Assembly (NCBI GenBank): GCA_007449985.2
Contig: VIIQ02000174.1
Coordinates: forward strand, 1-64,000
Origin: Desmodesmus armatus
Lineage: Eukaryota > Chlorophyta > Chlorophyceae > Sphaeropleales > Scenedesmaceae
Reading direction: 5' to 3'
DNA: 64,000 nt
Part shown: piece by piece, positions 1-64,000 of the stretch
Layout of the letters: each line of letters begins with the position of its first letter
Position numbering within the stretch: position 1 is the stretch's first letter
Translations under genes and position numbers: made by a program
The notes under the pieces: model-generated
Told to the model about the DNA's origin: nothing
Seen by the model: only the letters and a program-made list of their open reading frames with translations
Database searches by the model: none

Positions 1-189
1 GCTCACTTCAAGCTTGCTGACACTCACTGAATGAAGCTGGCGCGTATCGCTGATCGTGTGCTCTGGGATGCTGCGCATTCCACTGCTCCTGAAAGGCATC
101 CATGGCATCTGAGATGACGCCGTCTGCTTGTAGTAACACTTGACCGCACACACCCTTGCATCCCTGTGTACCTCGTCATTGGTCTTCAT
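1..189 (-). pseudogene. Tc1/mariner-type transposase, N-terminal fragment cut by the window edge
   Basis: The start codon lies at 189-187 on the minus strand and matches the start of the two fuller copies at 4516 and 8850. Only the first part of exon 1 (the helix-turn-helix region) is inside the window; the rest lies to the left. Compared with the other copies it has several one-base differences that shift the frame (near positions 16, 34 and 133), so it is either decayed or carries sequence errors. It shows that the array continues beyond the left edge. Confidence 0.75.
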
Positions 190-2341
190 ACCAGTGCTGG
201 CTGGCGAGACTGCAGAACAGCACAGAAGAGCAAGGAGGATCGGGCAGTGCAGCACAACAACATGAGGCAAGGCGCATCCAGTGCACACAACCCTGACTCA
301 AACCCTGGGTTGACTTTGTAACGTTAGTCCCTTCACTGCCCGGAGTAGGGAACTCAAGTGCCAGCTGGGGTCCGCTGCTGTCTCCAAACTTTCAGGAACC
401 AAACATGATTCTTTCGAAATGAGGTTGGCGTGCAAGAGCTCCACTGTAAGAAGTAACAGTTGAGTGGGTTCCGCACGACCCGCTGCTGCTGCCTGGGGCG
501 CTGAGAGGGCCTGGGAGCCGGTGTAAATGGGTCTTCCGAAGTGTATCAAAGCTTAGGAGGTGTTTTGCGGGGCTGCTGTGGGGTGTGCCGTGAGCGGGTC
601 TGGTGGGTGGTTGTTACAAGGGGCCGTGCCCTGCAGCTGCCTTGTTGCTGTGCAGCGAGGTGCCTTCTCATAGCCAAAGTTCACCCCTGCGCCTCGCATT
701 CACAGAGACTCACAGCGTACAGCCAGCTACTGCACGTGGTGGTTTGAGCAGTACTGATCCAGCAGACAGCACAGCAACTCCAGCGGACTCTGGCTTGCCC
801 ACATCCACGCTCAGGTTACAGGATGTCCTGTACAAGGCAAGTTGGCAGGGCAGGTGCCTGGCAGCAGTGAGGTCTTTCTGGGTGTAACAGCACAGCAGGC
901 TCAGGGACAAGCCCCAGCTGGTCACACTGTGGGTGCTGTTGCTGCCTGCACACTTGCATTTAGGGATGCCGGCATGCTCAGTGAAACAATAGATTTCTGG
1001 CACATACAGTACCAGTAGAGAGGGTTCCACGGGGGAGTGAAGTGAAATAACAGTCATGGGGTGGGGTGCTGCTGCCTGCATAGTCCAGTCCTGCTGCTGG
1101 GCAACAGGCAGCTCCTGACAAATGCTGCACTCACCTTGAACGCGTTTCAATATGGATGCTGCATGCTGCCAGGACCAAGTGACACAGTCGTTGCTGCCGC
1201 TGTTTGCCAGCCTGGCATGGAGCAGCAGCAAGCACAGAGCAGCATGTGTGTCAGTTGCTATCTTGTTGATTAGGAATGTTTAGTTTTGCATAGATCAGAC
1301 CAAATCAGAGGGGTGTGTGCACACAGTCTGGGTGGGTGATCACCATCCCAAATGCAGGCACTGCTGTTGTCACCATGAGCAGCAGTGCAGGAAGAGTCGC
1401 ACGTCATGCAACCCGCTTAATTGTGAAAGTACGGATCGGCATGTTCAGTTCACCCAGGAGCGCGCTTACCGAATGATTTTGGCGTGCCCACGGTGGTGTT
1501 GATGACAGAGCAGGGGTGTATCCAAGAAGCAATCGTAAGAGCTGCCCGGTGTGCACACAAAAGAACACGTTTTTGGCTGCATCCCCAACGCGCCGAATAG
1601 CCAGCGCGCGCTGTGCATGAGGCACAGTCATCCTGCTTACGTGGATCATCGTTTCAAACCACCTGCCAATTTGACAATAGTTTGCAGTGCAGTCCTGCTG
1701 TACAGGCCTTGTGCTAGTGTTTATGTCTGTCTCATTTGTTGCTGGACATGCACAACTTTAAGTAGGTGGTGAGGCAGCTGGAGATGCTGTGCTGAATGCA
1801 ACACCTTCAAGGCCAGGTGCAAAGCTGTCCATGCAGCAAGCAAAGCAAGCATCACTCCACAACAAAATTCCAACAAAGCGCGCGAGATGTTGCAAGGCAG
1901 CAATTGGCAGACCCCTATTGGAGAATGCACACTAGCCTGCAGAAGCAGGGGTTGTACTGCCGAGCGGTACAAGACATGCCTGCGCATTCGGCCCTGCCGC
2001 GCAACTTCAGGCAGCAAGGCTGACATAATATACACGTAATATACAACACACAAGCAAGATGTACATAACCAGCCACATCTGCTGGCCTACTCTACTGCCT
2101 ACTGACAGTGTGGTCCCACCCACCCCCCCATGCATTCCTAAACCCTACGCAGTGCACAGGGCCCACCCAGAGAGACAGAGGCTGCGCACGCGCTGCCAGC
2201 ACCACCAGGACACAGGTGCACCACCACAGCAAGACAAGGGCCCCTGCAAGGGGCCAGCAGCTGCATTGCAAAACATGGCAGGTGAGGGACCTGCAGCAGT
2301 AGCAGCCAAGGCCTTCAGCGGAAGCGCTTGGGTGGCCTGCC

Positions 2342-4516
2342 TCCCTCAACACCCTGATAACTGTGGCCATTAATGGTCACATCCTCCGTGGTTGGTGCTG
2401 CCACAACCTGGTAGCACTCCTTCAGCTGCTTCAGGCCACTCTCCACCTGCTGTGGGGTGATAGCTAGACACGTGACAGCACCATATCCCGCAACAGCTTC
2501 ACGTCCCCCTCAACAGCGACGTGCCAACCCTGCTTGTAAATATCAACCACCGTACCCTGCTTGACGTTAGCAAAGGGGTGCTCCACAATCTGATGCAGGT
2601 CAGGGCTGTACTTAGGCAGTTCTAACAGGTGCTCGTAACCTGTCTCATCGTCAACAAGGTTGCACAGATGCGGGTGCACATGGTGGAAGTTGGGGTTGTC
2701 CATGCTGAGCTTTGGCTCCCAGCCCTGCTCCTTTGCGCGCTTCACGCCTTTCTCGAAATAGCCCTCCATGAGGATGTCCGCAACCTCCGCTGCTGTGGCT
2801 GAGCTGGCTGGCTTAACATACTTGCTGTCCTTGGTCTGCGTGCAGGCGACACAGGGAGCAGAAGGGCAGCATTACTCAGCCAAGGGTTGGCAGCAGCACA
2901 ACACCTAAACCCTCATGTGAGCCGCAAGGGCCAGCTCTACTACATCACCCTGCAGGACGGCAAAGAAAAGCAGATCACCTGCAGTATGGAGGTACACAAG
3001 GTAGCAGTGGGGTGTACCTGTGAGGAGGGACATGTACGTTACTGCACGCCAAACAGCATCAGAGCCGAGCGCAACTTGCTGTGCCAGTTCTGTCACCATG
3101 CTGAGCAAGCATGGAAGTTGGCAAGGAGGCACAAGGTGGTGGAGTCAGAAAAGGCAGGCATGAAGGCCCTGAAAGATGTGGGTCTTGATGTGAGGGTGGC
3201 GTGTGAGGTGGCGCTGCCATTTTGGAAGGGGAGGGTTGACTTCTACGACATACCCAGCAAAACAGTCATCCAAGCAGATGGTAGGAGTCATCGTGTGCAG
3301 ATGCACAACATGCATGCACGGCAGCAGCTGAAGCTTGACCTGCGCTGCTGCCGCAAGGCGTGGAAGCATGGGGTCAGGCTACTGCGGTTGTACCACCCCC
3401 CGGCAGCAGGCAACAGCATGTGGGGTCAGGCTATGCTGGCTGCCACCAGGTTGCAGGCTGCTAAGTTTGTCACGCTGAGCAGCGAGTACGCAGACATAGT
3501 AGTTGATGCAGCACAGCAGCAGACATGCTGTGAGTGGCTTACTGCTGTGCTGACAGGGGCGGAGTACAGGTATGACGCAGCGGTGCAGTGCCACATCTGG
3601 CTTACCCGGTAACAACCCGTGCCCTTCTTCTTCTCGATGTCGCCCACCGCCTCGATCCTCGCCAGCTCAAAGTCCTTGCGACGCTCCATATGCTCGCGCA
3701 TGCCTGGGTTGTGGCGGCCCATGGTGTCGATATCTGTTGTGCCGGTCAGGAACTCAACATACACACACCCCAGGCGGGCATTCAGTATCAGCGCAAAGTC
3801 AATCCTCCTAGCGCCATGCAGCTCAAACATGGGGTTCTCCTCAGGGGGCTGACCTGCAAGCTTGCGCCTATCATACCACACCTTCAGCTTCCCAGCCAGA
3901 TCCATGTTGAACCAAATGCGGCACTCATCATACCAGAACACCCGCTTCAGGAAATCAGGATCCTCCTCTATGAACTTCAGCATCATCCCGCAGTATTGCA
4001 GCCGGGCCTCCATCACATCAACAGACAGTGGCAGCTTCATCGGCAGCACACCATACTTCAGCCAAGGCGCAACATCATGCAGCCTGCGCTCAACATACTC
4101 AGGCTTCAAGCCCTTGTCAGTGGTCAGTGCACGCAGGCGCGCCGACATCTGCAGGGCGTCAGACAGGCTGGTGAACTGCTTCAACTCCTCATACTCATGA
4201 CTGACCCCCTCCTCAGTCACAACCTGCTGCTGCATGTACCCCTCCGCTACTATGTCAGCGCACTTAACAGCATCATCGTCTGACAGCAGCTTCGGCCTCC
4301 CGTGCCCCACAGCATCGTGCAAGGTATGGCTCACTTCAAGCTGCTGACACTCAACTGAATGAAGCTGCGCGTATCGCTGATCGTGTGCTCTGGATGCTGC
4401 GCATTCCACTGCTCCTGAAAGGCATCCATGGCATCTGAGATGACGCCGTCTGCCTTGTAGTAACACTTGACCGCACACACCCTTGCATCCCTGTGTACCT
4501 CGTCATTGGTCTTCAT
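2342..4516 (-). pseudogene. Tc1/mariner-type DDE transposase, array copy A, frameshifted
   Basis: Same two-exon gene as the copy at 6646-8850, with exon 1 at 4516-3606, intron 3605-2836 (GTAAGC donor, CAG acceptor) and exon 2 from 2835 leftwards. Relative to copy B it lacks one T at about 4340 in exon 1 and one A at about 2471 in exon 2, and each loss shifts the frame. The first aspartate region (WYDE), the second (MDNPNFH) and the glutamate region (YSPDLHQIVEH) are all still encoded. Whether this is real decay or consensus error is open, since the rest of the copy is nearly identical to copy B. Its intron contains the intact antisense endonuclease-like ORF at 2986-3612. Confidence 0.8.
2986..3612 (+). 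CDS. Zinc-ribbon + PD-(D/E)XK (Vsr/DUF559-like) endonuclease, nested antisense in transposase intron
   Basis: This frame is open from 2803 to the TAA at 3610-3612; the first in-frame ATG is at 2986, giving 208 residues. Upstream codons also look conserved, so a longer or spliced 5' end is possible. Near the N-terminus a CTCEEGH motif, a further Cys and CQFC match the pattern C..GH....C..C of treble-clef zinc ribbons. A nuclease-like core follows: an acidic residue in CEVALPF, then GRVDFYD, then VIQADGRSH, and a D..R...G..LLR block. This resembles DUF559/Vsr nucleases with Gln in place of the usual Glu before the Asp. Vsr-like intron homing endonucleases are known from phages; homing here is inference. 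The ORF fills most of the transposase intron (2836-3605) on the opposite strand, and its stop codon overlaps the end of transposase exon 1. No bacterial-type signals are expected or seen. Confidence 0.72.
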   Translation: MEVHKVAVGCTCEEGHVRYCTPNSIRAERNLLCQFCHHAEQAWKLARRHKVVESEKAGMKALKDVGLDVRVACEVALPFWKGRVDFYDIPSKTVIQADGRSHRVQMHNMHARQQLKLDLRCCRKAWKHGVRLLRLYHPPAAGNSMWGQAMLAATRLQAAKFVTLSSEYADIVVDAAQQQTCCEWLTAVLTGAEYRYDAAVQCHIWLTR

Positions 4517-6645
4517 ACCAGTGCTGGCTGGCGAGACCTGCAGAACAGCACAGAAGAGCAAGGAAGGATCGGGCAGTGCAGCACAACAACATGAGGCAAG
4601 GCGCATCCAGTGCACACAACCCTGACTCAAACCCTGGGTTTGACTTTGTAACGTTAGTCCCTTCACTGCCCGGAGTAGGGAACTCAAGTGCCAGCTGGGG
4701 TCCGCTGCTGTCTCCAAACTTTCAGGAACCAAACATGATTCTTTCGAAATGAGGTTTGGCGTGCAAGAGCTCCACTGTAAGAAGTAACAGTTGAGTGGGT
4801 TCCGCACGACCCGCTGCTGCTGCCTGGGGCGCTGAGAGGGCCTGGGAGCCGGTGTAAATGGGTCTTCCGAAGTGTATCAAAGCTTAGGAGGTGTTTTGCG
4901 GGGCTGCTGTGGGGTGTGCCGTGAGCGGGTCTGGTGGGTGGTTGTTACAAGGGGCCGTGCCCTGCAGCTGCCTTGTTGCTGTGCAGCGAGGTGCCTTCTC
5001 ATAGCCAAAGTTCACCCCTGCGCCTCGCATTCACAGAGACTCACAGCGTACAGCCAGCTACTGCACGTGGTGGTTTGAGCAGTACTGATCCAGCAGACAG
5101 CACAGCAACTCCAGCGGACTCTGGCTTGCCCACATCCACGCTCAGGTTACAGGATGTCCTGTACAAGGCAAGTTGGCAGGGCAGGTGCCTGGCAGCAGTG
5201 AGGTCTTTCTGGGTGTAACAGCACAGCAGCTGCTCAGGGACAAGCCCCAGCTGGTCACACTGTGGGTGCTGTTGCTGCCTGCACACTTGCATTTAGGGAT
5301 GCCGGCATGCTCAGTGAAACAATAGATTTCTGGCACATACAGTACCAGTAGAGAGGGTTCCACGGGGGAGTGAAGTGAAATAACAGTCATGGGGTGGGGT
5401 GCTGCTGCCTGCATAGTCCAGTCCTGCTGGGGCAACAGGCAGCTCCTGACAAATGCTGCACTCACCTTGAACGCGTTTCAATATGGATGCTGCATGCTGC
5501 CAGGACCAAGTGACACAGTCGTTGCTGCCGCTGTTTGCCAGCCTGGCATGGAGCAGCAGCAAGCACAGAGCAGCATGTGTGTCAGTTGCTATCTTGTTGA
5601 TTAGGAATGTTTAGTTTTGCATAGATCAGACCAAATCAGAGGGGTGTGTGCACACAGTCTGGGTGGGTGATCACCATCCCAAATGCAGGCACTGCTGTTG
5701 TCACCATGAGCAGCAGTGCAGGAAGAGTCGCACGTCATGCAACCCGCTTAATTGTGAAAGTACGGATCGGCATGTTCAGTTCACCCAGGAGCGCGCTTAC
5801 CGAATGATTTGGCGTGCCCACGGTGGTGTTGATGACAGAGCAGGGGTGTATCCAAGAAGCAATCGTAAGAGCTGCCCGGTGTGCACACAAAAGAACACGT
5901 TTTTGGCTGCATCCCCAACGCGCCGAATAGCCAGCGCGCGCTGTGCATGAGGCACAGTCATCCTGCTTACGTGGATCATCGTTTCAAACCACCTGCCAAT
6001 TTGACAATAGTTTGCAGTGCAGTCCTGCTGTACAGGCCTTGTTGCTAGTGTTTATGTCTGTCTCATTTGTTGCTGGACATGCACAACTTTAAGTAGGTGG
6101 TGAGGCAGCTGGAGATGCTGTGCTGAATGCAACACCTTCAAGGCCAGGTGCAAAGCTGTCCATGCAGCAAGCAAAGCAAGCATCACTCCACAACAAAATT
6201 CCAACAAAGCGCGCGAGATGTTGCAAGGCAGCAATTGGCAGACCCCTATTGGAGAATGCACACTAGCCTGCAGAAGCAGGGGTTGTACTGCCGAGCGGTA
6301 CAAGACATGCCTGCGCATTCGGCCCTGCCGCGCAACTTCAGGCAGCAAGGCTGACATAATATACACGTAATATACAACACACAAGCAAGATGTACATAAC
6401 CAGCCACATCTGCTGGCCTACTCTACTGCCTACTGACAGTGTGGTCCCACCCACCCCCCCATGCATTCCTAAACCCTACGCAGTGCACAGGGCCCACCCA
6501 GAGAGACAGAGGCTGCGCACGCGCTGCCAGCACCACCAGGACACAGGTGCACCACCACAGCAAGACAAGGGCCCCTGCAAGGGGCCAGCAGCTGCATTGC
6601 AAAACATGGCAGGTGAGGGACCTGCAGCAGTAGCAGCCAAGGCCT
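4517..6645. other. Array-unit spacer between transposase genes
   Basis: This stretch lies upstream of transposase copy A and downstream of copy B and should hold the element ends. The minus frame stays open for 97 codons upstream of the transposase ATG, but a CAG before the likely first coding exon suggests that this is a 5' leader or intron rather than protein. A minus-strand frame at about 5797-5979 (1404-1649 in the first copy) reads as plausible protein of up to 80 residues but is shifted between copies and matches nothing I recognise. AT-rich sequence with repeated TATACACGTAATATAC occurs at about 6358. No RNA gene or terminal inverted repeat was seen. Confidence 0.5.
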
Positions 6646-8850
6646 TCAGCGGAAGCGCTTGGGTGGCCTGCCTCCCTCAACACCCTGATAACTGTGGCCA
6701 TTAATGGTCACATCCTCCGTGGTTGGTGCTGCCACAACCTGGTAGCACTCCTTCAGCTGCTTCAGGCCACTCTCCACCTGCTGTGGGGTGATAGCTAGAC
6801 AACGTGACAGCACCATATCCCGCAACAGCTTCACGTCCCCCTCAACAGCGACGTGCCAACCCTGCTTGTAAATATCAACCACCGTACCCTGCTTGACGTT
6901 AGCAAAGGGGTGCTCCACAATCTGATGCAGGTCAGGGCTGTACTTAGGCAGTTCTAACAGGTGCTCGTAACCTGTCTCATCGTCAACAAGGTTGCACAGA
7001 TGCGGGTGCACATGGTGGAAGTTGGGGTTGTCCATGCTGAGCTTTGGCTCCCAGCCCTGCTCCTTTGCGCGCTTCACGCCTTTCTCGAAATAGCCCTCCA
7101 TGAGGATGTCCGCAACCTCCGCTGCTGTGGCTGAGCTGGCTGGCTTAACATACTTGCTGTCCTTGGTCTGCGTGCAGGCGACACAGGGAGCAGAAGGGCA
7201 GCATTACTCAGCCAAGGGTTGGCAGCAGCACAACACCTAAACCCTCATGTGAGCCGCAAGGGCCAGCTCTACTACATCACCCTGCAGGACGGCAAAGAAA
7301 AGCAGATCACCTGCAGTATGGAGGTACACAAGGTAGCAGTGGGGTGTACCTGTGAGGAGGGACATGTACGTTACTGCACGCCAAACAGCATCAGAGCCGA
7401 GCGCAACTTGCTGTGCCAGTTCTGTCACCATGCTGAGCAAGCATGGAAGTTGGCAAGGAGGCACAAGGTGGTGGAGTCAGAAAAGGCAGGCATGAAGGCC
7501 CTGAAAGATGTGGGTCTTGATGTGAGGGTGGCGTGTGAGGTGGCGCTGCCATTTTGGAAGGGGAGGGTTGACTTCTACGACATACCCAGCAAAACAGTCA
7601 TCCAAGCAGATGGTAGGAGTCATCGTGTGCAGATGCACAACATGCATGCACGGCAGCAGCTGAAGCTTGACCTGCGCTGCTGCCGCAAGGCGTGGAAGCA
7701 TGGGGTCAGGCTACTGCGGTTGTACCACCCCCCCGGCAGCAGGCAACAGCATGTGGGGTCAGGCTATGCTGGCTGCCACCAGGTTGCAGGCTGCTAAGTT
7801 TGTCACGCTGAGCAGCGAGTACGCAGACATAGTAGTTGATGCAGCACAGCAGCAGACATGCTGTGAGTGGCTTACTGCTGTGCTGACAGGGGCGGAGTAC
7901 AGGTATGACGCAGCGGTGCAGTGCCACATCTGGCTTACCCGGTAACAACCCGTGCCCTTCTTCTTCTCGATGTCGCCCACCGCCTCGATCCTCGCCAGCT
8001 CAAAGTCCTTGCGACGCTCCATATGCTCGCGCATGCCTGGGTTGTGGCGGCCCATGGTGTCGATATCTGTTGTGCCGGTCAGGAACTCAACATACACACA
8101 CCCCAGGCGGGCATTCAGTATCAGCGCAAAGTCAATCCTCCTAGCGCCATGCAGCTCAAACATGGGGTTCTCCTCAGGGGGCTGACCTGCAAGCTTGCGC
8201 CTATCATACCACACCTTCAGCTTCCCAGCCAGATCCATGTTGAACCAAATGCGGCACTCATCATACCAGAACACCCGCTTCAGGAAATCAGGATCCTCCT
8301 CTATGAACTTCAGCATCATCCCGCAGTATTGCAGCCGGGCCTCCATCACATCAACAGACAGTGGCAGCTTCATCGGCAGCACACCATACTTCAGCCAAGG
8401 CGCAACATCATGCAGCCTGCGCTCAACATACTCAGGCTTCAAGCCCTTGTCAGTGGTCAGTGCACGCAGGCGCGCCGACATCTGCAGGGCGTCAGACAGG
8501 CTGGTGAACTGCTTCAACTCCTCATACTCATGACTGACCCCCTCCTCAGTCACAACCTGCTGCTGCATGTACCCCTCCGCTACTATGTCAGCGCACTTAA
8601 CAGCATCATCGTCTGACAGCAGCTTCGGCCTCCCGTGCCCCACAGCATCGTGCAAGGTATGGCTCACTTCAAGCTTGCTGACACTCAACTGAATGAAGCT
8701 GCGCGTATCGCTGATCGTGTGCTCTGGATGCTGCGCATTCCACTGCTCCTGAAAGGCATCCATGGCATCTGAGATGACGCCGTCTGCCTTGTAGTAACAC
8801 TTGACCGCACACACCCTTGCATCCCTGTGTACCTCGTCATTGGTCTTCAT
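6646..8850 (-). CDS. Tc1/mariner (IS630) superfamily DDE transposase, array copy B, intact
   Basis: Two exons, 8850-7939 and 7167-6646, separated by a 771-base intron with a GTAAGC donor and TGCACGCAG acceptor in matching phase, give 477 residues. Residues 1-75 look like a helix-turn-helix DNA-binding region ending in GHGRP, the usual GRPR-type linker. The catalytic domain shows D197 in FWYDECR, D350 in SMDNPNFH and E389 in YSPDLHQIVEH, the hallmark LP.YSPDL..IE block; D350 to E389 has 38 residues between them by my count. The C-terminus ends in a basic RPPKRFR, a possible nuclear signal. The ATG at 8850 is chosen because it begins the recognisable domain and upstream codons contain a splice-acceptor-like CAG. 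It should cut and paste its own element. The intron holds a second gene on the other strand. Confidence 0.85.
7318..7945 (+). pseudogene. Zinc-ribbon + PD-(D/E)XK endonuclease, array copy B, frameshifted
   Basis: Second copy of the intron-nested gene at 2986-3612. It is nearly identical but has seven instead of six Cs in the run at about 7729-7735, which shifts the frame shortly after the nuclease core and leads to a stop at 7795-7797. The zinc ribbon and the D, QAD and D..R nuclease residues lie upstream of the shift, so the truncated product would keep the predicted active site and lose about 70 C-terminal residues. A one-base change in a C-run is the commonest sequencing or consensus error, so this copy may be intact in the cell. 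Confidence 0.7.
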
Positions 8851-9707
8851 ACCAGTGCTGGCTGGCGAGACCTGCAGAACAGCACAGAAGAGCAAGGAAG
8901 GATCGGGCAGTGCAGCACAACAACATGAGGCAAGGCGCATCCAGTGCACACAACCCTGACTCAAACCCTGGGTTTGACTTTGTAACGTTAGTCCCTTCAC
9001 TGCCCGGAGTAGGGAACTCAAGTGCCAGCTGGGGTCCGCTGCTGTCTCCAAACTTTCAGGAACCAAACATGATTCTTTCGAAATGAGGTTTGGCGTGCAA
9101 GAGCTCCACTGTAAGAAGTAACAGTTGAGTGGGTTCCGCACGACCCGCTGCTGCTGCCTGGGGCGCTGAGAGGGCCTGGGAGCCGGTGTAAATGGGTCTT
9201 CCGAAGTGTATCAAAGCTTAGGAGGTGTTTTGCGGGGCTGCTGTGGGGTGTGCCGTGAGCGGGTCTGGTGGGTGGTTGTTACAAGGGGCCGTGCCCTGCA
9301 GCTGCCTTGTTGCTGTGCAGCGAGGTGCCTTCTCATAGCCAAAGTTCACCCCTGCGCCTCGCATTCACAGAGACTCACAGCGTACAGCCAGCTACTGCAC
9401 GTGGTGGTTTGAGCAGTACTGATCCAGCAGACAGCACAGCAACTCCAGCGGACTCTGGCTTGCCCACATCCACGCTCAGGTTACAGGATGTCCTGTACAA
9501 GGCAAGTTGGCAGGGCAGGTGCCTGGCAGCAGTGAGGTCTTTCTGGGTGTAACAGCACAGCAGCTGCTCAGGGACAAGCCCCAGCTGGTCACACTGTGGG
9601 TGCTGTTGCTGCCTGCACACTTGCATTTAGGGATGCCGGCATGCTCAGTGAAACAATAGATTTCTGGCACATACAGTACCAGTAGAGAGGGTTCCACGGG
9701 GGAGTGA

Positions 9708-9950
9708 TGACAAACTATCACGTGGTGTCAATTGCCAAACAAACGAAAGCCTGGCTCAGCCAGGAAGTAACAATTTGCGGAACATGAAAAAAGAGATGAT
9801 AAGAGGACATTTATTTTTGGCATACGTACGTACGAGTTTGTCGCTCGTCCTGCTGGCTTATGTAGGACCAGATCAGCTGCTGCTGCTGCTGCTGCTTCTG
9901 CTATTGCTTGTTCACACATCGTCGTGTATGCAGACATGACCGTTACTTAA
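9708..9950. repeat. Right flank of the array with (CTG)n tract
   Basis: This short spacer lies between the right end of the tandem array and the OPR gene. It contains a CATACGTACGTACGAG segment at about 9822 and a CTG trinucleotide tract at about 9877-9897. An in-frame TAA stands directly before the ATG at 9951. No coding sequence is supported. Confidence 0.55.
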
Positions 9951-11504
9951 ATGCTGCACATGTCAGCATCTGCTTACACAGTGGCAGTAGATGCAGGGGT
10001 TGCACAACGTGCACAGGTGCATGCCTACAGGGTTGCATGCCCTAATCAAGTCAGGTGGTCAAGGGGGTGCCGCGGAGACAGCTGCCTGGTGCAGGGCGCC
10101 ACGAGCAGCCCAGGTGTGGAGTCCCGCCCGGCTCCTGGGCCCCTGACAGCTGCCTTCGTCAAGTTGCTGCAGCAGCACACTCCAAGCAGGATGCTGCTGC
10201 AGGGCAATGAAGCTCTACTGCACAGTGGCCCCAGCAGCGACCTCAACCTACAGCAACTGCACCACACCAACCAGCTGCTGCAGTGTGCTGCCCAGCTGGC
10301 ACCGCAGTTTCAGCCGCACCAGGCCTCACTCATCCTGTATGTTTGTGCCAAATGCCAGCTGCCGTGCACCCAGCAGCTGCTGCACGGCCTGATGCAGCAG
10401 CTGCAGCCCAGCCAGCTGCAGCAGCTGCCGCCTGCAGGCCTTGTAAATGCTGCATGGGCTCTTGCAGTCCTGCAAGCAGACCCTGGTGCCGCATGGATGG
10501 ACGCCTTCTATGTCATGGTTGGCAGCAGCTTCACTTCCGGCAGGCAAGGACAGCACCCAGTGGATAGCATCCAGAGTGAGACCACAGCAAGCAGTACATG
10601 CAGCACAGGGGAGCGCAACAACAGTGGGAGCAACAGCAGTGGCGGCAGGAGTGATGCCTCAATGGCAGCAGTGTTCAACAGGCACCAGCTGGTGCAGCTG
10701 CTGTGGGCTGTGGCTAGGTTGAAGCGGCGGCCTCCTGCAGCATGGCTGCAGGACCTGCTGTCAGCATTGCAGCAGCAGCTACAGGTGCTTGCTGCTACAG
10801 AGCTCACCAATGTGATCTGGGCACTCGCGCAGGTCGGTTTCCGGCCGGGGCGGGTGTGGTTGCAGGCCTGGTTCCTGGCCAGCCGGTGCGCCCTGCCCAC
10901 CTGCAGTGCAGACACCCTGGCTTGCCAGGCGGCCAGCTTGGGGGTGCTGCGAGTCACACTCAGCAACGGCAGGTGGCTGGTGGCGTTCAGGGCGGCCACG
11001 GTGCAGCAGCTGCATGCGCTGCTGCCGCGCCACATCGGGTCCATCTTCTGTGGCCTTGCCAAGCGCCGCAGCCCCGCTCCACCCCACTGGGTGAGGCTGT
11101 TGCTGCTGCAATCGCTGCAGCTGATGGAAGCCGGGGTGGGCGCTCAAGTGAACAGCACCAGGGGCTCCTGCGAGGAGGCTTCTGACTCCTCTGCGTGCAA
11201 CGTGGCAGCCATCGTGTGGTCGCTGCCGCTGCTGCTGTACCCCACTGCAATCGAATGGGCTGCGCAGCAGGACAATGCAGCACTGCTGAAGCGCCTTGCG
11301 GCTGCCAGCCTGCCGTTGCTCACTCAGTGCAGTGTAGGGCAACTGGTGCAGCTGGCCGTGGGGTTTGCAAGGCTGGGGTTCTATCCTGGTGTTCACTGGC
11401 TGAAAAGCCACGAGAATGCAGTAGCGCAGCACAAGCTGTCACTCACAGATGTCAACAGGCTGCGGTTACAGGTTGCAGCAAGGCAGCTCTGGAAGGATGG
11501 CTAA
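9951..11504 (+). CDS. OPR (octatricopeptide repeat) type organelle RNA-binding protein
   Basis: A single open frame of 517 residues, preceded by an in-frame stop immediately before the ATG. It holds spaced repeats with the OPR signature of a hydrophobic helix followed by P..W: PGAAWMDAF, PPAAWLQDLL, PGRVWLQAW, PPHWVRLLLL and PGVHWLKS, each preceded by an A.A.W.LA or V.L.WA.A helix such as LVNAAWALAVL and LTNVIWALAQVG. OPR proteins are nucleus-encoded factors that bind specific organelle transcripts in chlorophycean algae and act in RNA stability, splicing or translation. The first 70 residues could be an organelle transit peptide, though basic residues are not dominant. A serine/glycine/asparagine-rich insert lies near residues 205-240. 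No C-terminal RAP domain is seen. Target RNA and organelle cannot be told. Confidence 0.72.
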   Translation: MLHMSASAYTVAVDAGVAQRAQVHAYRVACPNQVRWSRGCRGDSCLVQGATSSPGVESRPAPGPLTAAFVKLLQQHTPSRMLLQGNEALLHSGPSSDLNLQQLHHTNQLLQCAAQLAPQFQPHQASLILYVCAKCQLPCTQQLLHGLMQQLQPSQLQQLPPAGLVNAAWALAVLQADPGAAWMDAFYVMVGSSFTSGRQGQHPVDSIQSETTASSTCSTGERNNSGSNSSGGRSDASMAAVFNRHQLVQLLWAVARLKRRPPAAWLQDLLSALQQQLQVLAATELTNVIWALAQVGFRPGRVWLQAWFLASRCALPTCSADTLACQAASLGVLRVTLSNGRWLVAFRAATVQQLHALLPRHIGSIFCGLAKRRSPAPPHWVRLLLLQSLQLMEAGVGAQVNSTRGSCEEASDSSACNVAAIVWSLPLLLYPTAIEWAAQQDNAALLKRLAAASLPLLTQCSVGQLVQLAVGFARLGFYPGVHWLKSHENAVAQHKLSLTDVNRLRLQVAARQLWKDG

Positions 11505-12619
11505 GCAGTGGCTGGTCTGTACACATCAGGCGGCGCCCGACTAGCAGATGTGGAGCCTTTGTAGCACAGCAGGTGAGTGGAAACAGGCTATGAGCTGTTT
11601 GGGAGCTTGCATGCAGCAATTGCTAAGCCATGCCCGCAGCATGTGAACTGGTTGAGGTTGCTCAACCCATGCTTGCACCATCCTGTGTTGCAGCAGGAGG
11701 TGGGCCAATATCCCCTTGAACCTGGCATGGCAGCCCTTCATGCACCAGCTACAACTCAATCCTGCTTTGCACCGGCTGTACCTGAGCCTACCCATGCCCA
11801 TGTCCTTCCTGTGTGCAGGGCCCCTTCACCTACAGGCCATTTGCATGCGATGTTGTGCAAGCGCTGTTGGGGTGTTTCTAAAGGTCTGGCCTACAGAAGC
11901 ACGGCACTTGCTTTCCTGGGCCAGGAGGTGGGGGGTGGCAGGCATCAAATAATATGCCAATGTTGTGCAGCTGTACATTGGTGCGACAGAGCAGGTCCTG
12001 GGCCAGTGGACCAGCATGCAGCAGGTTGTCGCAACCACAGCAGCTGTGGCCAGGCAAAGGAAGCCAGGGGGGTTTTGTAGGGGATTTGCAGGTCTGTACA
12101 TGTATGGTGCCAGCTGAGCAAGCTGTGCCATCTGGTGGCCCCTTGGAAGTCGTGCACGCAGTGCACTAGTTGGTCACAGGCCAGGGTGTGAATAGGCAGG
12201 CAGGGCAGCACCTGATGTTGTGGATGGGAGGGTGGTTCTGCACCCCCCCCCCCCCACCGACTTCTGGGTTGGCCAAGACTGATTGCAATTGAGGCGTTGG
12301 CACATTCACCTTGTTGACACGGCTTGATGGCATTCAGTCTGTGATGGGGCCAGGAACATTTCACAGTCACAGTCGGCCACATAATGGCACCGGCTGTCCT
12401 CTCAGCAAACGCAATCGACAAGCTGCCTGTAGCCTGCTCTTTGCAAGTCACCACTGCAAAACATGCTTTTGTCCCTTGCCATTGTGTTCCTGCTCCTGCT
12501 CTGAGTAGGAGCCCACCCCTGCAGTTGAAGCACATGACTGCATGGGCTGGGTGGCCAGTGTTAACTTAACATGAATGAAGCAACGTTCAAGGCTTGACAG
12601 AGCAAGCAGACACGAACAT

Positions 12620-12690
12620 CATGCATCACTACCTACTTCTTTTCGTTGACAGACAGGGCAGCTTCAGCCTCTGCGATCTTATTACAACGA
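12620..12690 (-). repeat. Dispersed repeat copy 1
   Basis: Read on the minus strand, this segment matches the plus-strand sequence at about 46684-46748 nearly base for base, including AAGATCGCAGAGGCTGAAG and TCAACGAAAAGAAGT. A shorter match occurs at 26380-26412 and a weaker one at 47350. It may be the end of a transposable element; no inverted repeats were found. This copy places a TGTAA in the 3' flank of SEC24. Confidence 0.65.
12682..12686 (-). terminator. TGTAA poly(A) signal candidate for SEC24
   Basis: TGTAA is the known polyadenylation motif of volvocalean algae. It lies about 120 bases past the SEC24 stop and within a dispersed repeat copy. The motif is short and could occur by chance. 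Confidence 0.35.
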
Positions 12691-12805
12691 ACAAAAAATT
12701 TCTTCACAACATGAGCTGTGGCTCCACGTCCACCCTGCTTGGCAGCACACCCCCTGGGCCTCTACACAGTCGGGACTGCAGACTGCTCCACACCCTTGTG
12801 GGTGC

Positions 12806-15800
12806 TCACTTGTTCATGACATCCCTGTGCAGCTTCAGCAGATAATCGCTATAGCCCCACTGCCCCTGCGCCCTGTCCTCCACAAACATGGGCATCACGT
12901 GGGCCTCCACAGGGGTGCCCTGGCGCACAGCGTAGGCCAGCGCAAAAGCGCCGGAGTGTGAGGAGCGCAGGTGCGCCAGCAGGCGGCACAGGCGCTGGGA
13001 CAGAGGGCTTTGGCGCGCTGGCTCGAGTGGAACAGTGGAGGGGTCCACCGCGGGGCTGGCAGCCTCCGCACCCAGCACCTGCAGCAGAGCAAATGCAGAC
13101 CAATCAGAGCCAGGGCTGAGGGGTTGCGTGAGTTACTCATGACACAGGGCGCAGCAACGCTCCCTCCCCCTGCTCCCTGAATAATCCTGTCTGGTTGACA
13201 CAACATAAGAGCACACGAGCAGCTGTGCTGTCGCAAAGGGCGCACTGCCAACAATGAATGACAGAAAGTGTACAAATGCACAGAGAGCAAAGATTGCGCT
13301 GAGTGCTCAGACTCCTTGCTCACACCATGCGTAACACACAGGCCCTTCTGGATGCGATATTGAATCTGAAACTGCCTGTGCGCTGCCCCTTAAACAAGGA
13401 ACAAAGGCAGCACAGCCTGCTGCACGAAGAGCTTGGACCCGAACAGTGCCTCATGCATTCTTGATCCCGAAGCTGCCTGTGCGCTGCCCCACGTGTATGT
13501 TTCATATTGTTTCAAAGGCAATGGACAGCGCAGCCAGCTGCTGCTGGGGCCTACCTGTGTGAGCCATGCTGCTGACACGTCCCGTCCCAGCCACACCACC
13601 AAGACCTGCCCGTTGTTGATGAGGTAGGCCCCATCGGGACGGAAGAAGCCCAGGCTGGGAGGCACACAGGGGGGGAGCACTACCTGCGCGCAGACACACA
13701 ACTCTTGTAACTCTTGTGTTGAACACACACATCGGTGTCCACCTCCTCATGCCCATGCCAATGCACTCTCTGGCATCTTTGACTTTCCTGGTGGGACATT
13801 TGTAGTGAGCAGGGATCAGTACAAAGGCACTCCCCTCTGCTGACACACCCACGCCTGCGAACGCACGCCCTTCCCCCAAACATCCCAGCCCCCAACCCCT
13901 ACCACCCACCCACCCCGCCCTGCACCCACCCCACCCCCGTGTGACTCAAGGACAGCAAGCTGCTGCAGCACTGCTGGAACACCACACACGAGCCACCTGC
14001 TGCAACGCAGCCTTCGCTTTGCCCGCAGGCCGGGCCGCCTGTGCAGCGGCCGATAACAGCATACCACACCAAGGGTGCTGCACTTTGCAGCACGAGCTGC
14101 ATGACCTGACATACGCCTCAGGACTGGGTACTTACTACAGCCCACAGGGCTGCATGCCTGCTCCTGCCACACCCACCTTGCCGCCCTGCTCTGTGCCCCA
14201 TGCTGCGTCAGGTGGCGTGATGTCGTAAATGTCTGGGTAGGCCAGCAGCAGCGTATCCTCAACAGGAGCTGCCATCAAGCTGTGCGCAGCTGCACTCCGC
14301 TCATCAGCAGCAACATCATGTCCAGCGCCCCTGCACCACCACAGGCCGCCAGACAGGCAAAAACTCAGCAGACAAGCAGCCCGATGAACGCCAGTACCAT
14401 ACCGTTAAGCTGTGTACTGCAGTCCATGTGACCTTGGCAATCGCTGATGCTAGGTCTGTAAACAAACCTAGCTTGGGTGTACCGCGACGAGCACGAGGAT
14501 TGCAGTCGTGTACTTAAGGACAGCAGGATGTGCCTGTCTTGTGCCAGTGGCACCAAAGCCAGGTCTGGTCAACCACAAGCACAATCGCTACATCAGCGCG
14601 CTGGACACCAGCCGCGGCCTACCTGAAGGCACTGGTCTTTGTCAGGCCCAGCAGGAGTGCTGGCATGTACCTCAGGGTGGAGGGGTAGATGAGTGCGCCG
14701 GGGTTGCGCACATGTGCGCCATGCAGCAGCCGGTACTCCTTGAGGGTCAGCGACAGCTTGCCCTGCATGCACAGCAGCACACTCACCCCTCAGGACCAAC
14801 ACAATGCAGCAAGGACTGGGGCCGGGCACACTGCATATCTTGCCAGCTCTCACATTCACGCTGTGCACTGCACCTAGGGTGACATGAAGGATGTCCTTAC
14901 GCGACATGGGACGCCATGGGCGTACGCATGCATGTGCGTGCACGAATGCGCCTTCCACCAGCAGGCCTTGCACCAGCACTAGCGTCCAGCCAAGCTCCGG
15001 CACCCACCAGCAGCGTATCCCTTGTCTCCTGCAGTTTGGCCATGAGGGACTTCTCCACCCCCAGCTTGGCCAGGAGGCAGGCTGTTGCGGCTCCGTCAGC
15101 AGCCCGGTACAGCTCACTCAGCTCACTCAGGACAGGCAGCATCATCGTGTGAACCCTGGCACGGCACACAAAAGCAGCAGACAGGCACCCATTACAGGTA
15201 CAGCCACAACACACTTCGGGTCACGGCAAAGCCGTGCACCCCGCACGGGAGCCAGAGGCATATGGGACTCATTTCACCATTTGCACTCAGTTTGTGCTAA
15301 AATTTCACAGCTCCATGGCATAGTGATGCAATCTGCAGACGCGCTCATGCAAAAGAGGCCTACACCAGTGGCCTATTCATGCGTGCAGTCGAGCCCACCT
15401 GATGCGGCGCTCCCCATTGCTGCTGGTGTGCAGCAGTGCGCACTGCACGAATGCCACTGGTCCCTGCACCATGGTCTCCTCGTGGCTGATCTGCACTGCA
15501 AAGCTCTTGTCAGGGTCGCAGGTTGGCAGCGCCAGCAGGTCCGTACTGCAGCAGCCAACGCAGTAGACAACAGTACCTCACACACTTGCTTCGTGCTGGG
15601 GCCATTGCAAGGCTGGCGTGGCAGGTGTCACGCATGTGCTCACTGCTGAGGGCAATTGCAAGGCTGGCTTGACACACGCCGACAGCTGCCTGCATAGCTA
15701 TGAGCCTGGCGAGCCTGCATGAAGTGTGACCGATACACCCAACCACATGCTCACGGACACGCAATGCATGCGCATCAGCATGCACCTTCTGTTGAAAAAG

Positions 15801-18800
15801 TGGCCATGGAAGGAGCTGATTTTGAGGCCCCTACTGCAGCGAATCCGCATAACTGCCTCCCATGCTGTAGGGCGTGTCAGGTTGCGCTGTAACTCTGCTG
15901 CCAGCTTGGGCCCATCACGCCCCGCATGGAACGAGGGGTAGTAATACACCTGTGAAAAGGAGATGGCAGTGTGGGAGCCACAGAGCGGACCGTGCTGTGA
16001 ACCCTGGGCAAAGCACACGACTTAAAGGGTGAGCTTCAAACCAGCACCAGCACCACCAGGCAGCACTCCCTGACGCAAGTTGTCTCGTGCTGGACAGTGC
16101 CTGGTCTGGCTCCTGCTGCTGACATGTGACTACTAGCGGCCAGCCATCCGCAACAACTCTGAGTGTGCACCATAGTCATGCATGTTGTCTACTTCTACTG
16201 AGGCTGCCATGCACACTAGCTAGCTTGCACGTTGCATGTCATGCTGCTGCTTTGCTGCTGACACAACATGCAGGCCGCGCACCTGCCCACAGGTGTAGCG
16301 TGGTATGCTGCTGATGCTGGCCAGGTCTGCAAAGCTGTTGGTGCCCAGGAACACGTCCAGCGTGATCTGCCTGCTGCTGGCCTCCCCTGCGTAGCGCTTG
16401 AAGAAGGGGTCTTCAGGGTTGCGCAGCTGCGCCTCCCGCTCAGTGTTGTACAGGCTGAGGTTGTCCCTGCTGGGCTTCAGCTTGCCCGGGCCTAGGCTGG
16501 GCAACCCAGCCTGGAACAGCAGCAGCTTGCCGCCCAGGTGACCCATCACCAGATACGCAGCCTGCACAGTATGCAGCACCAGCACAGCAGCGCAACACAC
16601 TCAGCAGGCTGCTAGCCACCACCATGGTGTTGCCGATGTGTTGACACATGCTATGCAACCAAGCACCACAACGCACCAGGACAAGGTCAAAAAATTGTGT
16701 AGGCAAAGTGCAGCCCCTGCTGCGTGCCAGGGCTTTCAGCTGTCAGCCAGGAGCCCTGCCTTACAGCTCAGGGCGGTCTGGCTCAGACGGCCGCTGTCAA
16801 ATAGTAGAGGGGGAAAGACTGTCCCAGGATGGCCCTTCTTGCATAGCATAGCACAGCATAGCACAGCGTGTGCTGCCAGCCCTTGCTGGCGTGGCTCACT
16901 CACCTGGAGTGCTGGCCCCATGGCGGAGTCGTTGCTGGTGTTTGCGGTGTACCCCGCCGGCAGTGCGTCCAGCAGTGCGTCCACCAGCTCCCTGCTGTCA
17001 TGCAGGTTGACCAGCAGGTCGTCAGGCATGGGCAGGAACGGGTCATCCAGCTCAGTCACCACCAGCATCTGCACACAGCAACACACATTTGGCATACATA
17101 ACTGAGCCATGCAGACAGTGTGTTGGTGTCTCTCACCAGGTTCCCAGGCTGCCGCCCTTGCCTTGTGCATCTTACGCAGCAACGGCACACAGAAGGCATG
17201 TGTGTCTGCATACACAACGCTCAGCCCCCCCCCCCCCCCCCCCCCCCCCCGCATGCATGCACCCCCTCACCCCCCCCCCCCCCTTACAGCTGGTCCAGGC
17301 AGGCCTTGATGTTGGAGGGCACCACCCGTGAGCATGCCAACCCCTCGCCCCCCCCCCCCCGCAAGCATCCCCTCCCCTCGCCCCCCCCCCTTTGCAAGGA
17401 TGCCACCCCCTTACCCCCCTCAATTTGCAAGCATGCCATCACCACCCCACCTGTGGTGCTGCCAGGTTGGCCTTGAGGTTGTAGAAGTGCAGGCTGGCGT
17501 CGTAGGTGATGAAGCCCACCAGAGTACGCTCGTCACCGGGCAGCTGGTCCAGGCAGGACTTGATGGTGGACGCCACCACCGACACCATCCCGCAGGCATA
17601 CGCTGCAGCACTCACGTCAATCACGAAAAAGTACACGGGAGGCATCGGCGGACGTACCTGCACAAGCGCAGTGCAGCGCAACAGACAGCGCGCGCGCAGG
17701 CAAGGCAATCACGACAATCCTTCAAACCAAAAGCCAAGGCATTCCAGGCAATCAGGTACAATTTCATTTAGCCCCAACAAACCTACGCACATCATGCTAG
17801 TACCAACACCTTCGTAGCCTACACACATCCAGGTGTTGCAGCCAGGATGGCAGCACAACCCAGGAGTTACTGATCATGCAAGTGCATGCTGTGTATTTGC
17901 TGCTGTATGGAGCCAGCATGGCAGGCAGCTGCAGGAGCCCCCTTGACTGCACGACACACAGGAATGGGCGGTGGACATCCCACTTGGGGGCTGGTGCTGC
18001 ATCGGAGTTGACACCCTACCATGTACTCCTGAGGTGCCACCCACTCCACTGTCCCACAGTTCAGCTCTGGCCTCTCACTGATGTCGCGCCTGCAGATGGA
18101 TGGGCAGAACAATTAGTACTGCACGTAGTGAATGAAGTGTTGAGCCGCCAGCCAGCATCATCACAAGAAACATGCTGGCGACAGCTTCCAGGCACTGTCT
18201 GATAGCTTTAAGCTGCATGCCACGGCACATTTCTGCAGCAAACATGCCGGCCCTGAGTGTCTAGATCAGTCCAGCAGTGCGGTGATGAGGGGGGCCATCC
18301 GTGTTCTACCAGCAGCAGGCCCCACCTGACCCCGTTTGTGTCCAGTGTGCTGAAGTACTCGACTGGCACCTCATTGAGCATCGCACACACGTTGCACTTG
18401 AAGCGCCGCCCCCCATCCACCCACTGGCAGAAGGGGTTCATGTAAGTCCTGCAGCGCCTGCAGCGCACAATGCCGTGACTGCCCAGAGGGATCACAGGCA
18501 CGGGGCGCCCCAGGGCCTCGTCCGCCATAGGCCGCACCACAACGCCCAGAGGCAGCTGCCACCTGCGCAAGCATGGAGACTAGGAAATTGTCATGTCTTA
18601 ACAAAGCTAAGACAGGGGCTGAGGCAGGCTCGAAACTCCAAGCTAGCTAGAACTTCCTAAACAGCTGGACACGTGCCATGCACGCCCAGAGGCAGCTGCC
18701 ACCTGCGCCAGTGTGGAGACCAGAGAAGTGTCAGTTACTATACAAGGCTGAGGCAGGTGCTGTGGCGGGTTCAAACCTTAGAGATAGCCAGATTTTAATT

Positions 18801-20626
18801 ATTTGTCAACTGGGGACCTGCCATAAAGGCTGTACACCACAACCCACTGCAGCAAGGCATGACTGCTTGCCCCCTGCACAGCCCACCTGAGGCGCAGGGC
18901 CGTGCTGTTTGGAACTCCCACCACTGTGGGCCTCATGTTCTCAGGGCTGCAGTTGGCTCTGTCATACGGCTGCTGCGGCGCACGCGCTGCTGTGCGCTCC
19001 TCGCCAACAGGGCGCGGAAAGGTGCACACATCAGCTTCCGGTGCACCGGGCCCCGCTGACAGCATCAGCGACTCAAACTGCTCCACAAGCCGCTGCGCGC
19101 GCAGGCAACCAGGGCAGTGTAGACATTAGAAAGTGTGTCCACGACATTGTGTACAAGGCTACGCACAGCTGCGCCCTGACAGGGCGCAGGGGGCAAGCTC
19201 ACCCTGACACACCTGAAGCACAAGGCACACCGCCAGGGTACTGCTCAACCACTGGTAATCTGTTGCTGCTGCATGCCTGTATCCTGCAGCCTGCGAGTGC
19301 CGTGCTGGCTGTGTGTGTCAGTACCTGTCCTGCAGTAGCCATGCCCGGCTGGGGCCCTGGAGGGGCAGACATGCCCCCTGCTGGTGGAGCACCATAACCA
19401 CCCATTGGCGGAGGTCCACTGGGGCCCATTGGGCCTGGCATAGGCGGGCCTGCACAGCATACAGACAGAGGAACAGTGCAAGACACACGCACCGCAATAC
19501 TAGCAGCATACATGAGGAACGCTTGCTGCCACGTCTGTCCATCACACTGAGAAGGTGTTGCTAGCTTGTCCGACCAGGGCCGCACGCAATGACGTATCTT
19601 TTCCGCTGTCACACGCACATGTTTCAGTTGGGTTGCATGCCACATGTCAGCACACAGTTCATGCTGAGTTGCCGTCCAAGGTGCAGCGTGCATGCCTGCA
19701 GCTGGTGCCCGCCTTACCTGGCATCCCGGGGGACCAGGTGGCCTGAAGCCCTGCGGGCCGCCTGGCATGCCCCCCTGGCTCAGCGGTGGGCCAGGCATCT
19801 GCTGCTGCAACTGCGGCTGCAGCTGCTGCATTCCCATGCCCTGGGCATAGCTTGGGCCAACGTGTGAGCTTGCTGCTGCTGGTGGTGGTGCTGCTGCTGG
19901 CCCTGGCTGGCCAAAGCCAGGACCTGCACAAGCAGCGGCACCCAACCATGCAGGAAGCGCAAAAGTAAGAGGACAAACTGTTGAGGTCAGTGGCCAGCAA
20001 AACAGCACGCATGCACAGCCTGCGCGGACACCCACCCACCTACCTACCCACATTGCTAACAGATACAGGCTCTCTGTCCCAAAAAAGCTTGCGATGTCAA
20101 TCTGCAACCTCAGCATTGTCACAAATGTGCACGTATCTACGTCCTTTAAGTAATGCTTCTGCTGCAGAGGCAGGAGCAAGCTGCAACATCAAACTGCCTG
20201 CCCAACGCACCCCACACGGCTAACTAGCCAGGCTGAGGGCGGAGTGTACTGCCTGGGGCTCTTACCCTGCTGCTGCAGTCCTGGACCTCCTGGACCTGGA
20301 GCTGCCCCGGGCCGCGCCCACAGTGGCCCCGGGGGGCCGATAGGCCCTCGGGGCGGCTGTGAGGCTGCAGGCAGGCCCTGCTGCTGCGGCATGGGCTGCA
20401 TGACAGCTCCAGGCTGAGCAGGTCCCGGCCCTGACATCTGCATGGGACCATGCTGTTGTGCTGGCCTTGGTCCAGCTGTGGGCCCTGGCGGCCCTTGGAA
20501 AGGCTGCTGCAGGCCAGGCTGCTGCTGCACCAGATGATGGTGCTGCTGCTGCAGTAGATGCTGCTGCGACTGCTGTTGTTGCTGCAGAGGTGGCCGCTGC
20601 TGTGGAAAGTGTGGCTGCTGCTGCAT
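12806..20626 (-). CDS. SEC24: COPII coat protein SEC24
   Basis: Cargo-binding subunit of the COPII coat, which forms ER-to-Golgi vesicles with SEC23. Sixteen exons: 20626-20266, 19923-19718, 19449-19325, 19092-18887, 18562-18326, 18089-18020, 17657-17451, 17068-16904, 16561-16283, 15949-15786, 15545-15399, 15155-15008, 14762-14623, 14330-14177, 13683-13555 and 13078-12806, about 1,003 residues, normal for the family. The N-terminal third is Gln/Pro/Gly-rich and disordered. The zinc finger shows VRCRRC and CNVC with the WVDGGRR motif, followed by ERPEL...EYM and the trunk domain (YFFVIDVSA, FITYD, VVTELDDPFLPMPDDLL). Beta-sandwich, helical and gelsolin regions follow (LGGKLLLFQ, TAWEAVMRIRC, FHGHFF, MVQGPVAFVQ, VEDRAQGQWGYSDYLL). 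All exon phases agree except exon 2 to exon 3, where the strong CAG/GTAAGG donor leaves the frame off by one; a weaker donor within the exon, a missed micro-exon or an indel would explain it. Confidence 0.95.
17225..17402. repeat. Poly-C tracts in SEC24 intron 7
   Basis: A run of 26 Cs (17225-17250) is followed by further C-runs near 17270-17284, 17349-17359 and 17380-17390. Between them, at 17287-17326, stands a 40-base near copy (36 of 40 matching) of SEC24 exon 7 sequence at 17541-17580. On the transcribed strand these are long G-runs. Confidence 0.85.
18542..18800. repeat. Diverged ~140-base tandem duplication across a SEC24 intron-exon junction
   Basis: The segment starting at 18542 (first bases of exon 5 plus the adjoining intron) recurs at 18682 with 27 identical leading bases and then partial similarity to about 18800. 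The second copy includes a duplicate acceptor CAG and the first 20 or so bases of exon 5, now inside the intron. Confidence 0.8.
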
Positions 20627-21558
20627 GGCTTAGTCCTGTGGCGAAGGGTGGGTTCCTGAATTGGCCTACCAGGGGCACAGGCTGCTCCCAAGATACCTGC
20701 ACGTGTCGCAAGACGCATGTGCAGCACAGGATCCATGTCACAGCTAACAGCTGCTGGCGTGGCTCCACTGCCAGTACCAGCCAACTACTGCGCCCTGCCA
20801 CCTTGCACCCCCAGCAGCTGTGCAGTGTAGTGCAACGTTACTCAACAATGCATCTGCCCCAAGCTTACTTTTAACCCCTACTAAGGGCGGGAGTGCATCG
20901 TTAACAAAGGAAGGCACATGGGGAGTGCAACAGATCCCACCTGAAGTCATGCACTGGCAGCACCGCTCACGATCTGGGGCTGTTTCCAGTTATGAAGGGT
21001 AAACGTCGGACATAAGAATGGTAATCACAGCCCTTCGTGCAACGTATGGACTCTCAAACAATCTGCTGTGCTCTAGGCCAATCTGCCGCTAGCCGCACGT
21101 AGCGATCATCCCTGCACTGCTGCTTGCGAAAGAACCAGCTGTATCATGATGGGCCTTCCTATTGCCAACCTGTGCAGTTTCGGTTACGACGGTTTTGGAT
21201 CAGTCCCTGTGGTTCTGCACAATGCGTAGCCCACTGTACATGACATACATACATGACAACCGGTAAAATTGGGTGTGCGGTGTGCTGTTGCAGGTAATAT
21301 TGTGGCGATGGCTGGGTGCTGATGATGGTGGTGGAACCTGGTGGACGCGCGTGCACTTCATTCGGGTGGCGGCCCCTTAGATGCATTGTAAACTAACGAG
21401 GACAGTCTACGTGTGCTGTGTACGCCGCTTGTCTTTCCCCTGCTGCTGCAGCTGCCCTTTCGTCTTCCCCATTCTCTGGCCTTGGGTTCCGGTTTGTTCT
21501 CTCCTCTTTTAAAATTTAATGAATCAATTCTCGTTTGATGTTGCAGCCGTGACCCACT

Positions 21559-21823
21559 GGGTCCACCATAAACCTGAGGCCAGGGGGGACGCACAGCCTA
21601 ATCTTCGCACGGGGGGAGGGATCGATCAAAACGAACCTACATCGTCCAGGGGGGAAGGGGATCAGAAGCCCGTTCATAGGGGGGAGCAGCAGTACCTAAC
21701 AGCAGCCTGGGGGAGGGGGGAGGGGTCTGTGCGCCAAATACCGTAGCCTAAAACGGACACAGGGGGAGGGGTAGAAGCAAATTTGGCGTCCCCCCTCCCT
21801 GGTCTTAGGTTTGTGGTGGACCC
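21559..21823. mobile_element. MITE-like element with ~35-base terminal inverted repeats
   Basis: The left end at 21559-21592 (GGGTCCACCATAAACCTGAG and on to GGGGGGACGC) is matched in reverse complement by the right end at 21786-21823 with a few substitutions and a small indel. The 265-base element contains several GGGGGAGGGG tracts and no long coding frame. It fits a miniature inverted-repeat element of the DNA-transposon type; a target-site duplication was not clear. No relation to the array transposase could be shown. Confidence 0.6.
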
Positions 21824-22498
21824 CCAGTTGTGAAACATCCATTTCGGGTTCAACCTCCAAGGAGTCCCCACAGTCCACACTCAGTGACAGTGCTGAGGAC
21901 GGTGGTAAGAGATTGCAAGAACTGCAGACCACCTTGCCCCACAATCGCCTTGTTGTTTATTACCAAGCATTGATATGCGCTAGCGCTGGATAAGTATCAG
22001 AGTACTTTGGTGCCTGCCGCATGCACGTCATAGCATGCCACACCAGGCGGCTCAAACTTCCACCCGCCGGGCCGGCCGTATTTCGCAATGGCAGCCCCCA
22101 TGGCTGCAAGGCCCCGGATTGCCTGCCACCGCCACATTGAAGGTCCTGAGGTAAGCTGTGCACAGTGCATGCAGCGTTTGACTGTGCCTGACGTAAATCA
22201 TCGACGTAGAGAGACGTTTGATGATTAACGTCATCAAACGCCCAAAGTCACATTGCCACAAAGGGTTTTTTATATTCCTCCACGGAGGTTTTTGCCCGGC
22301 ATCCATTCGGAGGGTTGTCCATCTCGTGCACTTAGATAGTACGCTTGGGGATTTTAGGGTTGGTTTTCATCCTCACAAAAGCGTCAGGCTCCTCTGTTTT
22401 GATCCTCAGTATGTTGTTCCTTCTGGGTTGTGCTATCTCCGTGATATCAGTGAATGGCTGGCATGAGCTCTTGAGTTTCATAGCTACAGGTGTAACTT

Positions 22499-22521
22499 TG
22501 ATTTGATTTGATTTGATTTGA
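22499..22521. repeat. GATTT pentanucleotide tract
   Basis: Four tandem GATTT units interrupt otherwise unique intergenic sequence. No coding context is seen. Confidence 0.8.
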
Positions 22522-24749
22522 ACAACAAAGCATCCAGGTATCTGCGCAGCAGCTGCCTGTCCGTAGTTGGTCAGCATTGTTCAGAAGCCATTGAAACAGC
22601 CAGTTGCAACCGCTGCCAACGACGATATGGTACAAAGTGGCTCTGTGAGGTGCAGAACTGATCAGCCCTCAAGTCCCTGTGGCGATGGCGGCGGAGGGGG
22701 CGGGGGAGCACAGCAGTGCAGGTGCTGCTGCGGCCACCGGCAGTGCTGCTGGCGTCCCAATTGGAAACATTGCTGTAGCAGCAGCAGCAGCGCAGCCCAG
22801 GAGCCTCTGTAGCCCCCGGAGGGATGTGCGTGTTGGACACATATCACCCACCCCACTGGTGGGATTGGATCTCATCAACTTGAAGTACTACTGCATAGTA
22901 TGACAGTACTATGCAACGGTTGCATAAAAGCGGATCCAGGTACAAACTCAGTTTGCAGTGCAAACCGTTTGCGTGATGAACACCAACGCAGCAGAATACC
23001 CCTTCCTTGTGATCACAATCAAGTGATGACTTGAGCGATCAAGTCATGACTTGAGCGCGTGGGCAGCGGACACAAATGAATGCGTGCACAAAGTGAGGTT
23101 GCTTGAGCAGCGCTGCCAATAGCCTTGGTTGGCAGTCACCACTCGGATTGACCTACAGATGCCACGAAATCTGTCACACTCTATGTACAGCTACATGTAG
23201 CTAGCTGCCAGCACTCATTAGCGTCACCTAGGTCCAGCTGCGGAGACAGCACCCGGTGGCACTGGCGCCTCCTTGCGCCAGGCATGCACAGGCGCAGGCC
23301 CTTGCACTGCAGACACGGTAGCTCGCAGCGCAATCTGTGCGCAGACTGCTGCGGCAGGGGTCCGCCTGGCCCACGTAAAGGACCAGCTTTTCTCCGGTTT
23401 CGAGCGGCCTCCTGCCCTTGACGTTGTAGGTGCCGTGTCAATTGACTGGGTTGGCCAGGCGTGTAGCTTTGCACTGATCATGACAACGAGGTCCCATGCC
23501 AACGTTGTTGCAAGATTTAATTTTCCCGAGTTGACAACTAGGAAAAGAATTAGCTTTTTATTCCAAAAGAGTGACATGCTGCCCCTGAACTATCCAAGCT
23601 TTCCCGGCACCTGGAAACATCACAAACAGCTTTGTTTGACAACCAGCTTCACAATGACTCCCGGTTGCATGGTTGACGGTGAAGCCTGGCTTTCAGGGAT
23701 GGCTGTGCGGTACACGATGAAAACATGCAGCAACGGCCTGCGCAGTAGCATTCAACATCAGTATATACTTTTTAGTTCACAAACTCGCTCATAAATTGCT
23801 GCCGCGTTGCAACCTGCTGCAGCTGGCTTTCAGGGATGGCTTTGCGGTACAAACCGAAAACTGCACCACAACCCCTGCGTAGTTCAAAACAACATATAAA
23901 TAAAATCTACCTGCCACATAAAGTGTTTCGGTTCGACATCGCAAACAATGCACTTTGCTGCATGCTAGTGGTGGTGACCATCGCAACCTGACTCGGGCCA
24001 CACTATGCAGTGTCTGTGCAGTAATCACGTGCACTGAATATACATATCATTAGAATCGTCACGTACACGTTGGCATGTACCATCACCTGCGCTGCTCTCA
24101 TGTGCACCGCATGCATGGAGCCAGCTTACATGCAAATTTACAAATGCCCATGATCTGTGTCTGACCCTGGATGACATGTGCTGTTGACAAACGCACATCT
24201 ACAGGGCGGCAGCTGCAAACCACACAAATGCCCTGCCCCCATGTGGTGCTGGGTGATCACCATGCGTTTGCACCTACTGCTGTGGGAGAAAGGGGCAAAC
24301 ATAATGTGACCTTCACGTCACAAACACACCAGCCTGCAAGGTGGACACAGACTGCATCTCCACGCTGCCTGCTCAACAGCCGGAGCCATCCCAGCTGTTG
24401 ACACCAGGGCATCATCACGAAACCACGGAGCCAGCTGACAGGCAAAATCACAAATTCTAATCTTCCTCACCCCGCTGGTTACAGCTGGACAGCGACCTCA
24501 ACCTTTGCCAACTTATTCTGCCTAACATAACAATCAAGATATAAGACTGATCGCACGCCTATGCGACTGTCTCTCCGTCAAAGCGGGCACCTCTGTGTAC
24601 ACGTGTGTGTGTAACGAAAACCCGAACGTGTCTTACCTCACAAACTGGCGTATCTCTGATCAGAAACGTTAGCTGAGACGTTTTAGAATTACTATTGATA
24701 TTCTGTAATTACGGCGGCGTCTGGCGGCACGCGTTGCTGATCAGCAAGA

Positions 24750-25343
24750 GTGCCAGCTGTGCCCGCCCCGCGTGCCAACAAACACCCAGGCAGATGGGCT
24801 ACATACTTTGTTGCTTGCAAAGGGTTCCCAGGCGCACCGCACCTGCTCGCCATGGTGCTGGCCAGCGCTTCCGAGGCATGGTGGGTTGCTGCCAGCCGCT
24901 CAACGCTCAACCATGCACGGCTAGGCCGTCCACTGCCTAGATCGTGTGACCAACACGAGTGTTTCGTGTTTCTCTCAATTTCTCAGGCACTTGTCCCGGC
25001 ACGCTGTGGCGGCCGCAGCAACAGCAGCATGTCACGGGCTCATGCAGGGCACTCAGAGTACCTCTGGTGCTGGTCAGAATTGTTCATTGTCGAACTTGGA
25101 AGGCTGATGGTGGCCAAGGGCATATCAGGTTTGCCTGAACTCATGCAGTGGGCGGCTTCAACCCTGGAGAATGACTTCAAGGCTGGTCAGGCGCTGGTCG
25201 TCGCCGCAATTAAGCGACTCATGGCCTCCAGTGTGCATGGCCCCGTCACGGTCAAGACGGTCTTGATTGACTTCGAGACGCGTACGCGTACAAGCTCACG
25301 TCAGTACACGTTGTTGCTTGCATTAGGCACCACTAAAGCATAA
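24750..25343 (+). CDS. Unrecognised ORF, possibly a decayed gene or element
   Basis: An open frame of up to 197 residues, with a protein-like C-terminal half around SEYLWCWSELFIVELG and LMQWAASTLENDFKAGQAL, but no motif I can assign. A TTTCTCAG acceptor-like site stands just before residue 80 of the frame, so the coding part may begin there. Immediately downstream a second frame, shifted relative to the first, reads ISLPDLEANVEAAFRGLEM and runs to a stop near 25470. That pattern suggests a frameshifted or spliced gene, or a fragment of a mobile element. No function is proposed. Confidence 0.3.
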   Translation: MPAVPAPRANKHPGRWATYFVACKGFPGAPHLLAMVLASASEAWWVAASRSTLNHARLGRPLPRSCDQHECFVFLSISQALVPARCGGRSNSSMSRAHAGHSEYLWCWSELFIVELGRLMVAKGISGLPELMQWAASTLENDFKAGQALVVAAIKRLMASSVHGPVTVKTVLIDFETRTRTSSRQYTLLLALGTTKA

Positions 25344-26375
25344 TCAGTCTCCCTGACCTTGAAGCAAATGTCGAGGCAGCCTTCCGAGGCCTGGAAATGC
25401 ACCTCGGCAAACATTCACCAAAAGATGGCCATGCCATGCGTTTCTGCGAAAGGGCACTCAGAATGTGCTGCGTTTGACATCAAGCAGCCTCAGGGCCAGT
25501 CAGACTAGTGTAACCTGGCAAACTGCACTGGTTCAACCATGCATGATGCAGGGTTCAATGCGTGGTGGGTGGACATGCCTGTGGGTGTCCTGTCAAATGA
25601 GTGCTGCATGTCAGCATCAGCAACCCACTACTCCCTGTTGTATCTGCTTGCTGTCGCTTCATGTGCAGTGAACTGTTGTTCAGAGATTCAGCAGTGAGTT
25701 TCAACACCCTGGCAGCCAGGCAAGACAATCTCTCCATTGCCACATCAGGCACCACAGACATGCCCCAGCAACCACAACCCGTTCACAATACTGCTCACCA
25801 ACACAGCAGAACAGCAGGGACACCTGAGCCACCGTGGCTGTGTGACAGCCAGCGGTACCATGACCGTGCATGCTTATGGCTGCAATGCTGCAAAATCGGC
25901 TTGTTCAGCAGCTCCTGCCTCACTCAGTTCTCACAGCGGCATTTGGGATGAGGCACCATCGGCGGTCGCCACTTGTTGGTAGTTTTGAAACGGCACCCAT
26001 TGCTGTATGAGTTGGTGTACAACACTTGGCTTGATGAACAAAGCCGCACCTGCACCACAGCACAGTGCAACCATGCTTTTGAAAAGCCTGTGTGTCCCCA
26101 GCACGCACAGATGCATGTAGCGTGGTTAGCAGCCATGCACTGTCCTAGGACCAGGCAGGCCTGCCATTGCCCTGACACTCACCTCTCTCATAGACAGCCC
26201 CCCCTCCGATCAACCCCAGCTTCCCACTGCCTCGAGCCTCGAGTGCATGCTGCAAGCAAGAGTGGTGACCACTAGCAGCAGACAAGAATTGAGTACGCTG
26301 CATGTGATTGGGCTCTACGATGCCTCATTGGTACAAGCCCCACAATGTGCCTGGGAATTCATGTTGTGTGATGTT

Positions 26376-26416
26376 GTAGTAAGATCGCAGAGGCTGAAGC
26401 TGCCGTGTCTGTAAAC
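26376..26416 (+). repeat. Dispersed repeat copy 2
   Basis: Shares GTAGTAAGATCGCAGAGG and the following GAAGCTGCCGTGTCTGT with the copy at 46684 and, reversed, with the copy near 12690. It diverges soon after. Confidence 0.6.
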
Positions 26417-26884
26417 GGAAACAATTCATGTTGTGTGAGCGGGGACATACCCAAACCAATGTTGTGTTGACACACGATTTTCATCCAACATGTACATGGC
26501 ATGTGTTGACACGTGGAATGTGTGTGATGGCACCCGCAATGAACCCCAAGCGACCATGTATGACATAGTATCTGGGGGATGGTAATGGCGTGTGGTGGCG
26601 ATACAGCGATAGCGTGGCCCAGCCCTTGCACACGGTCGTGGACACTTTGCTCACCATAGCGCACTTTGCTCACCATAGCGAAGTACATGTACACTGAGTG
26701 GTGCCTTGAGGTTGTCGATGCGCACATAGCTTGGGTCAGAGCAGTGCGCACCGCATGCGGTGCCGCACGTCAGTGTGAAAGGCACTGCCATTGAGGGGGG
26801 TGGGACCAGCCCGCGGGCCGTAGGTCAGCTCAACACACCAAGGACGTTGTCCTGAAGAGCAGTCCAACAGTTAGTATCCAGGCA

Positions 26885-26922
26885 GATATATATCATATCA
26901 TATTGATATATATATATATATC
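26885..26922. repeat. AT-rich dinucleotide repeat
   Basis: An imperfect ATATC/(AT)n tract in intergenic DNA that can fold back on itself. Confidence 0.8.
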
Positions 26923-27391
26923 AAGCACGCCATGTTCACTGCGGCAAGGCGTCCGGCACCGCACCTCACTGGTGCTGCCTGCGCTGAGCACAACCAGCCG
27001 TGTGATGCGGCTGAGAAGTGCTCATGGGGCTCAGCATGCAGATCGCTGCAATGGTTCTGTGTCACCGCACGCGATGTGAATTCACCCTAGGGGCCCACCC
27101 AGCCGAGTGGGAGCTGGGAAGGTTCGGGCTGGACCCCCGCCAGGCCTGTGGCCACACATGAGTTCAGCATCGTGCACTGCCGCCTGGTGAATTGCCACAG
27201 AACATGCCCTGTTGCCACAGACAAAAAAAAGGCACAGGCACGGGACTTGCTGTTACAGCGGCACTGGTGGTTGTTGATCAAAGCTACGCCATCCTGACTT
27301 GCTGCTGAACATGTTGCTGGGCACATCTGACAAGCTGCCAATGCGCATACGACAGTCCAGCTGCTTGTCAGCCTTTTGCCCCTAGGGTGCC

Positions 27392-27405
27392 GTGCCCCCC
27401 CCCCC

Positions 27406-27436
<31 letters not shown>
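27392..27436. repeat. Poly-C followed by (CA)n
   Basis: Two C-runs are followed by a CA dinucleotide tract. The same arrangement, preceded by the same AGGGTGCC, occurs at about 62755-62797, so the two may be ends of one repeat family. Confidence 0.7.
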
Positions 27437-29051
27437 ACGCCCTGGTTTTCCGTGCTAGCGTCATTGTTTGACTATCCTTGTCGGATGATTGCTAGCCAGC
27501 ATGCATGTGCACGCATGCAGTCTCTCTGTCGACACACATACACACATTACTCACCGGCAGCTGCTCCATCTTCTTGCTGGCAATGGCCCTAAAACCCCTA
27601 AGGGGCCCTAGAGCCACCTGTCTGAGCAGGTCAGGGCAGCAGGCCATGCTGAACTGGTCAGGCTCACACCCTGCGCACCAACACACGGCAGCACCCACAC
27701 TAAGTCACCCAAAGGTGTGCTTATGCAGGTCCTCAAGCGAACACCAGCCGCCAGCAGCCTCCTCTGTGAGGGCGTCCGCCCCATGTCATACAATGCAGCA
27801 GCATACGGCCCTGCCGGCAGCCACCCTCCCACTGCGGCGTGCTTCGCCAACAGCCCTGGAACAGCCGGCCGCATCTTGCTTGATTTGCGCGCTGCTTAGG
27901 AGATGGACACCGCACCCCTCCTGCCTTGCTCACTGTGCGGGCCTGCAGCTCCTGCAGTGAGAATCCAGCCACCACCGGCCTCTGCTCAGAGGGCCTCAGC
28001 TCCCCCGTCACTTACTGCAGCAGCAGGCAGATATGTTACCGCAGCCGGCGTCCCATACTGTGCTGGTGCTGCCGCTTGAGTTGGCAATGCCGATACGGCT
28101 GGCCTGGATGGCGCCACTGCTGCTTGTTCACGACCTAGCATGATCGTTGGCAGCCTGCCAAGGGGAAACAAAGTGACCATACAGCACATGTTTGAGCTGG
28201 GCATTCTGGCGGCAAAACTGCAGCTCAGATGTAAAGCAAAGGATTCATACTGCACTACCCTTTGGTCCAAGGTATGTGTAACAGCAGGTGCATGCAGAAA
28301 GAACAGGATGGCACCGCAAGCGTGGGTGCATCTTTACCATCTCAAGGCAGGCAGCACGTGTCCTCACCACCTGCACATGTGTCTCTACGTCTGGAACATA
28401 TGGGCCTGGCTGATGCTTTCTGCAGGGGGACTGAGCCATGCATGATGTGCTGCATCCGTGACAGAATCATACTCACGCTCAACAATACAACTGTGAGTGC
28501 AGCTGCTGGAGTTGGCGACTGGTTCCTGTTGTGCTTCAAATAGCTGGTACACCCTCTGGGGCTGATGCCCATGCAGATGCTGCTACCTAGCGGGCTACAT
28601 ATGTGGCTTCTGCATGTCCAGATTTTTCGAGGTCATGGACACTGTCAAGCCAAGTCGAGCCAGGTATTGGTTACAGATCAGCTCAGATGAGCTGGCAGCA
28701 AAGTGGCCAAGCAGGATGCACAGCATAAGAGAGCAAAGCACTGAGGATGACACACTGCTTAGCACATCCACGGAGCTGACGCCAAAGACTGCACGTGCAC
28801 CGTGCCCTGCAACCTTGAAAAGTGTGAGAAGCCTGGGTTTCTCCGTTCAAGACTTTTGACAGATGTACTCCCGGCTTGTGCAGATCAGAGATCAGTATCA
28901 TCGAAGCCATCGAAGAAATTTCATTTTTTTTCAAAATTGAATATGGTACACAGTGCAGAGGGGCCCTCATGGGCTCATCTGTTCATTCAGCAGCAGTACT
29001 GCTGTTGAGTGCGTTGCAGCAGATTGGAAGCCCCCTGAAACAGAAGCAACG

Positions 29052-32000
29052 ATGACCGGAGGAACTGAAGCTTTCAATCTGGAAGAGAGGCTGCAGGAAT
29101 GTCGCAGCACCTTCAAGCTCAGCGTCGGGTGCGTCACCAGCTGCTGCTGTTGACCAGAACTGGAACAGCACAGCAGCAGCCAGCTCAGCCGGCCTTGTAG
29201 TCTGCCTGCACCTTATTCGTAGCCGCAGCCTGCAGACTTCACAGGCTAAAGTGTGTTGCATGTGTGGTATTGCAGGTATGCGGGCATGCCCCAGCTTCCA
29301 GCAGGCTTCGTGGAGATGGTGCTGCAGTACAACGCAAACCTGACAGAGCTGGACCTCTCCAGGTGAGAAGGAGGCGTCCTTCCAACTGCACCTGCTATGC
29401 AGGATGTGATCAGGCGATACTCGTAATGAACCTCCTTCAACCCTTTTGTTGTGTGGGCGCTCTGTGTACAGCAACAACCTGACAGACCTTCCAGAGGACT
29501 TGAGTGGGCTGCAGAATGTGCGCACACTGAGGATCAAGTACAACCAGCTGTCAAGGGTGCCGGCCGCTGTCATGCGCCTGCCTCAGCTGAACACGTTGGA
29601 GTTGTCAGGCAACCAGATTGTGAAGCTGGACAGTGCTGTGGCCAAGGTCAGTATTGACCAGCAGCGGCAGCCTGCTAGCTGCAATCAGTCTTCAACGCGC
29701 TGCTGAATCAAATGTTCTGTGTCACTACTCCTGGCTGCAGCTACCAGCAATAGCCTTAACCAGTGTCTCCTGTCACCTGCAGATGACCAGTTTGCGGGAG
29801 TTGGACCTGTCAGGCAATCTACTGACCGAGCTGCCACACGCACTGGCATCATTGCCAAGGCTGGAGGTGCGGTGTGGTACCTTTTGGGCGCGCTTGCTGA
29901 AGCCGCTCAATTGAGCAGTCCCCCACCAGCAGTTGCCGATTCTGTCAGGCTGGAGCCTGCTAAACAGTGCATAACAGCAAAATGTTGGGAAGGCAGCATG
30001 GAGTGCTTCCGTACACCTGGTGGCTGTGGACGCTGTCTGTGCTCAAGCTTATCAGCCAGCATACACTTTGTGGAGGCAAAGAGGCATGCACAGCCCAGCA
30101 GTACAGCAACCTCCGCAACCACACTGCATGGCCTTCGCAGGCCCTTGTGCAAGTCTGCCAGGCCGCTGCCAGTGGATCCCTCCTCCCTTTTCGCTATACT
30201 GCAGGTGCTGCGCTTGGAAAACAACAGGTTGGAGTGCCTGCCAGATAATTTTGGAGAGCTGCACAGCCTCATCAAGCTGGACGTGTCCACCAACTGCCTG
30301 CGCCAACTGCCTGCCAGCATGGGCCGCCTGAAACGCATCCAGCGTGTCGATGCAGCCAACAACCTGCTGACGCGCGTGCCACCATCCATGGGGCACCTAA
30401 AGAGCCTTAAGGAGTTCAACCTCAAGTACAACAGCCTGGACGACCGGTACAAAGCCAAAACAGACGAGGGGCTGTCCAGGTGGGGCCAAATACAACAATT
30501 GCTGTTTGACACAGGCGCCCAGAGTTGCCCCAGCACCCTGCCTATCCCCGCAGCTGGCAGCTGATCCTGCATGGCCTGTGCACTGTGTAGGTTGCTGGCG
30601 TTCTTGCGTGAAGAGGAGGAGCGAGAGCGGCTGGAGGAGATTGAGCGCCTGCGGCCGATTGGAACAGCTGTAGGCCCCTACATGGAGTACAGGTGGGTGC
30701 TCAAAAATGGTGCACGTGTCAAGTATGTGAAACCTGTACATATGTAAACTGCTGACGGCCAGGTGTTTGCCAGCAGGGCCGTGCCAAGCTGCTAAGCAAA
30801 CACTTGCAAAGGGCACAAGTGAACTTGTGTGCTTTTTGTGCATCCCAGGTGCAAGGCTGAACCGGGTCAGGTGCTGAAGACGGAGTTTGGAGAGTTCACA
30901 GTAGACAACAGGTGCTGGATGCGCACAGGAGCCAGTTTGACACAGGTGTGTTTCGCAAGCCAGGGGCTTTGCCAATGATATGGTGCGTACCAGCAGGATA
31001 CACTGCACCGTGGTCAGTGGCCTGATTTGCACCCCTCACCAGCCACAGCGTTTCACGGTGTCATGGCATTTGAAAGGTGGAATATCATCAGTGCCACATG
31101 TCAGTACAACAATGTGCTGTTATAGTGCAGGTCAACAACATCATCTACGTGTTTGGGGGCCAGCTGGTGAAGGATGGCTCTGTTAGCAACGAGCTGTTCT
31201 GGATGACCAGCGAGCGCATGGAGTGGCGCCTGCAGCCTTCAAGAGGCGACAGGCCTGTAGGTCGCTACGGCCATGTTGCAATCTACGACCCAGACCACCA
31301 CCAGCTTGTCGTGTTTGGGGGCAGGTGCGCGGCACCGGATGTGACAGTACAGATGCAAGCCCTGCCCATACCTACTGCAATGTTGAATTCTGATACTTCC
31401 CAGCAGCCAACAGGCACACGATGCCGTTGCGGTGACCTTAGGCGGCTGCGTGTACAACCCGCTTGCTGTGCTGGGCTTGTGGCCCTGCTGTGTGTTGCCA
31501 ACCTGCAGGAATGCTGACAAGCGGCGGCTGGGGGATGTGGCTGTGCTGGACCTTGACAGCTTCACATGGCGGCGGCCAGCCGTCAGCGGCGTTGCACCTA
31601 GCCCTAGGGAAGGCGCTGCAGCTGCATACCATGCTGGGCACATGGTGCTCTTTGGTGAGACTTCCTGGCAGCCTTCCTGCCCGCCTGCAGGGGCCCCCTG
31701 TCTGCCAGCTCCGCCCCACCCGAGCAGCTGCGCTGTTGCTGTCACATGGCTGGGGCACTGCCTGCCTGCGTGCCAGCTGCACCAGCTAGCAACGCTATGG
31801 CGTAACATGTTTCGCTTGTTGCTTGGCTTTCCCGTTCAGGTGGGCACGCGTCTGTTGGGCGCACTAATGACCTGCTGCTGCTGGAGCTGTCAGGCTGGAC
31901 TTGGTCGCAGCCCGTCACAACTGGAACAGCACCCAGCCCGCGCAGTGGCTCGGCCTTGTGCATTGGCCATGGCCGCTACCTAGTCATCCATGGCGGGCGC

Positions 32001-35000
32001 AACAACTTCTTGCTGGACTCAGCTCACGTCCTGGACCTGATGACGCGAACTTGGGTCGATGTGAGTGCAGCGCCATGGGCGGGGTTGCTCACAGTACAGC
32101 AGATCTTGTGGTTGCTCTGAAGACAGCTCGCCTTCCATCAGGCAGCCATTCCCACCGTCATCTGCTGTTTCCTGCCTGTCCTGCGCAGATCTGTGCAGTG
32201 GGCACAGCACCTCCCCCGCGACATGGACACCTGCTGCATGTGCACAATGACCTGCTGTACGTCTTTGGGGGCTTGAACGACCTGGGTGTCACTACAGCCA
32301 CACTGTTCCGAGCGGTTCTGTCCCGTCAGCAGGTGGACAGGGCGTGTGCCACTGCCAGCGCAGCTGCCTTTGGTGACACCGTCGCCACTGTGGGAGGCGA
32401 CAGCAACCAGCAGGTCCCAGGTGCTGGGGGCGATGCAGGGGGCCTGGCTGCGGGCCCCAACAGCACTGCTGCTGTGCTGCAACTGGAGTGGCAAGAGCTG
32501 GAGGCTGACCTGCCTTACAACAAGAGCAGGGCAACGGTCCTGCAGCAGGGGCAGATGCGATGCTACCAGCTGGGGTCTGCAACATTGGGCAGGTCCATCA
32601 ATGAAGACGACGCTGAGAGAGGTAGGTGAAGATATCAATTGGTGTTGCTCACCTGCTTGACCACTGCACATCAGGCAGGACAGCCCTGCACTGCACAGAG
32701 TGCTATCGAGGCCGCCCCACCACTTGGTGGCGGCACCCTGCTCACATAGCCATGATATTCTGTTCTGGGGGTTTCTCTTTGTGTTTGTTCGCATTCCTGC
32801 CTTGTGCCTCCTGCTTTGTGCCTCCTGCAGGCCTAGCCTTCTGGGATGTGTACAAGACTGCACCCCTGAACAACTTCAACCCAAAGGCCGGTGCCTTCTC
32901 TTCACAAACCGGCAGTGAAGCTGTGCAGCGCCCTTCAGCAGCAACCAGCAAGGCGAGCCGTGTGCAGCACGCCACCCACAGTGCAGGCAAGCTGCCAGCC
33001 AGTTTCACCAGCAACAGTCCCAAGGAGCAGCAACTGCTGGCATACATTGCAGACTTCCAGCGTGTCTTCCAGGAGCGTTACCCCCACAGGTGCTGCGACG
33101 GCTGCACCCCAACTCCCCCTGGGCTTTCAGCCAGGATCACAATCACACATGGTTCTGCATGACACAGATAGGTTGTATGTATCATGCATACAACCTATCT
33201 ACATAACATGATGTTGTTTAGTGGTGTTGTGCTGTGCTGTGCTGTGTTGTGTTGTGCTGTGTTTGTGTTGTGTTGTGTCAATTCAGTCCAGAGGCTCTAG
33301 CGTGCTGCCTATCAGTGACGCGTGCTGCCTACCATTCATGGCCAAATGCTGTTGCTGACTTGTGTGGCCTGCTTGCAGGAGGCCACTGCCCCTGGCACCT
33401 CTGAATGAGTGCGGGGTGCCCAAGTTTGTGTGCACCACCCTGCACCCAAGTCTACCACCATTCCCTGAGCTGTACATGCTGGAGTCGTGTGCCAGGTTTG
33501 TGTCAGACATCCTCACGTACGAGCCATTGTCCAGCCCCCTGCACCCACCAAGCCACTTCCCGAGCCCTATGTCGGTTCTGGCTTGGCAGACTGCTGATGC
33601 GTTTGATGCCTCCATGGTGTTGTGCTCACTGCTGCTTGGTGCTGGCTACAACGCCTTTGTGGTGATGGGCTACGCCACCCTGCAAGTCACTATCAATGAC
33701 CAAAGCGCCGTTGAGTGTCCCCTGTCAGACCATCAGCCATGCGTGTGGTGGACGACAACAATTGCAGCTGGGGCAGCCGCCTCGGCTGCAGCAGCTGCTG
33801 CCCCTAGTGGCTCCAGCACAGGGGCAGGGGCCAAGGGACAGGGCAGCACCAGCAATGGCACCAGCAGTGCAGCAGCGCCTTCTGGAGGTGGAGGGGCAGT
33901 TCCCAGCAGCTCAGCTGGGGGTGCTAGCAGCGGCAGCAAACCTGCTGCTGGTGTGGTGGCTGCTGATGAGCCTGGCAAGCGCAAAAAGTACCAGATCAAG
34001 TCCACACCTGAGCTGGCCAGCAAGTTTCTGCAGGAACACCCACAGGACAGGCTGGCCAGTGAGGATGGTAGGCCAGCTGGGACTGAGGCGGCCATTGAAG
34101 CCGAAGTGAGCCAGGTGAGCTTGTCAACACAGCGTGCTCTTGCACGTTGTACACAAGCGACTGGACAGTGTGTGGTGCTGATCCTGCCTGCATGCGCTGA
34201 AATTGCTTTTTTTGGTCCAGGCGTTGCACACCTCCTGGTATAGGGTGTGCGGCGTCCCTCATCGGTGAGGCTTTGCCTCCGTCCCCCGGCAGTCGAGTTT
34301 ACTCGGCTGAGTTGTGTGTGGCCAGCCGGTGGGGGGTGCGCCCCCCTGGAACCTTCAAAAAAATTTGCTCACCCTGCATACAAATGCTGTTATTGGCTGA
34401 GGCTGTGTGCTGCAATGACTTTACATGAGGCTGGTACGCATGTGCGTGCAGTTGTTGCTGCGTGACAGCACCAGCAACTGTGCAGGAGCGCTTCCTTCAG
34501 CAGGCACAGACAGTGCAGCACAGGAGCAGCAGGAGCAGCAGCCACGTGCAGGGGTTGGACAACAGCCCGACTTACTGCCAAGCAAGCTGGTGCATGCCTG
34601 GGTGCTGGTGCTGCCGGGCAAGCGCGAGGTGCGCCTGCAAATGTCGACCTGTGATGGACCATCACCATGTTCCGGCTGTCTGCAACCGTGAAGCAGACAG
34701 TTCAGGGGTGACTGCTGTTGGCACCTTGTGCTGCTGCACACGGTCCATACATCCACCATAATTATGTGGGTTTCTTGCAGGTGATGCAGCCTGTCTTTGT
34801 CGAATCGTCAACAGGCAGGCTCATCGATCCTGCTGGTGTGAGTTGCCCTTACACCGGTGTGGAGATGGTCTGGAATGCCAGCAATGCTTGGATCTGCATG
34901 CAGGTTTGTGAGAGGTGTCCTTGTGGCTGGGAACATTGCAGCGCATTCTGGCACCACGGTGGGGCCACAATGCATGAAACACTCAATTCATGCACCAGTC

Positions 35001-38000
35001 ATCCCGTGTGTCATGGTGCTGCATGGTGTGCATTGTACGCCATGCATGCGGTACGCTTTGAGGCAGGCCAACTAAGTGGCAGTCCTGAGAGCGTGACCTT
35101 GCTGTCCGGGCATTGCAGGCGCCTGAATCTCACTCAGACTCACGGGCGGCCCCCGGCATCATCAACTGGGACCTCAGCAACTCAGCGCTCTGGGAGGCAG
35201 TCCTGGATGAACACCAAACACGGTGAGCTGCGCGGTATCAGTGGTGACACCAGCCGCAACTTGCAAGTTTGTTTTATAACCTAGTAATGTCCCCACTGGC
35301 AGTGCCTGAGGGTTTGTGGCGCACGGCCCATCTGCCGACATCGCTGCCCTTCTTTCTTCTGCCTTGGTGCACAAGAAGTCGTCACAGGTAGCAGCATTGG
35401 TGTGTGTTTTGTGGCAATGAGCACCTTTTGTGGCATGTTCCCCACTATGGCGCAATGGTGTGCCCGCAGATCTACTCAAACTGACGTCGTGCAAGACACT
35501 CGTGGCTGCAGCAACCTGGCAGGCGCAGCATCGCGCACAGGCCTAACAACATCCATGGTGCATGCCAGCGCCAGCTTGGCTGTCAGCAGCGTGCTGGGTG
35601 GTGGGCGGCCCCACACCCCCACCCTCAGTACAACAAACCTGCCACGCACTGCCACACCTACCACTGTGGGCTTGGTGCCCGGCAATGGTGGCATTGCTGC
35701 ACAGCTGTCGCGGGTTGGGAGCAGAGTGCATCTTGCAGCTGCAAACACCACAGGTGAGTTTGTCTGGGATGTATGCACTTCTTGCTGCTGCTTGCCAGAT
35801 GGGGTGTGGGCGCGGGTACTGCAAGGAACCAACACATGAGAACAATCACAGTTATGAGCTCCGCGCCGACTGGCTGTGCAACCGTCGCAGCCGTGCTGTA
35901 CCTGTGCTGGCTGTTTGCCAGCTGGCATGCAAGTGTTTGTCCTCTGCACCTGGTGGAGCGTGACAATGCTGGCCGGTCACATCGTACAAGTCCACCCGCT
36001 GGTCACGCCTGAGGATGTACGGCCTGTGCTGCAGGCAGCAACCCAGGGGCCGGCCTAGCGGCAGCTGCTGGGGCTTCCCCCCCCACACCTGGCCGGCCTG
36101 ACAGCAGTAGCCGCGCTCCAGGAGGCGTCACAGTGGATGTGTCAGCAGTGGGCCCTGCACCAAGTGTGGGTGGCGGGTATGCTGGCAGAGGGCCCCCGTC
36201 TGAGTATGCCAGGTGTGAAGACCGTATGCTGGTGGTAGTCTACCCTATGGTTGTACAGGGCACAAACGGCGCGCAGAATACATGCTGGAGTTGCCGTTTT
36301 CTAGCCACCACACTCACTTATGCACGTAGCGTATGCATTGCCTATGTTGCATGACTTATGCCATCCAACATGTGTCCACAAGGTCATGCCCCAGTTCCAG
36401 TGAGCCAAAAGAGCTGACCTGACCTGACCTGAAGCTTGGCACTACCCGAGTGTGCACCCTACCTGTGGTTGCTGGTACAGGTCGGAGTATGCCCGCAGTG
36501 AGATGGGTGACGGCAGCGCCGTGTGCGGGTCTGGCTCAGCCGACGAGCCTGGTCCAGAATTTGACCTGCTGCCAGACTTGCCGCCCAGCTGGGTGCCAAA
36601 GCTTGTGGTGTCCGGGACATGATGGACATGCGCTGCCCCAGGGTGCGGAGGGTCATGCGTGGAGTGAGCAGTGGTCACAGCCCATCCCAACCTGACACCT
36701 GATGAAGAACACATCAGAAGCGCGTGTCACCTGTGTGCTGACAGCACGTGCTTTCTTGCATGCGTGTCCCTGGCAACATCAAGTGCTTGTGTCCACCAAC
36801 TTTGGCTGCAGGGGTTGCGCACCACGCTATATTGCCGCTGCACTCATGAAATCTTTGCCCCCTTTGGCGAATGTGCGCGCTGGGACGGCCTGATTGAGCG
36901 CCTCACAAGGTTTGCAGACGACGCACGGCATGTGGTTGAGGAGGTGAGAGCTGGGACACTTTGCTGAGCTCCCCTTGCTTGGGCCGTCTGCATGACAGTG
37001 ATGTGGTGATGGTGTGTCATCAACTGTCTGTCGTGTTGGCCTGTGAGGTAGATAGTCCATCACTGCTGCCCGACCCCGGCCGCACTGATTCCCTTGACAA
37101 CCAGGTGCATGAAACGTTCGCGCGACGCAAGGACAAGCTGAAGGAGCGGCACACCTTCCCCACACAGCACATTGTGCAGGTGAGCCTGCAGCCCCGACCT
37201 GTGGCCATGGGCATCAGCCAGAAAGTGTCCTTGTGGCAGTGATGCCAGTTGCACTCCGGTGCGGTGCTGTTGATCAACGTGCAAGCATCTTGACAGTACA
37301 TATCGTGATCAGCACCAGCATTTGTTGCAATGAAGGCCTTGCTGTTGGCTGCCGCTGGCTGCGTGCCAAACCGCAGGAGCTGTTTGACCAGGGCAGTCTG
37401 TTCTCTGTCAAAGAGCTGCGTGTGGTGCGTGGTGAGCGGCGGGACATCACCTTCTACGCGGCAGCCCGGCTGGACGGCCTTGTGCGCCGTGACGAGGTGT
37501 TTGGCGCCAAGCTCACCGAACACTTTGCGGGCAGGGAGGATCACCTTGTGTACCGCAGCGCAACGTTTGGCGGGGCTGCTGGAGAGGTGGCTGGCGAGGG
37601 GGCAGCTGGTGGTGCTGCAGCCACAAGCAGTGATGAACAACCAGCACTGTTCGGCACAGGTGCTGTGGGCTCCCAGCCTTTGCAGTCAGCTGCAGGTTAT
37701 GGCCTGCAGAGTCAGGCACCACTGCAGCAGCAGGTGCGGGCCTTGCCGGTCATCAAGGTCACTCAGAAGTTCAAGCGCAATGCAGCCAAGCCAGCAGAGA
37801 AGGATGTGGCGAAGCAGGTGTACCATCTGGCACTCGGCAAAATTATTGTGCAGTTCCACCATGTGGATGACAAGCTGACTGCAGGCTACCTGTCCTTCCA
37901 CAGGGATGGTGCCGCACAAGCCGTGCAGGTGAGCAGCAGCATGCCAAGCACGTGCATCCAACTCCACGTGCAATGGCATGTGTAGCTGCAGTGCGCATAC

Positions 38001-39774
38001 TGGTCTGGTAACACTGGGCTGGCAGCCCTACAGCACTTGCCACTTCATTGACCTTGATCCTGCAGGCACAGCACGCATGAGCGCAATAGCATAGCTGTGA
38101 CACAGACCAGGGGACCGAGGTCAGAGGATTGTTGCACTGGACAGCCCAAGGCGTTCAGCAGCACTGTGTTGCTGTGACAGCAGTCACCATTCACAGCATG
38201 ACACTGCACAGTGACAGTGTGTTAGCCCTGACAGAGAGTCATATCTTTGTAACCCCACTGCGTGTATACATGCTCCATGCTACAGGTTGACCCTCTGGCC
38301 CCTCACCCGTCTGGTCGAGACTTGCTGGAGATGTACCGGGGCCTGCAGTTGACTGAGAGGGACGTGCTGCAGGTGTGCAGCAGAGGGGCAGGGGCACCCC
38401 GGATGCCGTTGGATGAGCAAGGTCAAATTGCATTTAGGCGCTGCACCTGCTGGAGCACCTGAGCAGTTGATACATGCAAGCTGGGCAGACTGGTTTGGGT
38501 TGTGTGTATAGACACAGGGAGTGCATCCAGCCAATGCATGAACCATCCAAGGATGTGACATTCCGAAGTTGCGTCGAAGTGCGTGGGAGCATGTGTATGG
38601 TATCTGCATGCCTGCTGTGCTCATGTGTGCAGTGCGTACACACAGGTGCTGTCCGTGCTCAATGCATATGCCAGTGTAATGAAAGGCAATGCTGGTTTCA
38701 GCGCGTCCTCCATGGCTACCAGTATGGCTTCAGTGCAATTTTCATCACTGTGCACTTGCTTGCTGCAGGCCGTCCGTGACAGTGAGTGGGAGGGACGAGA
38801 GATTGCGCGCATGCGCAACAGCCAGGAGCAGGTCATCAGCTTGGTGACACCATACTACGACACTTGCAGGGTGCAGGTCAGCACGACTGGGTGCTCGCGG
38901 ACGCTGACTGGACTTACAACCAATGGAACATGATGTTGGCATGCCTTGTCGGCATCACGCAGTGACAAGTACTGTGCTTCTTGGTTGCTTTCAGATGGAG
39001 TCATCCAGCACCAGCAATGCTGAGTCAACCGGAAATACTGGTGCTATCTGCTCAACATCCCTGCTATGTGTGACAATGTTGCCTGCCCGCAGGTTGAGGG
39101 CTCTGATGACGAGCCGCCGGACAGTGAGGCTGCTGCACACGACTACCTGCTGCCCTTCCTGCCACCCGGCATGGCCCTGGCAGGGGGTGCTGGCAGCCTC
39201 ACGCGTGAACAGGCGCTGGCGGTCAGGGAGAGGTGCCTCAGGGCACTGAAGGACAGACTCACTGAGCGCGCCAACATCATACAGGTGCAGCTAGCACATT
39301 TGGCACTGCACATCCATGCGGAAGCTGAACAGTTGGATTGCCCGGCGGGCTGAGCTTTGGCCCTGAGCTTTGGCGCAGCAGGCTCAAATGTCAAGCATAT
39401 GACGCACCTTATTGCACATGGTTTGTGTGCCTGGGCCATTTGGGTGCCATCCTGCGCAACCCCCCAACCCCTCCACCCAGCCGTCCTTCGCTGCTGATCT
39501 GGTGGCATGTGCTGTGCCTGCGCAGGCGCGGCTTGACGAGGAGCAGGCAGCCCTCTCACGCCGGCAGGCGTCGTATGCACGGGAGCGGGATGGCTTGACC
39601 CCGGAGGAAGAAGAGGAGTATGAGAAAGCCGTGCATGAGGCAGCCTTCAGGACCAGCATCCTGCAGAAGCGCCTAGCACGGCATGAGGAGACGGCGCTGC
39701 AGCAGTACTACCAGCTGGACAAGCGCCTGAGGGAGGACCCACGCCTATCCATGCTGCTCAAACCCTCATACTGA
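29052..39774 (+). CDS. DRC7: Dynein regulatory complex subunit 7 (FAP50/CCDC135 family), with LRR and kelch regions
   Basis: A subunit of the nexin-dynein regulatory complex of cilia. Exons: 29052-29128, 29276-29362, 29472-29646, 29783-29866, 30205-30479, 30591-30692, 30849-30945, 31131-31324, 31509-31654, 31840-32060, 32189-32621, 32831-33089, 33379-34114, 34452-34628, 34781-34903, 35119-35222, 35470-35753, 36035-36212, 36481-36663, 36812-36943, 37105-37179, 37377-37928, 38286-38372, 38769-38876, 39093-39284 and 39526-39774, about 1,776 residues. Leucine-rich repeats fill residues 28-230 and kelch repeats about 300-520 (IYVFGGQ, VVFGG, VIHGGRN, YVFGGLN). A transglutaminase-like core spans about 700-790 (NECGVPKFVCTT, CARFVSDILTYEPL, LCSLLLGAGYNAF). 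The conserved DRC7 C-terminal half follows (WVLVLPGKREV, FSVKELRVVRGERRDITFY, KVTQKFKRN), ending in a coiled coil. All phases agree except for one missing base near 36617. The expected catalytic Cys is replaced by Ala in QTADAFDAS. Confidence 0.93.
33202..33280. repeat. TGTGC/TGTGT pentamer tract in DRC7 intron 12
   Basis: Repeated TGTGC and TGTGT units between exons 12 and 13 of DRC7, next to a short inverted repeat of ATAGGTTGTATG / CATACAACCTAT at 33169-33200. Confidence 0.75.
34225..34363 (+). mobile_element. SINE tail copy in DRC7 intron 13
   Basis: Matches the 3' part of the SINE at 52322-52641: the segment from CACCTCCTG through CATCGGTGAGG and GTGTGGCCAGCCGGTGG to a short A-run. The tRNA-like head is missing, as in typical 5'-truncated retrocopies. 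It is in the same orientation as DRC7. Confidence 0.7.
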
Positions 39775-40403
39775 GCAGGCTTCTGCCCGCATCAAGACTC
39801 AGCTGCACCCTTGGCAGCCAAGTGTGTAGACTGCTTTGGCTGGCGTTCGCTTAGTGAGAACCCAACAGGTCCTCTGCATTGTCAAGTGAACCACCCTTGT
39901 GATGCTGTGCATGTACACGACGCATCAAGATGGTTTGTGTGCGGGGAGGGGGGGGGGGGGGTTGCGCTGTTACTTGAAGTGGGCGCGTCCCCTTTCTGTG
40001 CAGCCACTTGTAGTAACCCATGTTTGATGTATATGGAAGCCCTTGAGGTAAAGGGTGGGGAAGTATGGCAGGCACCCAGCTGCCTGTGGGTTGTTGATCA
40101 CTCATGAGCGCCACATGCTGTTCATAGTGGAGTACAGTGCTTTTGACAGGTACACAAGGAGCCAAGGTGTAAACGACGCTAAAAAGAGGATACTCTGCAT
40201 CAAAGACTTCGTCATTGTTCCTCCGAAGTGGTTTGAACTCATCCAGGGTTTGCCCATCCAAGCCAGCCTCATCAGCCGCAGTTTGCAGTAAGCTGAATAC
40301 CGAGTGTTTGCACAAAGGAATACAGTCTTACTTACCCTGGCAAGGGGTTACAGGGACATAAACGAACGTCAGACCTCCACGTCAGCGGCTCTGCAGCGTC
40401 CAA
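39775..40403. other. Intergenic region between DRC7 and phenylalanine hydroxylase
   Basis: A run of about 14 Gs lies at 39947-39960. A minus-strand frame at about 40290-40085 (QTLDEFKPLRRNNDEVFDAE) reads like protein, but I recognise no family and find no start. No promoter motif can be named. Confidence 0.45.
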
Positions 40404-43400
40404 ATGCAGCTCAAACAGACCTGGAACAGCTCGGTCAATGCTAGACGTCCTTGCATTCGTCTCCATGCGGCCCGGGAGCGCCGCGTCAAGACAGGTATGT
40501 GTTGTGGGTGGTGTGTGCAGTATGGTGGTGGTTGCAGCACTGTGTCGTCGTGCTTGTGCTGCATGCCACTTGGGATGGGGCTGTTAGCGCTTGATGATGC
40601 GGTGGTTGATGCTGTGTGGCTCCTTGCAGGCTACAGGAGTGATTATGACCGTCCAACAGTCACAACACCCTCATTGCAGCCAGCTGTTGCCCAGCCAGCT
40701 GATGGCACCACCATCATCCCGGTTCCCAGGTCCATTCACGATGTGGACAACGGCAAATTACTGGGCTTCGGGGCAAATTTGGCAGAGGACCACCCGGTGG
40801 GTGCAGGCCTGCCAGTTGTGGGGGGGGGGGGGGACAGCAACTCCACCTCTCGCTTGGCTTGATTGACTGCAACAGCCCCAGCTACTGCCGGCCTTGTTTC
40901 CACAGCAGCCTGTTGGTACCTCATGCATCTTGGGAAAGGGCAGGAGTTCTCGTGTTGAGCCACGGGCCGCTTGTCACAGTGTGCTGGAGGTTGCCCTCCA
41001 CGGCCTACTGCAGCGTGCAGCAGCTGTTGTGGCAGGCAGTTCCACATGAAACTGACGCTTCAAGCTATTGCTGCGTTATCGCCTGAGCATGGTGGTGGAG
41101 GGTGGGGGCGGGGGGCTTTGCAAAGGCTGTGCTCTGGGCACCCCTCTCTCCAGGGGACGGATGGGCGACCTGCTCCCAGATGCAGAAGCCCCCTGAATAC
41201 GTTCTCACTTCAACAAGCTAGCAGCAGCTGGTGTGTCCGCAACTACTTGCCTTGTGCCCTGCATGTAGGGCTTCCATGATGAGCCCTACAAGCAGCGGCG
41301 TGTAATGATTGCCAACATCGCACGCCAACATGAGATGTGAGTGGCAATGGCTAGCTTGGGTGGAATCTCTAGCTCAGGTCACGCTTGGGGGTGGTTACGT
41401 AGTGCACGCTTAGCCTGCACTCTGCTGACTGTGCAACAAGCAGCATGGGTACGGCGGTGCAGACAGACATTTCCACAGTCCTTTGACTCTGATGTTCACT
41501 TGCAGCAGTGGTCTGACAGCGTACTCTGCCAGAGTGTCTATGTGCTCTAATGCATTGCGGTCATGCCTCGCTCCTGCCCCGTCACGCCGCCCCTCGCCCC
41601 CAGTGGGCAACCCATCCCGTGCATTGACTACACACCTGAAGAGACAATGGTGTGGGGCACAGCACTGTCCAAGCTCAAGGTGCTGTTCCCCCAACACGCC
41701 TGCAAAGAGTTCAACAAAGCCTTCCCCAAGTTCAACTTCAGGTCCGATATGTCAACTGCGCAAGGCGTGTGAGGAGGGCAGGAAGGTTTGGTTGCTTGGG
41801 TGCTGCTGCATGTGACAGGCTGTGCAGCAGTTTGATGTCGATCGCAGTGTGGCTGGCTGCACAGCGGCAGCAGTAGGGAGTGTGGGGGGCACTCATGTGA
41901 GCAGGGGTTGAGGTGCCCCTTGCCCATCTTTATGCCCTTGCAGGGAGGACGCTGTGCCACAATTACAAGACATCTCAGACACACTGCAGCAAGCGACTGG
42001 GTGGCAGGTGAGCTGCAAGTGCCCAAGGCGTGTTGCTTGGACCATTTGCACATGTGCACTGTATTTTACAGCAGCACTGGTTCGTGAAGCGATCTGCGGG
42101 GTTGCAGGCGCGAGAGTGGAGGGTTGATAGCAGCGCGGCGTCATGATGAACGAAGTGTTATTGTGCGTGTGTGTTGCGCAGGTTCGGCCGGTGGCGGGTC
42201 TGATGCACCCGCGTGATTTCCTGGCTGGCCTGGCGTTCAAGCACTTCCACTCGACCCAGTACATGCGCCACGCCAGCAAACCTATGTACACGCCAGAGCC
42301 TGATGTGGTGCACGAGCTGATAGGTGGGCAGGGGCACTGTGCTTGTTGGGGGGGGGGGGCGGCTCAGGCACGCAGGGTTTGTGCAGACGGGCAAGGGCTG
42401 AACACGCAGCAGCAGCAGCAGCATCAGGCAAACCAGCAGATGCAACACAGCAGATGCAACACAGCAGATGCAACACAGCAGATGCAACAGCTGTGGCATC
42501 TGACACAGTAGATGTGGCATCCGCACCAGCACCAACAACAGCAGCAGTGTCAGGTTTACAGGGAGGGCTGCATGGTTGCAAGATGGCAGGGTTTGGGGAC
42601 GCCCTGCAATCGACTTGAAGTGCATCCCATGGTGCTGCTGGGTGCCGTTGCATTGTGACATGCTGCTGGCTTGCGAATAGCAGGGGTATATCAGAGGCCC
42701 ATGCATGGACGGTGTCATCCTGTGATGGCAGAGGGTGCTTGTTTGCATGCCAAGTCCCTGCTGTGCTGTCGTGCGCCGTCCTTGTGGCCGTGCAGGTCAT
42801 GTGCCCATGCTGGCTGACCCCACCTTTGCAGAGATGGTTCAGGCCATTGGTGAGGCCAGCCTGGGTGCTGACGACAAGGCCATCTGGCACCTAACCAAGG
42901 TGAGCCCTCGCTGCCCAAGAGGGCAAGGCAGCCCAGTGCAGCCCAAATAGACCTTGGGCAACCTGCCAATGCAAGACGTCCTTGCATTCTTGCGCCATGA
43001 CCTGCTGCAGTGCCCCGACGACGAGCGCAAACATCTGGGTATAGTCGACGGACCGGAGGTCTGGCACGCGCGTCCCGAGCACGGCCACGTCGGCCATGTG
43101 GCCCGGCAGCACAGCGATAAGATATGTATTGTTGTGTGGGTGGTGTGTGCAGTAGGGTGGTGGCTGCATCACTGTTGCTTGTGCTGCATGCCATCTGGGC
43201 ATCTGAGACCTTGCACCTTGAGCGCGAGGCGGCGTTGGTGCCAGCTGCGTTTCATGAGAGCAGCGAGGCGTGCAGTGCCTGCAAAGCGGGGCGCTGGAGT
43301 CTTTCGCTCTGGTCAATGGTTTGACAGTCAGTGTTACACTCTTAGTAGGACTGTACCTGGTCAGCCTGCTGCAGCAAAGCAGGCAGGTGGTCCCTGCAGT

Positions 43401-45741
43401 GCTGGTTGAGGGGGGGGGGGGTCTCCGCAGGCTGCGGGGGCTGTCCTGGATTTTTAAGATGACCCAGAGGGCTAGACCCTGTAGGCAGGTAACACATATG
43501 TTTCACTGCATTGCTTGCATGTTGACAATTTGAGGCCATTGACTACATGCATACAATTTTACGGGGTGCTACAGCGTCTGGCAATGTGTTTCCACAAGGA
43601 CAGGCACACGCTGCAAGGAATGCGGCGGTGTTGGTTGGTGGAGGTGGACAGCGTGGCCCTGCTGTGTGGGAGGGCAAAGCTGCACAGCAGTCAGTGTGTT
43701 GGGGTGTGGGTACTCTCGTGCTGAGCTGTGTGTGGTGTGTGCTGCAGGTGTACTGGTACACCGTTGAGTTTGGTGTGGTGCGTGAGGGATCAGCCATCAA
43801 AGCCTTTGGGTCAGGCATCCTCAGCAGCTATGGAGAGCTGGAGTACATGGGGCAGGTAGGCTTGCAGTATAATACTCGTCCCTGTTGGAGCATGCTGCAT
43901 GGACTTCTGTGGGTGGGGGGGGGGGGCGCAGCTGAATGCGTTCTGGTGCGGCATTGGTATGTGGTGTGTGTAGCGCACATGGATGGGGGGGGGGCACCTG
44001 CCTGCATGGCGCCAGGCTGCTTCTGTGGTCAGCAGTCGCTGCCCAAGGCAAAAAGTCCCAAAAAGTACAAAACGTTCGAATGCTGAAAGATGGGCTTTTC
44101 GTGCGGTGCGGAATGCCATTGCGTTTAGGTTTGGTAAGCACAATACTTGCAGACCAGTGCGACCTGGGCAAACCCGTGCGCCAGCGTAATCTGGGTAGGT
44201 CGGCGGAGGGTCGATTGCGAGCGGTGGAGCGTATCTATCAGTGGTTTACCCCCTTTTTGTGACACACCTTACAGCATTTACTTGGCGAGGTTGCGTCTGA
44301 ATCTGTGCTTTATGTCGCCTACGGTATTAGTTCGTGTTGCTGAGGGAGAGCTTTCCTTTTTTAGATTAAGAGGACAATTCTGCGTGTGCTAGTAGCGTAA
44401 GTGTTTGAGACACCAAGGTGTGTGCACGTGTTTGCTCGTTGGGTGCTGGCAGCGCTGCTGACCACGATGCAAGATGGTGTCGGTACTCGCACGTTCCGGC
44501 ACGCTTCTGTGCTGCATGCTTGCAAAGCAACGCTTCTGCACCGTCCAAAGGCGATTGCTGCTTTTTGAAGCGTGGATACGTGCCATGTCCGTCGGAAATG
44601 GCATGATACCATGGTATGGTACTGACTCACAGGCTGTTGCTGTCTTGCAGGCAGTCCATGCCAGAGCCTTAGCAATGAGCAGATTCAGATTGCATCAGAT
44701 AGTATTGCATAGCACCAGACTGCAGTGTACAGATGCAGGCATATCCTGGAGCCACCAGCCTCGAGAAACACAGGAGTGGACTGTTAGGGCTTTTCAGACT
44801 TTTGCACTTCCAGCCAGCTGTATAGTATACCCATACCTATACCTTCATATATATATATATAGGTAAAGGTATAGGTATATATACCTATACCTGTATATAT
44901 TATATAGATGGTAGGCCAGGTGTGCTAGGCTACCAAAACAACTAAGCCTTCCCGGTTTGGGTGCCTCGGAGGCCAATCAGTCGTTTTTAGGAGGCCAATC
45001 AGGTCTCTGAAATGTCTGGCTTCACTTTTGTTTGTGACCATCACATGTGGGACGTCCCAACAGACTCTTGGTGCCGCAGGCATTGGCCTTTTTAGGGGGG
45101 GCATGCGGTGTCAATCACACACGGGTTTGATAGACCAGCGCTTGCCTGTCACCACCTGCAGTGGCTCCCCAGTCTGGCAGGCAGGCTAGTAACAAAGGGG
45201 CACCAGCCCGCAGCTGTCACACTTGCACCCCATGCTTACCAGTTGCTCTTTGGGTACCGCTCTGATGTATGCAGGGTGCTGCTGAGCTGGTTCCGTTTGA
45301 CCCCTTTGCCCCTCAGCCCAAGATGAGCTACAAGGATGGCTACCAGAAGCGGTACTTTGTGCTGGACAGCTTTGAGGTAGGTGGCTGCTCAGCTACGAAT
45401 GGCCGTGCTGTGTGCAGCGGCAGCCACGCCAAGCAGTGGGCAGTTGCGACAGCAATGCGCACCTGTGCTGTGACTGGCTGTGCTGCACGTGCTGTTTGAA
45501 GTCCTGCTTTTTTATGCAATGGTCCCTTGTCACATACCATGCATCTGCTTGAGCGTGCGTGTGATTCCAATCAACCTTGTGGTGCAAACAATGCTCTGTG
45601 CTTTGCCCCATTTTGCAGGCTGGCTTGAAGCAGCTCCAGGACTATGCCAGGGCAGTCCGCACACCTGACGCAAGGCCATCCTGTTGGGCTCCTGGGGGGC
45701 GGGGCAATCCCAGTCATTGGCCTTGGTTTGTGCATAGTTGA
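40404..45741 (+). CDS. AAH1: Phenylalanine 4-hydroxylase (aromatic amino acid hydroxylase)
   Basis: A non-haem iron monooxygenase that hydroxylates phenylalanine to tyrosine; in algae and non-flowering plants the enzyme is plastid-targeted and uses a folate cofactor. Exons: 40404-40494, 40630-40796, 41269-41336, 41604-41741, 41944-42007, 42182-42323, 42796-42899, 43748-43855, 45275-45376 and 45619-45741, all in phase, 368 residues. Family landmarks: [39 protein letters not shown] and [17 protein letters not shown], which supplies the two iron-binding His and is split by an intron. [13 protein letters not shown] supplies the iron-binding Glu; [10 protein letters not shown] and YFVLDSFE follow. 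There is no N-terminal ACT domain. Exon 1 encodes a basic, Ser/Ala/Arg-containing leader that could be a transit peptide, but part of its sequence recurs as a repeat in intron 7, so its status is less certain. The last 25 residues do not resemble the family. Confidence 0.92.
42420..42489. repeat. 14-base minisatellite in hydroxylase intron 6
   Basis: About four tandem copies of CAGATGCAACACAG just after the sixth exon. The units are contiguous and intronic. Confidence 0.85.
42945..43210 (-). repeat. Intron 7 fragment sharing sequence with hydroxylase exon 1/intron 1
   Basis: Two blocks match the exon 1 region: GACGTCCTTGCATTC (near 42976, also near 40445) and about 80 bases from 43122 to 43200, which match 40494-40572 including TGGGTGGTGTGTGCAGTA and GCTTGTGCTGCATGCCA. 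Between them about 130 bases are absent at the first locus. On the minus strand the longer copy reads as protein ([18 protein letters not shown] and [17 protein letters not shown]), so it may be a fragment of a mobile element. The family is unknown. Confidence 0.6.
44820..44905. repeat. AT-rich palindromic tract in hydroxylase intron 8
   Basis: Contains a perfect 26-base palindrome at 44867-44892 built from AGGTATAGGTATA and its complement, next to an (AT)n run and a further CCTATACC copy. It lies in the gene's longest intron (43856-45274) and could form a strong hairpin or cruciform. Confidence 0.8.
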
Positions 45742-46677
45742 CTCGTGGAGTGCATGCACGTTATGCAACCAGAGATGTGTGTGCGTGTGTTAGACACTAG
45801 GCTTGATGACAGGCGATACCATCATCACGTGTGTGTTGGGGGGCAGGTGTACATAACTGCCATCTGGCCACCATACTTTACGGATGGCTGTGGTGATGGC
45901 CCAGTGTACAACAAGAACTTGCGAGATGGGTCGAGCGCACACCAACAGCAGCTTTTCATGTATGTGTACGTTTTTATACAGTTGGCGTGAGGGCAAGGTG
46001 TGAAGTGCAGAGCAGGGCAGCCTCTTCGCAAGTGCTTGAGTGTCTTCCAACAGACGCTGGTCATGGGGTGTGACTGCTGCCATTGAGCTGTGTGGACAGT
46101 GTTGTGTGGACAGTGTTGTGTGGACATGTGTGGTGGCCTTGTACTTTATGGGTGATGTACCAATGCTCTGAGCAGAGCGCACAACTGTAGTGCCTGTTTC
46201 CCTGACATGATCATATGATGTATGCTGGGGTGTCCTTGTACAACATGTGGTCAAAGGGGTAAGCCTGCAGACTGAGCAGTCTGTTTATGGCATGGCCACC
46301 ATGCGCCGCAAGGTGCCCTTGCCACAACACCAGATTGGGTTTGAATAGGTGGTGAGCATCACCACTGTGCATCCTGGGTAGCTGCAGAAGTTGCCAGGTG
46401 GTGATGAAGGAGTTGCCAGTGTTCACCAGGAGCGGAGGATGATGAGGTGCACTGGTAGTGCTCCCAGCTAGATACGGGGAAATTCAGCCCAGCTAGATAC
46501 GGAGAAATTCAGCCATTGAAGTGCATGTTTGGGTGGTGCGGTAGGGCCAAGGTCTGTTGAGACACCATCCGGGGCTGCTTGTTTTGCTGGACTATGGCTG
46601 TGACACCCCCGACTGTTTGTAGGGGACAGAGATGAGCACTTTCCCAGTCTACCTGTGATTGCCGCTGTGTTGAGCTG

Positions 46678-46748
46678 TGTTGTAGTAAGATCGCAGAGGC
46701 TGAAGCTGCCGTGTCTGTCAACGAAAAGAAGTGGTTGGTGATGCATAT
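46678..46748 (+). repeat. Dispersed repeat copy 3
   Basis: The longest copy of the family, also found near 12620-12690 (reverse) and 26376-26416. A weaker relative starts at about 47348 with GTAGTAAGATGGCAGAGGCT. The family is unassigned. Confidence 0.65.
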
Positions 46749-48215
46749 TCATGTGCAGCTGAAGCTAGACGAGCTTCGGGGCCCCCCCAACCCTTGGCTC
46801 ACTGTGACATCAAGGTGCCTGGCCAGTTGCTGCTCTTCTACTGGGCTGGATGTTGCATCAAAGCTCCACTGTGATCATCGGTGCTGGGTCATGCTGGCTG
46901 TTCCTCCTGCTGGGCAAGGCTGCTGCTGTCAACAGCAACACTCTGTCTGCAAAAGCACAAGGAACGTACCTGCAGAACAGCGCGGCAACAAGATGTCAGC
47001 ACGGCAAAGGAGAGGGGGGTTGGCCCCTGCCCCAGTGCAGGCTTACGACACCCTGTTGTTGGCCTTTCTCCAACGTGTGACCTTGTCACTGGCACCTGTT
47101 TCAAATCATCTGCAGCTGTCGCACACGTGACACGATCAAGTGAGATATTGAGGAAATGAAAGCACAAAGAGAGAGGATAGCCACACTGTCTGATGGTCTG
47201 TTGCTGGGTATGTGTTGTAAGTGCTGTTTTGGGGTGTGCTTATCAGCAGTGACGGTGGGTTGTGATTTGTTGTCGAAATGAGAGCACCGGCCAGTGTTTT
47301 GCTAGTGTGTTGTTGTGTCTAGTCTAGTGTGTTGAGCTGGTGTTTGCAATGTAGTAAGATGGCAGAGGCTGAGCAGCTGGCTAAGCCTGACTGTGTTACG
47401 TCCAGCAGCTGCTCCAGTAGCATTTTGCTGTAAGTACAGGCAAACAGCAGGTTTCTGAACCAAACTTGACGTGACTTGAAAAGTTCGTTGGTAGAAAGAT
47501 ACAACCAATCGCACAGTAATGATGCCTGGTCATCCATGTGATTGTATTACTGAGTTGGCCATTACCTCACGGGATTGACAGACGTGCAGACAACATGGTA
47601 CAGCAGACACCATTTGGGGCAGCACCCCAACTGCACTACCACAGACCTACAGTGGCAAACCTCTTGGACTAGCCTGGCTGGCCTGCAGCAGCAGCAGCAG
47701 CAGCAATAAACTAGACGAGTCCTTCATTTGACTGGCTCTCCCAAAAGCAAAAATTTACATGGCACCATCACCAACAGGCGTGGCGTAGTACAGACACAAA
47801 ACACAGGTGGTACTGCCTCACCCACGGGCCCATCTGCAATTACTATCTGTAATACAGACCACCACCACACATCATAGCACAAAAGAAAAACCACGAATAT
47901 CATCGAACTACCCGTGACAAACAGAATCCAGTCCAGTTGTGCGAATGCACACATGAGTGAGCATGCCAGCGCACTGTGTGCAGGGCCAGTGTGCGCGGGT
48001 ACGACGGGCCCAATGTGATAGCGCCTCTATGTACACCTGACATCATGGTCTGGCAGTGCATGCCAATCAGGGCCCTGAATGACTGACTTTGCACACTTGT
48101 TGCATCCAATGGCCAGCATACAAGACAGCTGCAGGTGTTGAACCACCTCAGTGAAGCGAATATGCCTGGACAACACCAATCCAACCCCTTCACCCATTCC
48201 CGCATCAGGCAATGC

Positions 48216-48220
48216 TTACA
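48216..48220 (-). terminator. TGTAA poly(A) signal candidate for the SR gene
   Basis: Read on the minus strand it is TGTAA, about 130 bases downstream of the stop at 48352. The position fits a volvocalean poly(A) signal. Confidence 0.4.
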
Positions 48221-48351
48221 AGATACATGCTGATGCCGTGCTGCTGCACCGGCCAGTACAGGGCGCAGAGCATCCATCCAGGTCCGCCGGCTCTGGCGAG
48301 CACCACCACTGCATCGGCTCTGGCCAGCACCACCAGTGCACTGCAGCGTCA

Positions 48352-50744
48352 TCAGCTCCTGCTGCGGTCGCGTCCCCTACCACGGCTGGGCGTCCGAGAG
48401 CGGCTGCGGCCCCTGTCATCACGCCCACGTGGCTCATCCCCCCTGGGGCTGCGAGGGCTTGGGCTGCGGCGCGCCTCATACCTGTCCTCCCTGTCACCAC
48501 CCCTGTCGCCACCCCTCTCATCCCCCCGGGGGCGCGTGTCTTCCTTCACACGGATGTAGGACCTGACGTACAGAAGGGGCAGGGGTGGCAGCACTTCAGC
48601 AAGAAAAAGGCTTCCAGCAACGATGCAGCAGCACTTATAAGCAACACACACACGCCCACGCACTCATGCCCACTTCGGAGTTCGGAGATCCTTGGATGGT
48701 GAGATGATCGATGCATTGGCTGGATGCACTCCCTGTGTCTACACACCACCGCAACGACAATGCAAATTCAGACGAGCCATCGCAGAGATTTGTTCAATTT
48801 TGTGATACTATGACGCTCGAAACGACACTCAATGTAACTTCAGTTCACGCCTGCAAGTCACGGTGACTGCCGTGCTTGGGGTGCTGACCCCACAGCAACG
48901 ACACCCCACGCTATACAGTGCCAGCCTTGCTGCACACGAGCCCCAGTAAGCGCCAACGGATGCTTGCCTACTAGCGGCCACCCCATGGCGGGCTTGCATG
49001 CAAGGGCTTACTTGTCGTAGGGGTTCCTGAACTCTGTGTCATCCAGCTTCTTGATAGCTGCGGCCATGTCATCAGCCGTGGCATAGTCAACAAGGCCCAG
49101 CACGCCATCTCCATCTCGCACCACCTGCAGGCGCAGCAGGGAAGGCCAGCACACCTCAACCCTTTGTGCCTTAGCAGCACAGGGAGCAGCCAGCAAGGGG
49201 CTGATATGCAGGCCAAACAGTGCCCAGGGCTAGTCAAGGTGATGGGAAACTGCATTGACGGGCATCCACAACTTGGGGAGCAGCAGGACATGGTGATCTT
49301 GTGAGGAGATCCAATCTTCAGCAGGATCGCGGCTGCGGGCATGCATAGTCTTGTCAGGCCTGGCGTGGGCGCTGCACCACCAGGGATCCCCAATCATGGC
49401 GATGTCTCCTTGACCAGCACACAATGCATTACTCCCAACAGCAACCAAATGCTCAGCCAAGGTGAGGTCCATGATGTGAGCAGTGTCATGTTACGCACCT
49501 GTGCAAAGGTGACCTCCCCGCCCTTGCGCATGTGGTCCTTCAAGTCCTGCCAGGAGGCGGTTGGGGGCAGGCCAGACACCACCACGCGAAAGGCCGTGTT
49601 GTACGGGCGTGGGTTGCTGCGCCCGCCGCCGCCGCGGTCATCCCTGCAAACACGATAAGAGAGTGAGCTGTTAACCAACACCCACACAGGACATCAGTTA
49701 TATCTGCTAGTAGCGCTCTTGTCTGCTTAGCGCCACGCAACACGTGCAGCAGTTCTCCAACCTCAACATACTGACGCAATCAATCTCCGGCACCCAGGAT
49801 GACCCCTCAAGCCTGGCGAAACATGCGCGTCATCATTGCGGGCTTGGCAAGTTCACCGCCACCGGAGTGCTGGCACGCGCTTGCCCACCTGAACCTGTCA
49901 CCCCCACGGCCACGGTCGTAGTCCCTACCACCACCCCCGCCCCGCCCAAAATCATCGCGATCGCGTCTGCCGCCACGGGACAGCTCCACCTGCAAGCATG
50001 GCAGCGGCATAAAAGTCAGGAGAACTGTGCCAACATGCAGGGGGGATTGGCAAGTAGTCAAATCAGGACAGCCCCTCCCCTTCATCCAGAAAAGCCCAGC
50101 CTATACTGCTGCTGACAAATGCAAGGCATGCAACATCCTACCCTGTAACTGATGTATACAAGCCATGTACAGTTTAGAGGTGGATCAACACACCCTGTTG
50201 GTGACACTCAGTCTCACGCAGGGCAGGTGTGTGTGCTGGATGCACTCACTCTCAGCCTCTTGCCCAACTTTTCGCGCCCATCCAGAGCTTTGACTGCGTC
50301 ATATGCCTCGTCCGCATGGCCAAACTCCACAAAGCAGAAGGCATTCATGCCGCCTGCCTCGCCTGGCTTGATGCTGATGCGAGTGATCTTGCCATACTTG
50401 TGAAAGATGTCTTCAACCTCCTGTGAACGCAAGCGCGGCGCTTGCATGAAATCTACTAGGCATCCTGCCCTCATTTCTTTCATTTGCTATCAGTGTGACC
50501 TTGCATCATACTTATTGCTGATACTGATACTGGAAAGCTGGAGACACCTCCCTTCATACTGTTGGGCTCTTGACAGTACCGGTACATGCTCCAGGCAGTC
50601 CAACCCAAGCAAGCATGCATGCTGCACCCACCATGCCAGGCCTGGCGAAGGGCCATTGCCTGTCAACAGCCCAGCAGGGTGTGTACTTACCTTCTCCAGA
50701 ACATCTCCAGGCAGGTTGCCGACATAAACAACCTTGGTGGTCAT
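48352..50744 (-). CDS. SR splicing factor with two RRMs (SF2/ASF, plant SR30/SR34 type)
   Basis: Nuclear serine/arginine-rich factor that binds exonic enhancers and guides spliceosome assembly. Exons: 50744-50691, 50420-50250, 49989-49895, 49643-49499, 49124-49012 and 48562-48352, all in phase, 262 residues. RRM1 has [11 protein letters not shown] (RNP2) and NAFCFVEF (RNP1). A Gly/Arg/Asp-rich linker follows (about residues 78-112, [17 protein letters not shown]). RRM2 has FRVVVSGLP and the diagnostic SWQDLKD heptapeptide, which defines the SF2/ASF subfamily. The C-terminus is a short RS region ([30 protein letters not shown]), shorter than in the animal protein. The start is the only ATG giving a complete RNP2. 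Two donors six bases apart at the end of exon 3 would give alternative products. Confidence 0.93.
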
Positions 50745-52321
50745 GGCGCCTCAGCGGCCAAAGCAAGTCCCTCCTGTTGGGCAGCATGGTGAGGACCTCT
50801 GAGTGTCTACTTGCGGGCAAATGCCCATAAAAGACCCTGGTGATGTCCACTCCCCATGTTCACGCGGTTTGTCCACACAGTTGCTCCAACCAAGGTGTTG
50901 AGTAGCAGTGTCCCCACGGTCCAACGGAAGACAGCAGAGGCAGCATCCACCCACGCGCGGTCCCTCCGCGCCCATCCACTCATCCATGTATCCACTCACA
51001 GGAGCCCAGGTAGGGCGGAAGCCAGCAGACGGGGTGGCTGGCTTGGTTCGCTGTTGCAGCCACGCAAGCGCTGTGCGGTGGCTATAACAGTGCTGTAAAC
51101 AGGAACTGCTTGTGGATCTACAGGGCCACCTCCTTAAGCGTGAGATAGCGCACTGTCGAGATCGTTTCGATGCAGAAACGATGCAGAGAGTTGTTTGCAC
51201 AACGGGGCAGGTTGTTTGGATGTTGTTAATTGTAGGTTGAACCAAAGCCTTGTGCCCTTCTGCTCTCAGCTGCTGAGCTGCTCTGGCAGGGGTAGAGGTC
51301 TTGTTCTGCTGCTGACTAGGTTTCTGCAGGCAGCACAGCTCTCGAGTCTGGATCCTTGCGCTTTGCTGGGGGGTTGCAGCTGTTTTGTGTCTAATCGTCA
51401 AAAAAGGGAAACGCACCAGCAGCAGGCGTTCTCACATGCTGCTGTTGCTGTCCCTGCTGGCCACTTCACTGCTGCAACCCAGCCCACAAGAGGTCATAAC
51501 TCCTCAGCTGCTGCTGCTGCACTTTTTGCATGTGGCGCCACCGAACTGCCAACACCAGCCGTGCAGGCACTGCTGCAGCAGCAGCCTGCATTGCTGCTGC
51601 TGGGCCTAGTGCCGGACGTTACCCCTTTACCTCTGCAGTATCTGATCATGTCTCCCGGCTGAGTAAACACAGGCTGCTCCCTGCCCACATCCCAGCCAGT
51701 CCTAGCGCTCCTGCTGCTGCCATCAGCCGACATTTCTGACCCAGCACAACACTGCTACCCCATTGCATTGTACTGGTGTTCCCACCGCCCAACCTTCCAG
51801 AGAAATTGACAGCACCCTTCAGAGCCCGCATCTATGACCCAGTAGCTGCAGGGACCCCTCCATAGGGTTAGTCAGTCAGTCAGTGTTCGTTACAAAGAGG
51901 CCTCAAGGACCCAGCCAACCCGATGCAAGCCCCGGGACCCAATCCATGTCCCGCCCTTGTAACCCAAGGCGCCACCAATTCTACTCAAGACAGCCCAACC
52001 ACCTGTGGCACACAAGCTGTGTTAGCATGCAACACGCACAAGGCATAAAGCGAACGGATGCACGGCCAAGAACGCACATGCACATGCTGACGCAGACAAG
52101 CACGCAGTGAAAGAGCTGACATGGCAATGCAAGCATGACTAGCTGACCCAACCTAAGCTGGCACATGCATCACTGCCCCCGCCCCGTCGGCTAACAGGGT
52201 AAAGCAACCAGAAACACCAAGCACAACAGGAGACATGCAACCACAACAGCCACTGTAACACAACAAATGGATTACAAACTCAATCCCATCACCTGCAGCA
52301 ACCACAAACCATACTGCTGCT
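50745..52321. other. Intergenic region between the SR gene and the SINE
   Basis: The SR gene promoter should lie at its left end; no TATA-like motif is convincing. A plus-strand frame at 51195-51662 (155 residues, leucine- and alanine-rich) has no recognisable domain and is left unannotated. A GTCA tetramer tract lies at about 51869-51882. Confidence 0.45.
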
Positions 52322-52396
52322 GGGGGGGTAGCTTAATGGGGAAAGCATCTGGCTTCTGCTGGAGAGATCCGGGTTTGAATCCCGGCCCACCCACCA
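52322..52396 (+). tRNA. tRNA-like head of the SINE (pseudo-tRNA)
   Basis: Cloverleaf with good acceptor, D and T arms. The anticodon stem has two mismatches in either alignment, and the loop CTTCTGC would read TCT (Arg). Encoded CCA and attachment to a repeated tail argue that it is a SINE promoter rather than a working tRNA gene. Confidence 0.55.
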
Positions 52397-52641
52397 AGCC
52401 CTTGGATGGGACGGCTGTTCTCAGTCGCGTGTGCATGGCCTAAATGCTGTAGTACACGTAGGGGGTGTATGGGTTCAACTCCCATGCGACTTTGGTCCGG
52501 CCACTGGGCACCTCCTGATTGTAAAAGGGTGTTGGGCGTCTCTCATCGGTGTGAGGCAAGACCTTGGGCTCCCGGCAGCCTCGGCTGTTGTGTGTGTGGC
52601 CAGCCGGTGGGAGTCCGCCCCCCTTGTACCTATCAAAAAAA
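52322..52641 (+). mobile_element. tRNA-derived SINE with composite head and encoded CCA
   Basis: The first 75 bases fold as a tRNA. The acceptor strand is 52322-52328, pairing with CCCACCC at 52386-52392 except for one G-A. The D-arm is GCTT/AAGC, and the T-arm is CCGGG/CCCGG around TTTGAAT (52369-52385). The A box is TAGCTTAATGG and the B box GGTTTGAATCC. The discriminator A is followed by CCA (52394-52396), which nuclear tRNA genes do not encode. The anticodon stem pairs badly. A second B-box-like GGGTTCAACTCCC follows at 52470-52482. The tail (GGCACCTCC, CATCGGTG, GTGTGGCCAGCCGGTGG) ends in a short A-run and recurs at 34225, 54754 and 56805. It should be transcribed by RNA polymerase III. 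It ends 14 bases from the HRD3 stop codon. Confidence 0.72.
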
Positions 52642-52655
52642 TACTGCTGCTTTGC

Positions 52656-55600
52656 TCACGTTGTTCTCGGAACCGCTTGCTGCTGCACCCCGGCTGCGGG
52701 CGCACCCCCCAAACCACCTAGAGGTTGTTGAGGGCGCTGCCGTAGGCCTGTGGCTGCCAGCGGCTGTTGCTGCTGCTGCGCGTCAGTGCTGCCAGCCGCC
52801 CCTGGGTGGACCCCAGTCCCTGCTGCTGCCTCCTGCTGCTGTGCCGCTGGGACCACTGCAGTGTCATTCCCTGCCGCCTGCCCCCTCTGGCCGCGTGCTC
52901 GCGCTGCTGCCTGGGCTTGCTGCCGCACATGCAGCCACAGCACACCAGCCAGCGCACCCATGAGGCATGTAAGCACCAGGTTCTCTGTGTCCACCCTGTC
53001 CGCCCCCACAGCCTCCCACCAGCCGCTTGCCTTATAGCCCAGCCTGCCCTCCCCACCCCTGCCACCGTCCAGCGGGTGCTGTCTGTTGGCAGCTGCGCCG
53101 AGTGTCGCCTGCGCGGACACGAAAGCATGCTGCAACCGTGACATCCACCCCCAGCTGTGGGCGCTGTGGTGCCCTGCTAGTGATCTGCCGCTAGGTGGGC
53201 TGAGTGACGCAAAGCCATCTGGCATGTCCAGCACCGCAGGGTGCATGCCCTTGGCCACCACGGCTGCGTCGCGCACAGCTGCCAGGGTGGACCTCACGGC
53301 TGCCACCGGCTGCCAGCCCAGCCACCTGCTGGCCTGCTGCTCAAGCCTGATGAGCGCGTGGGCAAGCCACAGGGCATACTGTTGCCCTGGCTGCGACTGC
53401 TCGGCAAGGGCCCTGCAAACAAAGGACAGAGCAACGGGCAAACACCATTGACACGAGTCACACATACTGTACACATACCGCACACGCCCTCACATGTATG
53501 TGACATACATGGCGCACTCTACATCAACCCTCGAACTTCAGGGAACTGGGGTGGTTGTTGGTAGTGGTAGGCCAATTGCTTTGCACAGGCTTCTTGCGAG
53601 AAGCACTCAGCCCTAACACAACCTATGCCAATAGACCACCCTGCCCAGGGACGAATGTGCAACTAGTGCTGCGGCTTTCATGCCAGCAGGAGCCTGCAGG
53701 GAGGGCCCTGGGGTCTTGCCCTGCCCGCCGCGCCCTACCTTGTGATGCCTTTCAGCCCCCCCCCCCCCCACACGAGCTTGCCCTGCCGGCTGCGCCCCAC
53801 CTTGTGATGACGGCCAGGGCCTCCTGCTGCGCCCTGCTGCCCTGCAGCACCCCATCATGCCACAACCAGCCCAGCAGGGCAGACGCCTCCGCGTCACCCA
53901 CACTGCTGGCCTCAAACAGCCACGCAACAGCTGCACGCCTGGCCCGCAACACCACCAGGCCTGCCGCGTCGCCCGGCACACCAGCAGCACCAGCCTCTGA
54001 CGGGCCCTGCTGCCGCCGTTGGTGTGTCACCTGGGTGCTGCGCCCTGTTGGAAGCACTGACGTAGTGTTGCTGACGTTCTGCACAAGTGCCGGCACACCG
54101 CGCCTGTACAGCCCCGTGCACGCCGTGGGGCCTGCTACAGGGGGCATGAAGGCATTGCGCTGATGCAGTAAGACATGGTGCAGCAAACCGAGAGTGATGT
54201 TTGCGACAAGCGTTGTGTTGTCAGCTGCAACCAGCGCTGTGTGGTGTGTCAGTGATGCACCAGGCAGGGCAAGTGCCTGCTGGAGCTGCTGTGGGTGTGT
54301 GACGTCGTAGTCGTTCAGCAGCAGCCGTGCCAGTTCCACCATGCTGCTTGTGTGGTTGAGGATGGATGACCTGGAGGGGCAGCACAGGGTGGAGGGGGGT
54401 GTCGGGGAAGATGAGGGGGGAGGAAAGGGTGCGGTGTGACCTACAGCAGGCAAGGCACCCGCTGCTGCGAATGGCCTGCAAACTCAACCTCCTGAAAAGA
54501 TGGTGTGAATGGTGTGACTAGCGTTGGGGAGATAGCCGGGGCCAGCCACTGCCAATGCAAGCAATGCGATGAAAAAGCCATCTACATTGGCCCCCTGCAC
54601 TGGCCTTCTGCACCAACCAGCTTGATTACTGCAAGGCGCAAGGAAACAGCCAAGGGCCTCGGGCCCTCAAATGGGCCTGCCACACACCCCCTTGATCCAT
54701 CATGTATCCCCCTTAGGCTGCGCAAAGCCCAAGATATCTGCTCCCTGGTCCAGGCACTGGGCACCTCCTAGGATAGGGGTGTTAGGCGTAGCTCACTGGT
54801 GAGGCTCTGCCTCGAGCCCCCGCGGTTGGCTTTGCATGATTGCCCTGTGTGTGGCCAGCCAGTTGGAGTCCCCCCCTGGTAACCCAAGACGTGTAAGTAT
54901 TACGTATCCATACCTTCAGATAATGCTACGTATCTGTCCAGCCTCCCCACCTGTACAGCAGGTGTGCTGCGAGGCCCATGGCACGGGGCCCACTGGCCCC
55001 CTGGCCATGCAGCAACATCCACGCGGCATTCTCTGCGGCGGCTTCACACCCACTCTCTGCCAGCAGCAAGTAGCGCACGAGCGCCTGCACGTGCCTGCCC
55101 TGTGCCCTGCCTGCGCCCTCCTGCCCACCATCACCTCGGCCCCCTGCTGGTCCTTTGGCCAGGCTGCTGGGGCTGTCATAGTCCTGCAGGGCGGCTTGGG
55201 CTGCCACCAGCCAGCCACTGCGCTGAGAGACAAACTGCCACAAATACTTCTCCGCATATTCACAGTTGTGACCCAACCCAGCTGTAGCAACATACAAAAG
55301 CAGAGAACAGCGGTGCAGCAGCATATCAATTAGTTCTTGCCGAAAGAGGCAAGAACTGCTTGATCTGCACATGACGAGCTGCGGCCAACACCACAGGCAG
55401 TGGCGGCAGGGCACCAGCCTTGCCGCACAATGAGTGGTTGCCCGCCTAACCGAAGGCCTCGTGCAGGTCATGCGATGCAACTGGACAACTGGGTCCTTGC
55501 TACTTACATGCCCTTTCCTTTGGTGCCACTCACATTCATTCCTTGCATACAAGTTTCCCAATGCATACGCTGCTTTCCAGTGTCCCAGGTCAAAGGCCAT

Positions 55601-58600
55601 GCCATAGTAGTTGAGTGCCGTCTGCACATCCCTGCTGACACCTCGGCCTGCAGAATGGACAACAATGCAAACACCGCAAGCACTCATTAGCAAAACCGCA
55701 CAGGTCCACACGCAGCCCTCTGCATGCCATTCTCTGAAAGCCCAGAAACCACAAGTTGTGTGACAAGCTGCTGGACTCAGCAAGCAGGCCTATAATACTG
55801 GACTTCCTGGTTGCCACGATACAAACGCGTAAGTGCAATGTCGGCGTGCCCACACCCCGGGTGTGAGGGTCTCACAGCTCTTTTACACGCTAGGCAGGCA
55901 GTGTCCCACCCCTGCACACAGTTCCATGACGCTCGACAAAACCACTCCAGCAGCAGACCCATTGTCTGGATGTCTGTCATCCTTGTGAGGCTGTGTGTCA
56001 TGCTGTGATGCCAGCATGCTCACACCGCGACTGCTGTTGTGCTCCTCTGACTACAGGCGCTTGACACTGCGCAGTCAGGGTTCATTGCAGAGGGGCAGGG
56101 AGCAAAGGCAATAGAGCAATGTAGCGTCGCCACCATCACAACGAAGGCCACCCTGGCGCACCATGCAGGTAGAGGGTCCCCATGTTGAAGATGCTGTCGG
56201 TGTCGCTCATGTTGGCCCCTTTCTCAAACCAACGCGCTGCTGCGGTGAAGTCGCCCGGCAGGGCCTCCCCGTGTGCGGCCAGGACCCCGATCGCGTTTGC
56301 CGCTGCGCCCACCCCCCGCTCCAAAGCGCGCTTGAAGTACTGTAGGGCTTGTTGGGGGTCCCTGGCCACATACCAGCCCTTGAGGTACATCATACCCAGG
56401 TTGTACAGAGCAAAGCCATCATTGCCGCCATCAGCAGCGGTGACCAACTGCTCATAGGCTGCCCTGTAGTCCACCGGCACACCTCTGCATGAGCAACATC
56501 ACAGCAGCACAGCAAAGCAGGTGTCAGTGCATTTTGCTGCTGGTACGCAAAGAGGGGGGGGGGTAGGTACATGTAGCATTTCGTTCAGGGGGGGCCTTTT
56601 CACTGGTGCTTGTACTGACGAATATCAAGGGGACATTGGAGTGTCCTGCAAAAAACCTCAGCGTCCCACATGGCATGGCTCTGCTATTGCCTGCAGGTCA
56701 TCAAACTGCCAAAAACCGCCAGATGTCGCTGCCCGCATATGCAGGGCCCAGTGTGCATTGCATTTACGCTGTTCCCCACCCCCTAGCCCTATAAGGCCCC
56801 ATGCCAAGCCTGTGTGGCCAGCGGGCTGTAGTCCCCCCCCCCCCCCCCCGGTGAAAACACAACACGCATGCCTGCAGCGAGACCTGCACAATGCAGACCC
56901 ATCCACCCATCCACGCACCCCACCCACAAATCCGCCCACTAACCAGGTCCCGCACCTGCCCAGCAGCATTCTGTAGCCCAGTCGACGCTGCGCGTAGCTG
57001 TCTGAGCTTCCAAATGCCGCTGCTGCCTGCAGCTCATGTGCCATCTGCTCCTCATCCCACTCTGCGTACGACTGTGGCGAGGACACATCGATGAAGCGCT
57101 CCCGCAACCGGATAAAGCTGGGGGTCAAGTCCCAGTTGCCAGCCTGTATGGCGGCAAGGTCAGGCATGCAGCAGTCACGACTGTCGGTGGCATCGGGCAA
57201 GGAGGGGGTGCAGGAACCAGCTGTACATGGTCAGGACTGCATGGGAAAGCAAGACACATTGTTACAGTGAAAACTCCGTTCAGGTGTACAAACATCCACC
57301 ACGAGGTGCTCAGAGTGCAGCACCAGCAATGGAAGGTGCTGCAATCAAACAAATGACACTGTGGGCATGCGAGTCAGCACAGCCCTGGTGTGCTGCCCCA
57401 CTGCGTGCTCACGCAAGAGGGAGCACATGCTGTTACACAAGGAAGCTGCCCTACAAAAGGGTGACTACCTGCACTGAAGAAGCATCTACCCACTTGCAAG
57501 ATGCCACCCACGCTGAGCTTCCATTGCAGGCACTCTTGCAATCGTGGCCACAACAGCCCGACTGCTAGGGCTGGGCCTCCCAATGGCACCCCTGCATCAG
57601 CCGCTCACCGCTTCAGCCCTTTGCATCACCACCGCCGCCGCCCTCTGCAGCCACGCCAAGCCATCAGGGCAGCTGGCATTGACTCCGCCTCGACCCATCA
57701 GGAACCTGCCATGTGAGACAACAGCAGGCATTGGTGTGGTGTGTACACCACCGTGAAGCACCCGCATGGCGGGGCTGTGCTGCTTCTGATGCACGGTGCG
57801 GCGTCTGGCGCAAGACTTTGCAGTTGCTGCCGTCGGTGCGTAGCTGCCACTCTGTAGCAGGCAACAAGGCAAACAGCTCTACAGATGGTTCCAGCCAGGG
57901 CAGTACTGGGCCCTTTGGGATTTGGGGGGGTTGTGGTTGCCCGGTCGAGGCTCGGTGCTGGGGCAAAGTAGGCTCGAAAGACCAGATAGGTTTCCCTTGC
58001 AGTGTAAGGTTGCAATCCACAGTACGACCACAGACCACTTCACACTCACTCTTACCTGTCTGCCAGAGCCATCTGTGCCTCGACTGTGCCAGCTGCTGCT
58101 GCTGTGTGCAGCCACTCCAGCTCCTGAAGCACCCTGGCGTCAGCAGACACCACGTGGCACGCTGGGCTGTGGCTGTGGCTGCTGCTGCTGCTGGCTCCTC
58201 GTGCATGTGTACCAGCAGCAAGAGAGGTCCTGTCGCCGGCTGCTGCATGCAGCTGCTGGCAGAGGGCTGCCACGGCCGCTGGCACATCAGCCTGCACTGC
58301 AGGCAGGTGCTCTGTGACGAGCCCCGAAGCTGACAAGGCAGCCAGCGTGAAACTGGCACGGCCCAGCTCCTGCCATGCTGCTGCTGGTCGAGGCTTTTTG
58401 TGGCGTGTGCTTTGGTGTGCCTTGCGGCCATGGATGCGTCCCAACTTGTGATTTCCCTGTTGCTGCTGCAGGTCGGCCCCACTCCCGCCGCTGCCGCCCT
58501 GCTGCCGTGGTCTTGATGAGGGCGTGTGAGCTCCGCCAGTGCCTGAAGCAGTTTGAAGTTGTGCTGGCCCACGGCCAGCCTGCATGACTCCTGTGCCGAG

Positions 58601-59107
58601 GCGCGAGCTGACTTGCCCATGTACCTGCTTCAACAGCTGCACTGCCTGTGCAACGTCCAGGTCGCTGCTGTCGCTGCTGAACAACTTGAGCTCAGCATCT
58701 TGTAGCCTGACAGGAAGTGTTTGGACAAGCACAAAGTCTGCCTCTTCCTGACGTGCCTACTGGAAAGTGGTGCATGTTCATTCATGCAACTACAAGCATG
58801 GTAAGTATGCACTGGTGTGGCTTGGCCCAACTTGTTGACATATATCCAGGGCGTGCAACCTTCTCTGCCCTGCCTCGCACGATGAAACTAGATGGGAGGC
58901 TTACTCACATCTTTTGCAGGGGCCGCAGTGCCTCCCGGCCAACGGGCTCCCCCATGCCAGTGTGCCACCAAGCCTGCATGCAAGCAGATGGGAAGGAGGG
59001 TTGTTGACGCATACCGGCCCAACACCGTGCAGGGAAGCACATAAAGACCCAACAGCTCACCAGCAGCAGCCCTACCACCAGCACCGGGGCCAAGCTGGAC
59101 TGCATCT
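52656..59107 (-). CDS. HRD3: HRD3/SEL1L-like ERAD scaffold with SEL1 repeats
   Basis: ER membrane partner of the HRD1 ubiquitin ligase that passes misfolded lumenal proteins to the retrotranslocon. Well supported exons: 58756-58056, 57705-57609, 57143-56956, 56484-56162, 55647-55534, 55281-54951, 54370-53801 and 53412-52656, all in phase, 1,026 residues. SEL1 repeats are clear: LMGRGGVNASCPDGLAWLQR, FALYNLGMMYLKGWYVARD, SIFNMGTLYLHGRGVSRDV and AAYALGNLYARNE. Asn-glycosylation sites (NHTS, NTTL, NITL, NVSN) fit a lumenal position. One membrane segment, NLVLTCLMGALAGVLWLHV, lies near the C-terminus with a Gln-rich tail. The 5' end is tentative: an ATG at 59107 starts a signal-like MQSSLAPVLVVGLLL and an exon at 58973-58909 follows, but their phase does not join exon 58756 without a shift. 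Two introns contain SINE tails. Confidence 0.88.
54754..54888 (+). mobile_element. SINE tail copy in an HRD3 intron
   Basis: Matches the tail of the SINE at 52322-52641 from GCACTGGGCACCTCC through GTGTGGCCAGCCAGTTGGAG. It lies antisense in the HRD3 intron 54371-54950 and lacks the tRNA-like head. Confidence 0.68.
56805..56850 (+). mobile_element. Short SINE tail fragment in an HRD3 intron
   Basis: Only the TGTGTGGCCAGCGGGCTGTAG core and the following C-run, here about 18 Cs, are left. It lies in HRD3 intron 56485-56955. Confidence 0.5.
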
Positions 59108-59428
59108 GGCAACAGTTGGCTTCACATGGACATGGAGCACTGTGCAAGCATGACTAGAGGACGTCGACGGCTTCAAATATTGCCATCATGGGCAACATAG
59201 AACGATCAATGGCTCATACAGGCTGAGAAGGGGAAAACACAAGTGGAAAGGTGATCAGAAGAGTGATGCTGCCCGGGCATCGCTACTGCATGGAAAGTAG
59301 AATTCTGTGTTGCAGTTTGCTGCGCGATACGTCCGCGACTCATAGCTTCAGCACATCTGAGGCCCTGAGCACACACACCTCAAGGCTGAGGGCCACCAGG
59401 GAGGGTTCGCAGCTTGCAACGTTCCGAC

Positions 59429-62000
59429 ATGCAACGTGTGCTAGTACCAGTAGTGGCAGGCCAAAGCGCAGACAGGCTCCTGCTGGCCGCTCTGTGGCAG
59501 CACCTTGCAGCAGCAGCACCCCAGCATAGTTGCTCACGCCACTTTGCTGCAGTGGCGCTGCAGCAGCCAGTGTGGGATCTGTCAGCGGGTCCGATCTTGG
59601 ATGTTTGTAGCTACAACAGTACCCCAACCCACAGGAGCAGTGGCCACGCCCATACCCTCTGCCACACCCAGGACAGCAGCGCAGATGCGGCCCAGCAGAA
59701 GGTTAGCTGTCAGCAACAGCAACATGCCCACAGCCTGCTGGATCAACAGCAGCAGCAGCAGCAGCTGCAGGACCATCAGGCACAAGACCAGCACCTGCAG
59801 CGCTGGCGGAGCTTGGCGCAGCTTTCAGCGCAGGATGCCCGGCAGCTGTTGCAGCAGCATGCCTCGCTGCAGACATACCTGCAGCACAGCAACCTCCCAT
59901 CCAACTACTTTGCCAATGTGGCATGTCTCACCCTGCACCCGACGGAGTTGACTCCTCGGAGCTCCAAGCTGCAGGGTCTGCTGGCCCTTGTGCCACCCCG
60001 CTTGCTGCAGCAGCTTGTGGGACAGAATTCACACATGCAGCAGGCCATGGAACACCAGCAGCAGCAGTGGCAGCATTTGTCACAGCTGCAGGATCGGCTG
60101 CTGCACTCCCTGCAGCGGCACCAGCGGTCGACCCCGGGTGCGGCACAGCAGGCTGCTGGCGTGCAAGTGACACAGCCCCTGCAATCCTACTCGGGGTCTG
60201 GCCCTGGCATGCAGCAGTTGCAGGCCAGGGCGGCCCCACAGTGCAGCCACAACCGCTTCCTGCAGCTCGCAGAGGCTGTGGTGACAGCACTGGGCCTGTC
60301 GACGGACAGCCAACCAGCGGATGCCCGAGAGCTGCGGTTGCTGCAGAAGGCTGCAAGGATAGCTGACTGCAGCAGCGGCAGCCCCAGAAGCAGCAGCAGT
60401 GGCAGCAGTAGTTGCAGCAGCAGCAGCAGTGCCAGCTCACATCGGGCCTTCTCCACGAGTGCACCCGCTCTGACCTTCACTCAGGGCCTTGCCTCGGCCC
60501 TGGAGGCGACCGCCAAGGCAGGCCATCTGCGGCGCAAGCCGTTGCACGACGCCACAGTTGCAGCAGAGCTGGCACGCCAGCTGCACCAGGCGTACAGCTC
60601 AGACCATAGCAAGGTGTTGCGGCTCCTGCTGTCGAGGCCAGCCATGCTGTGGCAACATAAATCAGCCACGCTTCCGCTGCAGGTGCTTTCAGACCTGCAG
60701 CGCCTGATACCCGGGCTGGGCGAAGGGCAGGGGCTGCAGCTGGTGGTGAAGCAGCCCCGCGTGCTTGGTTGTGGCAGTGGCCAGCTGGACAGTGTTGTGG
60801 ACATGCTGGTTAGCCGGCTGCAGCTGAACCAGTCCCAGCTTGCAAAGCTGGTGCTGCAGCACCCACAGGTGCTGGTGCAGCCTGTGCAGCAGATGGTGCC
60901 CAACATTGGCTTCCTGGTTGGGGTGGGCCTCTCACCAGGAGACCTGCAAGCCATGGCCGTGGGGAACCCCACGTGGCTGACCAGTCCCTTGCGAGACCTG
61001 ATGACTCAGTGGCAGTTCCTGCAGCAGGTGTTGAAGCTGGTGAGCGCATCGCACATTACCCAACTATCAATCTTAACCTTATGTGTGTGTGGCGCGTCAG
61101 CTCATACACAGCAGACCATGGGTTGGTGTAGATGCACTTTCAGCTGGCTACTGCCTGTGTGTGGCCTGGTGCGACAGCTTCGTCCTGATTGGCATGGTGT
61201 GGCAGCTGTGGTGCGCTTGGGTGCGTGTTGGCATGGATTATAATGTCAAGGTGGGGTCTGTCTGCTGTGCATGTGCTGCTGACACCTGCAGGGCTGCCAG
61301 CAGGACCTTGTGGTCTTCCCCCAGCTGTTGACGCTGCCCATCAAGTCCCGCCTGGGCCCGCGCGTGCTGTATGCACGCAAGCGCAACATCAAACTGCTCG
61401 CGCCCTGCTTGTCTGCACCCTCCTCGGGCTCCGCCAAGGCCTGGAGGCAGCACCGAATGGTGCCTCTGAACGTCTGGCTGTCGGCGTCGGACAGGGAGAT
61501 GAGTGCGCTGATGGACCTTGACCTGGGGGACTACCAGAGGTGGGTGTGGCTCATATACCGGCATGCGGGGCATGGTCCTGGAAGTTTTGAGGTGCTTGAG
61601 ATGGGGCTGCAGACGTGTTGGTAGTCTTTGACCGCTGTAGTAAATAGCAGTGGTGGCTTGTCAGCAGCAAGCTGGCTGGTTTGGAGTCACCACTTATGCA
61701 GCCATGGGCCTGGCCTGGACGTACCTAGGACAGCCATCTTGTGAGGGTTGTCAGCCAACTGCATATCCTGTGTGTTGGCAGAGACACTGCTTCCCAATCC
61801 CACATAAACAGCACTGCATGTTTTTTTCAGTGGTAGTGCTCTGCTCTCGCCATGTGCAGTATGCTTGGATGCCGCCTGTGATCGACTGGAGGCATGCGCT
61901 GTTTGACGTTGTGCCATCCTTGCTGTCCTTATCTGCCCACAGGTTCAAGCAAGCCTGGGGTCGTGTTGAAGGTGTGACCTGGCAGCACAGAGGCTGTTAG
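59429..62000 (+). CDS. mTERF-family organelle protein
   Basis: Member of the mitochondrial transcription termination factor family, helical-repeat proteins that bind organelle DNA or RNA. Exons: 59429-61039, 61292-61539 and 61943-62000, in phase, 638 residues. The ATG at 59429 starts a basic, Ala/Gln-rich leader consistent with organelle import. Residues 90-340 are Gln/Ser-rich with long CAG tracts and little structure. mTERF repeats begin near residue 390, with the usual hydrophobic helices ending in P: LLLSRPAMLW, LQLVVKQPRVLG, KLVLQHPQVLV, LQAMAVGNPTWL and DLVVFPQLLTLPIKSRLGPR, the last being the typical F/YP..L...L..R.RPR block near the C-terminus. Exon 3 adds 19 residues of weak character, so the true 3' end may differ. 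It runs convergently to the transposase at 62870. Whether it goes to chloroplast or mitochondrion is not clear. Confidence 0.87.
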
Positions 62001-62869
62001 GTGGACCGACGAATGCCAGGCCATCGTCGCCCAGTTGGTGTGTTTTTGGGGTTGCAAGGTGTCTTGTTGTACTCCCAAGCAGTTGTGCCAGACACACTGG
62101 CCTGGGCCAATGTGTCTGGCTGGGGGCACATGCAGCGTACATAACATGCTGAGCTTGGGTTGAATGATGGTGCATCGGACAGTGTTGTGTGCGTGTATGA
62201 AGGGCATGCTATTATGTACCAGCAGTGTGCAGTTGGCTGGCATCATATGGGCACGGTTGCCTGCACGGGCAGGTCCGCCTGCACGTAGGCGGAGCAGCAT
62301 GTCAGCATGTGTTGCACATGAGCTGCATCCAGCAGGTACTTGCCATGATGATCAACATGTCAGCATGTGTTGACACATGAGTTGCATCCGTCAGGTACAT
62401 GTCATGAAGATCCGTCAGGTACATGTCATGAAGGACCTGTCGTGATGATGACAGGTTTGGGAAGTGCGTTCCGACTCGTCGTGTGAACTGCATGGCCTTG
62501 TGCTGCCAGCGTCACATTATTCCATCAACGGCTTCTGCTCGCACAGTCCAGCTGTGCAGTACCTCAGTACAGCACAGCATTGCTGCAAAGCATGAATTCG
62601 CCCACTTTGGACGCCCAAGTCCCATCCCCACTGTCCCGACACAGTTTGCACACCGCAGAAGGTGTTCATGATCGGCGCTGTCGTCGTTAAGGTCTGTTTT
62701 TCCCCCGCCAACCTGATGGACAGACACCCCCCCCCCCCGGCGCGTGCGCGCCGAGGGTGCCCCCCCCCCCCCCACACACACACACACACACATACACAGT
62801 CGCTCAGGTGACAGCTGGGGTGGGTTGCTGTACAGGAAGTAGTTGTAATGCATCATTGTCAAGCCGCCA
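62001..62869. other. Intergenic region with direct repeats and poly-C/(CA)n
   Basis: Contains direct repeats of CATGTCAGCATGTGTTG (62299 and 62358) and ATCCGTCAGGTACATGTCATGAAG (62387 and 62411), C-runs at about 62727-62738 and 62760-62773, a GGCGCGTGCGCGCC palindrome between them, and a CA tract at 62774-62797. It is the region where the missing catalytic half of the adjoining transposase would lie, and no DDE motif was found. Confidence 0.55.
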
Positions 62870-63710
62870 TCAGCAACAACACTTCCACTCTGCCAGCAGC
62901 TGCTTGCAGAAGCTTTTCCGGGCAGCTTTCTCCTTTTCTGTCAGCCGGTACTTCAACGCAAAACTGCGCCGCCCGAGGTTGGGATCCTCCCTCATCATGG
63001 CGTTGTACAGCTGGTGGGGGGTGCAGTTGTATTTCTGCATGACACCCTTGACAGCATCAGACTCCACCGTCGCCTGCCGCACTGTGGTGAAGTAGGATAT
63101 CAGGGTGATGGTGTGTCCTTTGCGGGTCTTTGTGTGCAGCCTTCCTGCCTTGATGGCTGTACTAGCTGTTAGGGCATCTTCTCTGCTGATAAGGACAGGG
63201 CGGCCTGTGCGGAGGTTGTCCTCGACGTCACCGTACTCCACAAAGTGGTCCCATCTGCCCTTCAATACAGGCTTGGGATCCTCTGCCAGCTTGTCACCAC
63301 CAAGCTGCTTGCGCACCTTCTTATATAGTCTGCCGGCAAGGCCATAATCGACCTTGCCGTCGACGAGAGCCTGGGCGCAAGCCACGACGCATGACTTCCT
63401 GGTGGCCGGGGTGTGGCGGTTGTGACCGCTGTGCACAGGCTCCTCCTTAGCTGGTGCCCTGCGCGTGGTTGAAAACAGCAACAGGGTGCATTTGAAAGCA
63501 CTGAAGCAGCAGTGCCCAATGGGCTGGGGCTAGGGTTCAAATGGGGTTTAATCAGGGGGGTGGTCACACATGTGAGACCTTCAGAAGGTTGGTTGACTTT
63601 CGCCGTTGGTGCAGCTGCTCGCCCGCAAGCTGTGCCAGGCTGCAGTGCTACCTGGGCAGATCTGATCGCACTCACTTGTCACTCGCTCTGCTGCGCTTGT
63701 TTTTGCCCAT
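62870..63710 (-). pseudogene. Truncated Tc1/mariner-like transposase, DNA-binding half only
   Basis: Exon 1 (63710-63676, MGKNKRSRASD) has a GTGAGT donor and joins in phase to exon 2 (63458-62870) to give 207 residues. The product has a basic N-terminus and a helix-turn-helix region with DNLRTGRPVLISRED, equivalent to the GHGRPKLLSDDDA linker of the array transposase. A segment then reads CTPHQLYNAMMREDPNLGRR and LTEKEKAARKSFCKQLL, where the protein stops. This is where a transposase would continue into its catalytic core, and no D, D or E block follows. A possible donor (GTGTTG) before the stop leaves open a further exon outside what I can see. It differs enough from the array family to be a separate lineage. 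Confidence 0.6.
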
Positions 63711-64000
63711 CTTGCTGCAGCGTTCCAGGCAGGCTGGTGTCGCGGACCTGCATAATCCGCAGCGGTGCGTGTACCAAAAGGTGTTTTTTTGTGCATTGTG
63801 AGAGTCTATCTGGTGCAGCGGGGCCATAGACGCCTCAGCTGACTTCAGACTTGAGCAGATGCTAGTGATGTCTGGCGCGAAACTTCCAAAGGGCTTGCGT
63901 GCAGCTCTCGAAAGCAAAATGAATGACTTCTGAATGCTTTAAGAGGACCTGTCAAGCACGTCACACTGGCACTGGCCTTATCGCGACAAGCCCGCCACAC
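63711..64000. other. Flank of the truncated transposase to the window end
   Basis: Upstream of the transposase start. No gene or RNA is recognised. A terminal inverted repeat of the element might lie here but was not identified. Confidence 0.4.

What the first reader, a model, noticed from the sequence alone, without database searches (positions are those of the whole stretch)
2836..3612. Endonuclease gene nested antisense inside the spliceosomal intron of a DDE transposase
The minus-strand transposase has two exons with perfect donor and acceptor signals and matching phase. The 770-base intron between them is almost filled by a plus-strand frame encoding a zinc ribbon and a PD-(D/E)XK core like Vsr/DUF559 nucleases. 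Vsr-like enzymes with zinc ribbons are known as homing endonucleases of phages and large viruses (family knowledge). A cut-and-paste transposase and a homing-type nuclease packed as opposite-strand genes in one element would be a two-enzyme mobile unit: one to move, one to cut empty sites or to force recombination between copies. The pairing and its purpose are inference; I know of no described element with this layout.
Basis: partly seen in the sequence, partly recalled or inferred. Interest (0 to 1): 0.88.

Follow-up and report, generated by a model that had tools for sequence, protein, structure and literature searches.

The report
Two-enzyme transposon with antisense nested nuclease
A jumping gene, probably from a green alga, carries the gene of a predicted DNA-cutting enzyme backwards inside a predicted intron of its predicted jumping-enzyme gene and sits in head-to-tail arrays that the cutting enzyme likely helps to build, a two-engine design that our literature searches found described only in animal elements that appear unrelated.

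The parts
1..9704 (.). tandem array: partial C (1-334), M, C, M, C, M; right chromosomal end at 9704
   Evidence: self-BLAST offset 4328, 99.7% identity; element map
335..1037 (+). module M, copy 1 (direct repeat with inverted ends)
1038..4664 (.). core C, copy 1 (transposase on minus, nuclease on plus)
2803..3612 (+). nuclease ORF, stop to stop, 269 codons: predicted zinc ribbon (C71, H77, C94, C97) and Vsr-like core (E116, D146, D159, His of DGRSH, D179)
2836..3605 (-). predicted spliceosomal intron of the transposase, GT-AG, phase 0, 770 nt
3606..4502 (-). transposase exon 1 (first catalytic D); upper limit is that of the stop-to-stop frame; frame breaks near 4340 in this copy
2315..2835 (-). 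transposase exon 2 (second D and E); frame breaks near 2470 in this copy
4665..5370 (+). module M, copy 2, between the two cores
5371..8998 (.). core C, copy 2
7135..7942 (+). nuclease ORF, copy 2, frame break after about codon 200
7168..7938 (-). predicted intron of copy 2 (771 nt)
6646..7167 (-). transposase exon 2, copy 2, frame open
8999..9704 (+). module M, copy 3; its right end is the end of the array and touches unrelated flank

Best explanation
It is a composite DNA transposon whose predicted transposase and predicted Vsr-type nuclease lie on opposite strands of one core flanked by direct repeats with inverted ends; the transposase would move the element and the nuclease likely cuts the element's own DNA so that repair multiplies it into head-to-tail arrays. 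Shown by sequence: M with inverted ends (22 bp perfect in family B); solo M, M-C-M, M(CM)n and M-C-C-M forms; 3-bp target duplications at six of nine sites; an antisense nuclease frame in the transposase intron in families A, B and D, and antisense beside exon 1 in family E. Inferred: the transposase acts on the M ends (it can take out one M, leaving C-C junctions, or carry M(CM)n); the nuclease makes a double-strand break in or beside M; repair from a neighbouring M of the sister copy adds or removes a C-M unit and keeps copies alike. Nesting the nuclease in the intron keeps the two genes together, and opposite-strand transcription may set one against the other.
Against: No RNA, cleavage or transposition data. 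Three of 9 flank pairs do not match (C75 GTA/GCA; C719 CCA/TGG; family A solo M at C200 AAT/TTG), so no target duplication is shown for the window's own family A; the D match (C530) is less sure because M itself begins with CAG. The D copy on C18 (L051) starts inside C, not at M. Arrays can arise by unequal crossing-over without any nuclease. The nuclease target is unknown. No solved structure matches at E 0.001 or better, the Vsr TM-score is 0.30 by query length, and the fold matches cover mainly residues 96-269. Three of 21 aligned nucleases (P0017-P0019) lack the His of DGRSH. Within-genome dN/dS is uninformative, some pairs above 1, and in the A pairs codon position 1 is not clearly more alike than position 3. 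The contig ceiling would also fit circular DNA.
Confidence: 0.6

Rival explanations
1. The nuclease works like TnpB/Fanzor: it cuts the empty site left when the element or M leaves, so that repair puts the element back; arrays are a by-product.
For: C-C junctions that look like M excision footprints exist; TnpB as a transposon-borne nuclease and Mariner elements with extra endonucleases are described (PMC8612924, search listing; PMC3627910, passages; the retention model itself is recalled).
Against: Insertion sites vary (CCA, CCT, GGT, CTC, CAG), so a fixed-sequence nuclease without a guide could not know each empty chromosomal site; only C-C junctions are constant within a family.
Confidence: 0.2
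2. The nuclease is a partner of the transposase in the cut itself, as TnsA (PD-(D/E)XK) is for TnsB in Tn7.
Confidence: 0.08
3. The nuclease gene is a homing parasite of the transposon that found a safe place in its intron.
For: Intron-housed, near-universal among the rows examined (131 of 136), fold like homing enzymes.
Against: Nuclease and transposase identities fall off together (A most distant in both), which speaks for joint descent, though no trees were built; no nuclease-free family was seen among the four read.
Confidence: 0.07
4. Ordinary tandem amplification of a transposon; the antisense frame has no present function.
For: Unequal crossing-over is common in repeats; many copies carry frame breaks.
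Against: Frame and most active-site residues are kept across families and in 20 relatives beyond the window's own product; codon positions 1 and 2 are more alike than 3 among B, D and E (not so for A).
Confidence: 0.05

Closest known systems
KolobokP DNA transposons of animals (Kojima and Bao 2022, PMC9587614; parts 1-4 of 6 of the text and searched passages read)
   Same: internal region flanked by long terminal direct repeats with their own TIRs; repeat length (~660 bp class), length 4.0-4.7 kb for oyster autonomous families, solo repeats, multimers, repeat-less junctions with small deletions, short target duplications, DDE transposase on one strand and homing-type nuclease on the complementary strand; we adopt the same proposed life cycle
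   Different: transposase IS630/mariner-type, without the Kolobok C/DxxH signature; nuclease Vsr-like with zinc ribbon instead of I-PpoI-like His-Me; nuclease nested in a transposase intron rather than downstream; probably green algae rather than animals
Tc1/mariner elements with extra endonucleases and Fanzor in algal viruses (Bao and Jurka 2013, PMC3627910; passages read)
   Same: mariner-type transposase plus a separate endonuclease gene in one element
   Different: GIY-YIG or EcoRII-like nucleases and Fanzor; TA duplications; no direct repeats, tandem arrays or intron nesting in the passages read
Vsr fold and EDxHD homing endonucleases (I-Bth0305I family; passages of PMC3943268 read)
   Same: Vsr fold match; acidic catalytic residues; extra DNA-binding parts such as zinc fingers in homing enzymes
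   Different: the passages describe phage-type members; none antisense in a transposase intron
TnpB/Fanzor-bearing transposons (PMC8612924, search listing only)
   Same: transposon that carries a second, DNA-cutting enzyme
   Different: RNA-guided RuvC nuclease (recalled); no relation in sequence was tested

Membership tests
KolobokP | long terminal direct repeats with own TIRs around an internal region | tested here: met
   (B perfect 22 bp; A and D imperfect)
KolobokP | solo repeats and (repeat-INT)n-repeat multimers flanked by target duplications | tested here: met
   forms; duplications exact in 6 of 9 pairs, 3 bp; none shown for family A
KolobokP | Kolobok transposase with C/DxxH between second D and E; 5'-RR..YY-3' termini | tested here: not met
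   no such motif in A, B or D; ends start with C
[quoted passage not shown]
KolobokP | nuclease gene on complementary strand, downstream of the transposase | tested here: not met
   complementary strand yes, but inside the intron in A, B and D
IS630/Tc1/mariner | D-D-E/D catalytic blocks of that type | tested here: met
   D, D, E placed in A, B, D; D2-E spacing 38, 45, 43; IS630 profile 3 of 3, best E 4.4e-7, below curated cut-off; DDE_3 0.0026-0.11, below cut-off
IS630/Tc1/mariner | TA target duplication | tested here: not met
   3-bp duplications CCA, CCT, GGT, CTC, CAG
Vsr/EDxHD nucleases | Vsr-like fold | tested here: met
Vsr/EDxHD nucleases | E...D...H...D catalytic set (family name from PMC3943268; residue order recalled) | tested here: inconclusive
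   E116, D146, D159 invariant in 21, D179 in 90% or more; His of DGRSH missing in P0017-P0019
Vsr/EDxHD nucleases | sequence-specific DNA cleavage | not testable with these tools
   no bench data
spliceosomal intron | GT-AG ends, conserved place and phase | tested here: met
   three families complete, donor in a fourth
spliceosomal intron | spliced transcript | not testable with these tools
   no RNA data at hand

The most novel reading that the evidence does not exclude
Evolution built the transposition-plus-homing machine twice: these algal elements are a second, independent class of composite transposon, made from a mariner-type transposase and a Vsr-type homing nuclease, in which the nuclease gene hides antisense in a spliceosomal intron so that the mover and the multiplier are inherited as one block and expressed against each other.
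Probability: 0.55. Interest if true: 0.82.

Novelty: new variant of a known kind. Interest (0 to 1): 0.74.

Why it matters
KolobokP is the only lineage of its kind that our searches found, and its authors say that the proposed life cycle (transposition plus nuclease-induced unequal crossover) waits for experimental validation. An apparently unrelated transposase and nuclease in the same architecture, with the nuclease again on the complementary strand, would make it a recurring solution and give a probably unicellular algal host in which to test it. It would also show a spliceosomal intron used as a safe place for a homing-type gene, and offer an explanation for multi-kilobase tandem arrays in such genomes that otherwise look like satellite DNA.

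Tried and rejected
Pfam and NCBIfam on the window's nuclease ORF: no nuclease match; only the relative P0021 touches DUF559 (E 0.0029, 17.9 bits against a cut-off of 20.6). PDB sequence search of the nuclease: one weak match, Mis18-alpha, E 0.034; of the transposase profile: SETMAR at E 0.023, suggestive only. Viral contigs: 22 stretches matched a pattern, none encodes a relative. Exon-1 structure model: mean pLDDT 52.7, not used. Pfam on 15 exon-1 relatives: HTH_32 in 4 of 15, best 0.0048. Profile comparison A5 against A2 is void because the two share sequences. Within-genome dN/dS: too few differences. One search used a wrongly cut B module query (8578 bases, my script error), so its B map is read from the core and from positions; the right module (673 bases) is. 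Telomere link: the contigs listed with TTTAGGG tracts are not array contigs seen here (100 of 105 places listed), so a subtelomeric reading was dropped, not excluded. Kolobok membership rejected. A circular-only plasmid reading was rejected because arrays join unrelated flanks, several with target duplications. Literature: nine searches of an open-access subset, several with only the first 10-20 of many papers listed; none of the papers listed showed, by title or start of abstract, an algal composite element of this kind or a nuclease nested antisense in a transposase intron.

Full report
WHAT IS THERE. The window lies on contig C170 of a 115.8-Mb assembly of 831 contigs, probably a green alga (inferred: G+C 52-62%, TTTAGGG tracts, a ciliary DRC7 match; no name was available). 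On the minus strand a transposase gene is split by a 770-nt sequence with GTAAG and CGCAG ends at 3605 and 2836; a plus-strand frame runs from 2803 to a stop at 3610-3612. Of 2000 base-shuffled versions of the intron, 3 had a fully open frame.

THE ARRAY. Self-comparison shows a unit of about 4.33 kb repeated from 1 to about 9704 at 99.7% identity. Comparison with other contigs divides the unit into a 3.6-kb core C and a 0.65-0.71-kb module M. In the window the order is partial C, M, C, M, C, M, and the array stops at the right end of M (9704), where unrelated DNA begins.

FOUR FAMILIES. A search of the genome with the window ORF gave 147 matches; searches with exon 1 of family D (144 matches), an E nuclease piece of 213 residues (154) and a B nuclease (158) show families A, B, D and E. 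The counts are lower bounds: 143-150 of 378-440 candidates were scored per search. Unit periods are about 4.33 and 3.63 kb in A; 4.29 and 3.62 in B; 4.67 (a unit with an extra 361-bp piece), 4.31 and 3.66 in D; 4.23, 3.55 and 2.50 in E (4.31 of D and the E values from hit spacings). In A, B and D the difference between long and short units is M, and the intron is at the homologous place, phase 0, 770, 799 and 848 nt long. In E the donor and the antisense nuclease were read in L075, but no exon 2. Of 144 exon-1 rows I took the 136 that cover at least 200 residues; 110 had an opposite-strand nuclease hit downstream among rows typed, not all of their rows, and 21 more with rows: 131 of 136. The other five (C682 twice, C336, C680, C558) are unresolved, not shown to lack it. 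Hits with stops or of partial length count as hits.

ENDS AND TARGET DUPLICATIONS. Family B M ends are a perfect 22-bp inverted repeat, CAGTGGGGCAAAAAGTAACTTG. Family A and D ends are shorter or imperfect. Nine insertions were read on both sides. Exact 3-bp duplications: solo M at C542 (CCA), C73 (CCT) and C6 (CCT); M-C-C-M at C682 (GGT); M-C-M at C283 (CTC) and, family D, C530 (CAG; less sure, since M itself begins with CAG). No match: C75 (GTA/GCA), C719 (CCA/TGG) and the family A solo M at C200 (AAT/TTG). The D copy on C18 (L051) ends with M on the right but starts inside C on the left. C-C junctions read TTC|TGAAG in A, GTGC|GCAC in B and CAGT|GTGAAGG in D, one to three bases different from a clean join of C to C. 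This is what excision of M would leave; the direction is inferred.

THE TRANSPOSASE. Spliced products of A, B and D align along their length (D 39% and A 25% identical to B) and D, D and E can be placed. All three match the NCBIfam IS630 model (best E 4.4e-7, below the curated cut-off). No C/DxxH lies between the second D and E. So it is IS630/Tc1/mariner-like by catalytic domain, but the duplications are 3 bp and not TA.

OUTSIDE THIS GENOME. Sixteen relatives of B exon 1 (one of them 100% identical) and 13 further nuclease relatives came from metagenome and read-archive assemblies (in one search only the 7996 candidates sharing most words were scored). Nine of 37 proteins tested carry a tail that is the antisense reading of the partner gene (P0014 and P0016 into exon 2; P0022-P0026, P0028 and P0032 into the nuclease; the shortest tails are 20 residues), while reversed controls gave no match at E 0.01; P0022 is identical to family B and so adds little. 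So the antisense pairing is older than this genome. The longest contig listed for the 50 protein clusters never exceeds 4568 bases, and in 18 of 50 it is 3.6-3.7 or 4.27-4.57 kb, one unit: arrays, or circles, in the relatives too.

HOW IT MOST LIKELY WORKS. Moves: the transposase acts on the inverted ends of M and carries M, M-C-M or longer arrays (forms and six duplications shown, action inferred). Multiplies: the nuclease likely cuts in or next to M, and repair on a neighbouring M gains or loses units and homogenises copies (inferred; a scheme of this kind was proposed for KolobokP). The nested antisense placement keeps both genes on one block and may make their expression mutually exclusive (speculation).

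WHAT IS KNOWN. Kojima and Bao (PMC9587614; parts 1-4 of 6 of the text and passages read) describe KolobokP in seven animal phyla with this architecture, including complementary-strand nuclease, repeats of ~450 or ~660 bp, solo repeats and repeat-less junctions with small deletions. Their transposase is Kolobok, their nuclease I-PpoI-like and downstream. The present elements work like KolobokP but are not members: the transposase signature and the gene position were tested and not met. One paper in the library names KolobokP. Mariner elements with other endonucleases are described in algal viruses (PMC3627910, passages).

VERDICT. Independence is inferred from the different transposase and nuclease families; no tree was built.

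Noticed in passing
L075 (C193:30601-33160): Family E derivative with a 2502-bp unit: ten complete nuclease matches on C193, exon 1 kept, no exon 2 recognisable among the frames of the unit read. Arrays persist without an intact transposase.
   Followed up: partly
contig C531 (hits): Family A units run on plus up to ~26 kb and on minus from ~28 kb to 46 kb, with a decayed unit between: two arrays facing each other, or an assembly fold-back.
   Followed up: no
window 2863-2865: The codon where relatives start the nuclease (ATG) is AGG in this copy; the start may be in an upstream exon, at codon 62, or lost.
   Followed up: partly
array ends near contig ends (C716:145903, C156:17320, C531:28183): Some outer units match at 42-61% with stops: decay, or unpolished sequence.
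   Followed up: no
window 33359-37985: Frames matching CEP76 peptidase-like (below cut-off) and DRC7 MORN (E 2.8e-27) domains: probably one ciliary dynein-regulatory gene.
   Followed up: partly
window 9951-11504 and 59390-61243: A FAST-kinase-like protein right beside the array end (below cut-off) and an mTERF protein.
   Followed up: no
L049:3012-3372: One D unit has a 361-bp insert in exon 1 whose right end reads as an inverted repeat; possibly another small mobile element.
   Followed up: no
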